From NCBI GenBank assembly GCA_944380885.1, contig CALWIZ010000006.1, positions 1 through 64,000 on the forward strand: a stretch of 64,000 nucleotides of DNA, read 5' to 3'. Below are positions 1 to 64,000 of this stretch, one piece after another (position 1 is the stretch's first letter; each line of letters starts with the position of its first letter). Both the position numbers and the translations under genes were made by a program. The stretch is from an uncultured Clostridia bacterium. Lineage in GTDB: Bacteria > Bacillota > Clostridia > Oscillospirales > Acutalibacteraceae. The notes under the pieces were generated by a model. It had not been told where the DNA came from. It did not search any database and worked only from the letters and a program-made list of their open reading frames with translations.

Positions 1-118
1 CTTTTCAAGAACACTGAGGTGGTATTGGCGGGGATAGAGTGCAGTCCGAAAATCTTTGATTTTCGAGCGAACGGCATCCTCATGGGGGAGAGTGTCGACT
101 TTTTCGACACTCTCTGAG
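1..118. repeat. Dispersed intergenic repeat, copy 1
   Basis: This segment resembles 26490-26592. Shared blocks are GGTATTGG followed by GGATA, then AGTCCGAAAAT with TTTG, and a terminal GTGTC.ACTTTTTCG hairpin region. The perfect inverted repeat GAGAGTGTCGA/TCGACACTCTC lies at 88-114. Read on the minus strand, both copies translate into short related peptide fragments (EKVDT and KIFGL in different frames), so they may be decayed coding sequence or a non-coding repeat family. It starts at the window edge, so its true length is unknown. Confidence 0.55.
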
Positions 119-142
119 GACCTCCGGATAATCGGAGGTCCT
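117..142. terminator. Hairpin downstream of the AEC permease gene
   Basis: A perfect 10-bp stem AGGACCTCCG/CGGAGGTCCT encloses the loop GATAAT. It lies just past the stop of the minus-strand permease gene. No T-run follows on the minus strand, so termination is plausible but not certain. Confidence 0.5.
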
Positions 143-164
143 TAATTTGTATGTATTCAATTTT

Positions 165-1082
165 TCAGGCGGCATACTGCGCAAGCGTTATTACAAGCGG
201 CATCGTAACGACCGAAATCACAGTGCTTAAGGATACCATATTTATGGAAAGAGGAGTATCACCGCCGTATTTCGTGGAAAACATTGTGGTGATAGCCGCG
301 ACCGGAGCGCTGACCGAAATCACTATTGATACAAGCAGCGTTCCCCTTACGCCTATCAAAAACAGAAATCCCAGCACGGCGAGCGGATAGATTATCATGC
401 TTAAAATTACCGAAAAAATGCACTTTAAATCCTTTAATGCTCCAAACGGATTATTTTGAGCTAAATGATATCCGATTATGAGCATCGGCAGCGGTGTGTA
501 AATCGCAGCCATATAATCTATCGCCGAATACAGTATATTGTGTACCGGAATCGAAAAAACAAATATTATTATTCCTATCAGCAAGCCGATTATTCCGGGA
601 TTTATGAACAGCTTTTTAGGCTGTATATACTTCCTGTCCCCGCTTATCAGAAATACGCCGTAACTCCATATCACAAGATTGAAAACTATTACATATGCAG
701 AGCCGTAAAGTGTGCCGTCCTCACCTAAAAGCGACTGCTGGAGCGGCAGTGACATAAATCCGCAGTTTGCGAATATCGAGCCGAAACGCAGTACTCTTTC
801 ACGCTCGCGGTTTTTTGAGTGAAGAAAAATATGGCTCAGGAGAATGAGCAGCACCTGGACAAGCAGTACAAGACAGAACGCTTTGAGCAGTGATGACATA
901 ATTTCAGGGTCATATTCCCTGATGAGAGATTTTATTATTACGCAGGGCGTTACGATTATAAGCGCTATATCCGTGCAGCAGCGCGCGCCCTCCGCCGAGA
1001 GAATACCGGTTTTTGCCGCGATAAATCCGGCGGCGATCATAAGTACAAGTATAGCGACCTGTGAGAAAACGGAAAAAAACAT
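165..1082 (-). CDS. AEC-family (auxin efflux carrier-like) permease
   Basis: The 305-residue product is almost entirely hydrophobic, with about ten membrane segments, as expected for the AEC/BASS-fold transporter family. The N-terminal repeat (AILVLMIAAGFIAAKTGILS) and the internal PCVIIKSL and ANCGFMSLPL stretches are characteristic of this family, whose members export or exchange small organic anions such as malate. The substrate cannot be read from sequence. The start ATG directly abuts the galT stop codon, so it is probably translated from the galT mRNA, although an obligate functional link to galactose use is not evident. Confidence 0.85.
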   Translation of the reverse strand: MFFSVFSQVAILVLMIAAGFIAAKTGILSAEGARCCTDIALIIVTPCVIIKSLIREYDPEIMSSLLKAFCLVLLVQVLLILLSHIFLHSKNRERERVLRFGSIFANCGFMSLPLQQSLLGEDGTLYGSAYVIVFNLVIWSYGVFLISGDRKYIQPKKLFINPGIIGLLIGIIIFVFSIPVHNILYSAIDYMAAIYTPLPMLIIGYHLAQNNPFGALKDLKCIFSVILSMIIYPLAVLGFLFLIGVRGTLLVSIVISVSAPVAAITTMFSTKYGGDTPLSINMVSLSTVISVVTMPLVITLAQYAA

Positions 1083-2594
1083 TTATTTTACACTCTCCGC
1101 GAATCTGATAAATGCCGCAGTTCCCTCGGGGGTTCTCTTGTATACGCCGGCGTGTTCAAGCACCTTTGCGAAGACATGACCGATTTCATCGCGTATGATT
1201 CCGCTTATGTTGCCGCTGTTTATGTCAGGGTGCCGTGTCTTTATATCTTCCGCCCATTCGGCGTGCTTTGCAAGCTGTGGGTCTGATGATATATCCCTGT
1301 TTTCAAGCATAGCTTCCTCAAGCGCCGCCATTTCACCCTTGAGCCTTGAAGGCAGAACGGCAAGCCCCATCACCTCTATTAGACCGATGTTTTCTTTCTT
1401 TATATGGTGAAGCTCCGCGTGCGGATGGTAAACGCCGAGAGGGTGCTCTTTTGTGGTTATATTGTTTCGCAGCACAAGGTCAAGCTCGTAAAGGCTGCCC
1501 CTCTTTCGCGCTATCGGGGTTATAGTGTTGTGCGGCTCGCCGTCGGTTTCGGCAAAGATAAAGGCGGACTCGTCGGTATAGCCGCGCCATGCTTTAAGAA
1601 TTTTGTCGGCAAGCTCGGTGAGCCTTTCGGGGTCTTCCGACGATGTTCTTATAACCGACATCGGCCATTTTACTATACCTGCTTTCACGTCTTCAAAGCC
1701 GTCAAAGACAAGCGGACGCTCGACGGGAGCCTTTGCCATGGCAAAGGTATAATTTCCGCCCTGAAAATGGTCGTGGCTTAAAATGGAGCCCCCGACAATC
1801 GGCAGGTCGGCGTTTGAGCCCACGAAATAATGCGGGAACTGCCTTACAAAATCAAGCAGTTTTTTGAATGTGTCACGGTTTATCGCCATAGGGGTGTGCA
1901 TAGAGTTGAAAACTATGCAGTGCTCATTATAATAAACATACGGAGAATACTGGAAACACCAGTCCCTGCCGTTTATTTTAACCGGTATAACACGGTGGTT
2001 CTGGCGTGCGGGGAAATTCACTCTTCCTGCGTAGCCCTCGCACTCACGGCAGAGCATACATTTAGGATATCCCGCCTGAGGCGCGTTTTTGGCGGCGGCG
2101 ATAGCCTTCGGGTCCTTTTCGGGCTTTGAAAGGTTTATTGTTATATCAAGGTCGCCGTATTCCGTTGAGGTGACCCATTTAATATCCTTTTCTACACGGT
2201 AGCGCCTTATATAGTCGCTGTCCTGGCTGAGCTTGTAGAAGTAGTCCGTAGCGGCTTTGGGTGATACGGCGTAAAGCTCGTTGAATTTATCTGTGACCTC
2301 GCTGGGTCTTGGCATAAGCGCGCCCATCAGCTTGGTATCAAATAAATCACGGTAAACCACGCTGTCTTCGGTAAGTCCTTTACTTACTGCATAATCAAGC
2401 AGTTCGGCGAGTGTTTCCTCAAGACATACGTCCGAAAAATTCTCAGAACAGTCATATTCGTCAAGTTCCAGTATCTCAAGCAGTCTGTTTGTAACGTATA
2501 CCTCGTCCCTTTTTGTAAAAAGTCCCTTTTCAAGTCCGTAGCATACAAGCTTTCTTATACTTTTATCTATCATAAGCTCCACCGGCCTTTTCAT
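1083..2594 (-). CDS. galT: UDP-glucose--hexose-1-phosphate uridylyltransferase, class II
   Basis: This is the Leloir-pathway enzyme that swaps UMP between UDP-glucose and galactose-1-phosphate. The 503-residue length and N-terminus match the Firmicutes class II GalT family rather than the shorter E. coli type. Near residue 273 the segment SHDHFQGG carries the His-containing active-site signature. It is followed by the AEC permease with no gap. No galK or galE is adjacent, but a lacZ lies at 50.7 kb. A strong promoter ends only a few bases before the ATG, and no Shine-Dalgarno is visible, so the mRNA appears leaderless. Confidence 0.93.
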   Translation of the reverse strand: MKRPVELMIDKSIRKLVCYGLEKGLFTKRDEVYVTNRLLEILELDEYDCSENFSDVCLEETLAELLDYAVSKGLTEDSVVYRDLFDTKLMGALMPRPSEVTDKFNELYAVSPKAATDYFYKLSQDSDYIRRYRVEKDIKWVTSTEYGDLDITINLSKPEKDPKAIAAAKNAPQAGYPKCMLCRECEGYAGRVNFPARQNHRVIPVKINGRDWCFQYSPYVYYNEHCIVFNSMHTPMAINRDTFKKLLDFVRQFPHYFVGSNADLPIVGGSILSHDHFQGGNYTFAMAKAPVERPLVFDGFEDVKAGIVKWPMSVIRTSSEDPERLTELADKILKAWRGYTDESAFIFAETDGEPHNTITPIARKRGSLYELDLVLRNNITTKEHPLGVYHPHAELHHIKKENIGLIEVMGLAVLPSRLKGEMAALEEAMLENRDISSDPQLAKHAEWAEDIKTRHPDINSGNISGIIRDEIGHVFAKVLEHAGVYKRTPEGTAAFIRFAESVK

Positions 2595-2604
2595 AATATA
2601 TTAA

Positions 2605-2633
2605 ATTATACCTTTTTTAAGCCGTCCTGTCAA
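2605..2633 (-). promoter_or_regulatory. galT promoter (TTGACA-17-TATAAT)
   Basis: On the minus strand TTGACA (2628-2633) and TATAAT (2605-2610) are separated by exactly 17 bases. The predicted start of transcription is near 2598, only about four bases before the galT ATG at 2594. Confidence 0.8.
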
Positions 2634-2701
2634 TCACGGGAGGCGCTGAATACGGCGATAAAAAGAAATAATTTAAAGGTTATGCGGAAATATCAAAGCT
2701 G

Positions 2702-2730
2702 TTTACTTTTCTACTGAATTGGTGTAAAAT
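2702..2730 (+). promoter_or_regulatory. Probable promoter of the flavoprotein-cmk-ispH operon
   Basis: TTTACT (2702-2707) and TAAAAT (2725-2730) are separated by 17 bases, about 30 bases upstream of the ATG at 2761. Both boxes deviate from consensus. Confidence 0.5.
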
Positions 2731-2760
2731 AATAAATAATTATTTATTAGCGGTGAAAAG

Positions 2761-3993
2761 ATGAAAAAGACAGTTATAATAGGCGGCGGCGCGGCGGGAC
2801 TTATGGCGGCCTGCGCCGCCGCGGAAAAATACGGCGGCAGAGCGGTCACCGTTATAGAGAAGAACCGGCGGCCGGGCAGAAAGCTGATGATAACCGGAAA
2901 AGGCAGGTGCAACGTCACGAATAACTGCGACCGGGACACGCTTATTTCAAATGTTCCGGCAAACGGCAGGTTCCTTTTCTCGGCATTTTCGGATTTCGGC
3001 ACGGCGGACACAATGGAGTTTTTTGAAAAGCGGGGCGTGCCGCTTAAAACCGAGCGGGGAAACAGGGTTTTTCCGGTGTCGGACAAGGCGTCGGACATAG
3101 TGGACGCGCTGGTTAATACGGTAAGAAAAAGCGGCGTAAAAATACTGACTGCCGAGGCGGAGGAGATACTTACGGAAAATTTTGCCGTAACGGGAGTGAG
3201 AACGCGGGACGGCGGAATTTTAGAGGCGGACAGCGTTATCCTCGCCACCGGCGGAATGTCATATCCGGTCACAGGCTCAACGGGCGACGGCTATGAAATG
3301 GCCGGCAGGCTCGGACACACGGTCACTCCGCTTAAAGCGTCGCTTGTGCCGCTTAATGTAAAGCAGGGGTTCTGCTCGAGACTTTCGGGGCTTTCGCTTA
3401 AAAATGTCACCCTTACGGTTTATGAGAGCGGCAGAAAAAAGCCGGTCTTTTCGGAGCTCGGCGAAATGCTTTTTACCCATTTCGGCATATCCGGTCCGCT
3501 GGTGCTGAGCGCCTCGGCGCATATGCGGAAAATGGGGAGCGCGGAGTATGTCGCTTATATAGATTTAAAGCCGGCGCTTGATGAGCAGAAGCTGGACAGC
3601 AGGATACTGCGTGATTTTGAGGAGGAAAAAAACCGTAATTTCGGAAATTCTCTTGATAAACTGCTTCCTAAAAGCATAATTCCGGTAATAATATCACTGT
3701 CGGGCATAGCGCCTGACACAAAGGTGAACCAGATAAGCAGGGAGCAGCGTGCGCGGCTCTGCGGGGTTTTAAAGGCGCTGCGGCTTGACATAACCGGCTT
3801 CAGACCGATAGAAGAGGCGATTATAACCGGCGGCGGGATATCCGTAAAGGAGATAAACCCCTCCACAATGGAATCAAAGCTGGTAAGCGGTCTGTTCTTC
3901 GCCGGCGAGATAATCGACGCCGACGCGTATACCGGCGGCTTTAATCTTCAGATTGCTTTTTCGACAGGTCATCTTGCCGGAAAAAACGCGTAA
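2761..3993 (+). CDS. BaiN/RdsA (HI0933-like) FAD-dependent oxidoreductase
   Basis: The 410-residue protein starts with a dinucleotide-binding fold (IIGGGAAGLMAA) and then TGKGRCNVTN, the hallmark of the HI0933/YhiN flavoprotein family. A second conserved patch, GGISVKEINPSTMESK, precedes the C-terminal FAD contact GEIIDADAYTGGFNLQIAFSTG. Family members bind FAD and possibly NAD(P)H. Some have been linked to bile-acid or disulfide reduction, but the substrate here is unknown. It is the first gene of a plus-strand set with cmk and ispH-rpsA, 22 bases upstream of cmk. Confidence 0.85.
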   Translation: MKKTVIIGGGAAGLMAACAAAEKYGGRAVTVIEKNRRPGRKLMITGKGRCNVTNNCDRDTLISNVPANGRFLFSAFSDFGTADTMEFFEKRGVPLKTERGNRVFPVSDKASDIVDALVNTVRKSGVKILTAEAEEILTENFAVTGVRTRDGGILEADSVILATGGMSYPVTGSTGDGYEMAGRLGHTVTPLKASLVPLNVKQGFCSRLSGLSLKNVTLTVYESGRKKPVFSELGEMLFTHFGISGPLVLSASAHMRKMGSAEYVAYIDLKPALDEQKLDSRILRDFEEEKNRNFGNSLDKLLPKSIIPVIISLSGIAPDTKVNQISREQRARLCGVLKALRLDITGFRPIEEAIITGGGISVKEINPSTMESKLVSGLFFAGEIIDADAYTGGFNLQIAFSTGHLAGKNA

Positions 3994-4015
3994 AGAATAT
4001 GAAAGGAAAATTAAA

Positions 4016-4687
4016 ATGATTTCAGTTGCGATAGACGGTCCGGCGGGTGCCGGAAAAAGCTCGATTTCCCGCATTGCGGCGAAAAAGCTCGGTTTTATTT
4101 ATGTTGATACCGGAGCGCTTTACAGGGCGGTGGGGCTCAAATTCGCCCTTTCGGGAGCGGACACCTCGCTCGACTGTGATATTGACGGTATTTTAAGCAA
4201 AACCGCCGTAGATATAAGGTTTGTAAACGGCGAGCAGCGGGTATTTCTTGACGGGGAAGACGTTTCGGATAAAATAAGAACGCCGAAAGCTTCAATGATG
4301 GCATCGGCGGTTTCGGCGCGTCCGCAGGTAAGGGCGTTTCTTCTTGAAATGCAGCGTAAGCTCGCGAGGGAAAACAACGTTATTATGGACGGACGTGACA
4401 TCGGCACGGTCGTACTGCCTGATGCAGATGTTAAAATCTATCTTACGGCATCGGCGGAGATAAGAGCGGAGCGAAGATTAAAGGAGCTGCTTGAAAAGGG
4501 TCAGCAGGTGACGTATGAGGAGGTTTACCGCGATATGGTAAAGCGCGACTACGACGATATGCACCGTGAGATAGCGCCGCTTAAAAAGGCGGAGGACGCC
4601 GTCACGGCGGACACAAGCGCGCTTGACTTTGATAAGTCGGTGGAGCTGATTCTTGAAATTGTGAAAAGGGAGACTGAAAAACAGTGA
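4016..4687 (+). CDS. cmk: Cytidylate kinase
   Basis: Phosphorylates CMP and dCMP to the diphosphates. The start is set at ATG 4016, preceded by a GAAAGGAA Shine-Dalgarno, giving 223 residues, the usual length. An upstream in-frame start would overlap the flavoprotein. The P-loop GPAGAGKSS lies near residues 8-16, DTGALYRAVG follows, and MDGRDIGTVVLPDADVKIYL is the typical nucleotide-binding motif. The stop overlaps the GTG start of ispH-rpsA, and the cmk-ispH-rpsA order is common in Clostridia. Confidence 0.95.
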   Translation: MISVAIDGPAGAGKSSISRIAAKKLGFIYVDTGALYRAVGLKFALSGADTSLDCDIDGILSKTAVDIRFVNGEQRVFLDGEDVSDKIRTPKASMMASAVSARPQVRAFLLEMQRKLARENNVIMDGRDIGTVVLPDADVKIYLTASAEIRAERRLKELLEKGQQVTYEEVYRDMVKRDYDDMHREIAPLKKAEDAVTADTSALDFDKSVELILEIVKRETEKQ

Positions 4688-6846
4688 AAATAACGCTTGC
4701 GAAAACCGCAGGCTTCTGCTTCGGGGTTGACAGAGCGGTCAAAACCGTTGAAGATCTGCTTGACAAAAGCGAGAGGGTATGCACACTCGGGCCTATAATC
4801 CACAATCAGCAGCTTGTGGAGGAGCTCGGCAGGAGGGGGGCGAGAATAGTCGCCTCACCCGACGAGGTAAAGACGGGAGAAACGCTGGTCATTCGCTCGC
4901 ACGGAGTTGAGCCGGAGGTTATTGAAAACGCGGAAAAGCTCGGAATAAAAACGGTGGACGCCACTTGCCCGTTTGTCGCGAAAATACATAAAATCGTTGC
5001 CGGAAAAAGCCGCGAAGGGTACACTGTTTTAATAGCCGGAGACGCTTCTCATCAGGAGGTAAAGGGGATCGTAGGTCATTGCCTGGGCAGTGAATTTGTC
5101 TTTTCGGGAGAAGAGGAGCTTTTGTTATTGCTTGAAAAAGAGGGAAATTTTGCCGAAAAACGCATAATTTTGGTAGCGCAAACTACTTTTAACGAGGAAA
5201 TTTTTGTAAAGTGCAAAAATATTTTAAAAAAAGTATGTACAAACGCCGAGATTTTTGATACAATATGTAATGCAACTTCTATGCGCCAGCAGGAAGCCCG
5301 GGAGCTGTCGTGCGTTAATGACGCGATGATAGTCATAGGCGGAAGGCACAGCTCAAACACGGCAAAGCTGTTTGACGTGTGCAGGGAAAAATGCGGCAGG
5401 ACGTATCTGATAGAAACGGCGGCGGAATTATCCGGGCTCGATTTGTCGGACTGCGGTTCGGTGGGAGTTGTTGCAGGCGCGTCAACGCCCGCAGGTATAA
5501 TAAAGGAGGTTATTAAAACCATGTCGGAAAATTTACAACCGGTAGAGGAACAGACGGAGGTAAAAGAATCTGTTCAGAAGAGCTTTGAGGAAATGACGGA
5601 CGAGGAAGCATTTGAGGCTTCACTCAGCGGATTAACAGGCGACCAGAAGGTAGTAGGCACCGTTATCACTGTAAATCCCACGGAGATTACCGTGGACATC
5701 GGCAGGGGTGTTACAGGCTATGTTACCGCTGAAGAATTTTCTTCTGACCCTGATGTGAAGCTTACCGATGAGGTAAAGCCGGGTGATGAGCTCAATCTCA
5801 TCATAATGAAAATCAATGACCAGGAAGGAACCGCAATGCTTTCAAAGCGTCGTTACGATGCTATCGCCGGTTGGGACAATATAGTCGCTGCCAAGGATTC
5901 TGGCAAGATTGTTACCGGTTTCGTCAAGGACATTATCAAGGGCGGCGTCGTTGCTTACTCAAACAATGTAAGGGTATTCATTCCCGCTTCGCAGGCAACC
6001 GCTTCAAGGGGCGAGCCGCTTGAGGATCTCAAGGGAAAGGAAGTTTCCTTCCGTATAATTGAAATCGGCAGAGGTCACAGGGCGGTAGGCTCTATCCGCA
6101 GCGTGCTTAAAGAGCAGCGCAAGGCTGCGGAGGACAAAATCTGGGAAAACATTGCTGTCGGCGACCGTTTTACAGGTACTGTCAAGTCGCTCACCAGCTA
6201 CGGTGCGTTTGTCGATATCGGCGGAGTAGACGGTATGATACATATTTCCGAGCTTTCGTGGCAGAGAATAAAGAATCCGTCAGAGGTTGTTCTTGTAGGC
6301 GATACTGTTGAGGTTTACGTAAAGGCTCTTGATACCGAAAAAAGAAAGATTTCTCTCGGTTACAAAAAGCCTGAGGATAACCCGTGGGTTATTTTCGAGA
6401 ATAATTACAAGGTCGGCGATACCGTAAAGGTCACTATTGTCAGCATGACCACATACGGCGCTTTCGCCCGTATAATTCCGGGTATTGACGGTCTTATTCA
6501 CATTTCACAGATTGCCAATAAGCACGTAGCCAAGCCGCAGGACGAGCTTACGGTAGGTGAAGAGGTCGAGGCGAAGATAATCGCCGTCGATTCCGAGAAA
6601 AAGCGCGTAAGCCTTTCTATCCGCGCTCTGCTTGAGCCTGAAGCTCCGGCTGAGAAAGCTGAGCTTAACGCTCCGGACGAGGTAGTGTTCGAGGCGTCCG
6701 ATGAGACTGCCGCAGCCGCTGCCGAGGCACCGGCCGAAGAAGCTCAGGCTGAAACGGCACCCGCTGAGGAAGCAAAAGCCGAAACAGCTCCGGTGGAAGA
6801 AGCTCCGGAAGCCGCAGCTGAAAAGACAGAGGAAACAGCGGAATAA
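4684..6846 (+). CDS. ispH: IspH (HMBPP reductase) fused to ribosomal protein S1
   Basis: Residues 1 to about 278 are IspH, the last enzyme of the MEP isoprenoid pathway. Cys12, Cys95 and Cys195 are the three ligands of its 4Fe-4S cluster. From about residue 320 there are four S1 RNA-binding repeats (approximately 320-389, 403-470, 490-560, 575-645), ending in a low-complexity Ala/Glu/Pro tail. Such fusions are known in Clostridia. A GTG start overlaps the cmk stop. An internal ATG (codon 280, position 5521) is preceded by AAGGAGG, so free S1 protein could also be made. A strong terminator follows. Confidence 0.93.
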   Translation: MKITLAKTAGFCFGVDRAVKTVEDLLDKSERVCTLGPIIHNQQLVEELGRRGARIVASPDEVKTGETLVIRSHGVEPEVIENAEKLGIKTVDATCPFVAKIHKIVAGKSREGYTVLIAGDASHQEVKGIVGHCLGSEFVFSGEEELLLLLEKEGNFAEKRIILVAQTTFNEEIFVKCKNILKKVCTNAEIFDTICNATSMRQQEARELSCVNDAMIVIGGRHSSNTAKLFDVCREKCGRTYLIETAAELSGLDLSDCGSVGVVAGASTPAGIIKEVIKTMSENLQPVEEQTEVKESVQKSFEEMTDEEAFEASLSGLTGDQKVVGTVITVNPTEITVDIGRGVTGYVTAEEFSSDPDVKLTDEVKPGDELNLIIMKINDQEGTAMLSKRRYDAIAGWDNIVAAKDSGKIVTGFVKDIIKGGVVAYSNNVRVFIPASQATASRGEPLEDLKGKEVSFRIIEIGRGHRAVGSIRSVLKEQRKAAEDKIWENIAVGDRFTGTVKSLTSYGAFVDIGGVDGMIHISELSWQRIKNPSEVVLVGDTVEVYVKALDTEKRKISLGYKKPEDNPWVIFENNYKVGDTVKVTIVSMTTYGAFARIIPGIDGLIHISQIANKHVAKPQDELTVGEEVEAKIIAVDSEKKRVSLSIRALLEPEAPAEKAELNAPDEVVFEASDETAAAAAEAPAEEAQAETAPAEEAKAETAPVEEAPEAAAEKTEETAE
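5503..5523 (+). promoter_or_regulatory. Internal ribosome binding site at the S1 boundary
   Basis: AAGGAGG ends at 5509, and an in-frame ATG follows at 5521 exactly where IspH homology ends and the S1 portion begins. The 11-base spacing is slightly long but usable. Confidence 0.5.
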
Positions 6847-6856
6847 TTTTTAAAAA

Positions 6857-6900
6857 GCAAACCGCCGCAGTTACGCAAAACGTAACTGCGGCGGTTTCTT
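6857..6900 (+). terminator. Rho-independent terminator of ispH-rpsA
   Basis: A perfect stem ACCGCCGCAGTTACG/CGTAACTGCGGCGGT with a short CAAAA loop is followed by TTTCTT. Confidence 0.9.
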
Positions 6901-6920
6901 ATGCACAAAAAAGGTGGAAA

Positions 6921-7046
6921 TCAGTAATTTTTGTCGTCGTCTTTCTTGTTCTGGTCGTTGTTCTTATTCTTGTTCTGATCGTTGTTCTTGTTTTTATTCT
7001 GGTTCTGATTTTTGTTGTCGTACTTGTTCTGATTGTTCTTATCCAT
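6921..7046 (-). CDS. Asn/Gln/Lys/Asp-only 41-residue microprotein
   Basis: An ATG at 7046 opens a 41-codon frame that ends in TGA at 6921. After the initiator Met the product uses only D, K, N, Q and Y, with the recurring units NQNK and NNDQNK. A GGGGTGA Shine-Dalgarno sits six bases upstream of the ATG, within the 3' arm of an inverted repeat at 7050-7095. No known domain is visible. The product would be highly soluble and disordered. The regular codon repeats could instead mean a low-complexity non-coding tract, but the RBS argues for translation. Confidence 0.6.
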   Translation of the reverse strand: MDKNNQNKYDNKNQNQNKNKNNDQNKNKNNDQNKKDDDKNY

Positions 7047-7049
7047 GAA

Positions 7050-7095
7050 AATCACCCCGCTTTCAGATGTTATTATCTGTAAAAACGGGGTGATT
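7050..7095 (-). promoter_or_regulatory. Inverted repeat between tatD and the microprotein
   Basis: AATCACCCCG (7050-7059) pairs with CGGGGTGATT (7086-7095), with an inner CAGAT/ATCTG pair. On the minus strand the hairpin lies 3' of tatD and is followed by TTTTC, like a terminator. Its 3' arm also contains the microprotein's Shine-Dalgarno, so it could gate that gene's translation. Confidence 0.6.
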
Positions 7096-7098
7096 ATA

Positions 7099-7884
7099 CT
7101 AAATTCCGAATAATTTTTCAGTATTTTCCTTTGCCGCTTTGAAAATTGCTTCCGGCGAGGTGTTTTTAATTTCGGCGATTTTTGACGCAGTAAAATAAAT
7201 CATTGCCGAATGATTGAGCTTTGAGCGGTAGGGAACAGGGGTCATATAAGGCGCGTCGGTCTCAAGCAACAGACGGTCGGTCGGCAGCATTTCGACTACT
7301 TCAGGCAGCTTGCGCGCGTTCTTAAAGGTAAGCGCGCCGCCTATACCTAAATACATACCGAGCTTAAGAATATCCGCCGCCATTTCTACGCTCCCCGAAA
7401 AGCTGTGCAATACTCCTTTCGGACGGTGCTTTTTTAAAAGCTCAAGCGTGTCGGCATGGGCGTCGCGGTCATGGATGATAACAGGCATTGAAAGACTGTT
7501 CGCAAGCTCAAGCTGTTCTTCAAAAAGCTGCTTCTGCTCTTCCTTGTTATCGCTTACCCAGTAATAATCAAGCCCTATTTCGCCTATCGCTACGCATTTT
7601 TTATGTCCTGCCAGAACTTTTATTTCCGCCGTGGTTCCTCCGCCGATATTCTCGGGGTGTATTCCCGCCGCCGCGTATATATACGGGTAACTTTCGGCAA
7701 GAGCCAGAGATTTTTTTGAAGACTCGGTATCACAGCCGCAGTTTATAACGCCGCAGACGCCGCGTCTTGGCAGCTCGGCTAAAAGCTCGTCCCTTATACC
7801 GTCGAATTTCGGGTCGTCATAATGAGCGTGGCTGTCAAAAATCAGCGGCCTTTCAAGCGGACATTCGTAAAGAAAATCAATCAT
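7099..7884 (-). CDS. tatD: TatD-family metal-dependent hydrolase/DNase
   Basis: The 261-residue TIM-barrel hydrolase carries the metal ligands in order: DSHAHYDD (His-x-His) near residues 18-25, GEIGLDYYW, IHDRDAH, HSFSG and ETDAPYMTP. TatD proteins act as 3'-5' exonucleases or general phosphodiesterases. Its start overlaps the metG stop by four bases, the usual metG-tatD operon arrangement in Firmicutes. Confidence 0.93.
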   Translation of the reverse strand: MIDFLYECPLERPLIFDSHAHYDDPKFDGIRDELLAELPRRGVCGVINCGCDTESSKKSLALAESYPYIYAAAGIHPENIGGGTTAEIKVLAGHKKCVAIGEIGLDYYWVSDNKEEQKQLFEEQLELANSLSMPVIIHDRDAHADTLELLKKHRPKGVLHSFSGSVEMAADILKLGMYLGIGGALTFKNARKLPEVVEMLPTDRLLLETDAPYMTPVPYRSKLNHSAMIYFTASKIAEIKNTSPEAIFKAAKENTEKLFGI

Positions 7885-9803
7885 CTTATTTTACTGCCTG
7901 CCGGAACATTGTCTATAAACAGCACCTTTACGTCGTCTTCGGCGCAGTCTGCTGCAAGTATCATACCGTTCGACTCAACACCGCACAGCGTGGCGGGTTT
8001 AAGGTTTGATACAAGAACCACTGTATGACCGATGAGTTCTTCCGGCTTGTAGTATTTCGCGATGCCAGAGGCTACGGTGCGCTCCTTGCCGCTGCCGTCG
8101 TCAAGGGTGAGCTTTAAGAGCTTTTTGGCTTTCGGCACAGGCTCGCACTTGAGTATTTTTGCGGCTTTAAGCTCAACCTTTGAAAAATCCTCTATGCCTA
8201 TCTGCGCGGCGGTGACGGTGTTTTCTGCCTTTTCGTTTTCTTTTTCGGCTTTCTGCTCGGCGGCTATTTCCGCAAGCACCTTTTCGGCGTCTATCCTTGC
8301 AAAAAGCGGAGTCGCCGCGCCGACCGAATATTCCTTTACTTCTCCGAAGCTTAGAACGGCATTGTCACAGCAAAGCTGCGATTTTATAGCCTCGGCGCTT
8401 TCTGGCATAATGGGGGCAAGCAGGTTCGCGAGGATACGTATACATTCAAGCAGATTGTAAAGCACGGTCTCAAGCTCTGATTTTTTGCTTTCGTCTTTCG
8501 CGAGTACCCACGGAGCGGTCTCGTCAATATACTTGTTGCAGCGCTTGGCAAGATTCATAACCGTGTCGCACGCCTCGGCGTTATGGTAAATATCCATAAG
8601 GCTGTAATATTTCTGAACGGTCTCGTCAGCGCAGGAGATAAGCTCGCTGTCAAATTCGCTCGCCGTGCCTCCTGCCTTTACCTTTCCGCCGAAGTATTTT
8701 CCCGCCATCGCCACCGAGCGGTTTACAAGGTTGCCTAATGTATTGGCAAGGTCGGCATTGTACTTTGTGATAAAGCTCTCGTAGGTTATGGTGCCGTCCT
8801 GCGTAAAGGGCATTTCGGAAAGCAGGTAGTATCTTACCGCGTCGGTTCCGAAACGCTTTGCCATATCGTCGGCATAAATCACATTGCCGCGGGATTTTGA
8901 CATCTTGTCTTCACCGACAAGCAGCCACGGATGACCGAGCACCTGCTTCGGCAGAGGAAGACCCAGCGCCATAAGGATAATCGGCCAGTAAATTGTATGG
9001 AAACGGACAATGTCCTTTCCTATAACGTGAAGGTCTGCAGGCCAGAGCTTATGGAACTGCTCGCTGCTGCCGTCGGGGTCGTAGCCTATTCCGGTAATAT
9101 AGTTGGAAAGAGCGTCAAGCCATACGTATACAACGTGCTTATCGTCAAACGGTACCGGAATACCCCATTTAAAGGAGGTTCTTGAAACACATAAATCAGA
9201 AAGACCCGGCTTTAGAAAGTTATTTATCATTTCGTTTTTGCGTGATTCGGGCTTTATGAAATCGGGATTCTGCTCATAGTATTCAAGCAGCTTATCCTGA
9301 TATTTTGAGAGCTTGAGAAAATAAGCCTCCTCCTTGGCGTCTACAACCTCACGTCCGCAGTCGGGGCACTTGCCGTCCACAAGCTGTGAGGCGGTAAAGA
9401 ACGACTCGCAGGGAACGCAGTATTTGCCCTCATAGTGCCCTTTATAGATATCGCCCTGGTCATACAGCTTTTTAAATATCTTCTGAATTACTTTTTCGTG
9501 ATAATCGTCGGTAGTGCGTATAAACTTATCGTAGCTTGTGTTGAGACTGTCCCATACACTGCGTATTTCCGATGAGACCTTATCGACATATTCCTTGGGA
9601 GAAACACCCGCCGCATTGGCGTATTCCTCTATCTTCTGTCCGTGCTCGTCGGAACCGGTCATCAGGAACACGTCAAAGCCCATCATACGCTTGTAGCGTG
9701 CTATCATATCCGCAAGAACAATGTCGTACGCGTTTCCGATATGCGGCTTGCGCGAGGTATAGGCGATAGCCGTGGTGATATAAAATTTTTTCTTTTCTGA
9801 CAT
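7881..9803 (-). CDS. metG: Methionine--tRNA ligase
   Basis: This 640-residue class I synthetase charges tRNA-Met. The HIGH-type motif is PHIGNAY (residues 20-26) and KMSKS is at 300-304. Cys129, Cys132, Cys146 and Cys149 form one zinc knuckle. The C-terminal ~100 residues (from about 540, IGIEDFSKVELKAAKI) are the Trbp111-like tRNA-binding domain that promotes dimerisation, preceded by a short Lys/Glu-rich linker. The downstream tatD overlaps it, and the membrane protein gene lies upstream with a 16-base gap. Confidence 0.96.
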   Translation of the reverse strand: MSEKKKFYITTAIAYTSRKPHIGNAYDIVLADMIARYKRMMGFDVFLMTGSDEHGQKIEEYANAAGVSPKEYVDKVSSEIRSVWDSLNTSYDKFIRTTDDYHEKVIQKIFKKLYDQGDIYKGHYEGKYCVPCESFFTASQLVDGKCPDCGREVVDAKEEAYFLKLSKYQDKLLEYYEQNPDFIKPESRKNEMINNFLKPGLSDLCVSRTSFKWGIPVPFDDKHVVYVWLDALSNYITGIGYDPDGSSEQFHKLWPADLHVIGKDIVRFHTIYWPIILMALGLPLPKQVLGHPWLLVGEDKMSKSRGNVIYADDMAKRFGTDAVRYYLLSEMPFTQDGTITYESFITKYNADLANTLGNLVNRSVAMAGKYFGGKVKAGGTASEFDSELISCADETVQKYYSLMDIYHNAEACDTVMNLAKRCNKYIDETAPWVLAKDESKKSELETVLYNLLECIRILANLLAPIMPESAEAIKSQLCCDNAVLSFGEVKEYSVGAATPLFARIDAEKVLAEIAAEQKAEKENEKAENTVTAAQIGIEDFSKVELKAAKILKCEPVPKAKKLLKLTLDDGSGKERTVASGIAKYYKPEELIGHTVVLVSNLKPATLCGVESNGMILAADCAEDDVKVLFIDNVPAGSKIR

Positions 9804-9819
9804 ATATATTCCTCCCGTA

Positions 9820-12612
9820 TTACGGTTTTTGAGTTAAATATAGAATATATGAAACAACTGTGCTGATAAGGCAATATAAAAGCACAAATGCGCCGGATAA
9901 AAGCGAGCCGGAGCTGTTGAAGGACATATAGGCGAAAAGTATCGCGCCTATAACGGAGGTAAGCGTGTAAAGCACAGTAAGAAGTATGTTGGATTTTTTT
10001 ATACGGCTGGCGCTGTTTATTATAGCCGCAAGTCCAATGGGGCTTCCCTTATACGCGGCAGGCGCCTGACAGCGGGGAGCATATGTGACCGCGTTTTTAT
10101 ACATATGGCAGCCGGCTGCGCTCATCACCTTTACCGAATCCTCGTAAAGACCCATATAATCGCATATCATTTCCTCGGTCATATTAGGATCTGAGCTGTT
10201 TATAAGCATTGTGACGCCGAGCGAGGAAACCCGTCTTAATTCGCGTGATATATCTGGTCTTACGGTATAGTGCACGGTAAGCAGAGCGTAAGCCTTGTCC
10301 TCTGACGCGACATAAACAGGGAAAAAGCCCTGCCTTAATATCTTGCGGTCTACCTCAACGCTCGGACATTCTATTCCGTGCGCCTCCATAAGCGTTCTGT
10401 TTCCGATAAAGAGCAGACGGTTATCTACCCAGCCTGATATTCCCATACGGTCCTCGTACTTTACCGTGTCCGAATCGGGCAGAACCACGTTTTTATCGGT
10501 TCCGGCTATCTTCTTGAATATGGGGGCGAGAGGGCTGTTAAGCGCGTCGGTAAGCGAAGCGGCGCGGATTATGGTATCGTCTATGCTGTTGTCTGACAAA
10601 AGCTGCATATTGTGAAGCGTTACCGTGCCGGACGGGAAAATATCCTCCGAGCTGAAAACAACGGCGTTCGCGTACTCGATATGTTCTGCTCCGACCTTTC
10701 CGGCAATCATCGCCCCGCAGCGGCTCAGCCTTTTGGCGGCTGAGGCGAACGGCAGAGCGTCGATAAAGAATATGACAGGCATCGCGGCAAAGCACTGCAC
10801 CGCGGCGGCGGAGTAAAAGCCGTATACCGCTCCGTCGAAATAAGACGCTCCGGCAAATCCGACGGCAAGAGAAAGAATAATCGAAACAAGTGTTACCGCC
10901 GGCAGCTTGCCCGCGAGAACCACCCTGAAAGTCGAATATTTCATAAATCCGTCTATATGCGAGGTTCTCTGCGGAGCGGCGGCAAGCACGTCGCCCTCAA
11001 TCGAGTTTTTTGCCATGGCAAAGGTCACTGCGCGGTCGTCTATCAGCTTTACAGCGCGCTTAGGAATGTTGCCCGCAATCTGTCGGAAGCTCAGAAGCCT
11101 GCCCGACGCCGCGAGGAAGGCGCATACAGAGCGGAAAGAGATTATTATTCCGCAAAGCAGCAGCATATCCATAGCCGGCTCGCTCGCGTATGCCGCCGCT
11201 ACCGCGTAGGCGAGTACCGACAGCGACGCCGTTACGGCGCATATTTCCGGTGACGAGCGTCTGCTTAATATACGCGCGATACTGCCGAACATATCGGCGT
11301 TTATAAGTATTATTATTGCCAGAACCGCCGTACATATTATATCCGCCGTGCGGGTGTGGGCAAGTATTGTCTCGGAAAGAAGCGGCAGCTTTGAGCAGGC
11401 GAGAACAAGAGTAAAAAGAACCGAGAAAAACGCGCGCAGGAAATGGCTGCGTTTTTTCACCGAGAGCATTCTGAGAAAATGCTTTGCCTCCTTTTCGGAG
11501 CGGAACTCCTCTTTCGGCTCATATTCGTCAAATTCGGTCTGTTCGAGCTTAAGCTCGCTTTCGTGAACTTCCGTTCCGTCGTCTGTAAGCTCTGTGAGCT
11601 CGTCTTTAAGGTCAATCGGCCTTGTCTGTGAGCTTACACTTATTCTTGAGGTACTGTCGCTGTCCGCAACAGGTGTGAACTTTATTGTGGCGGTGTGGGA
11701 CATATCCGGCTTTTTCGGTGTTTCAGGCTGACTGTTGCTGCTGTCAATATCCGATATCACATGAAAAACATTTTTATTTGACGTCGCATTTCCCGAAACT
11801 GACGATATTATGTCCTCATATACTTCCGGCTCTTTTTTTGAAGCCGTTTTTCCCTCTTTTACAGGCTGACTGACCGGTTTTGCGGTTTTATCTTCCGTTT
11901 TTTGCGGTTTAGCCTGCGCTGTCTTGTCGGAAAAACTGTATTTTCCGAGGTCGTCAAAGGATATGTCATACTTTTGCGAGAGCTTGTCAAGCGTTTTGAG
12001 GCTCTCGTTTTTAAGTATTTCCGCTACGCTTTCGAGCTTGTATGTAGGCGCGGTGTGCATCGCGGAATCGTCGCCCTCATCGTCAAGAATAAAAGGACGG
12101 CATTTTTCAAGCAGGGATTTTTTGCCCCTTACCGCAGCGCTTTCATTGGCGTTATTCCGGCTTTTCGGAGCGGCGCCGTATTCCGCTGTCGGTTCAGGTA
12201 CGGTTTTTCCGTTTTCAGACTCGTCACGGTGTGACACCGGCGGTGTAATGGACTGAGATTCAGACTGTGACATACTATCAGGTATATTATTAAATGCCGT
12301 CGGTGCTTCAGGTACCCTTTCAGTCTTGAGCATATCGGGAGCTGCATTCGGCGCGGCAAAATCCGCTTTTACTTCTTCGGGATTACCTTTTTCCTCGGAC
12401 ATTTCACTCATTTTTTTGATGAGCGATTCAAGCGCTCCGGTAGCGGTGCCGCGTTCCTGCTCAAACCTGCTTTGTAGCTCAGATATTTCTTCCTGTGTCA
12501 CAGCGTCGGTCCTGCGCGGCTGACCGTCTTCCGGAAAGGAGTCAAATCCGCTGGTTTCCTCATCTGAAAACATAAAGAAATCGTCATTCCTCTTTTTTGA
12601 AAAGAAACTCAT
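9820..12612 (-). CDS. P-type-ATPase-like membrane protein lacking the phosphorylation motif
   Basis: About 385 disordered, Ser/Thr/Glu/Lys-rich cytoplasmic residues precede several membrane helices. The C-terminal half follows P-type ATPase order: an actuator-like stretch (EGDVLAA, HIDGF), a helix pair, then an AKRLSRCGAMIAGKVGAEHIEYANAVVF lead-in whose next residues are SSEDIFPSGTVTL (near residue 650). A true pump has DKTGTLT here, so the phosphorylated Asp is missing. Later GISGWVDNRLLFIGNRTLM resembles the nucleotide-binding domain, and RPDISRELRRVSSLGVTMLINSSDPN the hinge that normally holds TGD. It therefore cannot work as a pump. A scaffold or regulatory role is inference. It overlaps rlmB by four bases. 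Confidence 0.7.
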   Translation of the reverse strand: MSFFSKKRNDDFFMFSDEETSGFDSFPEDGQPRRTDAVTQEEISELQSRFEQERGTATGALESLIKKMSEMSEEKGNPEEVKADFAAPNAAPDMLKTERVPEAPTAFNNIPDSMSQSESQSITPPVSHRDESENGKTVPEPTAEYGAAPKSRNNANESAAVRGKKSLLEKCRPFILDDEGDDSAMHTAPTYKLESVAEILKNESLKTLDKLSQKYDISFDDLGKYSFSDKTAQAKPQKTEDKTAKPVSQPVKEGKTASKKEPEVYEDIISSVSGNATSNKNVFHVISDIDSSNSQPETPKKPDMSHTATIKFTPVADSDSTSRISVSSQTRPIDLKDELTELTDDGTEVHESELKLEQTEFDEYEPKEEFRSEKEAKHFLRMLSVKKRSHFLRAFFSVLFTLVLACSKLPLLSETILAHTRTADIICTAVLAIIILINADMFGSIARILSRRSSPEICAVTASLSVLAYAVAAAYASEPAMDMLLLCGIIISFRSVCAFLAASGRLLSFRQIAGNIPKRAVKLIDDRAVTFAMAKNSIEGDVLAAAPQRTSHIDGFMKYSTFRVVLAGKLPAVTLVSIILSLAVGFAGASYFDGAVYGFYSAAAVQCFAAMPVIFFIDALPFASAAKRLSRCGAMIAGKVGAEHIEYANAVVFSSEDIFPSGTVTLHNMQLLSDNSIDDTIIRAASLTDALNSPLAPIFKKIAGTDKNVVLPDSDTVKYEDRMGISGWVDNRLLFIGNRTLMEAHGIECPSVEVDRKILRQGFFPVYVASEDKAYALLTVHYTVRPDISRELRRVSSLGVTMLINSSDPNMTEEMICDYMGLYEDSVKVMSAAGCHMYKNAVTYAPRCQAPAAYKGSPIGLAAIINSASRIKKSNILLTVLYTLTSVIGAILFAYMSFNSSGSLLSGAFVLLYCLISTVVSYILYLTQKP

Positions 12613-13364
12613 TGCGACCTCCTTTTCCGCACTACTTCGTACATCAGCACGCCGGCGGCTACCGACGCGTTAAGTGAGTTTATTTTCCCGCACATCGGCA
12701 GGCTTATTATTTTATCGCACTTTTTGGCGGTCAGGGCGCCTATCCCGCTGCCCTCGTTGCCTATGACTATCGCGCATGGGACATCAAAGTCGGTTTCAGT
12801 GTAATCCTCTCCGTCCATATCGGCGCCGAATACCCATACTCCGCGTCTTTTCAGTTCGTCAATGGTGCTTGCTATGTTGGTCACTCGCGCGACCGGCATA
12901 TACTCAAGTGCGCCGCTTGCCGCTTTTGCTACGGTAGCGTTAAGCGAGGCGCTTCTGCGCTTCGGTATTATAATTCCGTGCACTCCGCAGGCCTCCGCCG
13001 TTCTGACGATAGCACCGAGATTATGGGGATCTTCTATTTCATCGCATATTATAATAAACGGTTTTTGGTTTCTTTCTTCCGCAGAGGCAAAAATATCCTC
13101 GACCGTGGCGTATTCCTGTGCCGCGAACATAACGGCGACACCCTGATGGTTCGCGCCGCCGCAGTAATAATCAAGCTTCTGGGGACTTACTTCCTTTATC
13201 AGAATCCCCTTCGCGCGGCATTTGGCTATTATCGCCGTAACCGAGCCGCCCGAAACCCCGTGCGCCACCAGCAGACGGTCTATTTCCCTGCCTGAGCGGA
13301 CCGCTTCAAGCACCGGATTCCTGCCGCATATTATGCTGCCGCTTTTTTCTTCGTTATTCTGCAT
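12609..13364 (-). CDS. rlmB: 23S rRNA 2'-O-methyltransferase, RlmB/TrmH (SpoU) family
   Basis: The 251-residue protein has an N-terminal RNA-binding domain (GRNPVLEAVRSGREIDRLLV) and a SPOUT knot with the three SpoU motifs: DEIEDPHNLGAIVRTAEACG, IVIGNEGSGI and ISLPMCGKINSLNASVAAGV. It is expected to methylate a guanosine ribose in 23S rRNA. The exact position is assumed from RlmB homology. It is the first gene of a minus-strand set leading into the ATPase-like gene and metG. Confidence 0.88.
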   Translation of the reverse strand: MQNNEEKSGSIICGRNPVLEAVRSGREIDRLLVAHGVSGGSVTAIIAKCRAKGILIKEVSPQKLDYYCGGANHQGVAVMFAAQEYATVEDIFASAEERNQKPFIIICDEIEDPHNLGAIVRTAEACGVHGIIIPKRRSASLNATVAKAASGALEYMPVARVTNIASTIDELKRRGVWVFGADMDGEDYTETDFDVPCAIVIGNEGSGIGALTAKKCDKIISLPMCGKINSLNASVAAGVLMYEVVRKRRSQ

Positions 13365-13485
13365 ATTTTAAAATTCCTTTTTTACATAAAAATACATAAT
13401 AGATTATACCATATTTCTTTATCAATTAAAATAGGCAATTTAATAAATAAACAGGAAATATCTGAAAATAATATATTTAAAATAA

Positions 13486-14760
<1,275 letters not shown>

Positions 14761-14767
14761 TGCAGAA

Positions 14768-14797
14768 ACCCCCGCTTTGTCCCTACAAAGCGGGGGT
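14768..14797. terminator. Bidirectional terminator between eno and the MoCF-like gene
   Basis: The 13-bp stem ACCCCCGCTTTGT/ACAAAGCGGGGGT with loop CCCT lies between two convergent genes. AATACTTT follows on the plus side. Confidence 0.75.
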
Positions 14798-14813
14798 AAT
14801 ACTTTAAATGCCG

Positions 14814-15986
14814 TCAACCGAAAAGAGTGCTGAAGGTTTCCCTTAAATAAGCGGCAGCGCTTACGCCTTCCTTCGCGGGTACATAAAATATGCAGTAGCA
14901 CAAAACGGCAATTACGATAAGCAGAATAATCGAGATCACAAGAACAGCTATATTACCGGATTTGCGTCCGTCATGTTCCGATATGTCAGTATAATAAGGC
15001 GGTTCGTCCTCATATTCATTGTTCAGACTGTCCTCATGGCTTTTTTTGAATTTTTCGGTATCTGTAAAATAATCTCTGCTTTCGTTGGAGACAACCGATT
15101 TGTCCTGTGCCGCGGTTTTCTGCGGCTGCATGGGAATAGCGTAATCGCCGGTGGTGTCCGCAGGCTTCGGGACAAATGAGCCGAGAGGCATATCAGTCTT
15201 ATCCGGCTCACTGTCTTCGGCTTCGGCAGGATTTTCGCTCTCTGAATTTTCTACGGCTCCGGAAACCACTCTTTCCATGTTTTCTGCGGCATCAGTGCTT
15301 TCCGGGTTGTCTTTGGCGGCAGGTTCTGCCGCATTTTCCGGAAAACCGGCTTGATTTTCAGAGCTTTCAGCCGTAGCTTCAGCCTCAGTATCAGCCGGAA
15401 TTACGGCAGTGGCTTCAGGTGTGCCGACTGTATCTTGAACGCCGTTTTGTACGGCGGCCGCGGAGGGCGGTACCGCCGCAGCATCGGCGGCTGGCTGCGC
15501 CTGACCCTGTATCTTTTCTTTCATTTCAATAGCGCAAAGTTCCTCGATATACGGGTGTATAAGGGTGTTCATAATGGCTTTTCGGACAGCGCGGTTATCG
15601 GTCAGCAGTATCATTGACTGGGGACCGCTTTCTATAATGCAGCCGCCGAAGCTGCCGTCAGCCGTGACAAGCGGCGTAGCTCCGTTTATTACCCGTATTT
15701 TTTCCCCTCCGGATATACCGTAGCGTTTATTGTCAATTTCAGTCAGGGTTTTGCTTATGGCGCGCGCCGTTATATCCATTATCCCGTCTTCCCCGAAAAG
15801 GTTGCCCGAAATAATGATTACACGGCTTCTTGATACCGCTCTCGCAAGGTCGTGCACAAGTGTTTTTCTGTCAGGCGCCTTGTCGGTCAGCAGTCTCATT
15901 CTGCAGCAGCCGCACAAATTGAATTCAAGCTCAAAATCCGTATTTGTCCTGTAATAGACAATATCGACCTTTAAATTCTGCAACAT
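14814..15986 (-). CDS. Membrane-anchored protein with a MoCF/CinA-N-like domain
   Basis: Residues 1 to about 160 resemble the molybdopterin-binding-like (MoCF) domain of CinA: VIIISGNLFGEDGIMDITARAISKTL corresponds to the GG..TEDD..TxxAia motif, and GATPLVTADGSFGGCIIESGPQSMILLTDNRAVRKAIMN to the C-terminal loop. The catalytic residues are not well conserved. A long Ala/Glu/Pro-rich disordered linker (about 165-320) leads to one membrane helix (NIAVLVISIILLIVIAVLCY), then a short tail. It follows sortase B and the CinA C-terminal gene in the same operon. The domain call is by eye and moderate. Confidence 0.55.
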   Translation of the reverse strand: MLQNLKVDIVYYRTNTDFELEFNLCGCCRMRLLTDKAPDRKTLVHDLARAVSRSRVIIISGNLFGEDGIMDITARAISKTLTEIDNKRYGISGGEKIRVINGATPLVTADGSFGGCIIESGPQSMILLTDNRAVRKAIMNTLIHPYIEELCAIEMKEKIQGQAQPAADAAAVPPSAAAVQNGVQDTVGTPEATAVIPADTEAEATAESSENQAGFPENAAEPAAKDNPESTDAAENMERVVSGAVENSESENPAEAEDSEPDKTDMPLGSFVPKPADTTGDYAIPMQPQKTAAQDKSVVSNESRDYFTDTEKFKKSHEDSLNNEYEDEPPYYTDISEHDGRKSGNIAVLVISIILLIVIAVLCYCIFYVPAKEGVSAAAYLRETFSTLFG

Positions 15987-16006
15987 AAGCAGTCCTCCTT
16001 TTTTTA

Positions 16007-16957
16007 TCAGTCAAACGGGAAGTCAAGTCCCCTGTCGTCATACCAGCGCTTCGGGTACCTCGGGGACGGGTTCGCCGATGCCGACGAGGTATCGACCGTC
16101 GGCTCCTCGCCCTCTCTTGTCTCCCTCGCCATTACGACGAGCCTCGCGTCGTCAAAATCGTAAACGCAGGTCACGAGGGTTATTATGTTATCGCCGTTTA
16201 CAACGTCAACACCGGTATTTATAAGACTGCGCTGATATGCTTCGTCCGCCCAAGAGTTGAAATCGTCGTCATCCAGAAAGTTTTTGCGCGATATGTTGTA
16301 AATATATCCGTTGTCGTCTTTCTTCGAGGCATTGAGCACAAAAACCGAAAACACCTTGTAGGTCGACGATTTGTAAAGGGTTGAGAACTCAAGCGTTGGG
16401 TTTTGCTTGTAAAAATCAAGGTTCCTGTATTTCGTGAGATTCGCGAACATGGAGCCGTTTTTCATATGGTGCCCGTATATTACGAGGTTTTTGTCGGTCT
16501 CTTGCTCGGTTATAGTGTTGTCGCAGTCAAAAAACAGCGCGCCGTATGCGCTTGTCTGCTTTTTCTGGTTGTGGGTAAGATAATAGTCGTTGTTGTCGGT
16601 CTGGTATATCGGATTGTCTATTTTTGTGTTGGGAACGGTGATCCAGCCCTTAAAATCGCTGTTTTCGGCAAGCATCTGGTCGGTTATCGAGGTTGCCGGA
16701 GCGGCTGTCTCGGAGCTTTGAGATGAAGAAGACGAGTGCCACAGCTTGCGGCTTTCATCGATTATACTGTCCTGCTTTTTGGCGGTAAGGAAATAATTTG
16801 TGAGATAAACCGCCGAACCGATGAAAACTATCAGAGCGATAAGGAAAAACAGCTTGAGGATTACCTGCTTTTTATTGTCCCTCCGGTTCGGAATATAGGA
16901 AATATACAGATTATGAAAAAAGCTCTGAATTGTGGGTCTTTCTTTTGCGTGCTTCAT
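16007..16957 (-). CDS. srtB: Class B sortase
   Basis: The 316-residue protein has an N-terminal cytoplasmic patch and one membrane anchor (residues 33-55). The sortase domain contains YGHHMKNGSMF (catalytic His near 163), TLVTC (Cys264) and DARL (Arg272), the His-Cys-Arg triad. SrtB-type enzymes attach proteins to peptidoglycan at NP.TN-like signals. No obvious substrate with such a signal is encoded in the window. The start overlaps the pncC stop by four bases. Confidence 0.9.
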   Translation of the reverse strand: MKHAKERPTIQSFFHNLYISYIPNRRDNKKQVILKLFFLIALIVFIGSAVYLTNYFLTAKKQDSIIDESRKLWHSSSSSQSSETAAPATSITDQMLAENSDFKGWITVPNTKIDNPIYQTDNNDYYLTHNQKKQTSAYGALFFDCDNTITEQETDKNLVIYGHHMKNGSMFANLTKYRNLDFYKQNPTLEFSTLYKSSTYKVFSVFVLNASKKDDNGYIYNISRKNFLDDDDFNSWADEAYQRSLINTGVDVVNGDNIITLVTCVYDFDDARLVVMARETREGEEPTVDTSSASANPSPRYPKRWYDDRGLDFPFD

Positions 16958-17448
16958 TTTTTAACTTCCCCGATTGTTTTTAATAATAAACTGAACAGTT
17001 CAGATACCGCCGTTTCCCTGACCTGACTGCGGCTCTCGTACACAATATGCAGTTCTTTCACCTCGGTGCCTGCCGAAGATGTTGCCGCAATATACACAAG
17101 CCCGGGTTCGTGTCCCTCCGACGGGTCCGGCCCTGCGACTCCGGTTACCGACAGCCCTATATCGGAAGAGGCTTTTTTTCTTACGCCCTCTGCCATTTCA
17201 CGCGCTGTTTCCCGGCTTACCGCGCCGAAGGCCTCAAGCGTTTTTTTGCTTACGCCGAGTACTTCGTGCTTTATCCGTACCGAGTAGGAGACAACCCCCA
17301 TTTCAAACACCGCCGACGCTCCTGCGACAGAGGTTATATAAGCGGATAGAAGTCCGCCCGTGCAGGATTCGGCAGCGGATACCGTCATTTTGTTCTCGTT
17401 AAGCAGCTTTACCGCCCTTTCGGCGTGCCGCAAGGTTGTTTCATTCAT
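16954..17448 (-). CDS. pncC: CinA C-terminal domain protein (NMN amidohydrolase, PncC family)
   Basis: At 164 residues this is a stand-alone CinA C-terminal domain. AAESCTGGLLSAYITSVAGAS contains the catalytic Ser/Thr region, and SVTGVAGPDPSEGHEPGLVYIA is the second family motif. PncC converts nicotinamide mononucleotide to nicotinate mononucleotide in NAD recycling. The N-terminal CinA domain may be represented by the separate MoCF-like membrane gene two positions downstream. Confidence 0.85.
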   Translation of the reverse strand: MNETTLRHAERAVKLLNENKMTVSAAESCTGGLLSAYITSVAGASAVFEMGVVSYSVRIKHEVLGVSKKTLEAFGAVSRETAREMAEGVRKKASSDIGLSVTGVAGPDPSEGHEPGLVYIAATSSAGTEVKELHIVYESRSQVRETAVSELFSLLLKTIGEVKK

Positions 17449-17471
17449 ATTTTTGCGCCGTCTTTGCTTAA

Positions 17472-18641
17472 TTATTCAATAAAGGAATACTGCGTCCCCT
17501 CGACCGCCTTTTCGACAAGCCCTTCAATATCAAGCCCCTTTTCGGCTTCCTCGCAAAGGACGAGGGTGGGTCTTGTCTTCGGGTGCTTTGGGGTAAATAC
17601 CGTGCAGCAGTCCTCGTAAGGGAGAATAGAGGTCTCAAAGGTGTCTATATGCCGGGATACGGCTATTATTTCCTCCTTGTCCATTCCTATAAGGGGACGG
17701 AGTACCGGCATGTTCGTGACGCTGTCAGTGGTGACAAGAGCCGGCAGGGTCTGGCTCGCGACCTGTCCGAGACTTTCTCCAGTAATAAGCGCGAGACTTC
17801 CCGAGCTTTTGGCTATGCGCTCCGCAATTCTCATCATCATACGCCGCATTATAAGAGTAAAGTAATCCTCCGGACATTTCTTCGCTATCTCGTCCTGAAC
17901 CTCGGTAAAGGGGACAACCGCCAGATTTATCGTACCGCTGTAAGCCGCCACTTTTTTAAGCAGTGTGCGCACCTTAAGCTCGGCTCTGGGACTTGTATAC
18001 GGGGGACTCGCGAAATGTATAGCGTCAAGTCTGAGCCCTCTTTTTGCCATTGTCCACGCGGCGACGGGACTGTCGATTCCTCCTGAAATCAGCACCGACG
18101 CTTTGCCGGCGGTTCCCACCGGCAGACCGCCCGCGCCCTTTATCTGCTCGGCTCTTACATATGCCGCAAAATCCCTTATCTCAACATAAACCGTGCGGTC
18201 GGGATTGTGAACATCAACCTTGAGATGCGGATACGCCTCAAGTAAAACCGCTCCTACCTCGGTGCATATTTCGGGAGAGGTAAGCGGAAAACGCTTGTCT
18301 GCTCTTTTAGCCTCCACCTTGAAGGTTTTTATATTTTCCATCACATTTTTAAGATATTCACGCGAACGCGAAAGTATGTCCTCAATCGTCTTTTCGCAGA
18401 CGCAGGCGCGGCTGAAGCCGGCTATGCCGAATATCATTCCGACCCTTTTGAGCGCTTCCTCAAAATCGTAATCCTCCGAAACAGGCTGCACGTAAATCGT
18501 TGACTGCGATTTTGTGATTTCCGCTTCCCCAAGGTCTTTGAGGCGGCGTTTCATATTTTTTATAAGAGTGTCCTCAAAGTTTGAGCGGTTAAGACCTTTA
18601 AGGGCAAGCTCCCCATTTTTAATAAGTATTATTTCTTTCAT
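17472..18641 (-). CDS. thiI: tRNA 4-thiouridine synthase ThiI (THUMP + PP-loop)
   Basis: The 389-residue protein has an N-terminal ferredoxin-like/THUMP region and a PP-loop adenylation motif, SVLISGGIDSPVAAW. It ends without a rhodanese domain, as is usual in Firmicutes. It activates U8 of tRNA and receives sulfur from a cysteine desulfurase, encoded immediately upstream with a one-base overlap. That iscS/thiI pairing strongly supports a dedicated sulfur donor. Confidence 0.94.
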   Translation of the reverse strand: MKEIILIKNGELALKGLNRSNFEDTLIKNMKRRLKDLGEAEITKSQSTIYVQPVSEDYDFEEALKRVGMIFGIAGFSRACVCEKTIEDILSRSREYLKNVMENIKTFKVEAKRADKRFPLTSPEICTEVGAVLLEAYPHLKVDVHNPDRTVYVEIRDFAAYVRAEQIKGAGGLPVGTAGKASVLISGGIDSPVAAWTMAKRGLRLDAIHFASPPYTSPRAELKVRTLLKKVAAYSGTINLAVVPFTEVQDEIAKKCPEDYFTLIMRRMMMRIAERIAKSSGSLALITGESLGQVASQTLPALVTTDSVTNMPVLRPLIGMDKEEIIAVSRHIDTFETSILPYEDCCTVFTPKHPKTRPTLVLCEEAEKGLDIEGLVEKAVEGTQYSFIE

Positions 18642-19777
18642 CAGTTTGCCTTTCTTAGCTGTTTTACCGCGGCTCCGAGCGCAGAGCAGAGCATATCAAC
18701 ATCTTCTTCCGTGTTGTATCTTGAAAAACTGATTCTCAGCGCGCTGTCGATAAGTTTACGGTCAAGACCCATTTCGCCGAGCACATAGCTGCCGTGCCCC
18801 TTGGCACAGGCACTTCCGCTTGATACGAACACGTTTCGGCTTTCAAGAAAATGCAGAAGTGTTTCCGAGCGGTAGCCCGGCACCGAAATATTGAGAATGT
18901 ATGGAAGACACCCGTCCGGCGAGTTTATCACGGCGCAGCCCGTTTCGGAAAGCTTACCTTTTGCGTATTCAAAAAGCTTCTGCTGCTTTTTCAGCTGTAT
19001 TTCCGGCTTTTCAAGCTCGCTTAAAGCTCCGGCAAAGCCCATTATAAGCGGCATAGGCTCAGTTCCCGAGCGCATACCGCGCTCCTGCCCTCCTCCGGTT
19101 ATAAACGGAGGTATATGAACGCCTTTTTTGCAGTATAAAAAGCCTATCCCTTTAGGGCCGTGTATTTTGTGGGCGCTTGCCGTAAGCAGGTCTATACCGA
19201 GCTTTCCGGTATTTATTTCTGTCTTGCCGTAGCCCTGTACCGCGTCACAGTGAAAAAGGGCGCGCGGGACGGCTCTTTTTACAAGCCGCGCCGCCTCTTT
19301 TACAGGCTGCAAGGCGCCGGTCTCGTTGTTTACAAGCATCATGCTTACAAGCAGTGTGTTCTCGGTCAGTGCGCTTTCAAGCGCCGAAACCGGCACCGCG
19401 CCGTTTTTGTCAGGCTTAAGCCTTATAACCTCAAAGCCTTCGTCCTCAAGACGTTTAACAGTCTCAAGCACCGACGGGTGCTCTATCGCCGTGGTTATAA
19501 CTCTGCCGCCCCGTTTTTTGGCTTTCAGGACGGACAGCAGCGCCGTGTTGTTCGCCTCCGTGCCGCTGCCAGTAAAAATTATCTCGTCGGGTCTGGCGAA
19601 AACCGAGTCCGCCACGGTCTTTCTCGCCTCATTAAGCGCCGTCTCGGCTTCCATACCGAGAATGTGCAGGGAAGACGGGTTCCCCCACACGGTTTCAAGC
19701 GCCCTGTTTATGTACTCTTTTGCCTTTGCACAAGGCTTGGTTGTAGAGCTGTTGTCAAGATATGCGATATGCTCCAA
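18641..19777 (-). CDS. iscS: Cysteine desulfurase (IscS/NifS family)
   Basis: This PLP enzyme removes sulfur from cysteine. HIAYLDNSSTTKP is the N-terminus, TGSGTEANNTALL contacts PLP, SAHKIHGPKGIGFLY carries the PLP lysine, and VSSGSACAKGHG the catalytic Cys. The chosen start is TTG 19777, eight bases after GGGGAG, giving 378 residues. An in-frame ATG at 19801 sits only about three bases from the predicted transcription start, and a TTG at 19819 lies within the -10 box. It heads the operon with thiI, pncC, srtB and the MoCF-like gene. Confidence 0.92.
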   Translation of the reverse strand: MEHIAYLDNSSTTKPCAKAKEYINRALETVWGNPSSLHILGMEAETALNEARKTVADSVFARPDEIIFTGSGTEANNTALLSVLKAKKRGGRVITTAIEHPSVLETVKRLEDEGFEVIRLKPDKNGAVPVSALESALTENTLLVSMMLVNNETGALQPVKEAARLVKRAVPRALFHCDAVQGYGKTEINTGKLGIDLLTASAHKIHGPKGIGFLYCKKGVHIPPFITGGGQERGMRSGTEPMPLIMGFAGALSELEKPEIQLKKQQKLFEYAKGKLSETGCAVINSPDGCLPYILNISVPGYRSETLLHFLESRNVFVSSGSACAKGHGSYVLGEMGLDRKLIDSALRISFSRYNTEEDVDMLCSALGAAVKQLRKAN

Positions 19778-19810
19778 AGCACTGTTCTCCCCGTAAATCA
19801 TATATGCAAT

Positions 19811-19839
19811 ATTATACAATATTTTTGTCGAATAAACAA
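19811..19839 (-). promoter_or_regulatory. iscS operon promoter (TTGTTT-17-TATAAT)
   Basis: On the minus strand TTGTTT (19834-19839) and a perfect TATAAT (19811-19816) are separated by 17 bases. Transcription should start near 19804. Confidence 0.7.
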
Positions 19840-19876
19840 TAGGTATATACTGTAATAATGTAAATTATTTGTGACA

Positions 19877-19908
19877 AAAAGCCCACGGTTTTTGCACCGT
19901 GAGCTTTT
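19877..19908 (-). terminator. Terminator of manA
   Basis: AAAAGCTCACGGT and ACCGTGGGCTTTT (minus strand) form a stem around TGCAAA, followed by TTGT. It lies 40 bases past the manA stop. Confidence 0.8.
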
Positions 19909-19947
19909 GATAGTAAAGTAAAGTTAATATATTTGAATACTGCGCAA

Positions 19948-20904
19948 TTATACTCTGCTTGAAAGAATTTCGGCTTTTCCGGAAATTTTGACCTTCAGTC
20001 CTGCCGGAATAAATATACTGCCGCCTTTTCCGGTCGAAAGCGAGCCGCCCTCATACTCTGCGGTCACGCTGCCGTCAAGCACAACAAGAGAAACAAAGCT
20101 GTCGTCACGCTTAATTTCGGTTTCGCCGTCAAGGTTTATAAGCTCCGCCGTAAAGAGTCGGCATTCGGCAAGCTGTCTTACGCTGCCGTAAGCGGTTTTC
20201 TCGGTCTTTCCGGTGCTCCCGTAGGGAACAGACGGTTTTTCGAGTTTTGTCACGTCAACCGCTTTTTCTATGTGCAGCGGACGCGGCTTGCCGTCGGCGC
20301 CCAGACGTCCGTAATCCGACACACGGTAGGTCGTGTTGGAGTTCTGCTGAACCTCGGCTATAAGTATGCCCGCGCCTATCGCGTGCAGTGTTCCGGCGGC
20401 GATAAAAAACACATCGCCCTTATGCACCGGAACAAAATTGCAAATTTCGGGAAGCGTATTATCTTTTATGCGGCGTTCAAATTCTTCCTTGGAAACCTCG
20501 CGGTTAAAGCCGTAGATAAGCTGCGCGCCCTCGTCGCAGTCAACCACATACCACATTTCGGTCTTGCCGAACTCACCCTCGTTTTTGAGCGCGTACTCAT
20601 CGTCGGGGTGTACCTGAACAGAAAGCCTGTCCTTCGCGTCTATAAGCTTTATAAGCAACGGGAAATAGGGAAAAGCCGCAGCTTTTGCTCCGAGAGCCTT
20701 ATCTCCCCACGCATCAAGCGCTTCGGGCAGGGTTTTGCCGGCAAGCTCGCCGTTTACGACCGTGTCAGCTCCGTCCTTATGGCAGGAAAGCACCCACGCC
20801 TCCGCAGCGATTTCCTTTTCTGTTTCAAAGTGATATTCGGTTTTTAGTTTTGTCCCGCCCCATATATAATCTTTTACTGGTGGTTTAAGCAATAACGGAT
20901 ACAT
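19948..20904 (-). CDS. manA: Mannose-6-phosphate isomerase, class I
   Basis: This zinc enzyme interconverts fructose-6-phosphate and mannose-6-phosphate, linking glycolysis to mannose use and GDP-mannose supply. The 318-residue length matches the short Firmicutes type. LSVQVHPDD and GKTEMWYV carry metal ligands, and AGTLHAIGAGILIAEVQQNSNTTYRVSDYGR is the signature region. It is monocistronic with its own terminator. Confidence 0.93.
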   Translation of the reverse strand: MYPLLLKPPVKDYIWGGTKLKTEYHFETEKEIAAEAWVLSCHKDGADTVVNGELAGKTLPEALDAWGDKALGAKAAAFPYFPLLIKLIDAKDRLSVQVHPDDEYALKNEGEFGKTEMWYVVDCDEGAQLIYGFNREVSKEEFERRIKDNTLPEICNFVPVHKGDVFFIAAGTLHAIGAGILIAEVQQNSNTTYRVSDYGRLGADGKPRPLHIEKAVDVTKLEKPSVPYGSTGKTEKTAYGSVRQLAECRLFTAELINLDGETEIKRDDSFVSLVVLDGSVTAEYEGGSLSTGKGGSIFIPAGLKVKISGKAEILSSRV

Positions 20905-20976
20905 TTATATCTCTCCTTTTTACAAATAATTATATCACAAATAAACTTTAAAACAAGATTTTTTGCATTACTGTTT

Positions 20977-21003
20977 TTTACAGTGTGAATTTCACGGTAT
21001 AAA
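20977..21003 (+). promoter_or_regulatory. Possible promoter with palindrome for the Cys-rich small protein
   Basis: TTTACA (20977-20982) and TATAAA (20998-21003) are 15 bases apart, which is short. The spacer holds the palindrome GTGAATTTCAC (20985-20995), a possible operator. Confidence 0.3.
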
Positions 21004-21072
21004 TCGCTTGACGCAACGCAGAATATACTAATAAAACGGTCGCGTCAAAACGCGCGGAACGGAGAAAATATT

Positions 21073-21237
21073 TTGGGTATAATTCAGTGTGCCGAAAAAT
21101 GCAGATTTCAGAAAGACGGCTATTGCAGCCTTGACAGGTGCTGTACTGTCAATTCGGTTTCGGGCAGCTGCCCTTATTATATTGAGGCGTCACTTAATGA
21201 GAGCGACAGCCTCGGAAAGCCTTCTGACGCCGATTAG
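21073..21237 (+). CDS. Cys-rich 54-residue protein
   Basis: A TTG at 21073, eight bases after GGAG, opens a 55-codon frame ending in TAG. The product begins GIIQCAEKCRFQKDGYCSLD and has six cysteines (6, 10, 18, 23, 24, 34) in a CxxxC-x7-C-x4-CC-x9-CPYY arrangement, suggesting metal binding. Short proteins of this type (…QKDGYC.L…CPYY) recur in Clostridia, sometimes with misleading automatic names. No function is established. The last 48 bases overlap the 3' end of radA, tail to tail. Confidence 0.65.
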   Translation: MGIIQCAEKCRFQKDGYCSLDRCCTVNSVSGSCPYYIEASLNESDSLGKPSDAD

Positions 21238-22554
21238 CTTTATCGAGTCGGGGCAGGAGGTTATCTGTTTAAGACAGGCGAAGGGAAGCACGCACTGCTT
21301 AAAGCCCATTCTCGCCGCCTCGGTTATTCTTGCCTGCGCGCGCGGAACCGAGCGCAGCTCGCCCGAAAGACCTATTTCGCCGAACGCCACAAGGTCGTCG
21401 GGCAGGGGAATATCTCTAAGCCCCGAAACCAGCGACATCGCAACGGCAAGGTCGGCTGCCGGCTCATCTATCCTTATTCCGCCGACTATATTAAGATATG
21501 TATCAAGATTTGAATAATAAAGCCCGAGACGCTTTTCAAGCACCGCAAGCAGCAGATTGAGCCGGTTATAGTCAAACCCCGTCGCCGTTCTGCGGGCGTT
21601 TCCGAAGCCGGTCGCCGCCACAAGTCCCTGAACCTCGGCGAGTATAGGGCGTGTGCCCTCTATAACACAGGTTATGCAGCCGCCCGAAACATCGCTCATT
21701 CTGCCCGAAAGCATCATAGCCGATGGGTTTTCAACCTCTGCAAGACCTGTTTCGCTCATTTCAAAAACGCCTATTTCGTTGGTAGAACCGAAGCGGTTTT
21801 TAATAGCGCGCAGAATCCTGTAAGACTGGTTGCGCTCGCCTTCAAAGTAAAGTACCGTGTCCACTATATGTTCAAGTACCTTAGGCCCCGCTATGTCTCC
21901 GCCCTTATTTACGTGACCTACCAGTATTACCGGTATATCAAGGCTTTTTCCCGTCCGTAAGAGCAGATTGGTCGATTCACGCACCTGTACTATGCTGCCG
22001 GGTGAGGAGGAAATGTCGCTGTGCTGCATGGTCTGAATTGAATCGACTATAACAAGGTCGGGCTTTGCCGAGGCTATATATTCGCACACGGTCTGCACGT
22101 CGGTCTCGCTCATAATAGAAACACGGTCACTCTCAAGCCCTATGCGCTTTGCCCTTAATTTTATCTGAACGGGAGATTCCTCGCCTGATACATAAAGTAT
22201 ATCAAGCTTGTTCTGCAGCGCTCCGCACACCTGGAGCAGTATTGTCGATTTTCCGATTCCCGGGTCGCCCGAAAGCAGCACCACCGATCCCTTTACTATG
22301 CCGCCGCCGAGCACTCTGTCAAGCTCGGAAATTCCGGTCACGAAACGGTGCTCGTCATCCGCGTTTATAGAGGAGAGCGGACGCGCCGAGAAGATGTGCG
22401 CCGGCTTCGGCTGTGACACTACGGAGCTTTTCGGAACACGAACGTCTTCAACCATCGTGTTCCACGCGCCGCACTCGCTGCATCTGCCCATCCATTTCGG
22501 ACTTTCGCAGCCGCATTCGCTGCATACATATACGGTTTTGCTTTTTCCTGCCAT
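21190..22554 (-). CDS. radA: DNA repair protein RadA
   Basis: RadA is a RecA-like branch-migration helicase that aids recombination. The start is ATG 22554 (MAGKSKTVYVC), preceded by a GGAGA Shine-Dalgarno, giving 454 residues. A longer reading upstream has no such signal. Domains in order are a zinc finger CSECGCESPKWMGRCSEC, Walker A GDPGIGKST, the RadA-specific KNRFG and a C-terminal Lon-like domain. The 3' end overlaps the Cys-rich gene on the opposite strand, and the gene lies just downstream of cwlD. Confidence 0.95.
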   Translation of the reverse strand: MAGKSKTVYVCSECGCESPKWMGRCSECGAWNTMVEDVRVPKSSVVSQPKPAHIFSARPLSSINADDEHRFVTGISELDRVLGGGIVKGSVVLLSGDPGIGKSTILLQVCGALQNKLDILYVSGEESPVQIKLRAKRIGLESDRVSIMSETDVQTVCEYIASAKPDLVIVDSIQTMQHSDISSSPGSIVQVRESTNLLLRTGKSLDIPVILVGHVNKGGDIAGPKVLEHIVDTVLYFEGERNQSYRILRAIKNRFGSTNEIGVFEMSETGLAEVENPSAMMLSGRMSDVSGGCITCVIEGTRPILAEVQGLVAATGFGNARRTATGFDYNRLNLLLAVLEKRLGLYYSNLDTYLNIVGGIRIDEPAADLAVAMSLVSGLRDIPLPDDLVAFGEIGLSGELRSVPRAQARITEAARMGFKQCVLPFACLKQITSCPDSIKLIGVRRLSEAVALIK

Positions 22555-22571
22555 TTTAGAATCTCCTGTTT

Positions 22572-23276
22572 TTATTCTGAAAAATAATCCTCTATTCCGC
22601 AAAAAATGCAAAAAGCCATTTTTTTCTGATAGTTTTCGTCTTTAAGCCGTTCAAGCTCCGCCGTGTTGCTTAAAAAGCCGCATTCCACAAGCACCGCCGG
22701 CACCGGCGCGTTGTAAAGCAGATATGTGCTTGAGGTCGCCTGCTTGTTTACCCGCTTGTTTTGCGGCTGCAAAAGCTTTATTATAGAACTTTGAATATAT
22801 TCACCGAGCGGCTTTGACTCTTCGCACTTCGGCCCGTAAAAGACCTGAGAGCCGCTTGCGGCGGAGGTTGTAAACTTGTTAAGATGAATACTCACAAAAA
22901 CCGAATCGGGATATTTTTTAATAAGCTCAAGTCGGTTTCGCATATCGCTTTTCTTGCGGGAGGAAATTTTTGAGCTGTCCTCGCTGTCGGTCGAGACATC
23001 GCTGTCCCTTGTCATTATGACCTCGTAGCCTCCTGTGCGCAGAAAATCGGCAAGCACCGTGGCAATAGCTAAATTTATGTCCTTTTCGACCGTGCCGTCA
23101 TCAGCCACTGCGCCGCCGTCAAACCCGCCGTGACCTGCGTCAAGTATTATTGTCTGACGTTCTTCAGCTATAACATGAGCTGAAGCTTCTCTTTTGCCGG
23201 AAGTCATTCTGACGCTTGCCGCGGCGCATACGGTCACTGCGCATAAAAGCAAGGCAGTATATTTTTTTTTACCCAC
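22572..23276 (-). CDS. cwlD: N-acetylmuramoyl-L-alanine amidase, CwlD type
   Basis: The 234-residue protein has an N-terminal membrane/signal segment and an Amidase_3 domain with zinc ligands DAGHGG, VEKDINL and SIHLN and the catalytic glutamate in LVECGFLSN. CwlD removes the peptide side chain from muramic acid so that spore-cortex muramic lactam can form, so its presence suggests an endospore former. It precedes radA with a 17-base gap. A hairpin lies immediately upstream of its ATG. Confidence 0.85.
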   Translation of the reverse strand: MGKKKYTALLLCAVTVCAAASVRMTSGKREASAHVIAEERQTIILDAGHGGFDGGAVADDGTVEKDINLAIATVLADFLRTGGYEVIMTRDSDVSTDSEDSSKISSRKKSDMRNRLELIKKYPDSVFVSIHLNKFTTSAASGSQVFYGPKCEESKPLGEYIQSSIIKLLQPQNKRVNKQATSSTYLLYNAPVPAVLVECGFLSNTAELERLKDENYQKKMAFCIFCGIEDYFSE

Positions 23277-23286
23277 ATAATCACCC

Positions 23287-23335
23287 CAGTACTGTTAAAA
23301 AATATGCGGCGCATATATAAGGTAGAACAGTACAG
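23287..23335 (-). promoter_or_regulatory. Compound inverted repeat upstream of cwlD
   Basis: CAGTACTGTT and AACAGTACAG (9 of 10 paired) flank a second, perfect palindrome ATATGC-GGC-GCATAT (23302-23316). It lies 10 bases upstream of the cwlD ATG and could be an operator or a leader hairpin. Confidence 0.45.
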
Positions 23336-23406
23336 GGAAAAGGGCTCAAAATAGGCTGATAAAAAGTGCGTTAAAAACCGTACACAAACATTTTACATTT
23401 ATCCGC

Positions 23407-23435
23407 TTGACATTTTTCGACATTTTACATACAAT
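23407..23435 (+). promoter_or_regulatory. Plus-strand promoter reading against tRNA-Thr
   Basis: TTGACA (23407-23412) and TACAAT (23430-23435) are separated by 17 bases. A transcript from here would be antisense to the tRNA-Thr gene before reaching the XRE gene. Confidence 0.45.
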
Positions 23436-23474
23436 TATTACAGTCGTTTTTTTGCGGACAGCGGTTATAAAAAA

Positions 23475-23503
23475 TCCCTGCATATGAACGACACATGCAG
23501 GGA
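23475..23503 (-). terminator. Terminator of tRNA-Thr
   Basis: TCCCTGCAT/ATGCAGGGA form a 9-bp stem. On the minus strand it is followed by TTTTTTATA. Confidence 0.85.
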
Positions 23504-23508
23504 AGCTG

Positions 23509-23584
23509 TGGAGCTGAAGATGGGACTCGAACCCACGACCTGCTGATTACGAATCAGCTGCTCTACCAACTGAGCCACTCCAGC
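23509..23584 (-). tRNA. tRNA-Thr (anticodon CGU)
   Basis: Read on the minus strand, GCTGGAG pairs with CTTCAGC, the D arm contains CAGTTGGTAGAG, the anticodon arm GCTGA-TTCGTAA-TCAGC has anticodon CGT, and the T arm is GTGGGTTCGAGTCCCAT. A 3' CCA is encoded. Confidence 0.95.
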
Positions 23585-23600
23585 ATTATTTATCTATAAG

Positions 23601-23629
23601 ATTATAACAACTACCGTGCGTCAAGTCAA
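23601..23629 (-). promoter_or_regulatory. tRNA-Thr promoter
   Basis: TTGACT (23624-23629) and TATAAT (23601-23606) on the minus strand have a 17-base spacer and lie about 16 bases before the tRNA. Confidence 0.75.
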
Positions 23630-23657
23630 GTAAAAAATATGAATGGAGGAAATATAA

Positions 23658-24080
23658 GTGGGGGATACGATAAACGAAAGAATCGCTTTATACAGAAAAA
23701 TGGCTAATCTTACACAGACCGAAGCTGCCGAAAAAATGGGTATGAAATACAGCACATATTCACAGATGGAGCGTAAAGGTACTATAAGTGCCGAGCGTCT
23801 GCGCGCTCTGGCTGATATATTAGGGGTAAGACCGGAGGTCTTGCTTTACGGCAAGGAAGAAAAAGCGTCAGGCGAGCTGGATTTCTCCGCCGCCCGCACC
23901 GAAGCGCCGCAGACACTGCGCCAGCCGGTGAATTTTAACGATGGTTTTTCGCCGGCTCCTTTTGTTGCGAACCGCAAGGAAGAAAATATTCTTAAAATTC
24001 TCAGGAACCTTCCGAAAAGTGACTACGACGAGGTAATTGAGTTTATCAACAAAAAATATAAGGAATCAAAAAAGAAATGA
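23658..24080 (+). CDS. XRE-family transcriptional regulator
   Basis: The start is GTG 23658, after a GGAGG Shine-Dalgarno. Residues 5 to about 62 form a Cro/CI helix-turn-helix (LYRKMANLTQTEAAEKMGMKYSTYSQMERKGTISAERLRALADILGV). The remaining ~80 residues are a disordered linker and a short C-terminal helix (ENILKILRNLPKSDYDEVIEFINKKY). No peptidase or sensory domain is present. It is monocistronic, with a strong terminator directly after. Its target is unknown. Confidence 0.85.
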   Translation: MGDTINERIALYRKMANLTQTEAAEKMGMKYSTYSQMERKGTISAERLRALADILGVRPEVLLYGKEEKASGELDFSAARTEAPQTLRQPVNFNDGFSPAPFVANRKEENILKILRNLPKSDYDEVIEFINKKYKESKKK

Positions 24081-24084
24081 TGAA

Positions 24085-24114
24085 AACCGTCCGGGCAGCG
24101 CCGGACGGTTTTTT
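24085..24114 (+). terminator. Terminator of the XRE gene
   Basis: AACCGTCCGG/CCGGACGGTT is a perfect 10-bp stem followed by a run of T. Confidence 0.92.
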
Positions 24115-24127
24115 GACGTATATTATT

Positions 24128-24757
24128 CTATTCGTTGGTAATCCTGTAAGAAAGGGTCATAAGACTGTCTCCGAAATGGACGTTCTCAACTTTAACTCCG
24201 GGATATTTAAGCGAAATATCGTAATGACTGAAATTCCAGAAGGCCTTAACCCCTAACCCGACCAACTGGTCGGTTACCGCCGCGGCCGCTTTTTTGGGAA
24301 TACAGAGAATAGCTGTATCAGGCAGATTTTCCCGGCAGAATTCGTCAAGCGTTGCTGTGCTTCTGATAGGGAGATTTCTTATCATCTGACCGACAAGCGC
24401 CTCCTTACTGTCGAACAGACCGATAAGCCTGAAGCCTTTTGATTCAAAGTTTATATGCATTGTCACCGCGCGGCCGAGATTGCCTATTCCTATAAGAATT
24501 GCCGTTTTTGTGCGGTCAAGCCCTAAAATTTTCCCTATTTCCGACTGGAGCAGCTCGATGTTGTATCCGTAGCCCTGCTGTCCGAAGCCGCCGAAGCAGT
24601 TTAGGTCCTGCCTGATCTGGCTTGCGGTAAGCCCCATTCTTTCGGAAAGCTCGCGCGAGGAGATCCTTGTCATACCTGACGCCTTAAGTTCGCCCAAAAA
24701 GCGATAATATCTCGGCAGACGCCTGATAACTGAGTTTGAAATAGTGCTGTTGCTCAT
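24128..24757 (-). CDS. rex: Redox-sensing transcriptional repressor Rex
   Basis: The 209-residue protein has an N-terminal winged helix (SSRELSERMGLTASQIRQDLNCFGGFGQQGYGY) and a Rossmann NAD(H)-binding domain (AILIGIGNLGRAV). Rex senses the NADH/NAD+ ratio and represses fermentation and reductase genes. The upstream region contains an 18-bp Rex-box-like site overlapping its own -35, which suggests autoregulation. The divergent neighbour is the PerR-like regulator, placing redox and peroxide control side by side. Confidence 0.95.
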   Translation of the reverse strand: MSNSTISNSVIRRLPRYYRFLGELKASGMTRISSRELSERMGLTASQIRQDLNCFGGFGQQGYGYNIELLQSEIGKILGLDRTKTAILIGIGNLGRAVTMHINFESKGFRLIGLFDSKEALVGQMIRNLPIRSTATLDEFCRENLPDTAILCIPKKAAAAVTDQLVGLGVKAFWNFSHYDISLKYPGVKVENVHFGDSLMTLSYRITNE

Positions 24758-24790
24758 TTTATCACTCTTTTATGCGTTTTTTACATTATT

Positions 24791-24819
24791 ATAATAATTC
24801 ATTGTGAAAAAAATGTCAA
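24791..24819 (-). promoter_or_regulatory. rex promoter with candidate Rex operator
   Basis: On the minus strand TTGACA (24814-24819) and TATTAT (24791-24796) are 17 bases apart. The segment 24802-24819 reads TTGACATTTTTTTCACAA on that strand. Its TTCACAA half-site is perfect, and the whole matches 11 of the 14 defined positions of TTGTGAA-N4-TTCACAA. Confidence 0.6.
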
Positions 24820-24840
24820 GAAATTATCTTAAAATAATGC

Positions 24841-24886
24841 TTGACATTTTGAAATTTAAGTGTATAATAAAATAGTAATCATTACT
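24841..24886 (+). promoter_or_regulatory. perR-like promoter and Per/Fur box
   Basis: TTGACA (24841-24846) and TATAAT (24863-24868) are 16 bases apart. Just downstream is the perfect 6-1-6 palindrome AGTAAT-C-ATTACT (24874-24886), placed over the expected transcription start, consistent with autorepression by the Fur-family product. Confidence 0.75.
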
Positions 24887-24901
24887 GATTTGGGTGATTA
24901 A

Positions 24902-25291
24902 ATGAAAAACTTTTCGCGTCAGCGCGAAGCAATCCTGAATGTTTTGCATTCGACCGACGTTCACCCTACGGCAGGCTGGGTATATGAGCGCGTGCGTGAA
25001 ACAATACCTAATATAAGTCTCGGCACCGTTTACCGCAATCTTGCGGAGCTGACCCGCTCGGGCGAAATACTTTCGCTTTCTGTGGGGGACGGGTACGAGC
25101 ATTTTGACGGTAACAGCGCACCGCACGCTCATCTGCACTGCAGAATATGCGGAAGCATAGCAGACGCTGAGCTAAAAAGCGATTCTCTGGCTGACGCAGC
25201 GCGGTGCCGCGGCTTTACGCCGGATACATCGGTTTACATTGCCTACGGTGTATGTGCCGAATGCAATTCAAAAAAAGAAAAACAAATTTAA
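24902..25291 (+). CDS. perR: Fur-family repressor, PerR-like
   Basis: The 129-residue protein has the Fur winged helix (SRQREAILNVLHSTDVHPTAGWVYERVR… NISLGTVYRNLAEL) and two CxxC zinc-site motifs, CRICG and CAEC. PHAHLHC supplies regulatory-site ligands. The immediately following reverse rubrerythrin gene and the Per-box-like palindrome at the promoter suggest peroxide sensing rather than iron uptake control, but the PerR/Fur distinction is inferred from context. Confidence 0.85.
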   Translation: MKNFSRQREAILNVLHSTDVHPTAGWVYERVRETIPNISLGTVYRNLAELTRSGEILSLSVGDGYEHFDGNSAPHAHLHCRICGSIADAELKSDSLADAARCRGFTPDTSVYIAYGVCAECNSKKEKQI

Positions 25292-25309
25292 TTAACGGAG
25301 GAATTTAAA

Positions 25310-25852
25310 ATGAAAAAGTATGTATGTCTTGTTTGCGGTTATGTTTATGAGGGCGAGTCAGCTCCTGCTGAGTGCCCTATCTGCCACGCTCCTTCCTCAA
25401 AGTTTGTTGAGCAGTCCGGTGAAAAGAGCTGGGCGGCTGAGCACGTTGTAGGCGTTGCCAAAGGCGTAGACCAGAGAATAATCGACGGTCTTCGTGAGAA
25501 CTTCAACGGCGAATGCTCAGAGGTAGGTATGTATCTTGCTATGGCGAGAGTTGCTCACCGTGAGGGATATCCTGAAATAGGCCTTTACTGGGAGAAGGCG
25601 GCTTATGAAGAGGCTGAGCATGCCGCTAAATTTGCCGAGCTGCTCGGCGAGGTTGTGACCGACAGCACCAAGAAGAATCTTGAAATGCGCGTTGACGCCG
25701 AAAACGGCGCTACCAAGGGCAAGTTTGAGCTTGCAAAGCTTGCCAAAGAGCTGGGACTTGACGCTATCCATGACACTGTACACGAGATGGCACGCGACGA
25801 AGCACGCCACGGCAAGGCTTTCAAGGGTCTGCTTAACAGATATTTCAAATAA
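25310..25852 (+). CDS. Reverse rubrerythrin (peroxide reductase)
   Basis: An N-terminal rubredoxin domain ([25 protein letters not shown]) is followed by a ferritin-like four-helix di-iron domain with [32 protein letters not shown] and [13 protein letters not shown]. That domain order, opposite to classic rubrerythrin, defines the reverse type used by anaerobes to reduce hydrogen peroxide and oxygen. It lies 18 bases after the PerR-like gene with a good GGAGG site and ends at a strong hairpin, so the two form a peroxide-response operon. Confidence 0.93.
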
Positions 25853-25870
25853 TTTAACTTTATTGCAAAT

Positions 25871-25920
25871 AATCGGGAAGTATGCTATTATTCTGATAGC
25901 ATACTTCCCGATTGATTTTT
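25871..25920 (+). terminator. Terminator of the perR-rubrerythrin operon
   Basis: AATCGGGAAGTATGCTAT pairs with ATAGCATACTTCCCGATT (18 bp), followed by GATTTTTAT. Confidence 0.9.
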
Positions 25921-26031
25921 ATGCTATTAGATTATGCAGCGCAGAACACTGCCTGCACATGGTGTAATAATACATGCATAGAATATGGGATATGCAGTTA
26001 CATATTTTATGATTCAGAAAGGTAATACTTT

Positions 26032-26361
26032 ATGACCAAGGTAACAGTGGAACCGGGCGTGTGCGGCTTTGTGACAAAGGTTACAGCCGAATCTGCTGCG
26101 GACGATGAGACAAGCGTTAAGGTTCAGGTTGCGAGCGGCTGTGAGGCTGTAAGGCGTATGATGGAGGAACTTCCTGACACGTTTGACGCTTATGAGGTAT
26201 GCCTTGTAAAACCGGGCAAAGGGCCGCTTTATGAATACGCTTCGGAAAAATTTCCGATTCACGCCGGCTGTCCCGTGATATCCGGAATCTGCAAGTGTAT
26301 TGAGGCTCAAGCGGGACTTGCACTTAAAAAAGACGCTGTTATACGTTTTGAGGACGAATAA
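26032..26361 (+). CDS. Small conserved cysteine-containing protein
   Basis: The 109-residue soluble protein has five cysteines: VCGF near the N-terminus, SGCEA, HAGCPV and a CKC near the C-terminus. It resembles short conserved proteins of anaerobic Clostridia and methanogens that have no assigned function. I do not recognise a catalytic motif. An AAAGG Shine-Dalgarno precedes the ATG and a strong terminator follows, so it is probably a single-gene unit. Cysteine spacing hints at metal binding or redox function, as inference only. Confidence 0.7.
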   Translation: MTKVTVEPGVCGFVTKVTAESAADDETSVKVQVASGCEAVRRMMEELPDTFDAYEVCLVKPGKGPLYEYASEKFPIHAGCPVISGICKCIEAQAGLALKKDAVIRFEDE

Positions 26362-26380
26362 CAAATATTTTACTGCAACA

Positions 26381-26422
26381 AACGGCTGCCGCAGGATTTT
26401 TGCTCCTGCGGCAGTCGTTTTT
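26381..26422 (+). terminator. Terminator after the cysteine-containing gene
   Basis: AACGGCTGCCGCAGGA and TCCTGCGGCAGTCGTT pair almost perfectly, followed by TTTTT. Confidence 0.9.
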
Positions 26423-26489
26423 CGTGTATATAAGAAAAAAATTGTTTTTTAAAAAAGGCGAAAAATTGCTAACCAAACGATTTTGGAAA

Positions 26490-26592
26490 GTGCGCATTGG
26501 TATTGGTGTGGATAAAATATAGTCCGAAAATTTTTGCGTTATGAGATAACGGCGTACTAAGGGGCGTGTCAACTTTTTCGGAACGCTCATCG
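26490..26592. repeat. Dispersed intergenic repeat, copy 2
   Basis: This is a diverged copy of the segment at the window's left edge, with shared GGTATTGG, GGATA, AGTCCGAAAAT and GTGTC.ACTTTTTCG blocks in the same order. It marks the left side of the small AT-rich island at 26.6-27.8 kb. Confidence 0.55.
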
Positions 26593-26616
26593 CACAGGAT
26601 TTTTTACTATATGATT

Positions 26617-26835
26617 TTACAATGTTTGATCGTCCGTATCTTCAATATATATAATTATATCTTCTACACGGCAATGCAGTATTCGGCAAAGATCATTAAG
26701 GGTAACCGTTGATATAGGTTTGTTTTTTCTTAGCCTGTTTATTGTAGAACTGCTTAATTTATGCTTGTTTATCAATGAATAAGTGGTTTCGACACTATGT
26801 TTGAGAGTCACCCAAAAAGGGTTATACGAAATCAT
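26617..26835 (-). CDS. Small Cro/CI-type HTH regulator
   Basis: The 72-residue protein is essentially one helix-turn-helix domain: VETTYSLINKHKLSSSTINRLRKNKPISTVTLNDLCRILHCRVEDII fits the short XRE type (HTH_26-like). A GGGGGA Shine-Dalgarno lies five bases upstream. It is divergent from the two-gene island at 27.0-27.8 kb, and an 11-bp perfect inverted repeat lies just upstream of its RBS, so it probably controls both itself and the divergent promoter. Confidence 0.75.
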   Translation of the reverse strand: MISYNPFWVTLKHSVETTYSLINKHKLSSSTINRLRKNKPISTVTLNDLCRILHCRVEDIIIYIEDTDDQTL

Positions 26836-26844
26836 AATATTCCC

Positions 26845-26875
26845 CCATATCTTATAAATTAAGAATAAGATATGG
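26845..26875. promoter_or_regulatory. Perfect 11-bp inverted repeat (candidate operator)
   Basis: CCATATCTTAT (26845-26855) and ATAAGATATGG (26865-26875) are exact reverse complements separated by nine bases. They sit between the HTH gene and the divergent promoter. Confidence 0.7.
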
Positions 26876-26883
26876 TTTAGTTA

Positions 26884-26912
26884 TTGACAATGGTCGATAA
26901 AACGACTATAAT
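26884..26912 (+). promoter_or_regulatory. Consensus promoter of the small island
   Basis: TTGACA (26884-26889) and TATAAT (26907-26912) have a 17-base spacer containing the small palindrome GTCG-ATAAAA-CGAC. Confidence 0.8.
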
Positions 26913-27020
26913 TTAGATGTAAATTAAACAGCCCTGTATGCTGCGGCTATATATGGAAATTTAATTTACGTGCGGTGTTCACGCAGTACAAGTAACGAAA
27001 AGTTAAGGAGTGCAAGGGAT

Positions 27021-27296
27021 ATGTCTTTATTCTGCGGAAAAGTAATTGCCGGGAAATATTCCGGATTTTTGGTGGACGTCGGATTTTTCATGGGTATTAC
27101 AATAGGTAATATGCCTATTGCCGGTGATATTGATTCTGTGCAGCTAATCGGGAATAAAACAAAAGTTGATTTGGTGTTTTCTTTAAAACCAATAAAAGGA
27201 TATTATCAAGTTTTAGTGACTTGGAAATCTGGAGGACAAAGCATTTTAGAAGTAAATCAAAAAGCTTTTACTGCGTTAATGAATTCACAGATGTGA
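27021..27296 (+). CDS. Hypothetical 91-residue protein
   Basis: The start is placed at ATG 27021 (MSLFCGKV), which follows an AAGGAG site. An upstream in-frame start would begin inside the leader. The product appears to be a small mostly beta protein: GKVIAGKYSGFLVDVGFF, then VDLVFSLKPIKGYYQVLVTWKSGGQSILEVNQKAFTALM. No family is recognised. It uses AT-rich codons unlike the flanking housekeeping genes, and is the first gene of the HTH-controlled pair. Confidence 0.6.
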   Translation: MSLFCGKVIAGKYSGFLVDVGFFMGITIGNMPIAGDIDSVQLIGNKTKVDLVFSLKPIKGYYQVLVTWKSGGQSILEVNQKAFTALMNSQM

Positions 27297-27333
27297 CACA
27301 TGTTTTTTGTTCCATTCTGAAAGGAGAGATATC

Positions 27334-27804
27334 TTGGGTTCTTATTTTCTTAATACTAAAACAAATAAAGTTCATTACATAAGTGAAGAAAAAACAAGTT
27401 GCCGTACAAGAATGTTGAATAATTCAAACAATTATAAAGAGTATTCTTCCTTGGAGGAAATAAAGCAAACAGGCAGAAAAATATCTATATGCAATAATTG
27501 TATGTATGGCGAAGCGAGAGACGAATATATTAAAATTTTCGGGAATGGTGAGGAAGAAAAAAACTACACATATAAAGCGGAGGAAAAGGGTTTTGATGAA
27601 GGTTTATTCTATTTGATATTCATTACCGTGTCAGTTATAATATTTATTGTTATCCTATCGATTGTGTTCCGCTCTTGCGGTGATTCATCTTATGAGCATA
27701 CATGTGATTTCCCGGGCTGTGAAGACCAGGCTGAATATAGTACAGGCGGTCATAAATATTGCACTGAGCATTATATTATAATGCATGAACCTATAATCTA
27801 TTAA
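27334..27804 (+). CDS. Hypothetical membrane protein with Cys/His clusters
   Basis: The TTG at 27334 lies seven bases after AAGGAG and gives 156 residues. A cytoplasmic part with an ICNNC motif precedes one membrane helix (LFYLIFITVSVIIFIVILSIVF). The C-terminus CDFPGCEDQAEYSTGGHKYCTEHY has the spacing of a small zinc knuckle and would be extracellular if the N-terminus is inside. The function is unknown. It forms a pair with the 91-residue gene and ends at a terminator. Confidence 0.6.
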   Translation: MGSYFLNTKTNKVHYISEEKTSCRTRMLNNSNNYKEYSSLEEIKQTGRKISICNNCMYGEARDEYIKIFGNGEEEKNYTYKAEEKGFDEGLFYLIFITVSVIIFIVILSIVFRSCGDSSYEHTCDFPGCEDQAEYSTGGHKYCTEHYIIMHEPIIY

Positions 27805-27880
27805 TTAACACTGTACGTTGAAAAATCAAAAATCATCTGAAAAAAATATATATTTATCCCCACGGATCTATGAAAAAAGC

Positions 27881-27909
27881 CGGCAGTGTGACAACTGCCG
27901 ACCTTTTTT
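27881..27909 (+). terminator. Terminator of the small island
   Basis: CGGCAGT/ACTGCCG stem, loop GTGACA, followed by ACCTTTTTT. Confidence 0.85.
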
Positions 27910-27998
27910 ATGTTTTAAACTGCTCGAACTGCTTGCTATAATTATCCCGTATACAAAAAAGAGATAGTGAAGCCATGGCAATCAAAACTAAACGCAGG

Positions 27999-29372
27999 TT
28001 ATTGCTTCTTCTTCCTTTCTGCGGTTATCTGACCGCTTTTTACACCCTCGGTGCTGTCCGAAACAAAAATAATTTTGAATGTCACAAGCATCAGCTTCAG
28101 ATCCTCGATAAGCGACTGTTTTGAAATATATAAAAGATCCATTTGCAGCTTGTCATACGGCGGGGTATTGTATTTCCCGTATACCTGCGCGTATCCGGTC
28201 AGCCCTGCTTTTACCTGAAGCCGCAGCGCGAATTCCGGCATTGTGTCTTCGTATTCACTGAAAATCTCCGGCCGTTCGGGTCTCGGACCGACTACCGACA
28301 TTGAACCGCCCAGTATATTGAAAAGCTGCGGCAGCTCGTCTATCCTCAGCTTCCTGATAATTCTGCCTACCGGTGTTATGCGCTCGTCGTTTTCACAGGC
28401 AAGCCGTGCTATTCCGTCTTTCTCCGCGTCAACCCTCATACTGCGGAATTTTATTATTTTAAAAATTTTCTTGTTCTTTGTATAGCGCTCCTGCCTGTAA
28501 AAAACCGGACCGCCGTCATAAAGCTTGATTGCCACCGCGGTAATGAGCATTACAGGACTTGTTAAAATTATGCAAAAAAGCGAAAAAACAATATCTATCG
28601 CCCGTTTTACCGCGTAATAAAAAAAATTGTTTCCGGCGCGGGCACAGCGGTATATCGGTATATTGAGCAGCTGAATTGTCCGGCTGCCGCGTATAATAGT
28701 GTCTGATATTTTAGGCTTTACATAAGCTACACGCCGGTTGGCAATGCAGAACTTTACCACTTCGTTGCGGTATTCCGATGCCACGCCGCACAGAAATACG
28801 GCGTCAACCTCCATTATCTTTTTGTAAAGCTCGTCAAGCGGAATTTTATTTGCGTTTATCGTTTTTATTACATTGAAACGCCTGTCCATACTGCGTAAGC
28901 CTTTAAGTGAAAGATACGAATCGATATTTCCGTAAACAACAATCGTTCTTTTCGGCTTGTGAATGATGAAGTAAACACGGTTCGCGAACGCTGCCCAAAG
29001 CATTGCGAAAACCGAAAAAATGACAAACATTATGAAAAACTCTTTTATCCTTACAAGTCTGAAGGACAGAAGGGAAAAGAGCATATAGCATATTATCTGC
29101 CATATGAATATCGTCACAACCTGCGAAAATGCGATATCGGTGACAGCCCGGGTGCCTATCTCGAACGCACCGTACACATTAGCGATAAAAACATAGGCAA
29201 GCAGCACAATAGCAAACATAAAGTAATGCCCGAGACGGTAAAAAGGAACCGGAACCTCGTCGTTGAAAAATGTTTTCCAGCACCAGCTGACCGAAAACGC
29301 GAAAATACAGGAAATAAAAACCTTCAGAAAGCCGAGAATTAACTTTTCAAAAATATATTTTTTTCTGTTCAT
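27999..29372 (-). CDS. Polyprenyl-phosphate sugar-1-phosphate transferase
   Basis: The 457-residue protein has about four N-terminal membrane helices, a CoA-binding-like middle region, and a C-terminal bacterial sugar transferase domain. The latter has the conserved YRQERYTKNKKIFKIIKFRSMR, DELPQLFNILGGSMSVVGPRPERPE and VKAGLTGYAQVYGKYN. It would attach the first sugar to undecaprenyl phosphate to start capsule or exopolysaccharide synthesis. No glycosyltransferases are adjacent. The wzz-cpsD pair at 43-44.7 kb may serve the same pathway. Confidence 0.9.
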   Translation of the reverse strand: MNRKKYIFEKLILGFLKVFISCIFAFSVSWCWKTFFNDEVPVPFYRLGHYFMFAIVLLAYVFIANVYGAFEIGTRAVTDIAFSQVVTIFIWQIICYMLFSLLSFRLVRIKEFFIMFVIFSVFAMLWAAFANRVYFIIHKPKRTIVVYGNIDSYLSLKGLRSMDRRFNVIKTINANKIPLDELYKKIMEVDAVFLCGVASEYRNEVVKFCIANRRVAYVKPKISDTIIRGSRTIQLLNIPIYRCARAGNNFFYYAVKRAIDIVFSLFCIILTSPVMLITAVAIKLYDGGPVFYRQERYTKNKKIFKIIKFRSMRVDAEKDGIARLACENDERITPVGRIIRKLRIDELPQLFNILGGSMSVVGPRPERPEIFSEYEDTMPEFALRLQVKAGLTGYAQVYGKYNTPPYDKLQMDLLYISKQSLIEDLKLMLVTFKIIFVSDSTEGVKSGQITAERKKKQ

Positions 29373-29474
29373 TATCTGACCTCACAGCTTTTAACTGACG
29401 GGATTAATAATTAAGATAATGATATTTTACAGCAATTTCGGATATTTTACAACACTTTTCTTATTATTGTTTTC

Positions 29475-30017
29475 TTAAATGTCGTAAAGAACAGTATTAT
29501 ATTTGGTTTTTGTGCCGTAAGGACTCTCCGGTGACGCAGATTTTCTTTCAGAAGTTTTTTCCCCGCTTAAGAGCCGGCGCGCGTTTATTGCGGCGCGCTT
29601 TTCAAGACGGTATTGAGCTTGTCTTGTTGTTCCGTGCTTTTTCGCCAGTTCCTCAAAGCTCAGCCCGTTTACCCTGTGCAGGATAAGCGTTTTTCTTTGT
29701 TTGTCGGGCAGCTTGGACAGCGCGTTTTTCATATCAATAATATTTTCCGTATAATATATCTGCCCGCATATATCTCCATTATACGGAACCTCGGTGTTTC
29801 GCCTTGCCAGTTCCGCCTTCGAAAGACGTATAAATTCATTACGGACAGCTACCGCGACATATCTTCTGCTTATCGCCCTGTTTGCCGAAATAAGCTCAAG
29901 CAAAAAAAGCATAAGATCGGATTTCATATCCTCGACTGCGGATTTTCCAGCATAAAAATCTATTAAATCTGTAAAATCGTTAATAATAATGTCTTTATCT
30001 GCGTAATTCACTGCCAT
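29475..30017 (-). CDS. Short sigma-70-like factor (TcdR-like)
   Basis: The 180-residue protein has a region-2-like N-terminus (DMKSDLMLFLLELISANRAISRRYVAVAVRNEFIRLSKAELAR) and a sigma region 4 HTH (LSKLPDKQRKTLILHRVNGLSFEELAKKHGTTRQAQYRLEKRA). The pattern resembles the group 5 TcdR/UviA/BotR sigma factors. A GGAGA site precedes the ATG. A near-consensus promoter with TATACT is flanked by two copies of the S24-repressor operator, so it should be silent until that repressor is inactivated. It resembles the protein at 37466-37993. Confidence 0.7.
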   Translation of the reverse strand: MAVNYADKDIIINDFTDLIDFYAGKSAVEDMKSDLMLFLLELISANRAISRRYVAVAVRNEFIRLSKAELARRNTEVPYNGDICGQIYYTENIIDMKNALSKLPDKQRKTLILHRVNGLSFEELAKKHGTTRQAQYRLEKRAAINARRLLSGEKTSERKSASPESPYGTKTKYNTVLYDI

Positions 30018-30071
30018 TTCTCCTTTATTGCTTAAACTGTTTCCGTCCTACGGGGCAGCGGACAAAAAAAC

Positions 30072-30209
30072 TTACGTTTAAAGCGTAAACTGTTACTGAT
30101 ATACCGTTAAATACGCTTTAAATGTAATTTAAGTATAGCACGCAGAAATCACACTGTCAACACTTAAAGCGTAAAAATGTTTGACAAAATTACGCTTTTA
30201 ATGTATAAT
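30072..30209. promoter_or_regulatory. Divergent promoters with four copies of a 17-bp palindromic operator
   Basis: The minus promoter is TTGACA (30155-30160)-17-TATACT (30132-30137). The plus promoter is TTGACA (30181-30186)-17-TATAAT (30204-30209). Sites resembling TTACGCTTTAAACGTAA or its complement occur at 30072-30088, 30111-30127, 30158-30174 and 30190-30206. The second covers the minus transcription start, the third overlaps the minus -35, and the fourth lies in the plus spacer. Confidence 0.85.
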
Positions 30210-30232
30210 GGATACGGAAGGGTGTGTAAAAA

Positions 30233-30883
30233 ATGGATGACTCAGCCAATAAAAAAATTCTTGCCCTGAATCTTCAGAGGCTTATGCAGCTAAAAGGCAT
30301 TGACCGCCGCAAGCTGTGCGATGACCTTAAGTTCAAATATTCAACCGTTTCGGAATGGCTTTCGGGCAATAAGTATCCCCGTATTGACAAAATTGAGACG
30401 CTTGCCGATTATTTCGGCGTTTCAAAGTCAGCGCTGATAGAAGAAAAAAATACGCCTGTTTCAAATATAAGCGGTCTGCTTCAGAGTAATGTTCGCATGG
30501 TACCTGTTTTTGAAAGCGTTTCGGCAGGCTTCGGAGCATATGCATCGAATGAGGTGATAGATTATACTCCCATATATATACCGTCCGCTTATGAGGCGGA
30601 AAATACCATATGCGTAAAGGTTAAGGGGGACAGTATGTACCCCAAAATTGAGGACGGGGATATAATACAGGTATATAAGCAGGACAGTGTTGACAGCGGC
30701 AGCATAGCCGTAGTACTGCTTGACGGTGATGAGGGACTTGTGAAAAAGGTTGTTTACGGTAAGGACTGGATAGAGCTTCATTCAATAAACCCGATGTACC
30801 CGGTAATGCGATTTACAGGTGAGGAAATACTGCGCATAAGAGTAGTCGGGCTGGTCAGGAAGATAATTAAAAGCTGCGACTGA
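30233..30883 (+). CDS. CI/LexA-like repressor (XRE HTH + S24 autopeptidase)
   Basis: The 216-residue protein has an N-terminal HTH (LMQLKGIDRRKLCDDLKFKYSTVSEWLSGNKYPRIDKIETLADYFGV) and a C-terminal S24 domain with VKGDSMYPKIEDGDII (catalytic Ser) and GDEGLVKKVVY (catalytic Lys). SVSAGFGAY supplies an Ala-Gly bond in the expected self-cleavage position. The family is inactivated by RecA-stimulated self-cleavage. Its operators differ from the SOS box at 45407, so it is not the classical LexA. It is divergent from the sigma-factor gene. Confidence 0.9.
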   Translation: MDDSANKKILALNLQRLMQLKGIDRRKLCDDLKFKYSTVSEWLSGNKYPRIDKIETLADYFGVSKSALIEEKNTPVSNISGLLQSNVRMVPVFESVSAGFGAYASNEVIDYTPIYIPSAYEAENTICVKVKGDSMYPKIEDGDIIQVYKQDSVDSGSIAVVLLDGDEGLVKKVVYGKDWIELHSINPMYPVMRFTGEEILRIRVVGLVRKIIKSCD

Positions 30884-30909
30884 ATTGTGCGGATGTACTT
30901 AAAAAACAA

Positions 30910-30988
30910 AAGCGCCGGTGCTCCGGCGCTTCAGTCTGTCGATAAACCTTAAATACTATTTTTCTGCGGCGTTCAGCCGCATTTTTTT
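30910..30988 (+). terminator. Double terminator with an 18-bp shared core, copy 1
   Basis: The hairpin AAGCGCCGG/CCGGCGCTT (30910-30931) is followed by CAGTCTGTCGATAAACCT (30932-30949) and then a second hairpin TGCGGC/GCCGCA with T7. The same order and the identical 18-mer occur at 40716-40800. Confidence 0.8.
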
Positions 30989-31044
30989 ACACTACATGAG
31001 CAGCATTTCTGTCTCATTTTTCTAACGGATAAGCGGGAAATTTT

Positions 31045-31560
31045 TTATTTGACTGTAACTTTACCGTCAGAAGTTTCAACAGCTATCGATTCCTCATCAT
31101 AATTGCATACGCTGTTTTCGTCGCACACTATTTTGACGGCGAAGTCGCCCGAGGCACCGTCCTTTACTTTAAAGCTGATATATGCCATAACACCGTCATC
31201 GGTTATGTCCTCATTTTCAACGCTTAACAGCTTTAATGCGCCGTCGCCGCCTGAAACCTCACAGTCGGAAAGCAATTCGCCTTTTTCATAGCTTATGTAC
31301 TCAAGAGAATCGGCGTCATAGCTGATGTCAAATAAAAAACCCATAGCGCCGGGGTTGCCGGTAAATTCTATCGGGATTTTTACAGTGTCACCTACTGCTG
31401 CGGTAACCGTGCCTGCTGAAATTGTCGGCTTTCCGGTGTTTTCTTTTCCGCCGCTGTCAGACGGACTGAAAACCGAAATAAGGTATACTGTCAATAAAAC
31501 GAGCAGGGCTATTACAGCGACCGCGGCGCCGGAGATAATTGCTATTTTTTTTTTGCTCAT
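31045..31560 (-). CDS. Membrane-anchored cohesin-like protein
   Basis: A single N-terminal membrane helix (IAIISGAAVAVIALLVLLTVYLISVF) with a basic cytoplasmic start leads to one extracellular domain of about 130 residues. PTISAGTVTAAVGDTVKIPIEFTG, GAMGFLFDISYDADSLEYISYEKGEL and VMAYISFKVKDGASGDFAVKI follow the beta-strand pattern of cohesin (PF00963-like) modules. Cohesins bind dockerins, but no dockerin is seen in the window, so the ligand is unknown. The promoter TTGACA-18-TATTAT lies upstream on the minus strand. Confidence 0.7.
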   Translation of the reverse strand: MSKKKIAIISGAAVAVIALLVLLTVYLISVFSPSDSGGKENTGKPTISAGTVTAAVGDTVKIPIEFTGNPGAMGFLFDISYDADSLEYISYEKGELLSDCEVSGGDGALKLLSVENEDITDDGVMAYISFKVKDGASGDFAVKIVCDENSVCNYDEESIAVETSDGKVTVK

Positions 31561-31685
31561 AAAAGCACCTCTTGATACGGTTAAATTTTATATAATATAT
31601 AATAGTATAAGGGAGGCGGTTTTGTCAAGAATAAACTGATTTACCAAAAACAGCTGAAAAAATGCCTTTGATATGCATAAATTAC

Positions 31686-31714
31686 TTGAAAAAACGGAAG
31701 GAATGTATTATATT
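31686..31714 (+). promoter_or_regulatory. Aminotransferase promoter
   Basis: TTGAAA (31686-31691) and TATATT (31709-31714) are 17 bases apart and about 26 bases upstream of the ATG. Confidence 0.6.
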
Positions 31715-31739
31715 TAATAGGTTATAAGGAGGCATTCGT

Positions 31740-33020
31740 ATGTCAGATTATTTGAAAATGAGCAGAGAAGAATTGGCGGAGGAATTCAAAGCGGTGCGCC
31801 ACGAATACGAGCATTTGAGAGCGCTGCACTTATCGCTTGATATGTCAAGGGGAAAACCCGGATTTGATAATATGGACCTGAGCGGCGAAATGTTTGATCT
31901 TGTAGGTAACGATACCGGCTTCAAGAACATAAGCGGTATTGACTGCCGGAATTACGGCGGTCTGGACGGTCTTATTGAGCTTAAGACCCTTTTCGGTAAA
32001 ATACTGGGGCTTCAGCCCGATCAGATAATAGTGGGAGGAAACTCCTCGCTTAATATGATGTTTGATACTATCGCGCAGGCAATGACACACGGTATGGGCG
32101 GCGAGCCGTGGTGCAGGCAGGACGGGCTTAAATTTATATGCCCCGTTCCCGGATATGACCGTCATTTTGCCGTTACCGAATATTTCGGATTTGAGCTTAT
32201 ACCTGTCAGAATGACTCCCGAAGGCCCTTATATGGACGCGGTGGAGGAGCTTGTGAAGGACAGCAAGGTAAAAGGCATATGGTGCGTGCCGAAATATTCC
32301 AATCCCGAGGGAATAACCTACAGCGACGAGGTTGTCCGCAGAATGGCGAGACTGAAGCCTGCCGCCGGAGATTTCAGGATTTTCTGGGATAACGCCTATG
32401 TGGTGCACGATCTTTACGATGAGGGCGACAAGCTGCTTAATATATATGATGAGTGCTTGAAGGCAGGTAATCCCGATCTGCCTTTGATATTTGCCTCTAC
32501 ATCAAAAATCACTTTCCCGGGAGCGGGAGTGGCGGTGGAGGCGGGAAGTCCCAACAATGTCGCAATGCTTAAGGGCAGAATGAAATATCAGACGATAGGT
32601 CCGGATAAGCTCAATCAGTTAAGGCACGCGAGAATGTTCAGAACCGTAGATGATGTAAAGCGTCATATGAAGCGTCACGCAGCGATTCTGCGCCCGAAAT
32701 TTGAGTCGGTAATATCAGAGCTTGAAAAGCAGCTGTCAGATACCGGAATAGCAAAATGGACCAATCCTCGCGGAGGATATTTCATAAGCCTTGATGTGCT
32801 TGAAGGCTGCGCGAAGCGGGTAGAACAGCTCTGCGCCAACGCCGGAATGATACTTACCCCTGCCGGAGCGACATATCCCTACGGCAATGACCCGCTTGAT
32901 TCGAATCTGCGAATAGCTCCGTCATATCCTTCAGTTGAAGAAATCAAAAAGGCTTCGGTTGTGCTCTGCATAGCGGTGCGCTATGCTGCGCTTGAAAAAC
33001 TTATAGCCGAAAAAGCCTGA
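31740..33020 (+). CDS. PLP-dependent aminotransferase (subgroup Ic aspartate aminotransferase-like)
   Basis: The 426-residue protein starts YLKMSREELAEEFKAVRHEYEHLRALHLSLDMSRGKPG, the characteristic N-terminus of the PF12897-type class I/II aminotransferases. WCVPKYSNPEGITYSDEVV and DNAYVVHDL surround PLP contacts, and STSKITFPGAGVAVEAG contains the Schiff-base lysine. Related proteins have aspartate aminotransferase activity. The gene stands alone between a cohesin-like gene and secDF. Confidence 0.85.
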   Translation: MSDYLKMSREELAEEFKAVRHEYEHLRALHLSLDMSRGKPGFDNMDLSGEMFDLVGNDTGFKNISGIDCRNYGGLDGLIELKTLFGKILGLQPDQIIVGGNSSLNMMFDTIAQAMTHGMGGEPWCRQDGLKFICPVPGYDRHFAVTEYFGFELIPVRMTPEGPYMDAVEELVKDSKVKGIWCVPKYSNPEGITYSDEVVRRMARLKPAAGDFRIFWDNAYVVHDLYDEGDKLLNIYDECLKAGNPDLPLIFASTSKITFPGAGVAVEAGSPNNVAMLKGRMKYQTIGPDKLNQLRHARMFRTVDDVKRHMKRHAAILRPKFESVISELEKQLSDTGIAKWTNPRGGYFISLDVLEGCAKRVEQLCANAGMILTPAGATYPYGNDPLDSNLRIAPSYPSVEEIKKASVVLCIAVRYAALEKLIAEKA

Positions 33021-33043
33021 TTTGTATGTTTTGGCTTAAATGA

Positions 33044-33072
33044 TTGACTTTACAATCGTTTTTATGTATAAT
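33044..33072 (+). promoter_or_regulatory. secDF promoter
   Basis: TTGACT (33044-33049) and TATAAT (33067-33072) are separated by 17 bases, 34 bases before the secD ATG. Confidence 0.75.
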
Positions 33073-33106
33073 TGATAAATAATCACATTTAGTGGAGGAT
33101 TTGCCA

Positions 33107-34483
33107 ATGAAGTCCAAAAGAACGGGCAAGCCGGTATTTTTTGTAGTACTGGTGCTGATACTGGCGCTTACTTACACCGCCTTTTTCGGCATTGATAACT
33201 ACTACGGCGACTTAAGGAAGGTTTACACAAAAGGCGCGGAGGATATCCGCTGGGGTATAGATATCCGCGGAGGCGTTGAGGCGGTCTTTTCTCCTGATAA
33301 AGAGGGAGTGGACATAACCGATGAGGATATGGATGCCGCCAAGGCGATAATCGAGACCCGCCTTGTGAATAATAACATAACCGACTATGAGGTTTACACC
33401 GATACAGATAACCATCAGATAATCGTAAGATTCCCGTGGGCGGCTGACGAGAGCGATTTTGACGCCGCGGCAGCTGTTCAGGAGCTGGGCGAAACCGCAT
33501 TGCTCACATTCTGCCGCAATGAGGATAAGGACGATGTCATTTTAAGCGGCGCGGCGGACATTGAAAGCGCGCAGGCGGGAGTAAATGAAAACGGCGAATA
33601 CGTTGTTTATCTTAACTTTACCGATGCGGGTTCGTCAAAGTTTGCTACCGCAACAGCCGAGCTTGTAAACCAGAAGATTTCAATCTGGATGGACGATCAG
33701 GAAATATCCGCTCCGACCGTAAATCAGGCGATAACAGGAGGAACGGCGTATATTGACGGTATGGAAAGCGCCGATGCGGCTAAAGAACTGGCAGATAAGA
33801 TAAACGCCGGCTCACTGCCGTTTGCCCTTACTGTTGATGACAGCAAGCTGCAGATAATTTCGCCGACTCTCGGTTCTGACGCTTTAAGGGTAATGGTAAT
33901 AGCCGGAGCGGTAGCTTTCGGAATAGTATGTCTGCTTATGATACTGCGCTACCGTCTTAACGGCATAGTGGCTTCTATCGCTCTTCTCGGTCAGCTTGCC
34001 GGTTCGGTCGCCTGCATTTCGGGCTATTTCCCGGGAGCGGACAGCTTTACGCTCACAATTCCGGGTATAGCGGGTATTATTCTTTCAATAGGCGTAGGCG
34101 TTGACTGTAACGTAATAGCGTCCGAGAGAATAAGGGACGAATTCAAAAAAGGCAAGACCATTGACGGCGCTATTGACAGCGGCTATAAAAACTCGCTGAG
34201 CGCTATAATTGACGGTAACGTCACCATTATAATCGTGTCTCTGGTGCTTATGGGAGCGTTCGGAACTCCGGACAGCTTTATAGCAAAGATATTCTCACCC
34301 ATAATGTCGCTTCTCGGCTCATCTATTACAGGTTCGATTTATTCCTTCGGATATACACTGCTTGTAGGCGTTATATTCAATTTCATCATGGGTATTCTTG
34401 CTTCCAAACTTATGCTCAAGAGTGTTTCTCAGCTTAAATTTTTAAGAAAACCCTGGCTGTACGGAGGTAAGAGCAATGCGTAA
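33107..34483 (+). CDS. secD: Protein translocase subunit SecD
   Basis: The start is ATG 33107, eight bases after GGAGG. An apparent GTG start at 33092 would lie across that Shine-Dalgarno. The 458-residue protein has one N-terminal helix, a periplasmic-type domain beginning with the conserved RWGIDIRGGVEAVFSP, and a C-terminal RND-type bundle (PGIAGIILSIGVGVDCNVIASERIRDEFKKGKTI). With SecF it uses the ion gradient to pull secreted proteins across the membrane. It overlaps secF by eight bases. Confidence 0.95.
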   Translation: MKSKRTGKPVFFVVLVLILALTYTAFFGIDNYYGDLRKVYTKGAEDIRWGIDIRGGVEAVFSPDKEGVDITDEDMDAAKAIIETRLVNNNITDYEVYTDTDNHQIIVRFPWAADESDFDAAAAVQELGETALLTFCRNEDKDDVILSGAADIESAQAGVNENGEYVVYLNFTDAGSSKFATATAELVNQKISIWMDDQEISAPTVNQAITGGTAYIDGMESADAAKELADKINAGSLPFALTVDDSKLQIISPTLGSDALRVMVIAGAVAFGIVCLLMILRYRLNGIVASIALLGQLAGSVACISGYFPGADSFTLTIPGIAGIILSIGVGVDCNVIASERIRDEFKKGKTIDGAIDSGYKNSLSAIIDGNVTIIIVSLVLMGAFGTPDSFIAKIFSPIMSLLGSSITGSIYSFGYTLLVGVIFNFIMGILASKLMLKSVSQLKFLRKPWLYGGKSNA

Positions 34484-35426
34484 TTTCAATATTGATTTCA
34501 ACAGGGTGTTCAAGACCGTTCTTATAATTTACGCGGCTTTTTTCATCGTCGGAATCGTTTTTCTGTTTGTTCCGTCTTTCGGTGTAAAGCTTGACATAAA
34601 TTTCAGCGGCGGTACAAAGCTCGCTTATTCCTACACCGGAGATATCGACGATGCTGAAATAGAGACGACGGTCAAAGAGGTAATAGACAATTCGTTTACT
34701 GTTTCTAAAAGCACTTCGCTTGCCGGAGATACAAAAACCTTTGAAATAACCCTTGTGGGCAGAGAGTCAATTTCAGCGGAAACTCAGGAAGAACTGACTG
34801 AAAAGCTTGCTGAAAAATTCGGGGATAACGAAATAGCCCTTTACAATTCAAACTCGGTAAGTCCGAATATCGCGGGAACATTCTTCGCGAAGAGCCTTGT
34901 TGCCGTCCTGATAACCGCCGTGCTGGTGGTTATATATGTCGGAATAAGATTCCGCCGCATCGGAGGAGTTTCCGCCGCGGTTACGGCACTTCTCACTCTT
35001 ATATTTGATGTACTGGTAACATTCTTTGTATGCGTTATATTCCGTTTACAGATAGACTCAAACTATATTGCTGTCGTGCTTACGATACTCGGTTACTCGC
35101 TTAACGATACGATAGTTATTTATGACCGTGTGCGTGAGAACGAGCGTCTCAATCCTGATGCGGAGATAGGCGTGCTTGTAAATGACAGTATAAATATTGT
35201 CAAGGTAAGAAATATCGTTACCTCCGTGACCACGTTTATCGCGGTTATCACAATAGTAGTGGTGTCCGAGCTGTTCGGACTTTCATCGCTCCGCACCTTT
35301 GCCATTCCTATGGCGTTCGGTATTGTATCGGGCGGTGCCTCATCGCTCTTTATTGCAGGACCTATGTGGGTTATCTGGAAGAGACATAAAGCCAAAAAAG
35401 CCCTTGCCGAAGACAAAAAGAAATAA
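34476..35426 (+). CDS. secF: Protein translocase subunit SecF
   Basis: The 316-residue partner of SecD has six membrane helices and the signature sequences LDINFSGGTKLAYSY and TILGYSLNDTIVIYDRVRENER. It ends with a Lys-rich cytoplasmic tail. A GGAGG site lies inside the secD 3' end, and a terminator follows immediately, closing a two-gene operon. Confidence 0.95.
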   Translation: MRNFNIDFNRVFKTVLIIYAAFFIVGIVFLFVPSFGVKLDINFSGGTKLAYSYTGDIDDAEIETTVKEVIDNSFTVSKSTSLAGDTKTFEITLVGRESISAETQEELTEKLAEKFGDNEIALYNSNSVSPNIAGTFFAKSLVAVLITAVLVVIYVGIRFRRIGGVSAAVTALLTLIFDVLVTFFVCVIFRLQIDSNYIAVVLTILGYSLNDTIVIYDRVRENERLNPDAEIGVLVNDSINIVKVRNIVTSVTTFIAVITIVVVSELFGLSSLRTFAIPMAFGIVSGGASSLFIAGPMWVIWKRHKAKKALAEDKKK

Positions 35427-35433
35427 AATAAAG

Positions 35434-35462
35434 CGCCGGTCGTTTCCTGACCGGCGTTTTTT
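35434..35462 (+). terminator. secDF terminator
   Basis: CGCCGGTC/GACCGGCG stem with loop GTTTCCT, followed by TTTTTTC. Confidence 0.9.
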
Positions 35463-35511
35463 CATGTTTAAATATCATGGAAGAGTGTGATGTTTAATTT
35501 ATATATTACCG

Positions 35512-35691
35512 TTAATGGAACATAGTCTGAACGCCGTCAACAAATTCTCCGACAGCCTTTACGAGCTTGGTTGAGCCTTTCGCGATGTTTTTATGGTCCT
35601 GAAGCATCACCTTACCGACCGCGAGGGCTGCCGCTCCGGCTATCATTCCGGCGCCGAGACCTTTCATAAATGTCATTGAACCGTTTTGCAT
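35512..35691 (-). CDS. Small Gly/Ala-rich membrane-associated protein
   Basis: The 59-residue frame starts with ATG 35691 after a good AAGGAGG site. GLGAGMIAGAAALAVGKVML is a Gly/Ala-rich hydrophobic segment like the glycine-zipper helices of YtxH-type proteins, followed by a basic amphipathic region (KNIAKGSTKLVKAVGEFVDGV). Such proteins are common and uncharacterised in gut Clostridia. It is convergent with secDF and stands alone. Confidence 0.75.
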   Translation of the reverse strand: MQNGSMTFMKGLGAGMIAGAAALAVGKVMLQDHKNIAKGSTKLVKAVGEFVDGVQTMFH

Positions 35692-35809
35692 ATCTGTAAC
35701 CTCCTTCGTTTTTAGTATTTCCGGAGGAATTACTTTTATTTTGTCAATTTTTGATTCGGCAAGGTTTTATTTCCTTGAATTTTTAAATTAAGAGTGATAA
35801 TATAATAAT

Positions 35810-36469
35810 ATGATTTACGAGAAAAACAAAAAAGAAAACAGGAAAAATTTTCAGATTGAAACAGACAAAATAATAAAAGAGCTGAAAGGCAGAAAGCCGC
35901 GGCTGCTGCTTCACGCATGCTGCGCTCCCTGCTCATCGGCAAGTCTTGAGTATCTGGCTGAGTATTTTTGTACCGATGTGTTTTTTTATAATCCCAATAT
36001 TTCGGACAGCGGAGAATTTTCAAAAAGGCTCAGTGAGCTTGAGCGGTTTGTAACCGAAGCACCGTTTGCTGCGGACATAAAAGTAACAGCTCCGGAATAC
36101 CGCCATTCGGAATTTCTTGAGGCGGCGGCAGGTCTTGAAACCGTGCCGGAGGGCGGCGCGAGGTGTGAAAAATGCTTTATGCTGCGGCTTGAGAAGACAG
36201 CAGAGCAGGCGAAAAAGCTCGGATATGAGTATTTTGCCACAACGCTTACCATAAGTCCGCTTAAAAATCCTGATATTATAAACGCCTGCGGAGAAAAGGC
36301 GGCGGAAAATGCGGAACTGCTTTATCTGCCGACAGATTTAAAAAAACGCGGAAGATACCAGCGTTCAATAGAACTTTCTAAAGAATACTGTCTTTACAGG
36401 CAGAATTACTGCGGCTGTGAGTTCTCAAAGGCGGCAGCCCAAAAAATCAGCTCAAAGGAGAAAGAGTAG
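35810..36469 (+). CDS. queH: Epoxyqueuosine reductase QueH
   Basis: QueH carries out the last step of queuosine synthesis, reducing epoxyqueuosine in tRNA. The 219-residue protein has the family's cysteine pairs: LLHACCAPCSS, RCEKCFMLR and YCGC, which bind a 4Fe-4S cluster and an extra metal. ATTLTISPLKNPDIIN is another family motif. No other queuosine genes are nearby, so the cell may salvage queuine or encode the pathway elsewhere. Inorganic pyrophosphatase follows one base later. Confidence 0.92.
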   Translation: MIYEKNKKENRKNFQIETDKIIKELKGRKPRLLLHACCAPCSSASLEYLAEYFCTDVFFYNPNISDSGEFSKRLSELERFVTEAPFAADIKVTAPEYRHSEFLEAAAGLETVPEGGARCEKCFMLRLEKTAEQAKKLGYEYFATTLTISPLKNPDIINACGEKAAENAELLYLPTDLKKRGRYQRSIELSKEYCLYRQNYCGCEFSKAAAQKISSKEKE

Positions 36470-36470
36470 T

Positions 36471-37025
36471 ATGTCAAATATCTGGCACGATATAAACCCG
36501 GCGAGAATAACTCCAAATGATTTTATAGCGGTTATCGAGATTGAAAAAGGCTCTAAAAACAAATACGAGCTTGATAAGGAAACCGGGCACATCATTCTTG
36601 ACAGGATACTGTATACATCAACTCACTATCCGGCAAATTACGGCTTTATTCCGCGCACTTACTGCGACGACGGGGACCCGCTTGACGTTCTTGTGCTTTG
36701 CAGTGAGAAAATACATTCGGCAAGTCTTGTAAAGTGCTATCCGATAGGCTCAATCGCAATGCTTGATTCCGGTAAGAGGGACGAAAAAATAATCGCTATT
36801 CCTTTCGGAGACCCTACTTATAACGGTTATCGTGATATTTCTGAGCTGCCGCAGCATATTTTCAGCGAAATGTGCCATTTTTTCAAGATATACAAAACGC
36901 TTGAGGGCAAGGAAACGGTTGTGGACGATGTCCGCGGAGCGGATACGGCAAAAGAAATAATAAAGGAAGCGATAGAGCTGTATAACGATAAAATTGCTCC
37001 GGGTCTTGACGGACGGGGTCGGTGA
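36471..37025 (+). CDS. ppa: Inorganic pyrophosphatase, family I
   Basis: The start is ATG 36471 (MSNIWHDINPARITPNDF), just past the queH stop and after AAAGGAGAAAG, giving 184 residues. HYPANYGFIPRTYCDDGDPLDVLVL is the family I signature with its acidic metal ligands. It hydrolyses pyrophosphate to drive biosynthesis. A small membrane protein follows 54 bases downstream. Confidence 0.93.
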   Translation: MSNIWHDINPARITPNDFIAVIEIEKGSKNKYELDKETGHIILDRILYTSTHYPANYGFIPRTYCDDGDPLDVLVLCSEKIHSASLVKCYPIGSIAMLDSGKRDEKIIAIPFGDPTYNGYRDISELPQHIFSEMCHFFKIYKTLEGKETVVDDVRGADTAKEIIKEAIELYNDKIAPGLDGRGR

Positions 37026-37079
37026 ATCTTCCGCGGAGTAAACAGGGAAAAGGTTTCTCGAATAGCGGGAGGTATTTCA

Positions 37080-37322
37080 ATGAAAAAGAAGATATGGATA
37101 CCTGTTATAGCGGTAATCGCTGCAGCAATTATGCTTATTCCGATTCCCACGGGTATATACAAAGACGGAGGAACAAGGGAATACACAGCGCTGACATACA
37201 AAATAGTGGTCTGGAATCACTTGACGGAAAACAGTACTTACAGCAAAACAAAGGTGTATTTTTTTCCTGATAATTTCAAATCCATTGACAGTCTGTGGGA
37301 ACTTGAGAAACCGAACGAGTAA
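37080..37322 (+). CDS. Small exported/membrane protein with conserved KDGG..EYTAL motif
   Basis: The 80-residue protein has an N-terminal hydrophobic helix (KIWIPVIAVIAAAIMLIPIP), then IYKDGGTREYTALTYKIVVWNHL and TKVYFFPDNFKSIDSLWELE. This pattern recurs in short uncharacterised Firmicutes proteins. It has a GGGAGG site six bases from the ATG. It is probably cotranscribed with queH and ppa. Confidence 0.7.
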   Translation: MKKKIWIPVIAVIAAAIMLIPIPTGIYKDGGTREYTALTYKIVVWNHLTENSTYSKTKVYFFPDNFKSIDSLWELEKPNE

Positions 37323-37389
37323 GATACAGTGATAGCAGTACAAGAGTATGGCTTTCTTGTGTCATAAACTCAGAATTATATATTGTATA

Positions 37390-37430
37390 AGAAAACAGCG
37401 TATGCCTTTTTAGGGTATACGCTGTTTTCT
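37390..37430. terminator. Bidirectional terminator
   Basis: GAAAACAGCGTATGCC and GGGTATACGCTGTTTTC form a long stem with T-rich flanks on both sides, between two convergent genes. Confidence 0.85.
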
Positions 37431-37465
37431 TATAATGCGGCGGAGAGCCGCTTTTCTGTACCGCC

Positions 37466-37993
37466 TTAAAGTATACCGAAATATTGCCTCAGAGTTTTTA
37501 TTCCCCTGTTTCCGAGACGGTTTACCGCCTGTCTGGTTATTCCGAGCCTGTCCGCTATCTCTGCGTCGCTGAAGCCGTAAATGTGCCTTAACACTATTGC
37601 CTTTCTCTGCTGTGCTGAAAGAAGGCGCAGTCCTTCTTTCAGCGCCAGCTTTTCGTCCTGATCAATAATCGCTGATGATATGTTTTCCTCAAGGCCTGAA
37701 ATCTCGCATTTGCGGGCGGTTTTTCTCTTGGAAAGAGCTATGTAACGGTTGCGCAGCGATACTGCGATATATCTTTTAAGAGCTTCTGAGCCGTCGGAAA
37801 TAAATTTGTCAGTGTCTAACGAGTAGATCAGTTCAAGCAGAAACAGGGAAAGCTCAGAAGACGCGTCTTCAAAATCGGATTTGTAATCAAAATGACGTAT
37901 AAGCACTGAAAAAACATCGTATAACTCGCCGAAATGACTCATATTATGAGACTGTATTTCTTTAATAATCCTTATTATTTCGCTGTTGTACAT
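37466..37993 (-). CDS. Second short sigma-70-like factor (TcdR-like)
   Basis: The start is ATG 37993, nine bases after AAGGAA. A GTG nine bases earlier is too close to that site. The 175-residue protein has SSELSLFLLELIYSL and LKRYIAVSLRNRYIALSKRKTAR (region 2-like), and LRLLSAQQRKAIVLRHIYGFSDAEIADRLGITRQAVNRLGNRGIKTL (region 4 HTH). It is similar throughout to the protein at 29475-30017, so the two are probably paralogues. No operator like the one at 30.1 kb is seen upstream. Confidence 0.7.
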   Translation of the reverse strand: MYNSEIIRIIKEIQSHNMSHFGELYDVFSVLIRHFDYKSDFEDASSELSLFLLELIYSLDTDKFISDGSEALKRYIAVSLRNRYIALSKRKTARKCEISGLEENISSAIIDQDEKLALKEGLRLLSAQQRKAIVLRHIYGFSDAEIADRLGITRQAVNRLGNRGIKTLRQYFGIL

Positions 37994-38192
37994 TTGCAGC
38001 ACTTCCTTTCAAAATTAAGAAAGGAAAATGCCGTTAATTTGTAAACGTGTTATTCTGAATTTTTTCGGATTTTCCTTTATTAGGAAATACTACTAAAACT
38101 CAGAGAAAAATTTACAAAATATGGAGTAGAAAGACAGAAAAACGGAGTAAAAAACAAAAAAAACATATTTTATGCGCTGCAAAAGTAATATA

Positions 38193-38221
38193 TTGACATT
38201 TAATAGCAAGTAATGTATAAT
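38193..38221 (+). promoter_or_regulatory. LytTR regulator promoter
   Basis: TTGACA (38193-38198) and TATAAT (38216-38221) with a 17-base spacer match the consensus perfectly. Confidence 0.85.
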
Positions 38222-38262
38222 AATGTCGAAAAAAGTCGAAAAAGAAAGAGAGGTTCAGGCGT

Positions 38263-38964
38263 ATGCGGATAGCGTTATGCGACAGCGACGCGGCGGCGTC
38301 TTCCATAACCAAGCGTATAATATATGAATACGCAAGTATTCATAATATTGAGCTTGTCGTTTCGGAATACCGTTCAGGCAGAGAACTCGTATCGGAGTGG
38401 GAAAAATATCCACTTGTTATTCTCGATTATCTGAGCGAAGATATAAACGGTCTTGAAACCGCACATCTTTTGAGGGCAAAAGGCGGAATGTGCGGAATTA
38501 TTTTTTTAAGCGCGGATACGGGTTTTATTCTCGACAGCTTCAAGGTGCGTCCGTACCGTTTTCTGCTAAAACCGCTTTCAAGGGAAAGCCTTTTTCAGGT
38601 GCTTGACGATTTTTTCACTGCCGCTTCAATCAGCAGTCCGCTGTTTATAAAGGACGGCGGCGATACTTTCTGTCTTCGCACCGGAGATATTTTTTATATC
38701 GAGGCGGATAATAAGAACTGTCTGGTCAATCTGCGGGACGGCAGCATACGATGCCACAAAACAATGGCAAAGGTATATAACGCCCTGCCTAAAAGCTGCT
38801 TCAGCAAAATTAACCGTGCCTACATAGTTAATCTGAAACATATTGCGGCATACAGCAGCGATACAGTGAAACTGCACAACGGCGAGCGTCTTCATATGAG
38901 CCGCAACTATTCAAAAAGCTTTCAGGCTGAGTACCGCGCATTTCTGAGACCTATGGAACTTTGA
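38263..38964 (+). CDS. LytTR-family response regulator (AgrA/LytR type), orphan
   Basis: A CheY-like receiver (residues 1-120, phospho-acceptor Asp in VILDYLSEDINGLE, Lys in LLKPLSRESL) is joined to a LytTR DNA-binding domain (DIFYIEADNKNCLVNLRDGSIRCHKTMAKVYNALPKSCFSKINRAYIVNLKHI). LytTR regulators usually control peptide signalling, bacteriocins or cell-surface genes. No histidine kinase is adjacent, so the signal is unknown. Confidence 0.88.
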   Translation: MRIALCDSDAAASSITKRIIYEYASIHNIELVVSEYRSGRELVSEWEKYPLVILDYLSEDINGLETAHLLRAKGGMCGIIFLSADTGFILDSFKVRPYRFLLKPLSRESLFQVLDDFFTAASISSPLFIKDGGDTFCLRTGDIFYIEADNKNCLVNLRDGSIRCHKTMAKVYNALPKSCFSKINRAYIVNLKHIAAYSSDTVKLHNGERLHMSRNYSKSFQAEYRAFLRPMEL

Positions 38965-38993
38965 AAAATTAAATGCGGTTTTTATTAAAACTG

Positions 38994-39027
38994 TTGATTT
39001 TATAGCTGAAAAAAGGTATGATATAAT
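38994..39027 (+). promoter_or_regulatory. smsCB promoter
   Basis: TTGATT (38994-38999) is 17 bases from TATGAT (39017-39022). An overlapping TATAAT lies at 39022-39027. Confidence 0.6.
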
Positions 39028-39050
39028 AGATAAGTTATTTGGAGGATAAA

Positions 39051-39791
39051 ATGTTAGAGCTTAAAAATATTTCCTTTAACGCAGAAAACGAGAGCGGAGA
39101 GAAGGAAATCCTTAAAAATATAAATCTTAAAATAGATAACAGCTTTGTTGTGATAACCGGTCCTAACGGGGGAGGCAAATCAACGCTGGCAAAAATAATC
39201 GCCGGAATTATCACGCCCGTATCGGGACAGATACTTCTCGACGGTGAGGATATAACGCATATGTCGGTCACCGAAAGGGCAAACCGCGGAATAAGTTTTG
39301 CTTTTCAGCAGCCGGTTCATTTCAAGGGACTTACGGTTTACGATATGCTGGGTCTTGCCGCGGGAAAAAAGCTGGGCATAAATGAAGCGTGCGACTATCT
39401 TTCGCAGGTGGGGCTCTGCGCGCGGGACTATATAAACAGAGAAATAAATTCATCCCTTTCGGGAGGCGAGCTCAAGAGAATAGAAATAGCTTCTGTTCTG
39501 GCCCGCTCAACAAAAGTGTCGATATTTGACGAGCCTGAGGCGGGTATTGACCTGTGGAGCTTCGGCAATTTGATACGCGTATTTGAAAAAATGCGTAGGG
39601 AATCAGGCGGAACAATTATTATTATTTCGCATCAGGAGCGTATCCTTAATATCGCGGACAGGATAATAGTGCTCGGCGGCGGTACCGTTTCTTCAGAGGG
39701 GACCAAGGAAGAAATACTGCCGCAGCTGCTCTGCACGGTGGACAGCGGATGCAGGGTGCTTGCGGACACCGTGAAGGAGGGAAATTCATGA
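39051..39791 (+). CDS. SufC/SmsC-like ABC ATPase of Fe-S assembly
   Basis: The start is ATG 39051, after TTGGAGGA, giving 246 residues. ITGPNGGGKSTL is Walker A, SSLSGGELKRIEIASVLAR the ABC signature, and VSIFDEPEAGIDLWSF the Walker B with the SufC-like EAGID variant. SufC powers iron-sulfur cluster assembly on SufB. The next gene is a short SufB/D-type protein and no sufS, sufU or sufD is adjacent, which matches the minimal two-gene SMS arrangement. Confidence 0.88.
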   Translation: MLELKNISFNAENESGEKEILKNINLKIDNSFVVITGPNGGGKSTLAKIIAGIITPVSGQILLDGEDITHMSVTERANRGISFAFQQPVHFKGLTVYDMLGLAAGKKLGINEACDYLSQVGLCARDYINREINSSLSGGELKRIEIASVLARSTKVSIFDEPEAGIDLWSFGNLIRVFEKMRRESGGTIIIISHQERILNIADRIIVLGGGTVSSEGTKEEILPQLLCTVDSGCRVLADTVKEGNS

Positions 39792-40705
39792 ACAGTACAG
39801 AGCTTGAGCTTTTGAAAATAATTGCCGATATGGACGGGAAGACCGAAGGCGCCTACAATATACGTGCCAACGGTCAGCTTGCGGACAGGCATATAACGGA
39901 AAATGTGGAGATACGAACAAAAACGGATAAACCGGGTATAGACATAATAATAAAGCCCGGCACAAAAAACGAGACGGTTCATATACCGGTGATTATAAGC
40001 GAGACGGGACTTACCGACCTTGTTTACAATGATTTTATAATAGGCGACGGTGCCGATGTCACCATAATTGCAGGCTGCGGCATACACAACTGCGGAGGAG
40101 AAAAGGCGCAGCACGACGGAATACACACCTTTTTTGTTGGAAAAAACGCCAAAATCAAGTATGTTGAGAAGCATTACGGCGAAGGCGACGGAAACGGGAA
40201 AAATATTATGAACCCGACAACCATCGTCAACATTGCCGAGGGCGGCTATATGGAGATGGAGACCACTCAGATAAAGGGAGTGGACTCAACAAAGCGCGTT
40301 ACTACCGGCAGACTTGCCGACAGCGCAACCCTTATAGTAAAGGAAAAGCTGATGACCCACGGAAAGCAGACTGCCGAAACTGAGTTTAAGATTGATCTTG
40401 ACGGAGAAAATTCAAGTACGAACCTTATTTCACGCTCAGTCGCAAAAGACGATTCATATCAGAAGTTTGTATCCGAAATAAACGGCAATAATATATGTAA
40501 CGGACACTCGGAGTGCGACGCTATAATAATGGACAACGGCAGGGTAAGCGCCATACCGGAGATAACCGCCAACAATATAGACGCTTCGCTTATACACGAA
40601 GCGGCGATAGGCAAAATTGCAGGAGATCAGATTATCAAGCTGATGACGCTTGGTCTTACCGAAAAGCAGGCTGAAGAGCAGATTATCAACGGATTCCTGA
40701 AATAA
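39788..40705 (+). CDS. SufB/SufD-like scaffold (SmsB type)
   Basis: The start is ATG 39788, overlapping the SmsC stop by four bases and after a GGAGGG site, giving 305 residues, much shorter than classical SufB (about 470). GCGIHNCGGEKAQHDGIHTFFVGKNAKIKYVEKHYGEG and SECDAIIMDNGRVSAIPEITANNIDASLIHEAAIGKI are the SufB/D core beta-helix signatures. With SmsC it should build 4Fe-4S clusters. Sulfur may come from the cysteine desulfurase at 18.6 kb. Confidence 0.88.
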   Translation: MNSTELELLKIIADMDGKTEGAYNIRANGQLADRHITENVEIRTKTDKPGIDIIIKPGTKNETVHIPVIISETGLTDLVYNDFIIGDGADVTIIAGCGIHNCGGEKAQHDGIHTFFVGKNAKIKYVEKHYGEGDGNGKNIMNPTTIVNIAEGGYMEMETTQIKGVDSTKRVTTGRLADSATLIVKEKLMTHGKQTAETEFKIDLDGENSSTNLISRSVAKDDSYQKFVSEINGNNICNGHSECDAIIMDNGRVSAIPEITANNIDASLIHEAAIGKIAGDQIIKLMTLGLTEKQAEEQIINGFLK

Positions 40706-40715
40706 ACAAATAAAA

Positions 40716-40800
40716 AGGAGCGTGCCAAAGCACGCTCCTCAGTCTGTCGATAAACCTAAAATTTGATTTTCCTGCGGCGGTCAGCCGAATTTTGTTTTTT
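40716..40800 (+). terminator. Double terminator with shared 18-bp core, copy 2
   Basis: AGGAGCGTGC/GCACGCTCCT hairpin (40716-40739), then CAGTCTGTCGATAAACCT (40740-40757), then a CGGC/GCCG hairpin and T-rich tail. The 18-mer is identical to that at 30932-30949. Confidence 0.8.
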
Positions 40801-40834
40801 CGGCGACAGGTACGTCGGAAAAACTGATTGGTAT

Positions 40835-41239
40835 TCAGTAAAGTCCTATTTTATTGACGTCATTATCATGTATCACGGTTATATACCGGACGGACGCTTT
40901 TTCACATATCATAGTGCTGCAGCTCTGCCACAGCTTTATTACGATAAAGTCTTCGCCTACTTTCAGCAGAGTGCCGACACGGCTTTCAAGACAGCCGCCT
41001 ATAACGGATTCCACTCTCACGAGCTTGCCGACAGCCATTTTAAGGTAGCAGCAGAGCCGGTCTTCCTGACATGGAGGAGGCGGAAGCGCTTTGTCGATAT
41101 AACCGGACGGTGAATTGACAGTCATTTTCATAGTTTTTTCTTCTGCCGCATCAGCCGCGGCGCCGCTCCTGTTTAAGTACTCCTCATAATATTCCAGTTC
41201 CTTTTCGCCGTTTATACGGCAGGGAAAACTATTTTCCAT
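40835..41239 (-). CDS. Hypothetical protein with a C-terminal beta-barrel-like domain
   Basis: The start is ATG 41239, preceded by AAGGAG, giving 134 residues. The N-terminal half is polar with a PPPPC motif. The C-terminal half (VGKLVRVESVIGGCLESRVGTLLKVGEDFIVIKLWQSCSTMICEKASVRYITVI) looks like a small SM/DUF2642-like barrel seen in some spore-coat proteins. That resemblance is weak and by eye. It is convergent with smsB. Confidence 0.55.
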   Translation of the reverse strand: MENSFPCRINGEKELEYYEEYLNRSGAAADAAEEKTMKMTVNSPSGYIDKALPPPPCQEDRLCCYLKMAVGKLVRVESVIGGCLESRVGTLLKVGEDFIVIKLWQSCSTMICEKASVRYITVIHDNDVNKIGLY

Positions 41240-41325
41240 AATATATACTCCTTTTAATCTCATTGTATATTACAGTATATGAAAAAAGCATTAAGGTGAT
41301 AAAAACAAGGAAGGACTGTGCATTT

Positions 41326-42048
41326 ATGTCAACACCTCATATCAACGCGGAAAAAGGAGATTTTGCCGAAACCGTGCTTATGCCGGGTGACCCTTACCGT
41401 TCACAGATGATAGCCGATATTTTTTTGAAAGACGCGCGGCTTGTGAACGATGTCCGCGGCGTAAAGGGCTATACCGGTATTTACGGCGGCAAAGAGGTCT
41501 CGGTAATGGCCAGCGGAATGGGTATGCCTTCTATGGGAATTTATTCCTATGAGCTTTTTAGCTTTTTCGGTGTAAAAAATATAATCAGGATAGGTTCTGC
41601 CGGTTCATACAGAGCCGATGTAAAGCTGCGTGATATTGTGATAGCGCAGGCCGCCTGCACTGATTCGGCTTTTATAAAACAGTTTGAGCTGCCGGGCGAT
41701 TATTCACCGATAGCCGATTTCGGGCTGCTTGAAAAGGCTGTATCCGCTGCAAGGACGCTCGGACTGCCTTGTCACGTAGGAAATATACTTTCAAGCGATC
41801 GCTTTTATACAGAAGCCGCATCTCCCGACAGAACTCCCGCGGCAATATGGTCAAAAATGGGAGTTCTCGCGGTTGAAATGGAGGCGGCGGCGCTTTACGC
41901 AAACGCGGCGAGGACAGGCAAAAAGGCGCTTGCTATATGCACTGTTTCTGATTCTCTTATAACAGGCGAGGCGACAACTACCGGGGAGCGTCAGAACTCA
42001 TTTACGGATATGATAAAGCTGGCTCTTGAAACAGCGGTATCGCTTTAG
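41326..42048 (+). CDS. deoD: Purine-nucleoside phosphorylase, DeoD type
   Basis: The start is ATG 41326, giving 240 residues. The upstream AAGGA is slightly distant. TPHINAEKGDFAETVLMPGDPYRSQMIADIFL, IIRIGSAGSY and AVEMEAAALYANA are hexameric PNP/UDP family motifs, with the last including the purine-nucleoside contact Met-Glu. It cleaves inosine and guanosine with phosphate for salvage. birA follows 20 bases later. Confidence 0.93.
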   Translation: MSTPHINAEKGDFAETVLMPGDPYRSQMIADIFLKDARLVNDVRGVKGYTGIYGGKEVSVMASGMGMPSMGIYSYELFSFFGVKNIIRIGSAGSYRADVKLRDIVIAQAACTDSAFIKQFELPGDYSPIADFGLLEKAVSAARTLGLPCHVGNILSSDRFYTEAASPDRTPAAIWSKMGVLAVEMEAAALYANAARTGKKALAICTVSDSLITGEATTTGERQNSFTDMIKLALETAVSL

Positions 42049-42068
42049 ATGCCGGAAGGGGTTTTAAA

Positions 42069-43043
42069 ATGGCAAAAAGCGTAAAGGAGCGCCTGCTTCC
42101 GTTGCTTAGCGGAGAGGATTATATTTCCGGAGAAAACGCGGCGGAAATACTCGGAGTCAGCCGCAGCGCCGTGTGGAAGGCGGTAGAGTCGCTAAGGCAG
42201 GACGGTTATGGCATAGAAGCAGTCACAAACCGTGGCTACCGTATAAGACCTGACAGTGATGTGCTTGCAGCCGGGGAGATAGAAAAAAATCTGACGGAAC
42301 TTCGCGGAAAGCTTAATATCGAGGTAAAAAACACCGTTACCTCAACAAACGCCGTGTTAAAGGAAATGGCCTTAAAAGGCGCGGAAGAGGGAACGGTTCT
42401 TGCCGCGTCAGAGCAGACGGCAGGAAGAGGCAGATTTGCGAGAAGATTTTTTTCTCCGTCTGACAGCGGAATTTATATGAGCATTCTGCTGCGCCCAACG
42501 CTTTCCTGTGAAAAAGCCGTGAATATAACTACGGCGGCTGCGGTTGCCGTAGCTGAGTCGGTCGAAGAACTTACAGGCAGAAAAACAGGAATAAAATGGG
42601 TAAACGATGTTCTGATAGAAAACAGAAAAATTTCGGGAATACTTACAGAGGCGGCAATAAATGTCGAGAGCGGTACACTTGATTATGCGATACTGGGTAT
42701 AGGACTCAACGCGTATGTTCCAGACGGAGGATTTCCCGATGAAATTTCCGGAATAGCCGGAGCGATTTTCGACGAGCGAAAGAGCGGACAGCGTGCGCGG
42801 CTTGCGGCACTGGTGCTTGAAAAATTTTTCGGATATTATGAGAAAATCGGTTCTGCCGATTGTCTTGAAGCATACAGAAAACGCTGCATAGTCCTCGGCA
42901 GGGAAATAACAGTGATCTCGGTGGACGGTTCAAAGCCCGCGACTGCGCTTGAGATAGATGAAAATTACCGTCTGCACGTCATTTATCCGGACAAAAGGCA
43001 GGAATTTCTTTCGTCAGGTGAAATCAGCATAAAACTTTTATGA
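42069..43043 (+). CDS. birA: Biotin--protein ligase with repressor domain
   Basis: The 324-residue protein has an N-terminal winged helix (ISGENAAEILGVSRSAVWKAVESLRQDGYGIEAVTNRGYRI) and a ligase domain with the biotin/AMP motif EQTAGRGRFARRFFSP, KWVNDVLIENRKISGILTEA and a C-terminal SH3-like part. It attaches biotin to carboxylase carriers and can repress biotin genes. The BirA box target is not visible here. Confidence 0.93.
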   Translation: MAKSVKERLLPLLSGEDYISGENAAEILGVSRSAVWKAVESLRQDGYGIEAVTNRGYRIRPDSDVLAAGEIEKNLTELRGKLNIEVKNTVTSTNAVLKEMALKGAEEGTVLAASEQTAGRGRFARRFFSPSDSGIYMSILLRPTLSCEKAVNITTAAAVAVAESVEELTGRKTGIKWVNDVLIENRKISGILTEAAINVESGTLDYAILGIGLNAYVPDGGFPDEISGIAGAIFDERKSGQRARLAALVLEKFFGYYEKIGSADCLEAYRKRCIVLGREITVISVDGSKPATALEIDENYRLHVIYPDKRQEFLSSGEISIKLL

Positions 43044-43072
43044 TAAATTACAGTATTTTCGCTTTTACGGAC

Positions 43073-43101
43073 TTGAATTATATGTCAGCTTATGATAGAA
43101 T
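43073..43101 (+). promoter_or_regulatory. wzz-cpsD promoter
   Basis: TTGAAT (43073-43078) and TAGAAT (43096-43101) are 17 bases apart. Confidence 0.55.
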
Positions 43102-43158
43102 GTCAATACTGCAAAAAAGGAATAAAAAACACAAATTATTAACTGGGGTAATTTATTC

Positions 43159-43860
43159 GTGGAAAATAAAAATGATTACAATAAATTAAATTTAAAAGAT
43201 TTGATGTATACTGTATTGACTCGGTGGTACATTCTTATTGTGTTGCTCGTAATATGCATTTTTTCGGCTGTGATTTATTCAAATTTTATAGCAACGCCTA
43301 TGTATGATTCAACAGGTAAGCTTTATATAATGAATAAGCAGTCGGAAAATATCAGCTCAAGCGATCTTTCTGTATCAATATACCTTACAAAGGATTATGA
43401 AGAGCTTATTGTTGACAAAGCGGTGCTTGACGAGGTTTCGGATGAGCTTGACAATAAATATTCATACGCACAGCTCAGAAGTGCGGTCACTGTAGTTAAT
43501 CCTGAAAACACCCGTTTCCTTGAAATTACTGTGAGAACGCCGAGCGCTGTTGACTCTAAAAAAATAGTGGATTCTATTTGCGAGGTTTCGCAGGAAAAAA
43601 TAGTGGAGCTGCTCGGGATAGATCAGGTTGTTATAATACGTAAGGGTGATATTGCGTCCGCGCCTTCTTCGCCTAATACTTCCGGAAATATAATGAAATC
43701 GATTCTTGTTGCGTTTATTGTATTTGCGGGTATAGTTGTTTTGATTTGTTTCCTTAACGATAAAATCAACGGCCCGGAGGATATTGAAAAATATCTTGAT
43801 ATCAGCGTTCTCGGAAATATACCTTATAATCAGAATAAGAAAAAGGCGAAATCCAAGTAG
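43159..43860 (+). CDS. Polysaccharide chain-length/Wzz-like co-polymerase
   Basis: The start is GTG 43159. The 233-residue protein has two membrane helices near the ends (WYILIVLLVICIFSAVIYSNF and MKSILVAFIVFAGIVVLICFL) around an extracytoplasmic domain, and a Pro-rich PSSPNTSGN motif before the second helix. This is the CpsC/CapA-type transmembrane adaptor that activates the tyrosine kinase encoded next. It controls capsule or exopolysaccharide chain length. Confidence 0.88.
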   Translation: MENKNDYNKLNLKDLMYTVLTRWYILIVLLVICIFSAVIYSNFIATPMYDSTGKLYIMNKQSENISSSDLSVSIYLTKDYEELIVDKAVLDEVSDELDNKYSYAQLRSAVTVVNPENTRFLEITVRTPSAVDSKKIVDSICEVSQEKIVELLGIDQVVIIRKGDIASAPSSPNTSGNIMKSILVAFIVFAGIVVLICFLNDKINGPEDIEKYLDISVLGNIPYNQNKKKAKSK

Positions 43861-43910
43861 TTATTTAACGTAAATTACGGTTAAATGCAATATTGCAGAA
43901 AGGCAAAATT

Positions 43911-44666
43911 ATGTTTGAACACAACAGTAATCAGCTTGATATAATAAAATTCAATGAGGGAGTTTCTGCCGGAAGGGTTAATTTCAACACATCCTCTTCC
44001 GACGACTATCTCACAAATGAAAATTTCAAAACATTACGTACAAATATTCTGTTTTGCGGAGCGGATATCAAGGTTATTGTGCTTACAAGTTCACGTGAAA
44101 ATGAGGGCAAAAGCACAGTATCTGCAGAGCTCGCCAAAAGTCTTGCCGAAGCCGGAAAAAAAACGCTTTTGATTGACGCGGATATGCGAAAATCTGTATT
44201 ACTCAGACGCAATGTAGTCTCGCAGAATTTTTACGGTCTTTCAGAGCTTTTGTCCGGACAAGCCGGCATTGATAAGGTGCTTTACAATACTCAGAATCCG
44301 TATTTTGACGCGATTTTCAGCGGACGGTTTCCTCCGAATCCTGTTGAGCTTCTCGGTGGGGAAAGGTTCAGGCAGCTTATTGAAAGCGCGAGAAGCGTAT
44401 ATAATTATGTGTTGATCGATTCACCGCCGCTCGGAACGGTTATTGACGCTGCTGTTATTGCTGCTCGTTGTGACGGTGCGGCTATCGTAGTTACTCCGGG
44501 AAAAATAACCGTTAAAGAGGTTGCAGAGGTTAAGGAACAGCTTGTAAAAAGCGGCTGTAAAATTCTTGGCGCAATACTAAATGATATAGAATCCAAACGT
44601 ACTAAATACTATAAAAAATATTACAGAAGATATGAATATACACCGGCTGGGAAAAAAATAAAATAA
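43911..44666 (+). CDS. CpsD/CapB-family tyrosine kinase (BY-kinase)
   Basis: The start is ATG 43911, after AAAGGC, giving 251 residues. SSRENEGKSTVSAELAKSLAEAGKK is Walker A and LLIDADMRKSVLL is Walker A'. YVLIDSPPLGTVIDA follows as Walker B. The C-terminus is a tyrosine cluster (KYYKKYYRRYEY) that is autophosphorylated in this family. It works with the preceding Wzz-like protein. A terminator follows, so the rest of the polysaccharide cluster is elsewhere. Confidence 0.92.
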   Translation: MFEHNSNQLDIIKFNEGVSAGRVNFNTSSSDDYLTNENFKTLRTNILFCGADIKVIVLTSSRENEGKSTVSAELAKSLAEAGKKTLLIDADMRKSVLLRRNVVSQNFYGLSELLSGQAGIDKVLYNTQNPYFDAIFSGRFPPNPVELLGGERFRQLIESARSVYNYVLIDSPPLGTVIDAAVIAARCDGAAIVVTPGKITVKEVAEVKEQLVKSGCKILGAILNDIESKRTKYYKKYYRRYEYTPAGKKIK

Positions 44667-44680
44667 CCAGTCGTCAGCAA

Positions 44681-44710
44681 AAAATCCTGCCCTATTTGGC
44701 AGGATTTTTT
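44681..44710 (+). terminator. Terminator of wzz-cpsD
   Basis: AAAATCCTGCC/GGCAGGATTTT stem with loop CTATTT and a T-run. Confidence 0.9.
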
Positions 44711-44851
44711 AGTATATTTATAAGATTCCGATGGAAAGGAGAAAAACAGTAATGTTTTGGAAGTAAGATTTTATTATTTAAAGAACCTCAAAAGAAGGTG
44801 AATTGGGTGATTGGGCTCTCAACTGTAAAAGGAGATTAAAAAGATTCCGGC

Positions 44852-45013
44852 TTGGTCACGGGAATCTTCTGCACAAATAAGAAAAGAGCCCGGGGCGCGT
44901 TTGGCTCCAGGCCCTTGCCTGTAAAAAGGGACTAAAAAGATGCCGGCTGTAGACGAGAGCGAAAAGGCAAAAGAAAAAAGCCGAGCTTGGAACGCGTATT
45001 GCGTCCAGGCTCA
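44852..45013 (-). terminator. Series of four hairpin-plus-T elements after tRNA-Ser
   Basis: Read on the minus strand, two similar units follow tRNA-Ser. Each unit contains a GC-rich hairpin with an xAGCC-GGxATCTTTTT segment. The first hairpin (44983-45012) is GAGCCTGGACGC/GCGTTCCAAGCTC and is followed by TTTTTTC. The second (44887-44915) is GGGCCTGGAGC/GCGCCCCGGGCTC, followed by TTTTC. GATTCC/GGAATC plus TTTTT (44855-44872) is a further one. No gene is seen in 44711-45016. Confidence 0.6.
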
Positions 45014-45016
45014 GCC

Positions 45017-45109
45017 TGGCGGAGATGGAGAGATTCGAACTCTCGAACCACTGTTAATGGTTACACGATTTCCAATCGTGCGCCCTCGACCGGACTAGGC
45101 GACATCTCC
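45017..45109 (-). tRNA. tRNA-Ser (anticodon GGA)
   Basis: On the minus strand GGAGATG pairs with CATCTCC, the anticodon arm CACGA-TTGGAAA-TCGTG has GGA, the long variable arm (TAACCATTAACAGTGGTT) is typical of tRNA-Ser, and the T arm is GAGAGTTCGAATCTCTC. The CCA is encoded. Confidence 0.95.
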
Positions 45110-45147
45110 GAATCGTAATAAGCCGTTCTTTAACGACGGCAATAGCC

Positions 45148-45176
45148 ATTATAACATCAGTTGCCGCAAAAATCAA
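45148..45176 (-). promoter_or_regulatory. tRNA-Ser promoter
   Basis: TTGATT (45171-45176) and TATAAT (45148-45153) on the minus strand are 17 bases apart. The -35 lies within the terminator stem of the upstream gene. Confidence 0.75.
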
Positions 45177-45193
45177 GTATTTTTTGCGGCAAC
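45160..45193 (-). terminator. Terminator of the SOS-controlled small gene
   Basis: GTTGCCGCAAAAA and TTTTTTGCGGCAAC form a stem with loop TCAAGTA. It contains its own T and A runs, so it can act in both directions. Confidence 0.75.
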
Positions 45194-45213
45194 CGGTAAT
45201 TAGGCAATGTATA

Positions 45214-45393
45214 TTATTTTATGGTTTCAAAATGCGAAACGGCAGGCTTGATAACTTTAAGTTTTTTTCTTTTTAAATAGCAGAAAACACGTCTTTCAAA
45301 CGCGGCAAGACGGTCTTCATGAAAGAAGCCCCAAATAACTGCGGCAAACAAGGCAATTTCAAGTACAGTTCTTAAAAGCATCGGAAAACTCAT
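45214..45393 (-). CDS. SOS-controlled small membrane protein
   Basis: The start is ATG 45393, following GGGAGG, giving 59 residues (a longer reading upstream passes through the promoter). A single N-terminal helix (SFPMLLRTVLEIALFAAVIWGFF) is followed by a basic cytoplasmic tail (RLAAFERRVFCYLKRKKLKVIK). A perfect LexA box CGAACAAATGTTCG lies directly upstream. Small membrane proteins with SOS boxes often delay division, like YneA, but this protein lacks a LysM domain, so that role is inference. Confidence 0.7.
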   Translation of the reverse strand: MSFPMLLRTVLEIALFAAVIWGFFHEDRLAAFERRVFCYLKRKKLKVIKPAVSHFETIK

Positions 45394-45406
45394 AATTTCA
45401 ACCTCC

Positions 45407-45420
45407 CGAACAAATGTTCG
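45407..45420. promoter_or_regulatory. LexA (SOS) box
   Basis: CGAACAAATGTTCG is a perfect palindrome matching the Gram-positive LexA consensus CGAAC-N4-GTTCG. It sits just downstream of the -10 element, near the transcription start, and beside the Shine-Dalgarno. Confidence 0.88.
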
Positions 45421-45427
45421 CAAACTT

Positions 45428-45456
45428 ATTATATCGTCAAACGCGGAATTTGTCAA
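45428..45456 (-). promoter_or_regulatory. Promoter of the SOS-controlled small gene
   Basis: TTGACA (45451-45456) and TATAAT (45428-45433) on the minus strand are separated by 17 bases, a perfect consensus that needs tight repression. Confidence 0.85.
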
Positions 45457-45595
45457 GATATTTTTCAAATTAGGAAAATCTTGATTTCCGTCATTTTACA
45501 ATAGTAATGATATCAAAAGCAAAGACCCAAAAAGCGTACTTTAAATAATATGAAAAAATATTTTAAATAAATATTCGTGTATTGACAAAAAAAGG

Positions 45596-45786
45596 TTGAC
45601 AAACGGAAAAAAAGTATTATACTTATATTGATATATATAATACTGTTTTTCTGCTTGCTTTTGAAAAAAATACTGTTATGTTGTGATGTTTGACTATTTA
45701 CACAAAAAAAACTTTATTTTTTTTATTGACTGCGACATTGTTTTGCATAAATATCACTTGAATTTATTTTTTTAAGATGTTATAAT
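45596..45786 (+). promoter_or_regulatory. Two tandem promoters upstream of the cohesin-like secreted gene
   Basis: TTGACA (45596-45601)-16-TATACT (45618-45623) and TTGAAT (45758-45763)-17-TATAAT (45781-45786). The 45469-45757 stretch is otherwise very AT-rich and has no gene. Confidence 0.7.
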
Positions 45787-45796
45787 TGCATTAGTC

Positions 45797-45871
45797 ATAG
45801 GAAGCGGTTTAGCTTCGTCTGGACAGTCCGGTCTCGGGGGAGACGAATATTTGGCGAAAGCCGGTTAGGAG
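45797..45871 (+). promoter_or_regulatory. Structured 5' leader with four consecutive hairpins
   Basis: From the downstream promoter the leader contains GAAGC/GCTTC (45801-45816), CTGGA/TCCGG (45819-45831), GTCTC/GAGAC (45831-45844) with a GGGG loop, and TTGGC/GCCGG (45851-45864) with a GAAA loop. CGTCT (45816-45820) can instead pair with AGACG (45841-45845), so two mutually exclusive folds are possible. The AGGAGA Shine-Dalgarno follows. It does not match a riboswitch class I recognise. Confidence 0.55.
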
Positions 45872-45880
45872 AAAAAAAGT

Positions 45881-47404
45881 ATGAAAAAGATTTTCAAAAA
45901 ATCTCTGGCAATTATGGTTTCGGCTGCCATATGCTTAACCGCACTTATCGGCTGCCTTTCCGTAAGCGCTGCGAACGGTGAAGCTCCTGTGTATACAGTG
46001 GCGACCGTAGAGGGCAAAAAGGGCGAAACAGTTGATGTAAATGTAACAGGTGCTGATCTCACCGAAATCTGCGGTCAGGACTTAAGCATTATTTTTGCCG
46101 CAGGTCTTACAATCGGAACCGTGCATGACAATATAACTAATGATGATCTTGTTTGCGATCCTGATGGTGACGGAATGCAGTACAACGTTATCGTCAATGA
46201 TGACGGAACCAATACTCTTAAGATGGTTGACATAATCAACTTCCCGGAATACACTGGTTCACCTGAACTTGTAACAGGTACATTTGATGTTACTATCAGC
46301 GTTACAATACCTGCCGATGCGGCTGCCGGTACTGAATATCCGATAACCATCGACGAGAGTCAGTTTGCCGATTATGATGAGGCCTGGGTTGAACCTACTC
46401 TTACTAACGGTAAGATTACTGTAGTAGAAGATGTAATTGAACCTGTATTGGATGAGTCCATTTCTGCTATAAGAGCTATTCGTATTCAGGATACAGTTGG
46501 CGTGAGCTATCTTGTTCCAAAGGCAGCAATGAGTAAATATGCTGACTTCCGTATTGAGATAAAGTATAATAAATTTGATGGTGATTATAATTATACTCAG
46601 ACATCAATGATAATTAATAAATCAGATGATGAAGCTCCTGCTGAAGGTGTTGTACATGGATTTACATTCCCTGGCGTTGGTATGTATGAAATGAACAATG
46701 AATTAGAAGCTGTTATCTATGCTCTTGATGGTGAGGGTAATGTTGTAGCATACTCTAACACCTTTAAGGATTCAATTGTAGCATTAGCTAAAAACTTGTA
46801 TTCAACAACTGATTCGGTAAAAACAAAGACATTAATTACAGACTTGTTAAATATGGGTGCTGAAGCTCAAAAATATTTTGTTGCTATGAAACCAAATTCT
46901 GATTTGGCTTCAGTTCCGCTTGCAAACGAGGGATTTGATCAAACTTATGCAACTGCAGAGATAAGTAAAGACGATTTAAATACTATTTTTAGTAATGATG
47001 TTATTAAAGGCGATATTAGTATGGTAAATGCACTCTCTTTCGCCGGCTCACCGTGTGTATCTTATGTTATTACCGGTGTTTCCAACTATGATGTATCAAA
47101 ACTTTCTTTGACAGTTTCTTACAGAGATGATTATGCTGGTAAAGATGTCTCTGTTACATTAAATGGTAATGAAATAGCTTTTGGCGGTTCAATGTGTATT
47201 TATGCTTTTTCTAACACGGCATTATATGATGGAAATAAAGTGGTGACTGCTGAACTTTCTTATGATGGCGAAGTATACATAAGAAACACTTGCACTGTTG
47301 AAAAGATTTTGTCTGATAAATTTGATGATCCTACAACAAGCGAACTTGCAAAGAGTACTGCTAAATTTGGTAAATCTGCACGCGAATATTTTGGTATAAA
47401 TTAA
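45881..47404 (+). CDS. Secreted protein with cohesin-like domain and duplicated C-terminal domain
   Basis: A signal peptide (residues 1-30, with a lipobox-like LIGC at 22-25) leads to a cohesin-like module (about 37-190: VATVEGKKGETVDVNVTG … FDVTISVTIPADAAAGTEYPITI). Two related domains follow. The first ends TDLLNMGAEAQKYF and the second AKSTAKFGKSAREYF, each with a beta core (DTVGVSYLVP and SPCVSYVITG), indicating tandem duplication. The DNA becomes clearly AT-richer from about 46.5 kb. It lies 43 bases upstream of the RiPP precursor gene and may share its transcript. Confidence 0.7.
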   Translation: MKKIFKKSLAIMVSAAICLTALIGCLSVSAANGEAPVYTVATVEGKKGETVDVNVTGADLTEICGQDLSIIFAAGLTIGTVHDNITNDDLVCDPDGDGMQYNVIVNDDGTNTLKMVDIINFPEYTGSPELVTGTFDVTISVTIPADAAAGTEYPITIDESQFADYDEAWVEPTLTNGKITVVEDVIEPVLDESISAIRAIRIQDTVGVSYLVPKAAMSKYADFRIEIKYNKFDGDYNYTQTSMIINKSDDEAPAEGVVHGFTFPGVGMYEMNNELEAVIYALDGEGNVVAYSNTFKDSIVALAKNLYSTTDSVKTKTLITDLLNMGAEAQKYFVAMKPNSDLASVPLANEGFDQTYATAEISKDDLNTIFSNDVIKGDISMVNALSFAGSPCVSYVITGVSNYDVSKLSLTVSYRDDYAGKDVSVTLNGNEIAFGGSMCIYAFSNTALYDGNKVVTAELSYDGEVYIRNTCTVEKILSDKFDDPTTSELAKSTAKFGKSAREYFGIN

Positions 47405-47447
47405 TTATTAAACTATTATAATTTATTTTAAAATAGGCGGTGAAAAA

Positions 47448-47570
47448 ATGAAGTTTGAAAGAGCAAGTGTAGAAATTGTTTCATTAAATGTGAACGATGT
47501 TGTTACTACAAGTGGTGGTACGACTATACCATGTTCTTGTGATTTTGGTATGCCAGGCTTGGTTCTCTAA
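47448..47570 (+). CDS. Putative RiPP precursor peptide
   Basis: A 40-residue frame with a GGCGGTGA site upstream. Residues 8-24 (VEIVSLNVNDVVTTSGG) look like a leader ending in Gly-Gly. The last 16 residues (TTIPCSCDFGMPGLVL) form a short hydrophobic core containing a CSC pair. Peptides with similar leaders occur in gut Clostridia next to radical SAM enzymes. The downstream hairpin, kinase-like, radical SAM, PqqD and peptidase genes support the call. The product, its modification and its activity are unknown. Confidence 0.75.
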   Translation: MKFERASVEIVSLNVNDVVTTSGGTTIPCSCDFGMPGLVL

Positions 47571-47588
47571 TTCTACACAGAATTATTA

Positions 47589-47630
47589 AAAAGGAATGAC
47601 CTCATTCTTTGGAGTGAGGTCATTCCTTTT
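47589..47630 (+). terminator. Hairpin between precursor and maturation genes
   Basis: AAAAGGAATGACCTCA and TGAGGTCATTCCTTTT form a perfect 16-bp stem, loop TTCTTTGGAG, with T4 at its base. Partial termination here would give more precursor than enzyme mRNA. Confidence 0.85.
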
Positions 47631-47662
47631 AAGAAAATATTTTAAGAAAAAAGGTAAAATTA

Positions 47663-48382
47663 ATGTTTAAGGCTGAATTGGCTGAAATCAAAATTCAATT
47701 TGAAAACACATATTATCATGTAAATAAAATTATGCTTCCGTGGGTAAATGATTTTTCAAAGCCTGATGTAATATTAAGCGCAACAGACCGTGAAATTCAA
47801 TATGAAGCTGATCTTGATGAAAATAAAGGTATTCACACGAACTCTTACTACGAGGGTATCTGTTTTTTTCGTAAAATCTCTGAAATATTACCTAATTACT
47901 ATTCTTGCGTTTTTCACGCAGCTGTATTTGAAGTTAATAATGTGGGTATTGCTTTGATGGCTGAAAGCGGTGTTGGTAAAACAACGCATATGTTGTTGTG
48001 GCAAGAGTTATTCGGAAGTAATTTAAAAATAATTAACGGTGATAAGCCTATTTTAAAATTAAAAAATGGAGTTCCGTATGCCTATGGTACTCCTTGGTGC
48101 GGAAAAGAAAATTTTGGCTGTAATGATAATACCAGGTTAAGACATATTTGCCTAATAAACAGAAGTTCAAAAAATTATACCGAAATCCTTGGAAAAGACA
48201 AAGCATTTAATCTTTTGTTTAATCAGGTTTATATGCCTAAAGGAACTGAACAATTAGTTGAAACGATGAAAATTATAAATATTTTATTGAACGACTGCGA
48301 ATTTTGGCAAATAAACTGCAACAAAGAAATCGAAGCCGCTGAAATTGCTTCAAATACAATATTATCTAATAAATTATTATGA
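47663..48382 (+). CDS. HPr-kinase/PEPCK-like ATPase of the RiPP locus
   Basis: The 239-residue protein has a Walker A ALMAESGVGKTTHMLLWQ and a DKP motif (IINGDKPILK), followed by YAYGTPWCGKENFGCN, the core of HPr kinase/PEPCK-fold enzymes. Such proteins recur in peptide maturation loci; one lasso-peptide example phosphorylates a precursor serine. The core peptide has a single Ser (residue 30 of the precursor), a possible target, but that is inference. Its AT-rich composition differs from the pqqD 3' end. Confidence 0.8.
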   Translation: MFKAELAEIKIQFENTYYHVNKIMLPWVNDFSKPDVILSATDREIQYEADLDENKGIHTNSYYEGICFFRKISEILPNYYSCVFHAAVFEVNNVGIALMAESGVGKTTHMLLWQELFGSNLKIINGDKPILKLKNGVPYAYGTPWCGKENFGCNDNTRLRHICLINRSSKNYTEILGKDKAFNLLFNQVYMPKGTEQLVETMKIINILLNDCEFWQINCNKEIEAAEIASNTILSNKLL

Positions 48383-48392
48383 GGAGTAGAGA

Positions 48393-49754
48393 ATGACACA
48401 AATTATTGAGCCGGTCAAAATTACCCAATTGGCAATGGGCGATCAAAAGATTATAGAATCTACTTATCGTCTGTCTAAATATGTTTTATCTTATCAAATC
48501 GATAGAGGAATTTTATTGTTTAATGTTTTAACCGGCGAATTAATAGCATTAGAAGAAAAAGAAATTGATATTTCAAATATAAAAGAAAATAATAAAAGTC
48601 TTTACTTTTATTTAATTAACAGATGGTTTTTATTTCCCGATTGTTATAACGAAGTAATCCTTTCGGAACAGGTTAAAGAAACAATGCGACTTGTTATGAA
48701 ATCTTTGCCGAAGAAAGCAATTACTGATTTTACCGTATTTCCTACTACTGATTGTAATGCTAGATGTTTTTACTGTTTTGAGAAAAACAGGCAGCCTATA
48801 ACCATGAGCGAGAAAACTGCAAATGATGTTGCGGATTATATAATTAAAGTGTCAAAAAGTAATAAAATAAAAATAAATTGGTTTGGCGGCGAACCGGTTT
48901 ATAATTATAAAGTTATCGATACAATATGCCATAAATTAAAAAATTACAATATTGATTATTCATCTATGATGGTAAGCAATGGATATTTATTTAATGAAGA
49001 ATTAGTTTTAAAAGCAAAAGATTTATGGAATTTAAATTATATACAGATAACCATTGACGGTACAGAAAAAATATACAATAATATAAAAGCATATATTGAC
49101 AAAACTTTTGAAAATCCATTTTCCCACGTGTTAGACAACATAGAACTCCTCTTAAAAAATCAAATATATGTCAGAATACGTATGAATATGGATAAATATA
49201 ATAGAAATGATTTATATGATCTTGTTAATATTCTGATAACACGGTTTGGGTGTTATGATAATTTCGGTGTTTATTCTCATTTGCTATTTGAAGATACCAC
49301 TAAAGAGATGAAACAACGTGACGATAAAACGCGGCATAAATTAATAGATGATTATTTAGCTCTTGAAGATTATATTATCAAAAAAAATATTTCATTACCC
49401 TATTCTATAGATGGACGATTAAGGTATAGGCAATGTATGGCAGATAATGATTCAGCTACAACTATTTTGCCAGATGGACATTTAGGTAAATGCGAGCATT
49501 ATACCGATAAATGTTTTTGGGGTAGTATATATGAAGACCAAATCGATTATACAATGATCGAAAAATTTATAAAATTAAAAAATAAAGGTGAACAATGCAA
49601 AAATTGTTCATTGTACCCAGCTTGTATGGAATTAGAATCCTGTCCGTCAGCTCTTACAAGGTGTGATGAATTTGATAAAAAGCTCAGATTTTATAATGTA
49701 GAACGATGTGTAAGAGGCTCTTATGAAAACTTTGTAAAAAATAAGGAGAATTAA
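48393..49754 (+). CDS. Radical SAM/SPASM peptide maturase
   Basis: The 453-residue protein has the radical SAM motif CNARCFYCFEKN (near residue 120), then WFGGEPVYN and QITIDGTEKIYNN. The C-terminal SPASM region (CMADN … GKCEHYTDKCFWGS … CKNCSLYPACMELESC) would bind two auxiliary 4Fe-4S clusters. Such enzymes install thioether or carbon-carbon links in ribosomal peptides. A 120-residue N-terminal region precedes the barrel. It is transcribed with the kinase-like gene and followed three bases later by pqqD. Confidence 0.9.
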   Translation: MTQIIEPVKITQLAMGDQKIIESTYRLSKYVLSYQIDRGILLFNVLTGELIALEEKEIDISNIKENNKSLYFYLINRWFLFPDCYNEVILSEQVKETMRLVMKSLPKKAITDFTVFPTTDCNARCFYCFEKNRQPITMSEKTANDVADYIIKVSKSNKIKINWFGGEPVYNYKVIDTICHKLKNYNIDYSSMMVSNGYLFNEELVLKAKDLWNLNYIQITIDGTEKIYNNIKAYIDKTFENPFSHVLDNIELLLKNQIYVRIRMNMDKYNRNDLYDLVNILITRFGCYDNFGVYSHLLFEDTTKEMKQRDDKTRHKLIDDYLALEDYIIKKNISLPYSIDGRLRYRQCMADNDSATTILPDGHLGKCEHYTDKCFWGSIYEDQIDYTMIEKFIKLKNKGEQCKNCSLYPACMELESCPSALTRCDEFDKKLRFYNVERCVRGSYENFVKNKEN

Positions 49755-49756
49755 CA

Positions 49757-50023
49757 ATGAAACTAAAATACAACTTTGTAACAAATGAAGTAGCTGATAA
49801 AATTGTTGCGGTAGCAGTTGGCGACGATCTTGAAAAATTCGGCGGTTTTATCAAAATGAACGGAACAGGCGCCTACATTTTCAATATGCTTAAAAACGAC
49901 GTTACGGAAGATGAAATAGTGACGGCGATGTTAAAGGATTATGAGGATGTAACCGAGCAGGAAGTGCGCGAGACTGTGAAAGAGTTTACCGACAAATTAA
50001 AAGCGGCGGACGTGCTTATCTGA
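49757..50023 (+). CDS. PqqD-like peptide-recognition protein
   Basis: At 88 residues it fits the PqqD/RRE fold: MNGTGAYIFNMLKNDVTEDEIVTAMLKDYEDVTEQEVRETVKEFTDKLKAADVLI. Such proteins bind the leader peptide and present it to the radical SAM enzyme. Its first ~10 codons are AT-rich, then composition returns to that of the chromosome, placing a possible recombination boundary within the gene. The stop overlaps the ATG of the peptidase gene. Confidence 0.88.
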   Translation: MKLKYNFVTNEVADKIVAVAVGDDLEKFGGFIKMNGTGAYIFNMLKNDVTEDEIVTAMLKDYEDVTEQEVRETVKEFTDKLKAADVLI

Positions 50024-50499
50024 TGCAGCATCTTGACATTTATGAGATTGAGGAGAAGCTCAAAAACGATGAGGAAGTTTCTTCTTTAACAGTCGGCATA
50101 AGCATGGAACCTATGCTGAGACAGCATAGAGATATCGTAATAATCAAGAGGGTAAACGGCAGACTGAAGAGAAACGATGTCCCGCTTTACCGCCGCGCAG
50201 GGTGTGACAGATTTATTCTGCACAGAATACTGAAAGTCACAAATGACGGCTATGTAATACGCGGTGACAACCTTTACAGAAAGGAATACGATGTCAAAGA
50301 CGGCGATATTATCGGCGTCCTTAAAGCGTTTTACCGTGACGGGAAGTATTACGACTGCGAAAAAAGCCGAAAATACAAAATATATGTCTTTTTGATGCGG
50401 ACAAGTTATCCTTTCAGATATTTCTGGAAATTCAGACTTCGTCCGTTCCTCGGAAAAATCAAACGCTTTATCTTAGTGCAAAAAAACAGAAAAAAGTAA
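50023..50499 (+). CDS. S24/S26-family peptidase of the RiPP locus
   Basis: The 158-residue protein has GISMEPMLRQHRDIVIIK (Ser27) and RFILHRILKV (His67), the Ser-His pattern of SipW-type S26B peptidases, then DGYVIRGDN. It lacks the N-terminal membrane helix of true signal peptidases, so it could act in the cytoplasm and trim the leader. It shares the operon with the maturase and PqqD genes. The Gly-Gly boundary would be unusual for this family, so substrate and cut site are unproven. Confidence 0.8.
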   Translation: MQHLDIYEIEEKLKNDEEVSSLTVGISMEPMLRQHRDIVIIKRVNGRLKRNDVPLYRRAGCDRFILHRILKVTNDGYVIRGDNLYRKEYDVKDGDIIGVLKAFYRDGKYYDCEKSRKYKIYVFLMRTSYPFRYFWKFRLRPFLGKIKRFILVQKNRKK

Positions 50500-50591
50500 T
50501 ACATTTTTATTCTTATTTTTAAACTTATTTAGATGTAGAAAATATTAAGGTTTTTTCTACATTTTGAGCAGCTAAAACATATAAAAAAATA

Positions 50592-50620
50592 TTGACAAAC
50601 CGAATACTATAAAGTATAGT
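50592..50620 (+). promoter_or_regulatory. lacZ promoter with palindromic operator
   Basis: TTGACA (50592-50597) and TATAGT (50615-50620) are 17 bases apart. The perfect palindrome ACTATA-AAG-TATAGT (50606-50620) includes the -10 box. Confidence 0.75.
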
Positions 50621-50635
50621 TGTTTTGTTAGATTA

Positions 50636-50684
50636 TACAGTACGGGAAAGGATATGGGATTTATAATAACTTTTCCGTACTGTA
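50636..50684 (+). promoter_or_regulatory. Leader hairpin upstream of lacZ
   Basis: TACAGTACGG (50636-50645) pairs with CCGTACTGTA (50675-50684). The loop is about 29 bases, with further A/T pairing. It lies in the 5' leader, and only TTGTTTATAT follows, so it is a possible attenuator. Confidence 0.5.
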
Positions 50685-50696
50685 TTGTTTATATAG

Positions 50697-53540
<2,844 letters not shown>

Positions 53541-53542
53541 TA

Positions 53543-53583
53543 AAAATACTCCCGTACCTTTTAAAGGTACGGGAGTATTTTTG
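53543..53583 (+). terminator. lacZ terminator
   Basis: AAATACTCCCGTACC/GGTACGGGAGTATTT is a 15-bp perfect stem, followed by TTTGT. Confidence 0.92.
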
Positions 53584-53635
53584 TAAGCGTTTTGCCGTGC
53601 GCGGTCAGATGGTTTTACCGCTATATTAAAATTTA

Positions 53636-54742
53636 TCAGTAGAGTTTTACCTCGCTCCAGAGTGTCTCGTAATAGGTGCGGATTTCCTCATCTATGTCGT
53701 GATAATACTGCACTTTCGGAAGGTCTGCCTCGTCAGGATAAAGAATCTCATTTTGATAGTAGCAGTAGTCCTCGTTGTTTATGACCGCAGTATTGGGGGA
53801 AGCGTAGCCGATGTATTCGGCGTTCGCGGTAGCAATGTCAGGCTCAAGCAGGAAGTTGATATACATAAGCGCCGCTTCGTAGTTTTTGGCGTTTTTCGGT
53901 ATGCAGATCGAGTCGACAAATATATTTGTTCCCTCTTCCGGATAGAAGAAACGCAGGTCCTCATTGGTGTCGTACATTGTAAGATAGTCGCCGGCGTAAT
54001 AGGGGGCAACGGAAGCCTCTCCGGTCTCCATTTTACCGTAAATCTCATCCATTACATACGACTGAAGATTTGCCTTGCCCTCTTTAAGCAGGTCGGCAGC
54101 GGCGTCCCAGTCGGCTTTATTAAGCGTGTTTACGTCCTGTCCGAGAATCATCTGCGCGGTCATAAAGGCATCGCGCGGATTGTCGAAGTTAAGCGCCATA
54201 TCCTTGTACTTCTCGTCCCACAGAACCTTCCATGAATGTTCTATATCGCCTCCGGTCAGCTTTTCGTTGTAAATAATTCCGACAAGGCCTACATTATAGG
54301 GTACGCTGTATTGATCCTCGGGATCGAAAAACAGCTTTTTGTATTCGTCTGCTATAAGGTCATAGTTGGATATTTTTGAGGTGTCGATAGTCTGGAGCAT
54401 ATCCTCCTTTATAAGACGCTCGATCATATAGTCGGAGGGTATTATGATATCGTAATTGATTCCGCCGCCGGCTAACTGTGAATACATGGTTTCGTTGCTT
54501 ACAAAGGTGAGGTAATCCACTTTTATGCCGGTGTATTTTTCAAATTCCTTGTTTACGTCGACCGTGTCGTCCTTACCGTCGGAGATGTATTCGCCCCAGT
54601 TGTATACCGTAAGAGTGGTGCCTTCAAGGCTTTTGTCGTACTCGGCGCGCAGCTCGAGATCCTTGTATTCGTAGCCGCAGCCGGTAAGAAGTACAGAGAG
54701 CGCCGACACGAGGGCGCAGACAAGTGCAATGTATTTTTTCAT
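53636..54742 (-). CDS. potD: Spermidine/putrescine-binding lipoprotein
   Basis: The 368-residue lipoprotein has signal MKKYIALVCALVSALSVLLTGC (lipobox LTGC, Cys22). TLTVYNWGEYISDG and VDYLTFVSNETMYSQLAGGGINYDIIIPSDYMIERL are PotD signatures. Later DNPRDAFMTAQM and PEEGTNIFVDSICIPKNAKN also fit. It delivers polyamines to PotABC. It is the last gene of the operon, 96 bases after potC. Confidence 0.93.
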   Translation of the reverse strand: MKKYIALVCALVSALSVLLTGCGYEYKDLELRAEYDKSLEGTTLTVYNWGEYISDGKDDTVDVNKEFEKYTGIKVDYLTFVSNETMYSQLAGGGINYDIIIPSDYMIERLIKEDMLQTIDTSKISNYDLIADEYKKLFFDPEDQYSVPYNVGLVGIIYNEKLTGGDIEHSWKVLWDEKYKDMALNFDNPRDAFMTAQMILGQDVNTLNKADWDAAADLLKEGKANLQSYVMDEIYGKMETGEASVAPYYAGDYLTMYDTNEDLRFFYPEEGTNIFVDSICIPKNAKNYEAALMYINFLLEPDIATANAEYIGYASPNTAVINNEDYCYYQNEILYPDEADLPKVQYYHDIDEEIRTYYETLWSEVKLY

Positions 54743-54838
54743 TTATCATTTTCCTTTCTTAAAGCACGGACAGCAGGCTCAAACCCCGATTTATTGCGGA
54801 AAACTGTCAATGTGCATTATTAAAATATTGTTTGATAC

Positions 54839-55648
54839 TTATACGCGCCGTATTTCGGTGCGCTTTTTTTCGCTTTTGGTCTGAAGTATATTATATAGTA
54901 TAAGAAGTACAAACACCGTTATGAAAATAAGGGTTGACAAAGCGTAGGTATCCGGTGTGACCGATTTCTTTGTCATATTGTAAATCACTATCGGCAGGGT
55001 CTGATAATGACCGCAGGTAAAATAGCTGATTACAAAATCGTCAAGTGATAAGGTAAACGCCATTATAAAGCCTGTGACTATTCCGGTCGAGATAGAGGGA
55101 AGTATCACCTTAAAGAATGCCTTTACCGGCGTGCAGCCGAGATCCATCGCGGCTTCGGACAAATGAGCGTCGGTCTGCCGCAGTCTCGGAATGACTGACA
55201 GTATAACATAGGGCAGGTTAAAGGTGATGTGTGCTATCAGCACTGTGGCAAAGCCCAGTGACTCATCAAGACCGATGAGCTTTCCGAAAAATATGAAAAG
55301 CAGCATAAGCGATATTCCTGTAACTATATCGGCGTTCATCATCGGTATCTGCGTTACCGACATTACCGCTTTTTTCGCAATGCGGTTCCGTATGGCGGTT
55401 ATGCCTACCGCCGCCGCCGTGCCGAGCACGGTGGATATTATCGCTGAAAGCAGGGCAATTATCAGCGTGTGTTCAAGCGCTGAAAGCATTACCGTGTTTT
55501 TGACAAGCCCTTCATACCAGCGTGTTGAAAATCCGCCCATAACCCATACGCTGCTTGACGAGTTGAATGAAAATACTATCATTACCGCCACGGGAGCGTA
55601 AAGAAAAAGGATTATCAGAGCAATATAAAGACGGGAAAGCAGCTTCAC
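54839..55648 (-). CDS. potC: Spermidine/putrescine ABC permease PotC
   Basis: The 269-residue protein has six membrane helices. The EAA loop region DAHLSEAAMDLGCTPVKAFFKVILPSISTGIVTGFIMAFTLSLDDFVISYF is diagnostic for PotC-type permeases. The start overlaps the potB stop by four bases. It forms the translocation pore with PotB. Confidence 0.93.
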   Translation of the reverse strand: MKLLSRLYIALIILFLYAPVAVMIVFSFNSSSSVWVMGGFSTRWYEGLVKNTVMLSALEHTLIIALLSAIISTVLGTAAAVGITAIRNRIAKKAVMSVTQIPMMNADIVTGISLMLLFIFFGKLIGLDESLGFATVLIAHITFNLPYVILSVIPRLRQTDAHLSEAAMDLGCTPVKAFFKVILPSISTGIVTGFIMAFTLSLDDFVISYFTCGHYQTLPIVIYNMTKKSVTPDTYALSTLIFITVFVLLILYNILQTKSEKKRTEIRRV

Positions 55649-56475
55649 ATCAGCACACCTCCGTCCTCATCGTTACCGCCGCACCTGTTCATTATAAACA
55701 GGCAGACAAGTATCATAACCATAAGCACCAGCGATATTGCCGACGCGATATTGTAGTATGTGGGACCGAGATTGAAGAAATATTCAATCGTATCGCCTAT
55801 AAGCATTGTTTTGTTGCCGCCGAGCTTCTGAGAGATGTAAAAGGTGCTGACCGACGGTACGAAAACCATTGTTATGCCCGATATCATTCCCGGCTTTGAG
55901 AGCGGGAAAAGAACTCTCCTGAATTTTGTGAATGCGTCCGATCCAAGATCCTCCGCCGCTTCAAGCAGGGATTTGTCCAGCTTTGACATAACCGAGTAAA
56001 GCGGAAGTATCATATACGGTATAAAATCGTACACCATACCCAGTATAACCGCGCCCGGCGTATTTATAAGCCGCAGAGGACCAAGCCCCAGCTTCGAGAG
56101 AAAGGTGTTTATAAGTCCGGTGTTGGCGAGTATCGTTATCCATGAGTAAGTTCGGATAAGAAAGTTCATCCACATAGGTATCATAACGATCATAAAAAGC
56201 ATACGCTGAGAGGAAATATTCAGCTTTGTCATAAAATACGCCATCGGATAGGCTAAAACAAGGGTTATAAGCGTTGCCACCGCCGCGTAAAGGATAGATA
56301 TGCCAAATGCCTTCTTGTATTTGCCTATATCGGATATATTTGCAAGGGTAAAGGCACCGTTCTGGTCTGTCAGAGAAAAGTAAACCATTATTATTAAAGG
56401 TACTACAATAAATATCGCCGACCATACTATATAAGGAGAGGCTACCAGCTTATTGCCGAAGGCTTTTTTGTTCAC
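55645..56475 (-). CDS. potB: Spermidine/putrescine ABC permease PotB
   Basis: The 276-residue permease has six helices and the EAA loop [74 protein letters not shown] is a further PotB-like segment. It overlaps potA by four bases and potC by four. Confidence 0.93.
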
Positions 56476-57593
56476 GGCTCCTCCTCCTCTGCGTCCGAAA
56501 GATGGTCAATCTCCTCGCTGTATGAGGAATAGTCGCCGTAAAGTCCCGAATATTCTGATTTTTTCATTATATGAATAGCGTCCGGCTCGATATAAAGACC
56601 TACGCTGTCTCCGGCAAAATGCTCGTCGGTGGTCTGTATCATCCATTTAAAGCCGCCTATGTCAACTATTATCTCGTAATGCACGCCGAGGAACGCGACC
56701 GATGTTACTACACCTTTAAGCATTCCCTTCTCCGGTTCTACTATGTCAACATCTTCGGGTCTTACCACAACATCGACCGATTCGCCTGCCGCAAATCCCT
56801 TGTCAAGACAGTCAAACTTCTGACCCGAAAACTCTACATAATAATCTTTCAACATTTTACCGTCAACAATATTGGATTCGCCTATGAAATCAGCCACAAA
56901 TGCGTTTCGCGGCTCGTTGTAAATATCCTGCGGGGTGCCTACCTGCTGGATACGTCCCGAATCCATAACCACGACCCTGTCAGACATTGTAAGCGCTTCC
57001 TCCTGGTCGTGGGTGACAAATATGAAGGTTATACCGAGCTGCTGCTGTATCTTTTTAAGCTCCTTCTGCATATCCTTCCGCAGTTTCAGGTCAAGTGCCG
57101 CAAGCGGTTCGTCAAGCAGAAGCACCTTCGGGTGATTGGCAATGGCGCGGGCAATCGCCACACGCTGCTGCTGGCCGCCTGAAAGCGTGTCCGTATGCCG
57201 CTTTTCAAGGCCGGTAAGGTTTACGAGCTTTAACATTTCCGCTACCTTTTCTTTTATTTCGCTTTCCGGACGCTTTTTTACCCGCAGTCCGAAAGCAATG
57301 TTTTCATAAACATTAAGGTGCGGAAAAAGGGCATAACGCTGAAAAATGGTGTTGACCTGACGTTTGTACGCAGGAACACCATTGATTTTTTTGCCCTCAA
57401 ACAAAACATCTCCGGTATCCGGCTCCAAAAAGCCTGCTATAAGCCGCAGGGTTGTGGTTTTTCCGCAGCCTGACGGTCCTAACAGGGTTATAAATTCGCC
57501 GTCGACAATGTCGAGGTTAAGCCCGTCAAGCACCTGCTCGCCGTCAAAAGCGACCGAAATGTTCTTGAGTTCCACTATATTTTCTTTTTCCAT
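56472..57593 (-). CDS. potA: Spermidine/putrescine ABC ATPase PotA
   Basis: The 373-residue ATPase has Walker [13 protein letters not shown], signature [16 protein letters not shown], Walker [14 protein letters not shown] and His-loop [22 protein letters not shown]. The C-terminal TOBE-like domain ([15 protein letters not shown]) is the regulatory part typical of PotA. It heads the potABCD operon behind a long structured leader. Confidence 0.95.
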
Positions 57594-57857
57594 AAAAGCA
57601 TCCCCCTTTGTTCAACACTAAAGTGCCGACACAAGAATAATTATCCGCCCTCCCCGGTTGTTGCCATGTCCGGATTTTTGAGCCCGGGGAAGAAATACCC
57701 TGTGCGATACCCGCAGCTTCTTCGTAATATGCCCTGAACAAAGGGTTTTTCATAGTTTTCTGAAGCTCTGACGCCTCGAAACTACGGCATAAAATCTGAA
57801 ACCGCTCTCTACACAGATGCCTTTTATCAAACATATTTAATTGTAATGTCCGACTAA
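57594..57857 (-). promoter_or_regulatory. Long structured leader of potABCD
   Basis: From the promoter at 57864-57892 the transcript would have about 263 bases before the potA ATG. Complementary pairs in order include GGCAT/ATGCC with inner CTG/CAG, GTAGTTT with AAACTAT, and CCCGGG/CCGGGG-like GC-rich segments near the gene. No known riboswitch class is recognised. A 96-codon frame across this region has no RBS. Confidence 0.5.
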
Positions 57858-57863
57858 ATATTG

Positions 57864-57892
57864 AATATACAATGAAACTCTTAAAATGTCAA
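57864..57892 (-). promoter_or_regulatory. potABCD promoter
   Basis: TTGACA (57887-57892) and TATATT (57864-57869) on the minus strand are 17 bases apart. Confidence 0.75.
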
Positions 57893-58038
57893 GTAAAATT
57901 TTCGGTTTTTCAACAATTTTCTGAAATAAATCAGACTCATTTTTAAAAAACTCCTTTATGCTCGCTTTTTCTCTGTTTTTCTCCCAAATGCTACGATTTT
58001 ATAAAAACAGATTTTTTGGGCGCAGCGGTAATAAAATG

Positions 58039-58067
58039 TTGATGATTTTTATAAGATGTGCTATAAT
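58039..58067 (+). promoter_or_regulatory. ruvCAB promoter
   Basis: TTGATG (58039-58044) and TATAAT (58062-58067) have a 17-base spacer. No SOS box is visible here. Confidence 0.7.
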
Positions 58068-58107
58068 AATAAATTATAATGCGGTAGTATGCCATGGAGG
58101 CGATAAG

Positions 58108-58614
58108 GTGAGGATTTTAGGAATAGACCCGGGTTATGCGACGGTAGGCTACGGACTGGTGGATTACTGCCGCTGTAAGTTCAATCCCGTCGCTTTCGGC
58201 GCGATAACAACGCCTGCCGGAATACCTTTCCCGAGGAGACTCGGGGACATATACCGCGATATGATAAGCATAATAGAAAAATATAAGCCTGACGAAATGG
58301 CTGTGGAGCGGCTTTATTTCAATACCAACACCACAACCGCTATTGATGTGGCGCAGGCGCGCGGGGTAATAGTGCTTGCGGCTCAGAACTGTTCGCTTCC
58401 GGTTTTCGAGTATACGCCGCTTCAGATCAAGCAGGCGATAACCGGATACGGCAGGGCGGAAAAGCGGCAGGTAATGGAAATGGTTAAAAATATTCTGGCA
58501 CTCGATAGGGTGCCTAAGCCTGACGACACGGCTGACGCGCTTGCGCTTGCCGTATGCCACGCGCACTGCTCGGGCACAACTTATTCAAGACTTTACAGGG
58601 GGGCTGTAAGATGA
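58108..58614 (+). CDS. ruvC: Holliday junction resolvase RuvC
   Basis: The start is GTG 58108, eight bases after GGAGG, giving 168 residues. An earlier in-frame ATG would include non-coding leader. ILGIDPGYATVGYGLVDY (first catalytic Asp), AVERLYFNTNTTTAIDVAQARG (catalytic Glu) and PDDTADALALAVCHAH (last Asp) are intact. It cleaves Holliday junctions with RuvAB. Its stop overlaps the ruvA ATG. Confidence 0.95.
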   Translation: MRILGIDPGYATVGYGLVDYCRCKFNPVAFGAITTPAGIPFPRRLGDIYRDMISIIEKYKPDEMAVERLYFNTNTTTAIDVAQARGVIVLAAQNCSLPVFEYTPLQIKQAITGYGRAEKRQVMEMVKNILALDRVPKPDDTADALALAVCHAHCSGTTYSRLYRGAVR

Positions 58615-59213
58615 TAGCGTCCTTAAGGGGTACTCTTATTCATACAGATAATGTTTCAGCTGTGGTGGAGTGTTCGGGCGTCGGTTTCAGGCTGGCGGTA
58701 ACAAAGAACACGCTTTACAGACTGCCGCAAAAGGGGCAGGAGGTATTTCTTTATACCTTTTTAGCGGTCAGGGAGGACGCGCTCGACCTTTATGGGTTTA
58801 TAGACGCTGACGAGCTTGAGGCGTTCAAGCTGATAACCGCGGTAAACGGCGTTGGGGCAAAAATAGGAATCGCGATTCTTTCGGAGTTCAGCCCTTCTCA
58901 GCTGAGAATTTATATCGCGAGCGGTGACGCGAAAGCGCTTACCGCGGCGTCGGGCGTGGGAATAAAGCTGGCGCAGAGGATAGTGCTGGAGCTTAAGGAC
59001 AAGGTCGGAAGCATAGAGACCGACGACGGAATTGATATAAAGGCGGTGGGCAATGCGACGCTTAACAGCAACACAAAGGAGGCTGTGGCGGCGCTGGTTT
59101 CTCTCGGCTATTCGCAGAGCGAGGCGTCGCTCGCGGTCGGCAGGCTTGACACCGCTCTTTCCACCGAAGAGCTTATAAAGCAGGCGCTTAAACAGCTTGC
59201 GAGGGGGTTATAA
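58611..59213 (+). CDS. ruvA: Holliday junction branch migration protein RuvA
   Basis: The start is ATG 58611 (MIASLRGTLIHTDN), after AGGGGGG, giving 200 residues. Domains are the N-terminal OB-fold, two helix-hairpin-helix motifs (FKLITAVNGVGAKIGIAIL and LTAASGVGIKLAQRIVLELKDK) and a C-terminal RuvB-contact domain (EAVAALVSLGYSQSEASLAV). It recognises the four-way junction. Confidence 0.95.
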   Translation: MIASLRGTLIHTDNVSAVVECSGVGFRLAVTKNTLYRLPQKGQEVFLYTFLAVREDALDLYGFIDADELEAFKLITAVNGVGAKIGIAILSEFSPSQLRIYIASGDAKALTAASGVGIKLAQRIVLELKDKVGSIETDDGIDIKAVGNATLNSNTKEAVAALVSLGYSQSEASLAVGRLDTALSTEELIKQALKQLARGL

Positions 59214-59216
59214 CCG

Positions 59217-60263
59217 TTGATTGAACAGGAAATGGATTTTGAAAACCGGATAGTCTCTCCCGAATACAGCTATACCGAGGACGAGGCGGAGCTTTCGCTG
59301 CGCCCGAAAACCTTGAGCGAGTATATCGGGCAGGACAAGGCAAAGGAAAATTTAAGTATATATATAAAGGCGGCGCTCGGCAGACACGAAACACTTGACC
59401 ACGTTTTGCTGTACGGCCCTCCGGGACTCGGAAAAACCACCCTTTCGGGCATAATTGCGAGGGAAATGGGAGTTAATATGAGAGTCACTTCCGGTCCGGC
59501 TATTGAAAAGCAGGGCGACCTTGTGGCGATTCTTACCTCTCTTAATGAGGGCGATGTGCTTTTTATAGATGAGATACACCGTCTTCCGAGAAATGTCGAG
59601 GAGATACTTTATCCGGCAATGGAGGATTTCTCACTTGATATAATTTTAGGAAAAGGTCCTTCAGCGAGGTCGATAAGGCTTGATGTGCCGCATTTTACGC
59701 TGGTCGGCGCTACCACCCGTTCAGGACAGCTTACGGCGCCTTTGCGTGACCGTTTCGGAGTGCTTTTACGGCTTGAGCTTTACACGCCTGAGGATTTGGC
59801 AAAGATAATCACCCGTTCGGCGGGAATACTCGGCATAAAGATAGAAAACGACGGAGCGCTTGAAATAGCCTCACGTTCAAGAGGTACGCCGAGAATAGCT
59901 AACCGACTGCTTAAAAGGGTAAGGGACATAGCTCAGGTTGAGTATGACGGAGATATAACAGAAGAAGTGGCCAGAGCGGCTTTGTCAAGGTTTGAAATAG
60001 ACGAGCTGGGGCTCGATGATTTCGACCGGAAGATGCTATCAACCATAATAACCAACTATTCGGGCGGACCTGTCGGGCTTGACACACTGGCGGCGGCGGT
60101 AGGTGAAGAAGCGGTTACGATCGAAGATGTTTACGAGCCGTATCTCATGCAGATAGGCTTTCTTACAAGAACCGCACGGGGCAGATGCGTCACTGCGCTT
60201 GCCTACGATCATTTGGGTATTGAGAGAAAAGGGGCGGACGGCGCTCAGCAATCTATGTTTTAA
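59217..60263 (+). CDS. ruvB: Holliday junction ATPase RuvB
   Basis: The start is TTG 59217. The 348-residue AAA+ motor has [19 protein letters not shown], Walker [11 protein letters not shown], Walker [10 protein letters not shown] and [18 protein letters not shown] (arginine finger). The C-terminal winged helix contacts DNA. It drives branch migration with RuvA. glmM follows 11 bases later. Confidence 0.96.
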
Positions 60264-60274
60264 GGAGAAGCATA

Positions 60275-61621
60275 ATGGGAAGATTATTCGGAACAGACGG
60301 AGCGAGAGGAATAGCCAACAGCGAGCTTACCTGCGAGCTTGCAACAAATATAGGAAGAGCGGCGGCGTATGTGCTGACCGAGAAGACCACAGAAAAGCCG
60401 AAGGTGCTTATCGGAAAGGATACCCGTGTGTCCTCCAATATGCTTGAAATGGCGCTTGCGGCAGGACTCTGCAGCGTTGGCGCAGATGTGGTGCTGGTAG
60501 GCTTTGTGCCGACGCCGGCTATAGCTTTTCTTGTGAAGGACAGAGAGGCGGACGCCGGAATTATGATTTCCGCCTCGCACAACCCCTGCGAATACAACGG
60601 CATAAAAATTTTTGACGGCAACGGCTACAAGCTGCCCGACGCCCTTGAGGAAGAGATAGAGGCGCTGGTGCTTGACGATATGAGCCCGATTAAATTTCCG
60701 GTTGGCGGCGAGGTAGGCAGCGTGTTTTTAAGACACGACTATGTGGATTTGTATATAGATCACCTCGTAAAATCGGTTGATACTGATTTGTCAGGCCTTA
60801 AAATAGCGATAGACTGCGCCAACGGCTGTGCCTCTTATACGGCTGAAAAACTCTTTACAAGGCTCGGCGCCACGGTTCATATGATGCACTGCAATCCTAA
60901 CGGCGTCAATATAAACGCGCGCTGCGGCTCGACTCATATGGAGGATCTTACCGATTATATAAACGGTCATGATATGGATTTGGGACTCGCGTTTGACGGG
61001 GACTCCGACCGCTGCCTCGCGGTAGACGAAAACGGGAAACTGATAGACGGCGACAGAATGATAGCCGTTTTTGCCCTTGATATGAAAAATAAAGGAATAT
61101 TGAACGACGATACCGCAGTGGTCACGGTTATGACCAATCTCGGTTTTAAGCAGTTCGCGGAACGCAACGGAATAAACGTGCTTGAGACTAAAGTGGGCGA
61201 CCGATATGTGCTTGAGGAGATGATTAAGCACAATTATCAGATTGGCGGTGAGCAGTCGGGACATATAATATTCAAGAACTTCGCCACAACGGGCGACGGT
61301 CAGCTTTCGGGCGCTATGCTGGCGGCGATATTGGCAAAGACTGGTAAGCCGGCATCCGAGGTAGCGTCGGTTATGACGGTGCTGCCTCAGACACTTGTTA
61401 ATATAAAAGCCTCCCCGGAGCTTAAGGAAAAGCTTAATACCGACAGTGATATTAAAGCAGCGATAGAAAATGTTAAAAAAGAGCTCGGAAAGAGCGGCAG
61501 AATACTTGTGCGCGCGTCGGGTACAGAACCGCTTATCCGTGTAATGCTTGAGGGCGAGAATATCGCCGAGATAAAGCGTCTCGCAAGGGACGTTGCGGCG
61601 GTTATAGAGGGCAAGGCATAA
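60275..61621 (+). CDS. glmM: Phosphoglucosamine mutase
   Basis: The 448-residue enzyme converts glucosamine-6-phosphate to glucosamine-1-phosphate for cell-wall precursors. MGRLFGTDGARGIANSELT starts it, ISASHNPCEYNGIKIF contains the phosphoserine, LAFDGDSDRCLAVDE binds the metal, and GEQSGHIIF and RASGTEPLIRVMLEG contact the sugar phosphate. It has a GGAG site. The last base overlaps the next start codon. Confidence 0.96.
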   Translation: MGRLFGTDGARGIANSELTCELATNIGRAAAYVLTEKTTEKPKVLIGKDTRVSSNMLEMALAAGLCSVGADVVLVGFVPTPAIAFLVKDREADAGIMISASHNPCEYNGIKIFDGNGYKLPDALEEEIEALVLDDMSPIKFPVGGEVGSVFLRHDYVDLYIDHLVKSVDTDLSGLKIAIDCANGCASYTAEKLFTRLGATVHMMHCNPNGVNINARCGSTHMEDLTDYINGHDMDLGLAFDGDSDRCLAVDENGKLIDGDRMIAVFALDMKNKGILNDDTAVVTVMTNLGFKQFAERNGINVLETKVGDRYVLEEMIKHNYQIGGEQSGHIIFKNFATTGDGQLSGAMLAAILAKTGKPASEVASVMTVLPQTLVNIKASPELKEKLNTDSDIKAAIENVKKELGKSGRILVRASGTEPLIRVMLEGENIAEIKRLARDVAAVIEGKA

Positions 61622-62484
61622 TGAGAACCGTTACAGGCTTTGACGATTATGAGCTTATCGACGCGGACAGCGGAGAGCGGCTTGAACGCTGGAAGGATAT
61701 AATCCTTATCCGTCCTGATCCTCAGATAATCTGGTCGGGAGAGCGGAAGGACAGGCGCTGGAAAAACGCCCACGCGGTGTATCACCGTTCTGCGAGCGGC
61801 GGAGGGCACTGGGAAAAGCTGAATCCTGTGCCTGATGTCTGGAGCGTTAATTATGAGGGACTTACCTTCAGGCTGAAGCCGATGGGCTTCAAGCACACCG
61901 GACTTTTTCCCGAGCAGGCGGTCAACTGGTCGCTTGCGGGGGAGCTTATTAAGAAGGAAAAACGTCAGCTTTCGGTGCTTAACCTTTTCGCCTATACCGG
62001 CGCCGCAACACTCGCCTGTCTTAAAGCGGGAGCCAAAGTGACCCATGTTGACGCCTCAAAGGGAATGGTGCAGTGGGCAAAGGAAAACGCCGCCGCTTCA
62101 GGACTTTCGGAAGCTCCGGTAAGGTGGCTTGTTGACGACTGTATGAAATTCGTAAAGCGTGAGCTGCGCCGCGGAAACCGGTACGACGCCGTGATAATGG
62201 ACCCGCCGTCATACGGAAGGGGACCGGCGGGAGAGGTCTGGAAGCTCGAGCAGCAGCTTGAGGAGCTTTTAAGCGAAACCGGAAAGCTGCTATCTGATAA
62301 CGCCGCTTTCTTTATTCTAAACTCATATACCGGCGGCCTTTCGCCGACGATTCTTAATTTTATGGTAAGGCGCTGTGCCGTGCCGGACAGGGGCGGAGAG
62401 GTGTCGACCGACGAGATAGGTCTTTTTGTCACCGAAAAGGGGATAAGCCTTCCCGCAGGAAATACAACGATTTGGACAAGATAG
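61621..62484 (+). CDS. Class I SAM methyltransferase, RlmI/RlmK-like
   Basis: The 287-residue protein contains MGFKHTGLFPEQAVNWSLAG, the Rossmann motif VLNLFAYTGAATLACLKAGAKVTHVDAS and MDPPSYGRG, the nucleobase-methylating DPPSY motif of rRNA methyltransferases. It resembles the C-terminal domain of RlmI/RlmK and lacks the PUA domain. The target position is unknown. It shares its start with the glmM stop and precedes ecfA1 by one base. Confidence 0.85.
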   Translation: MRTVTGFDDYELIDADSGERLERWKDIILIRPDPQIIWSGERKDRRWKNAHAVYHRSASGGGHWEKLNPVPDVWSVNYEGLTFRLKPMGFKHTGLFPEQAVNWSLAGELIKKEKRQLSVLNLFAYTGAATLACLKAGAKVTHVDASKGMVQWAKENAAASGLSEAPVRWLVDDCMKFVKRELRRGNRYDAVIMDPPSYGRGPAGEVWKLEQQLEELLSETGKLLSDNAAFFILNSYTGGLSPTILNFMVRRCAVPDRGGEVSTDEIGLFVTEKGISLPAGNTTIWTR

Positions 62485-62485
62485 T

Positions 62486-63334
62486 ATGGACAGTATAATA
62501 AGCGTCAGAAATGTGACATATGAATACAAGGAGGAAGAAACCGTTTACGCCGCGGTAAAGGATTTAAGCCTTGAGATAGAGCGCGGCAGCTTTACGGTAA
62601 TTCTCGGACATAACGGTTCGGGAAAATCTACACTCGCCAAAATGCTCAACGGTCTTAACAAGCCTACGTCGGGCGATGTGCTTGTGGACGGCATAAACAC
62701 AAAAGAAGAGTCGACCGAGGTTGAGGTAAAGCGCAAGGTGGGAATGGTTTTCCAGAATCCCGACAATCAGATAATAGCCTCGATAGTGGAGGAGGACGTG
62801 GCGTTCGGTCCTGAAAATTTGGGACTTGATCCGGCGGAGATACGCCGCAGAGTGGACGACGCGCTTAAGGCAGTAGATATGTACGACTTCCGTGAATCCA
62901 CACCTCACCGTCTTTCGGGAGGACAGAAGCAGCGCATAGCGATAGCCGGAATTATGGCTATGGAGCCGGAATGTCTCGTGTTGGACGAGCCTACCGCGAT
63001 GCTTGACCCGAAGGGCAGGGCGGAGATAATCTCAACGCTGCACAGGCTCAACAGCGAAAAGGGCATTACTGTGGTGCTTATTACCCACTATATGGAGGAG
63101 GCGGAGAACGCCGACAGGGTGATTGTTATGAATGACGGTAAGATAATTGCCGACGATGTCCCGAAGGTTATTTTTTCAGATGTGAAGACCCTTAAATCTG
63201 TGGGACTTGACGTGCCGCAGACGGCGGAGCTGCTTTACAGACTTAAGGAAAACGGATTTTCGGTTGACACCCACGCCCTTTCGGTAAAGGAAGCCGCCGC
63301 CGAGATAATAAAGGCATTGCGTTCGGAGGAATAA
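62486..63334 (+). CDS. ecfA1: Energy-coupling factor transporter ATPase EcfA1
   Basis: The 282-residue ATPase has Walker A LGHNGSGKSTLAKMLNGL, signature LSGGQKQRIAIAGIMAM and Walker B CLVLDEPTAMLDPKGR. EcfA1 pairs with EcfA2, EcfT and a substrate-binding S component to import vitamins. The start has no strong Shine-Dalgarno and may be coupled to the upstream gene. ecfA2 begins five bases downstream of its stop. Confidence 0.94.
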   Translation: MDSIISVRNVTYEYKEEETVYAAVKDLSLEIERGSFTVILGHNGSGKSTLAKMLNGLNKPTSGDVLVDGINTKEESTEVEVKRKVGMVFQNPDNQIIASIVEEDVAFGPENLGLDPAEIRRRVDDALKAVDMYDFRESTPHRLSGGQKQRIAIAGIMAMEPECLVLDEPTAMLDPKGRAEIISTLHRLNSEKGITVVLITHYMEEAENADRVIVMNDGKIIADDVPKVIFSDVKTLKSVGLDVPQTAELLYRLKENGFSVDTHALSVKEAAAEIIKALRSEE

Positions 63335-63338
63335 CGAA

Positions 63339-64000
63339 TTGACAGTTTTAGAGGTAAAGAACCTTACACATACTTACAGCGGAAACACTCCGTTTATAAA
63401 CGACGCGGTAAGCCGCGTCAGCTTTTCTGCCGAGAAGGGTGAGATTATAGGCATTATCGGGCATACCGGCTCGGGTAAATCCACCCTTGTGCAGCACCTT
63501 AACGGGCTTTTGAAGCCTACCGAGGGTGAAGTGTTTGTAGACGGCGAAAATATATGGGACAATCCCAAGGAAATAAGAAAAATACGCTCGAAGGTCGGTC
63601 TTGTCTTTCAGTACCCCGAATACCAGCTTTTTGAGGAGACGGTTTACGCCGATATTGCTTTCGGACCTAAAAATATGGGTCTTGCCGGCGACGAGCTTAA
63701 AAAAAGAGTGCTTGATACCTGCCGCCTTATAGGCGTTAAGGACGAATACCTTGAAAAATCCCCCTTTGACCTTTCGGGAGGAGAAAAGCGGCGCGTCGCG
63801 ATAGCCGGAGTTATGGCGATGAAGCCGGAGGTAATAGTCTTTGACGAGCCTACCGCTGGACTTGACCCGGCAGGCAGGGAAAGCGTTATGAAGATAATAC
63901 ACGATTACAGGCAGGCTGTCGGAGCTACCGTGATAATAATATCCCACAGTATGGAGGATATGGCGCTGCTTGCGGATAAGCTGCTTGTTATGAATAAAGG
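63339..64000 (+). CDS. ecfA2: Energy-coupling factor transporter ATPase EcfA2, cut by window end
   Basis: The start is TTG 63339, nine bases after GGAGGA. The visible ~220 residues contain Walker A IGHTGSGKSTLVQHLNGL, Q-loop VFQYPEYQLFEETVYADIAFG, signature LSGGEKRRVAIAGVMAM and Walker B VIVFDEPTAGLDP. The 3' end lies beyond the window, where ecfT would be expected. Most of the usual ~285 residues are present. Confidence 0.93.
   Translation, partial: MTVLEVKNLTHTYSGNTPFINDAVSRVSFSAEKGEIIGIIGHTGSGKSTLVQHLNGLLKPTEGEVFVDGENIWDNPKEIRKIRSKVGLVFQYPEYQLFEETVYADIAFGPKNMGLAGDELKKRVLDTCRLIGVKDEYLEKSPFDLSGGEKRRVAIAGVMAMKPEVIVFDEPTAGLDPAGRESVMKIIHDYRQAVGATVIIISHSMEDMALLADKLLVMNK

Follow-up and report, generated by a model that had tools for sequence, protein, structure and literature searches.

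Gene content of the locus

The locus described here raises the question of whether a short reading frame and the genes behind it make up a RiPP system, and of what the resulting peptide would work with. Within the window, the stretch of 64,000 nucleotides analysed here, a sequence-only reading had proposed a 40-residue precursor followed in one direction by kinase-like, radical SAM (rSAM)/SPASM, PqqD and peptidase genes. All five frames were found as proposed on the plus strand: the precursor (47448–47570, 40 aa) behind the RBS AGGCGGTG (47435–47442, +), a homolog of HprK/ScmC-like kinases with the P-loop GVGKTTH (47663–48382, 239 aa), an rSAM/SPASM maturase (48393–49754, 453 aa), a PqqD-type leader-binding protein (49757–50023, 88 aa) and an S26B-like soluble Ser-His-Asp peptidase (50023–50499, 158 aa). 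The window locus holds no exporter, again in agreement with that reading; in one relative (L038) an ABC exporter directly follows the peptidase. The list of genes had missed the upstream frame at 45881–47404 (+), which encodes a secreted protein of 507 aa and which we judge to be the most important gene of the locus.

Conservation of the precursor peptide

The precursor is divided into a leader (MKFERASVEIVSLNVNDVVTTS, 47448–47513, +) and a core (GGTTIPCSCDFGMPGLVL, 47514–47567, +). Two possible refutations, a short frame not conserved in related loci and homologous gene sets lacking a precursor, were checked. A short frame with the leader E-I-V...D-V-I-T-[TA]-S lies directly 5' of the maturation genes in 15/15 genus-level loci, and the homologous sets gave nothing against the reading; further leader-bearing precursors occur in other families. 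The position in front of the rSAM gene is shared in the 15 loci at 31–50% rSAM identity, and the precursor profile, in which the window precursor is itself included, matches that precursor at E=4.9e-11. Since the precursor stands at the same place in 15 loci and is recovered by its own profile, we regard the gene set as more than a chance arrangement. The conserved leader and variable Cys core are seen in the 15 genus-level loci and in seven further precursors, and mean pairwise identity is 40% in the leader versus 9% in the core. Judged from these alignments, the 40-residue peptide is a conserved precursor and its core is hypervariable.

What is conserved is the leader junction D-V/I-V/I-T-T/A-S together with, in rSAM-linked loci, at least one core Cys; the exact CSC of the window peptide and the Gly-Gly stressed in the earlier description are not conserved across relatives. 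A role of Gly-Gly as a C39-type cleavage site was rejected, since the sequence behind T-T-S is free to vary. Membership in a known precursor family was also rejected, as no NCBIfam model matches any member. The cores are acidic, typically with 3–8 Asp/Glu and hardly any Lys/Arg. The window core contains two Cys and one Asp and ends in GLVL; a C-terminal Ser, lacking in the window core, is found only in two loci (L004 and L157). What defines a RiPP system is present in the locus: next to the modification genes lies a short encoded precursor whose leader is conserved and whose core varies. The RiPP-like reading is well supported by this leader and core together with the PqqD, the SPASM rSAM and the peptidase. 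Modification and cleavage of the precursor are predicted.

A secreted protein upstream of the precursor

The secreted protein consists of a signal peptide, a cohesin-like N-terminal domain and a C-terminal double domain. Its N-terminus matches Pfam Cohesin modestly (27.4 bits, cut-off 24.1), and the genome encodes 14 dockerin domains above cut-off, which are predicted cohesin partners. Neither Pfam nor the solved structures gave anything useful on the fold of the C-terminal domain when searched by sequence, and structure prediction of it from 1–2 sequences reached a pLDDT of 42. A homologous C-terminal domain is encoded directly 5' of the precursor in the genus-level loci, and the same arrangement is seen in several other families and at rSAM-less loci. 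In two loci (L036 and L086) a housekeeping gene takes this place.

The region at 45646–45976 (+) comprises the promoter of the secreted-protein gene (a TG-extended TATAAT with TTGAAT, 45758–45786), its untranslated leader and the start of the signal peptide, and positions 45775–45924 are 100% identical to the syntenic species. A riboswitch in this perfectly conserved leader was rejected for want of any Rfam hit, and switching via additional or invertible copies of either this leader or the secreted gene was rejected because each is present once in the genome. Downstream of the precursor, a hairpin of 19 base pairs that may act as terminator or attenuator was found at 47589–47630 (+; RNA fold z=-7.5). 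A hairpin follows the precursor in 11/11 loci folded, at an equivalent position but with unrelated sequence, suggesting that the secreted gene and the precursor probably share one transcript.

The radical SAM enzyme and the core cysteine

The rSAM protein matches PF04055 (E=4e-14) and carries the CxxxCxxC motif, here CNARCFYC, as well as the full SPASM Cys pattern; these cysteines are invariant among its homologs. In the Pfam/NCBIfam comparison it is closest to the thioether maturases PapB/Clo7bot/CefB/TIGR04463, and its nearest solved structure is 5wgg (E=2.5e-20). It misses every NCBIfam equivalog cut-off by a wide margin (best 112 vs 525), including that of the PapB family NF047865 (84.9 bits, cut-off 340) and that of SCIFF TIGR03974 (36.4 bits, cut-off 425); the window core has two Cys, whereas a SCIFF precursor has six. 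Neither for the precursor nor for the kinase is there a fitting NCBIfam model.

A core Cys is present in 22/22 rSAM-linked precursors vs 0/10 rSAM-less ones (Fisher p=1.6e-8), a tally that describes a correlation and not a chemistry. Asp/Glu lies 0–6 residues from a Cys in nearly all cores. Both types of precursor occur together within the same genomes in two cases (G046 and G047). In most related genomes the kinase, PqqD and peptidase genes occur without rSAM, so the five genes do not form one unit as had been assumed: going by these gene complements, the kinase/PqqD/S26 kit is the wider core of the system, to which the rSAM is added for Cys peptides.

The kinase, PqqD and peptidase kit

The assignment of the second gene as HPr-kinase-like is tentative. 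Taken alone, the protein matches HprK weakly (E=0.04; E=0.095 to the solved HprK 1ko7), and its relatives give matches to ScmC, HprK_rel_B and HPr kinase that stay below cut-off, with HprK E-values down to 1e-4. Its homologs share 41 invariant columns (n=13) with a conserved P-loop, and the gene is found in 50/61 genus genomes. Structure prediction from 1–2 sequences gave a pLDDT of 35. The PqqD protein matches PF05402 (E=2e-13, 50.8 bits, cut-off 23.4), which gives the locus the leader-binding element (RRE/PqqD) of RiPP systems, and is 95% identical to that of the syntenic species.

The peptidase had been described as a Ser-His enzyme of the S24/S26 type. S26 is retained and can be refined to an S26B-like Ser-His-Asp enzyme, because its profile matches SEC11A (E=4e-6) and Ser27, His67 and Asp82 are invariant within the boxes S27-M-x-P, H67-R and G81-D82-N83 (8 homologs). 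It scores below cut-off against TIGR02228 (30.9 bits), and no N-terminal membrane helix was seen. In L040 the kinase and the S26 peptidase are naturally fused, and L153 has the gene string precursor-kinase-PqqD-S26-nucleotidyltransferase; both arrangements tie the parts of the kit together. Several relatives encode PqqD and S26 far away from the precursor, and the role of these two is therefore based on kit co-occurrence and not on strict linkage. The idea that a PqqD-S26 pair proves the system wherever it occurs was rejected, since the pair is also found alone beside a YfhO-like or aspartate-ammonia-ligase-like gene.

Exchange of a low-GC segment

Related species carry very different versions of the peptide, the rSAM and the tail of the secreted protein. 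In one syntenic pair of draft genomes, on which the case for recombination rests, the flanks of the window and of L026 are ~85–98% identical, the sequence between them cannot be aligned, and identity returns at the start codon of PqqD. The replaced span extends from the C-terminus of the secreted protein to the rSAM (46400–49754, delimited by identity profile and GC) and comprises the 3' part of the secreted gene, the precursor, the kinase-like gene and the rSAM gene. Its GC content is about 30% vs 40–44% outside, and the gene order within it is swapped relative to L026. In this pair the locus thus contains an exchangeable specificity segment between conserved flanks, as expected of an allelic cassette.

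Among 13–14 loci, rSAM and secreted C-terminus diverge in correlation (Mantel r=0.59–0.70; p=5e-5, the floor set by the permutations); no Mantel correlation was found for rSAM and kinase or for kinase and secreted C-terminus. Part of the signal may stem from linkage between adjacent genes, but the kinase gene, which is just as close, gives no such correlation. These comparisons show the secreted C-terminus, the precursor and the rSAM varying jointly, as one exchangeable cassette that resembles an allele and is framed by conserved flanks.

Comparison with known systems

Ranthipeptide and sactipeptide maturases (PapB NF047865, CteB/SCIFF TIGR03974, Clo7bot TIGR04334, TIGR04463) resemble this system in the rSAM core with full SPASM, the short Cys precursor and the leader. 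Different from these, the locus has a separate PqqD, a kit with kinase and S26-like peptidase, and the pairing with a surface protein; its core is not made of repeated CxxxD or SCIFF motifs. A core Cys wherever the maturase is present is a feature shared with the PapB family, in which PapB joins Cys to Asp/Glu 0–6 residues away (PMC9413430).

Firmicutes lasso clusters (paeninodin, pseudomycoidin) contain an accessory HprK-like kinase, a PqqD-type B1, a nucleotidyltransferase and an ABC exporter (PMC8498205, PMC7533575). The same accessory kit, with a stand-alone PqqD, recurs here: the nucleotidyltransferase PF14907 was confirmed in L038, and similar frames are present in L153, L155 and L156. 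The B2 transglutaminase-like protease and the C asparagine-synthetase-like cyclase were found neither among the scanned locus genes nor by eye in the relatives' frames. In contrast to lasso clusters, the system has an rSAM instead of the B2/C pair, an S26-like peptidase replacing B2, and no conserved C-terminal Ser.

Several kinase relatives match ScmC of SynChlorMet better than any other family. We take this cassette to consist of ScmC (HprK-like), ScmD (PqqD-like) and ScmE/F (rSAM), and to our knowledge it is the only named one that unites these three protein types. The cut-offs for ScmC, ScmE and ScmF were not reached (22 vs 125 bits), and our locus differs in having one rSAM and not two, along with an S26-like peptidase and a surface protein. 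Among the papers searched, none names the SynChlorMet cassette and none joins HPr kinase, PqqD, rSAM and RiPP. The comQXPA locus of Bacillus falls into distinct communication groups, between which the modifying enzyme, the peptide and its partner have diversified jointly (PMC4408185). The joint diversification is the same here; a two-component system is lacking, and enzyme and partner are unrelated.

Proposed function and alternative explanations

We consider it rather probable that a RiPP-type peptide, probably thioether-bridged, works with the co-encoded surface protein and is encoded in an exchangeable, allele-like cassette. The chemistry, cleavage and function that we infer for the system would proceed as follows. 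PqqD would bind the EIVxxNxxDVVTTS leader and present the precursor to the SPASM enzyme, which may join Cys29 and/or Cys31 of the core with a residue close by in a thioether, ranthi- or sactionine-like bridge. The HprK-like protein might phosphorylate the peptide or spend ATP on it, like its lasso-peptide homologs; the weak HprK match and the window core without the C-terminal Ser that lasso homologs phosphorylate count against this step. The soluble S26-like peptidase would cut after Val-Thr-Thr-Ser22, and an unlinked ABC transporter could export the product. Outside the cell, the C-terminal domain of the secreted protein may bind, carry or sense this product, while its cohesin domain would dock to a dockerin protein encoded in the same genome.

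An ordinary narrow-spectrum bacteriocin, exported to kill relatives, with the surface protein serving as immunity, decoy or adhesin and the allele diversity reflecting an arms race, would also account for the hypervariable core, the species-specific alleles and the cassette exchange, and its rSAM class is known from sactibiotics and ranthipeptides. We nevertheless hold it unlikely: the cores are acidic unlike most membrane-active bacteriocins (the window core itself having one Asp), the window locus has neither immunity nor exporter gene, what co-varies is no membrane immunity protein but a large secreted one of the cohesin type, and the same kit serves Cys-free peptides. Somewhat less likely still is a comQXP-like pheromone with pherotypes, in which the modified peptide is the signal and the exchanged surface domain its receptor or carrier. 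A replaceable segment of enzyme, peptide and partner domain between conserved flanks is indeed known from comQXPA pherotypes (PMC4408185), and partner and rSAM diverge in correlation; however, signal-transduction genes, such as those for a histidine kinase or a transcription factor, are absent from the locus and none is shared by the relatives, and the partner is secreted and cohesin-bearing.

That the secreted protein is a mere neighbour of a system of five genes, with the Mantel signal due to linkage, appears improbable to us. It is true that recombination moves adjacent genes jointly, that relatives have some kit genes at unlinked sites, and that L036 and L086 have a different gene upstream; yet the same C-terminal domain precedes the precursor across genus-level loci, several families and rSAM-less loci, the hairpin sits after the precursor and not after the secreted gene, and the adjacent kinase shows no correlation. 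We give least credence to a peptide that is not exported and, comparable to PQQ or mycofactocin, has a regulatory or cofactor-like role inside the cell. The soluble peptidase and the missing exporter would suit it, but a hypervariable core is the opposite of cofactor precursors, L038 has its ABC exporter behind the peptidase, and the peptide is often paired with a secreted protein.

The peptide working with its surface protein thus remains our preferred reading, and the evidence suggests that the cell makes its own species-specific peptide for the surface or for signalling, one that has hitherto not been described. More tentatively, the locus may represent an undescribed class of surface-linked RiPPs. 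In such a class a large surface protein and a modified acidic peptide would come from one transcript, and the peptide would form a kin- or self-specific pair with the C-terminal domain of that protein. The class would extend over several families of the order, plus a Bacteroidales variant with fimbrillin-like lipoproteins, its specificity would be changed by cassette swap, and the rSAM module would be added only for Cys alleles of the wider kinase/PqqD/S26 system.

RiPPs are usually regarded as free natural products. Here, synteny, a likely common transcript and correlated evolution suggest that a modified peptide is bound to a cohesin-type surface protein of gut-type anaerobes, and the replacement of alleles resembles communication or self-recognition systems. 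If true, this would allow a large family of unannotated peptides to be approached from function first and make a thioether predictable for peptides with core Cys and rSAM, and the natural rSAM-plus/rSAM-minus pairs in one genome would be suited for clean tests.

Precursor and gene set

At 47448-50499 the window carries a 40-residue frame (47448-47570) followed by four genes in the same direction, encoding a kinase-like protein (239 aa), a radical SAM/SPASM protein (rSAM, 453 aa), PqqD (88 aa) and an S26-like peptidase (158 aa), after which comes a beta-galactosidase-like gene. The sequence-only reading had recognized this five-gene set, and its frames are present as claimed; it had omitted a sixth gene directly upstream (45881-47404), which encodes a secreted protein of 507 aa with a cohesin domain above the Pfam cut-off and ends 43 bases before the short frame. 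A Shine-Dalgarno sequence of good match, AGGCGGTG, lies five bases 5' of the ATG of that frame.

A search based on the rSAM found 13 relatives within the genus and one in a named MAG (L018); counting the window's genome, 14 of the 61 genomes of the genus have the enzyme. Identity among these rSAMs is only 31-50%. In all of them the alignment places a short frame ahead of the maturation genes, with the same leader and an unrelated core, as in MKAYVEIVKFDVKDVITTS|EGEYTCPTEGDLD (leader|core) of locus L010 and MKAILEVVKFNTQDVITAS|NPTCDPVSLPDDEV of L018; identity is 40% in the leader versus 9% in the core. More distant loci from other genera and families of the same order (L035/L038, L036, L086, L087, L088, L089) have a longer leader form, e.g. 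K-Y-x-x-P-x-M-E-I-I-E-F-x-x-E-D-V-I, and at L037/L040 a clear precursor was looked for and none found. Judged by alignment, the 40-residue frame is a real, conserved precursor, as had been proposed, since the same leader stands at the same place in all of the rSAM relatives from the genus and in L018. The Gly-Gly stressed earlier is not conserved across related precursors.

The core cysteine and the rSAM

Of the 61 genomes of the genus, 50 have a member of the kinase family but only 14 the rSAM; the S26-like peptidase is present in 33 of the 39 sampled. A profile search built on the precursor turned up precursors without an adjoining rSAM. One such locus (genome G082) holds precursor, kinase, PqqD, S26 and a nucleotidyltransferase-like gene, another (G046) secreted protein, precursor, lipoprotein, dockerin-like protein, kinase, PqqD and a nucleotidyltransferase-like gene. 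All 22 rSAM-linked precursors have a core cysteine versus none of 10 rSAM-less ones (Fisher p=1.6e-8), in a search biased against Cys-free precursors because its profile included the Cys column. G046 and G047 each contain both kinds. Since the core cysteine tracks the presence of the rSAM, it is most likely the target of this enzyme. The full SPASM cysteine set, nearest family matches to thioether maturases and acidic residues near a cysteine in nearly all cores favor a thioether bridge as the most likely product; PapB accepts Cys-to-Asp/Glu spacings of 0-6 (PMC9413430). In G047 an extra short radical SAM-like protein with CNYRCSFC is encoded between precursor and SPASM rSAM (L014:596-1375).

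The secreted protein and the hairpin

In genus-level loci and several other families the upstream gene encodes a secreted protein with a homologous, otherwise unnamed C-terminal double domain ending in ...AQxYF and ...SAxxYF; at two distant loci (L036, L086) housekeeping genes take its place. Directly 3' of the precursor the RNA fold predicts a strong hairpin (47589-47630, 19 pairs, z=-7.5), found at the equivalent place in 10 of 10 other loci folded (z -3.7 to -9.6) with quite different sequences. As structure and place are kept and sequence is not, a terminator or attenuator role fits. The hairpin would close a unit of secreted protein and precursor, which probably share a transcript, with the enzyme genes beyond it. 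A cohesin N-terminus in this protein and 14 dockerins in the window's genome point to docking at the surface.

Similarity of the secreted C-terminal domain correlates with that of the rSAM over 13-14 loci (Mantel r=0.59 from the alignment and 0.70 from pairwise scores; p=5e-5, as low as the permutations allow). Leaving out the window or the closest pairs does not remove the correlation. Plain linkage explains this poorly, because at most loci kinase gene and secreted gene are equally near the rSAM, yet kinase similarity tracks neither. Most simply, the secreted domain and the rSAM would each be matched to the peptide core.

Next to the precursor kit lie genes for small secreted proteins or lipoproteins that have low-complexity linkers and a C-terminal tail in common (L038:2831-3460, L040:8506-9000, L087:6968-7552, L088:6887-7255 and 7268-8038, L089:4143-4616 (-), L090:1689-2036, L158:3249-3734, L149:1629-2012, L163:2655-3044 (-), L138:979-1470 (-)). 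These tails (IELPIITV, IELPEIEI, IELPEIPLF, ELPDDELN, HELPIDLFD, NELSIDWFN, VKLPIDWF, IELPMDFFD) look like the C-terminal ends of certain precursors (AIELPIIPVK, NELPVIKD, GIDLPIDNF, NELSVDMLP) and are perhaps recognized by the same enzymes or partner. Dockerin-like proteins are encoded 3' of rSAM-less precursors (L155:2769-3080, L168:593-1534); the one at L155 has a gene for a cohesin-like secreted protein upstream. A Prevotella MAG (L019) has two inverted sets of a short Cys peptide (MEKKMYETPEMEEIKL...), a lipoprotein and an rSAM of 31-42% identity (5054-5185 (-) and 6817-6945, with 2706-4025 (-) and 7980-9323). This Bacteroidales arrangement resembles the combination of peptide, rSAM and surface protein described here; the lipoprotein is fimbrillin-like by eye, without a Pfam match.

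Exchange of the cassette

At the syntenic locus of G031 (L026) the flanking genes and their order are those of the window. Upstream the DNA is mostly 80-97% identical, less so in one intergenic region; downstream, identity reaches 98%. The 150 bases around the secreted-gene start (45775-45924; promoter, leader and beginning of the signal peptide) are 100% identical between the two species, with flanks at ~90%; the untranslated leader is strongly conserved and matched no Rfam family. Within the secreted gene identity drops to unalignable, returning to ~86% at the PqqD start codon. Kinase and rSAM are each about 40% identical and reversed in order; PqqD is 95% and S26 80% identical. GC of the exchanged segment is ~30% versus 40-44% around it, with 23% at third positions of the rSAM, and the L026 rSAM is likewise low in GC. 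The window's kinase is an outlier (32-43% identity to other kinases versus 39-61% among those). The segment from inside the secreted gene to the rSAM thus looks like a replacement, not drift.

Kinase, PqqD and peptidase

PqqD proteins are leader binders. Several members of the genus (L080, L081, L082, L085) also have PqqD-S26 pairs 3' of a gene for a YfhO-like membrane protein of 870 aa, with no precursor nearby. The S26-like peptidase has Ser-His-Asp boxes as in SEC11-type signal peptidases; no membrane anchor was found at its N-terminal start. A natural fusion of HprK-like kinase and S26-like peptidase (L040:2297-3544, 415 aa) suggests that the two act together, and at L038 an ABC exporter comes after S26. 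The kinase-like protein retains the P-loop and has 41 invariant positions; its relationship to ScmC and HprK-like proteins is weak. HprK homologs phosphorylate the C-terminal Ser of lasso precursors, where nucleotidyltransferases add hexoses (PMC8498205). The window core lacks a C-terminal Ser, therefore any phosphorylation site must differ from the lasso one. A PF14907 nucleotidyltransferase lies next to the kit at L038, similar frames occur at L153, L155 and L156, and the window's genome has two copies away from the locus.

Relation to known systems and proposed model

Family profile searches reached none of the defining cut-offs of named rSAM-RiPP classes. Lasso clusters have B2 and C genes, which are not seen here; SynChlorMet has kinds of parts in common, but its family scores are not reached. 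No literature linking these parts was found among papers open without subscription.

Comparison between loci shows the conserved precursor, its position between secreted gene and hairpin, the dependence of core cysteine and rSAM, the cassette replacement and the correlated divergence. In the model we propose, the rSAM would install a thioether in the core, the peptide would be phosphorylated, the leader would be cut after T-T-S and the peptide would be exported. A bacteriocin or a pheromone remains a rival reading of this peptide system. On the model preferred here, the exported peptide would act with the surface domain of the secreted protein, and we file the system as a RiPP whose new element is the pairing with a surface protein.
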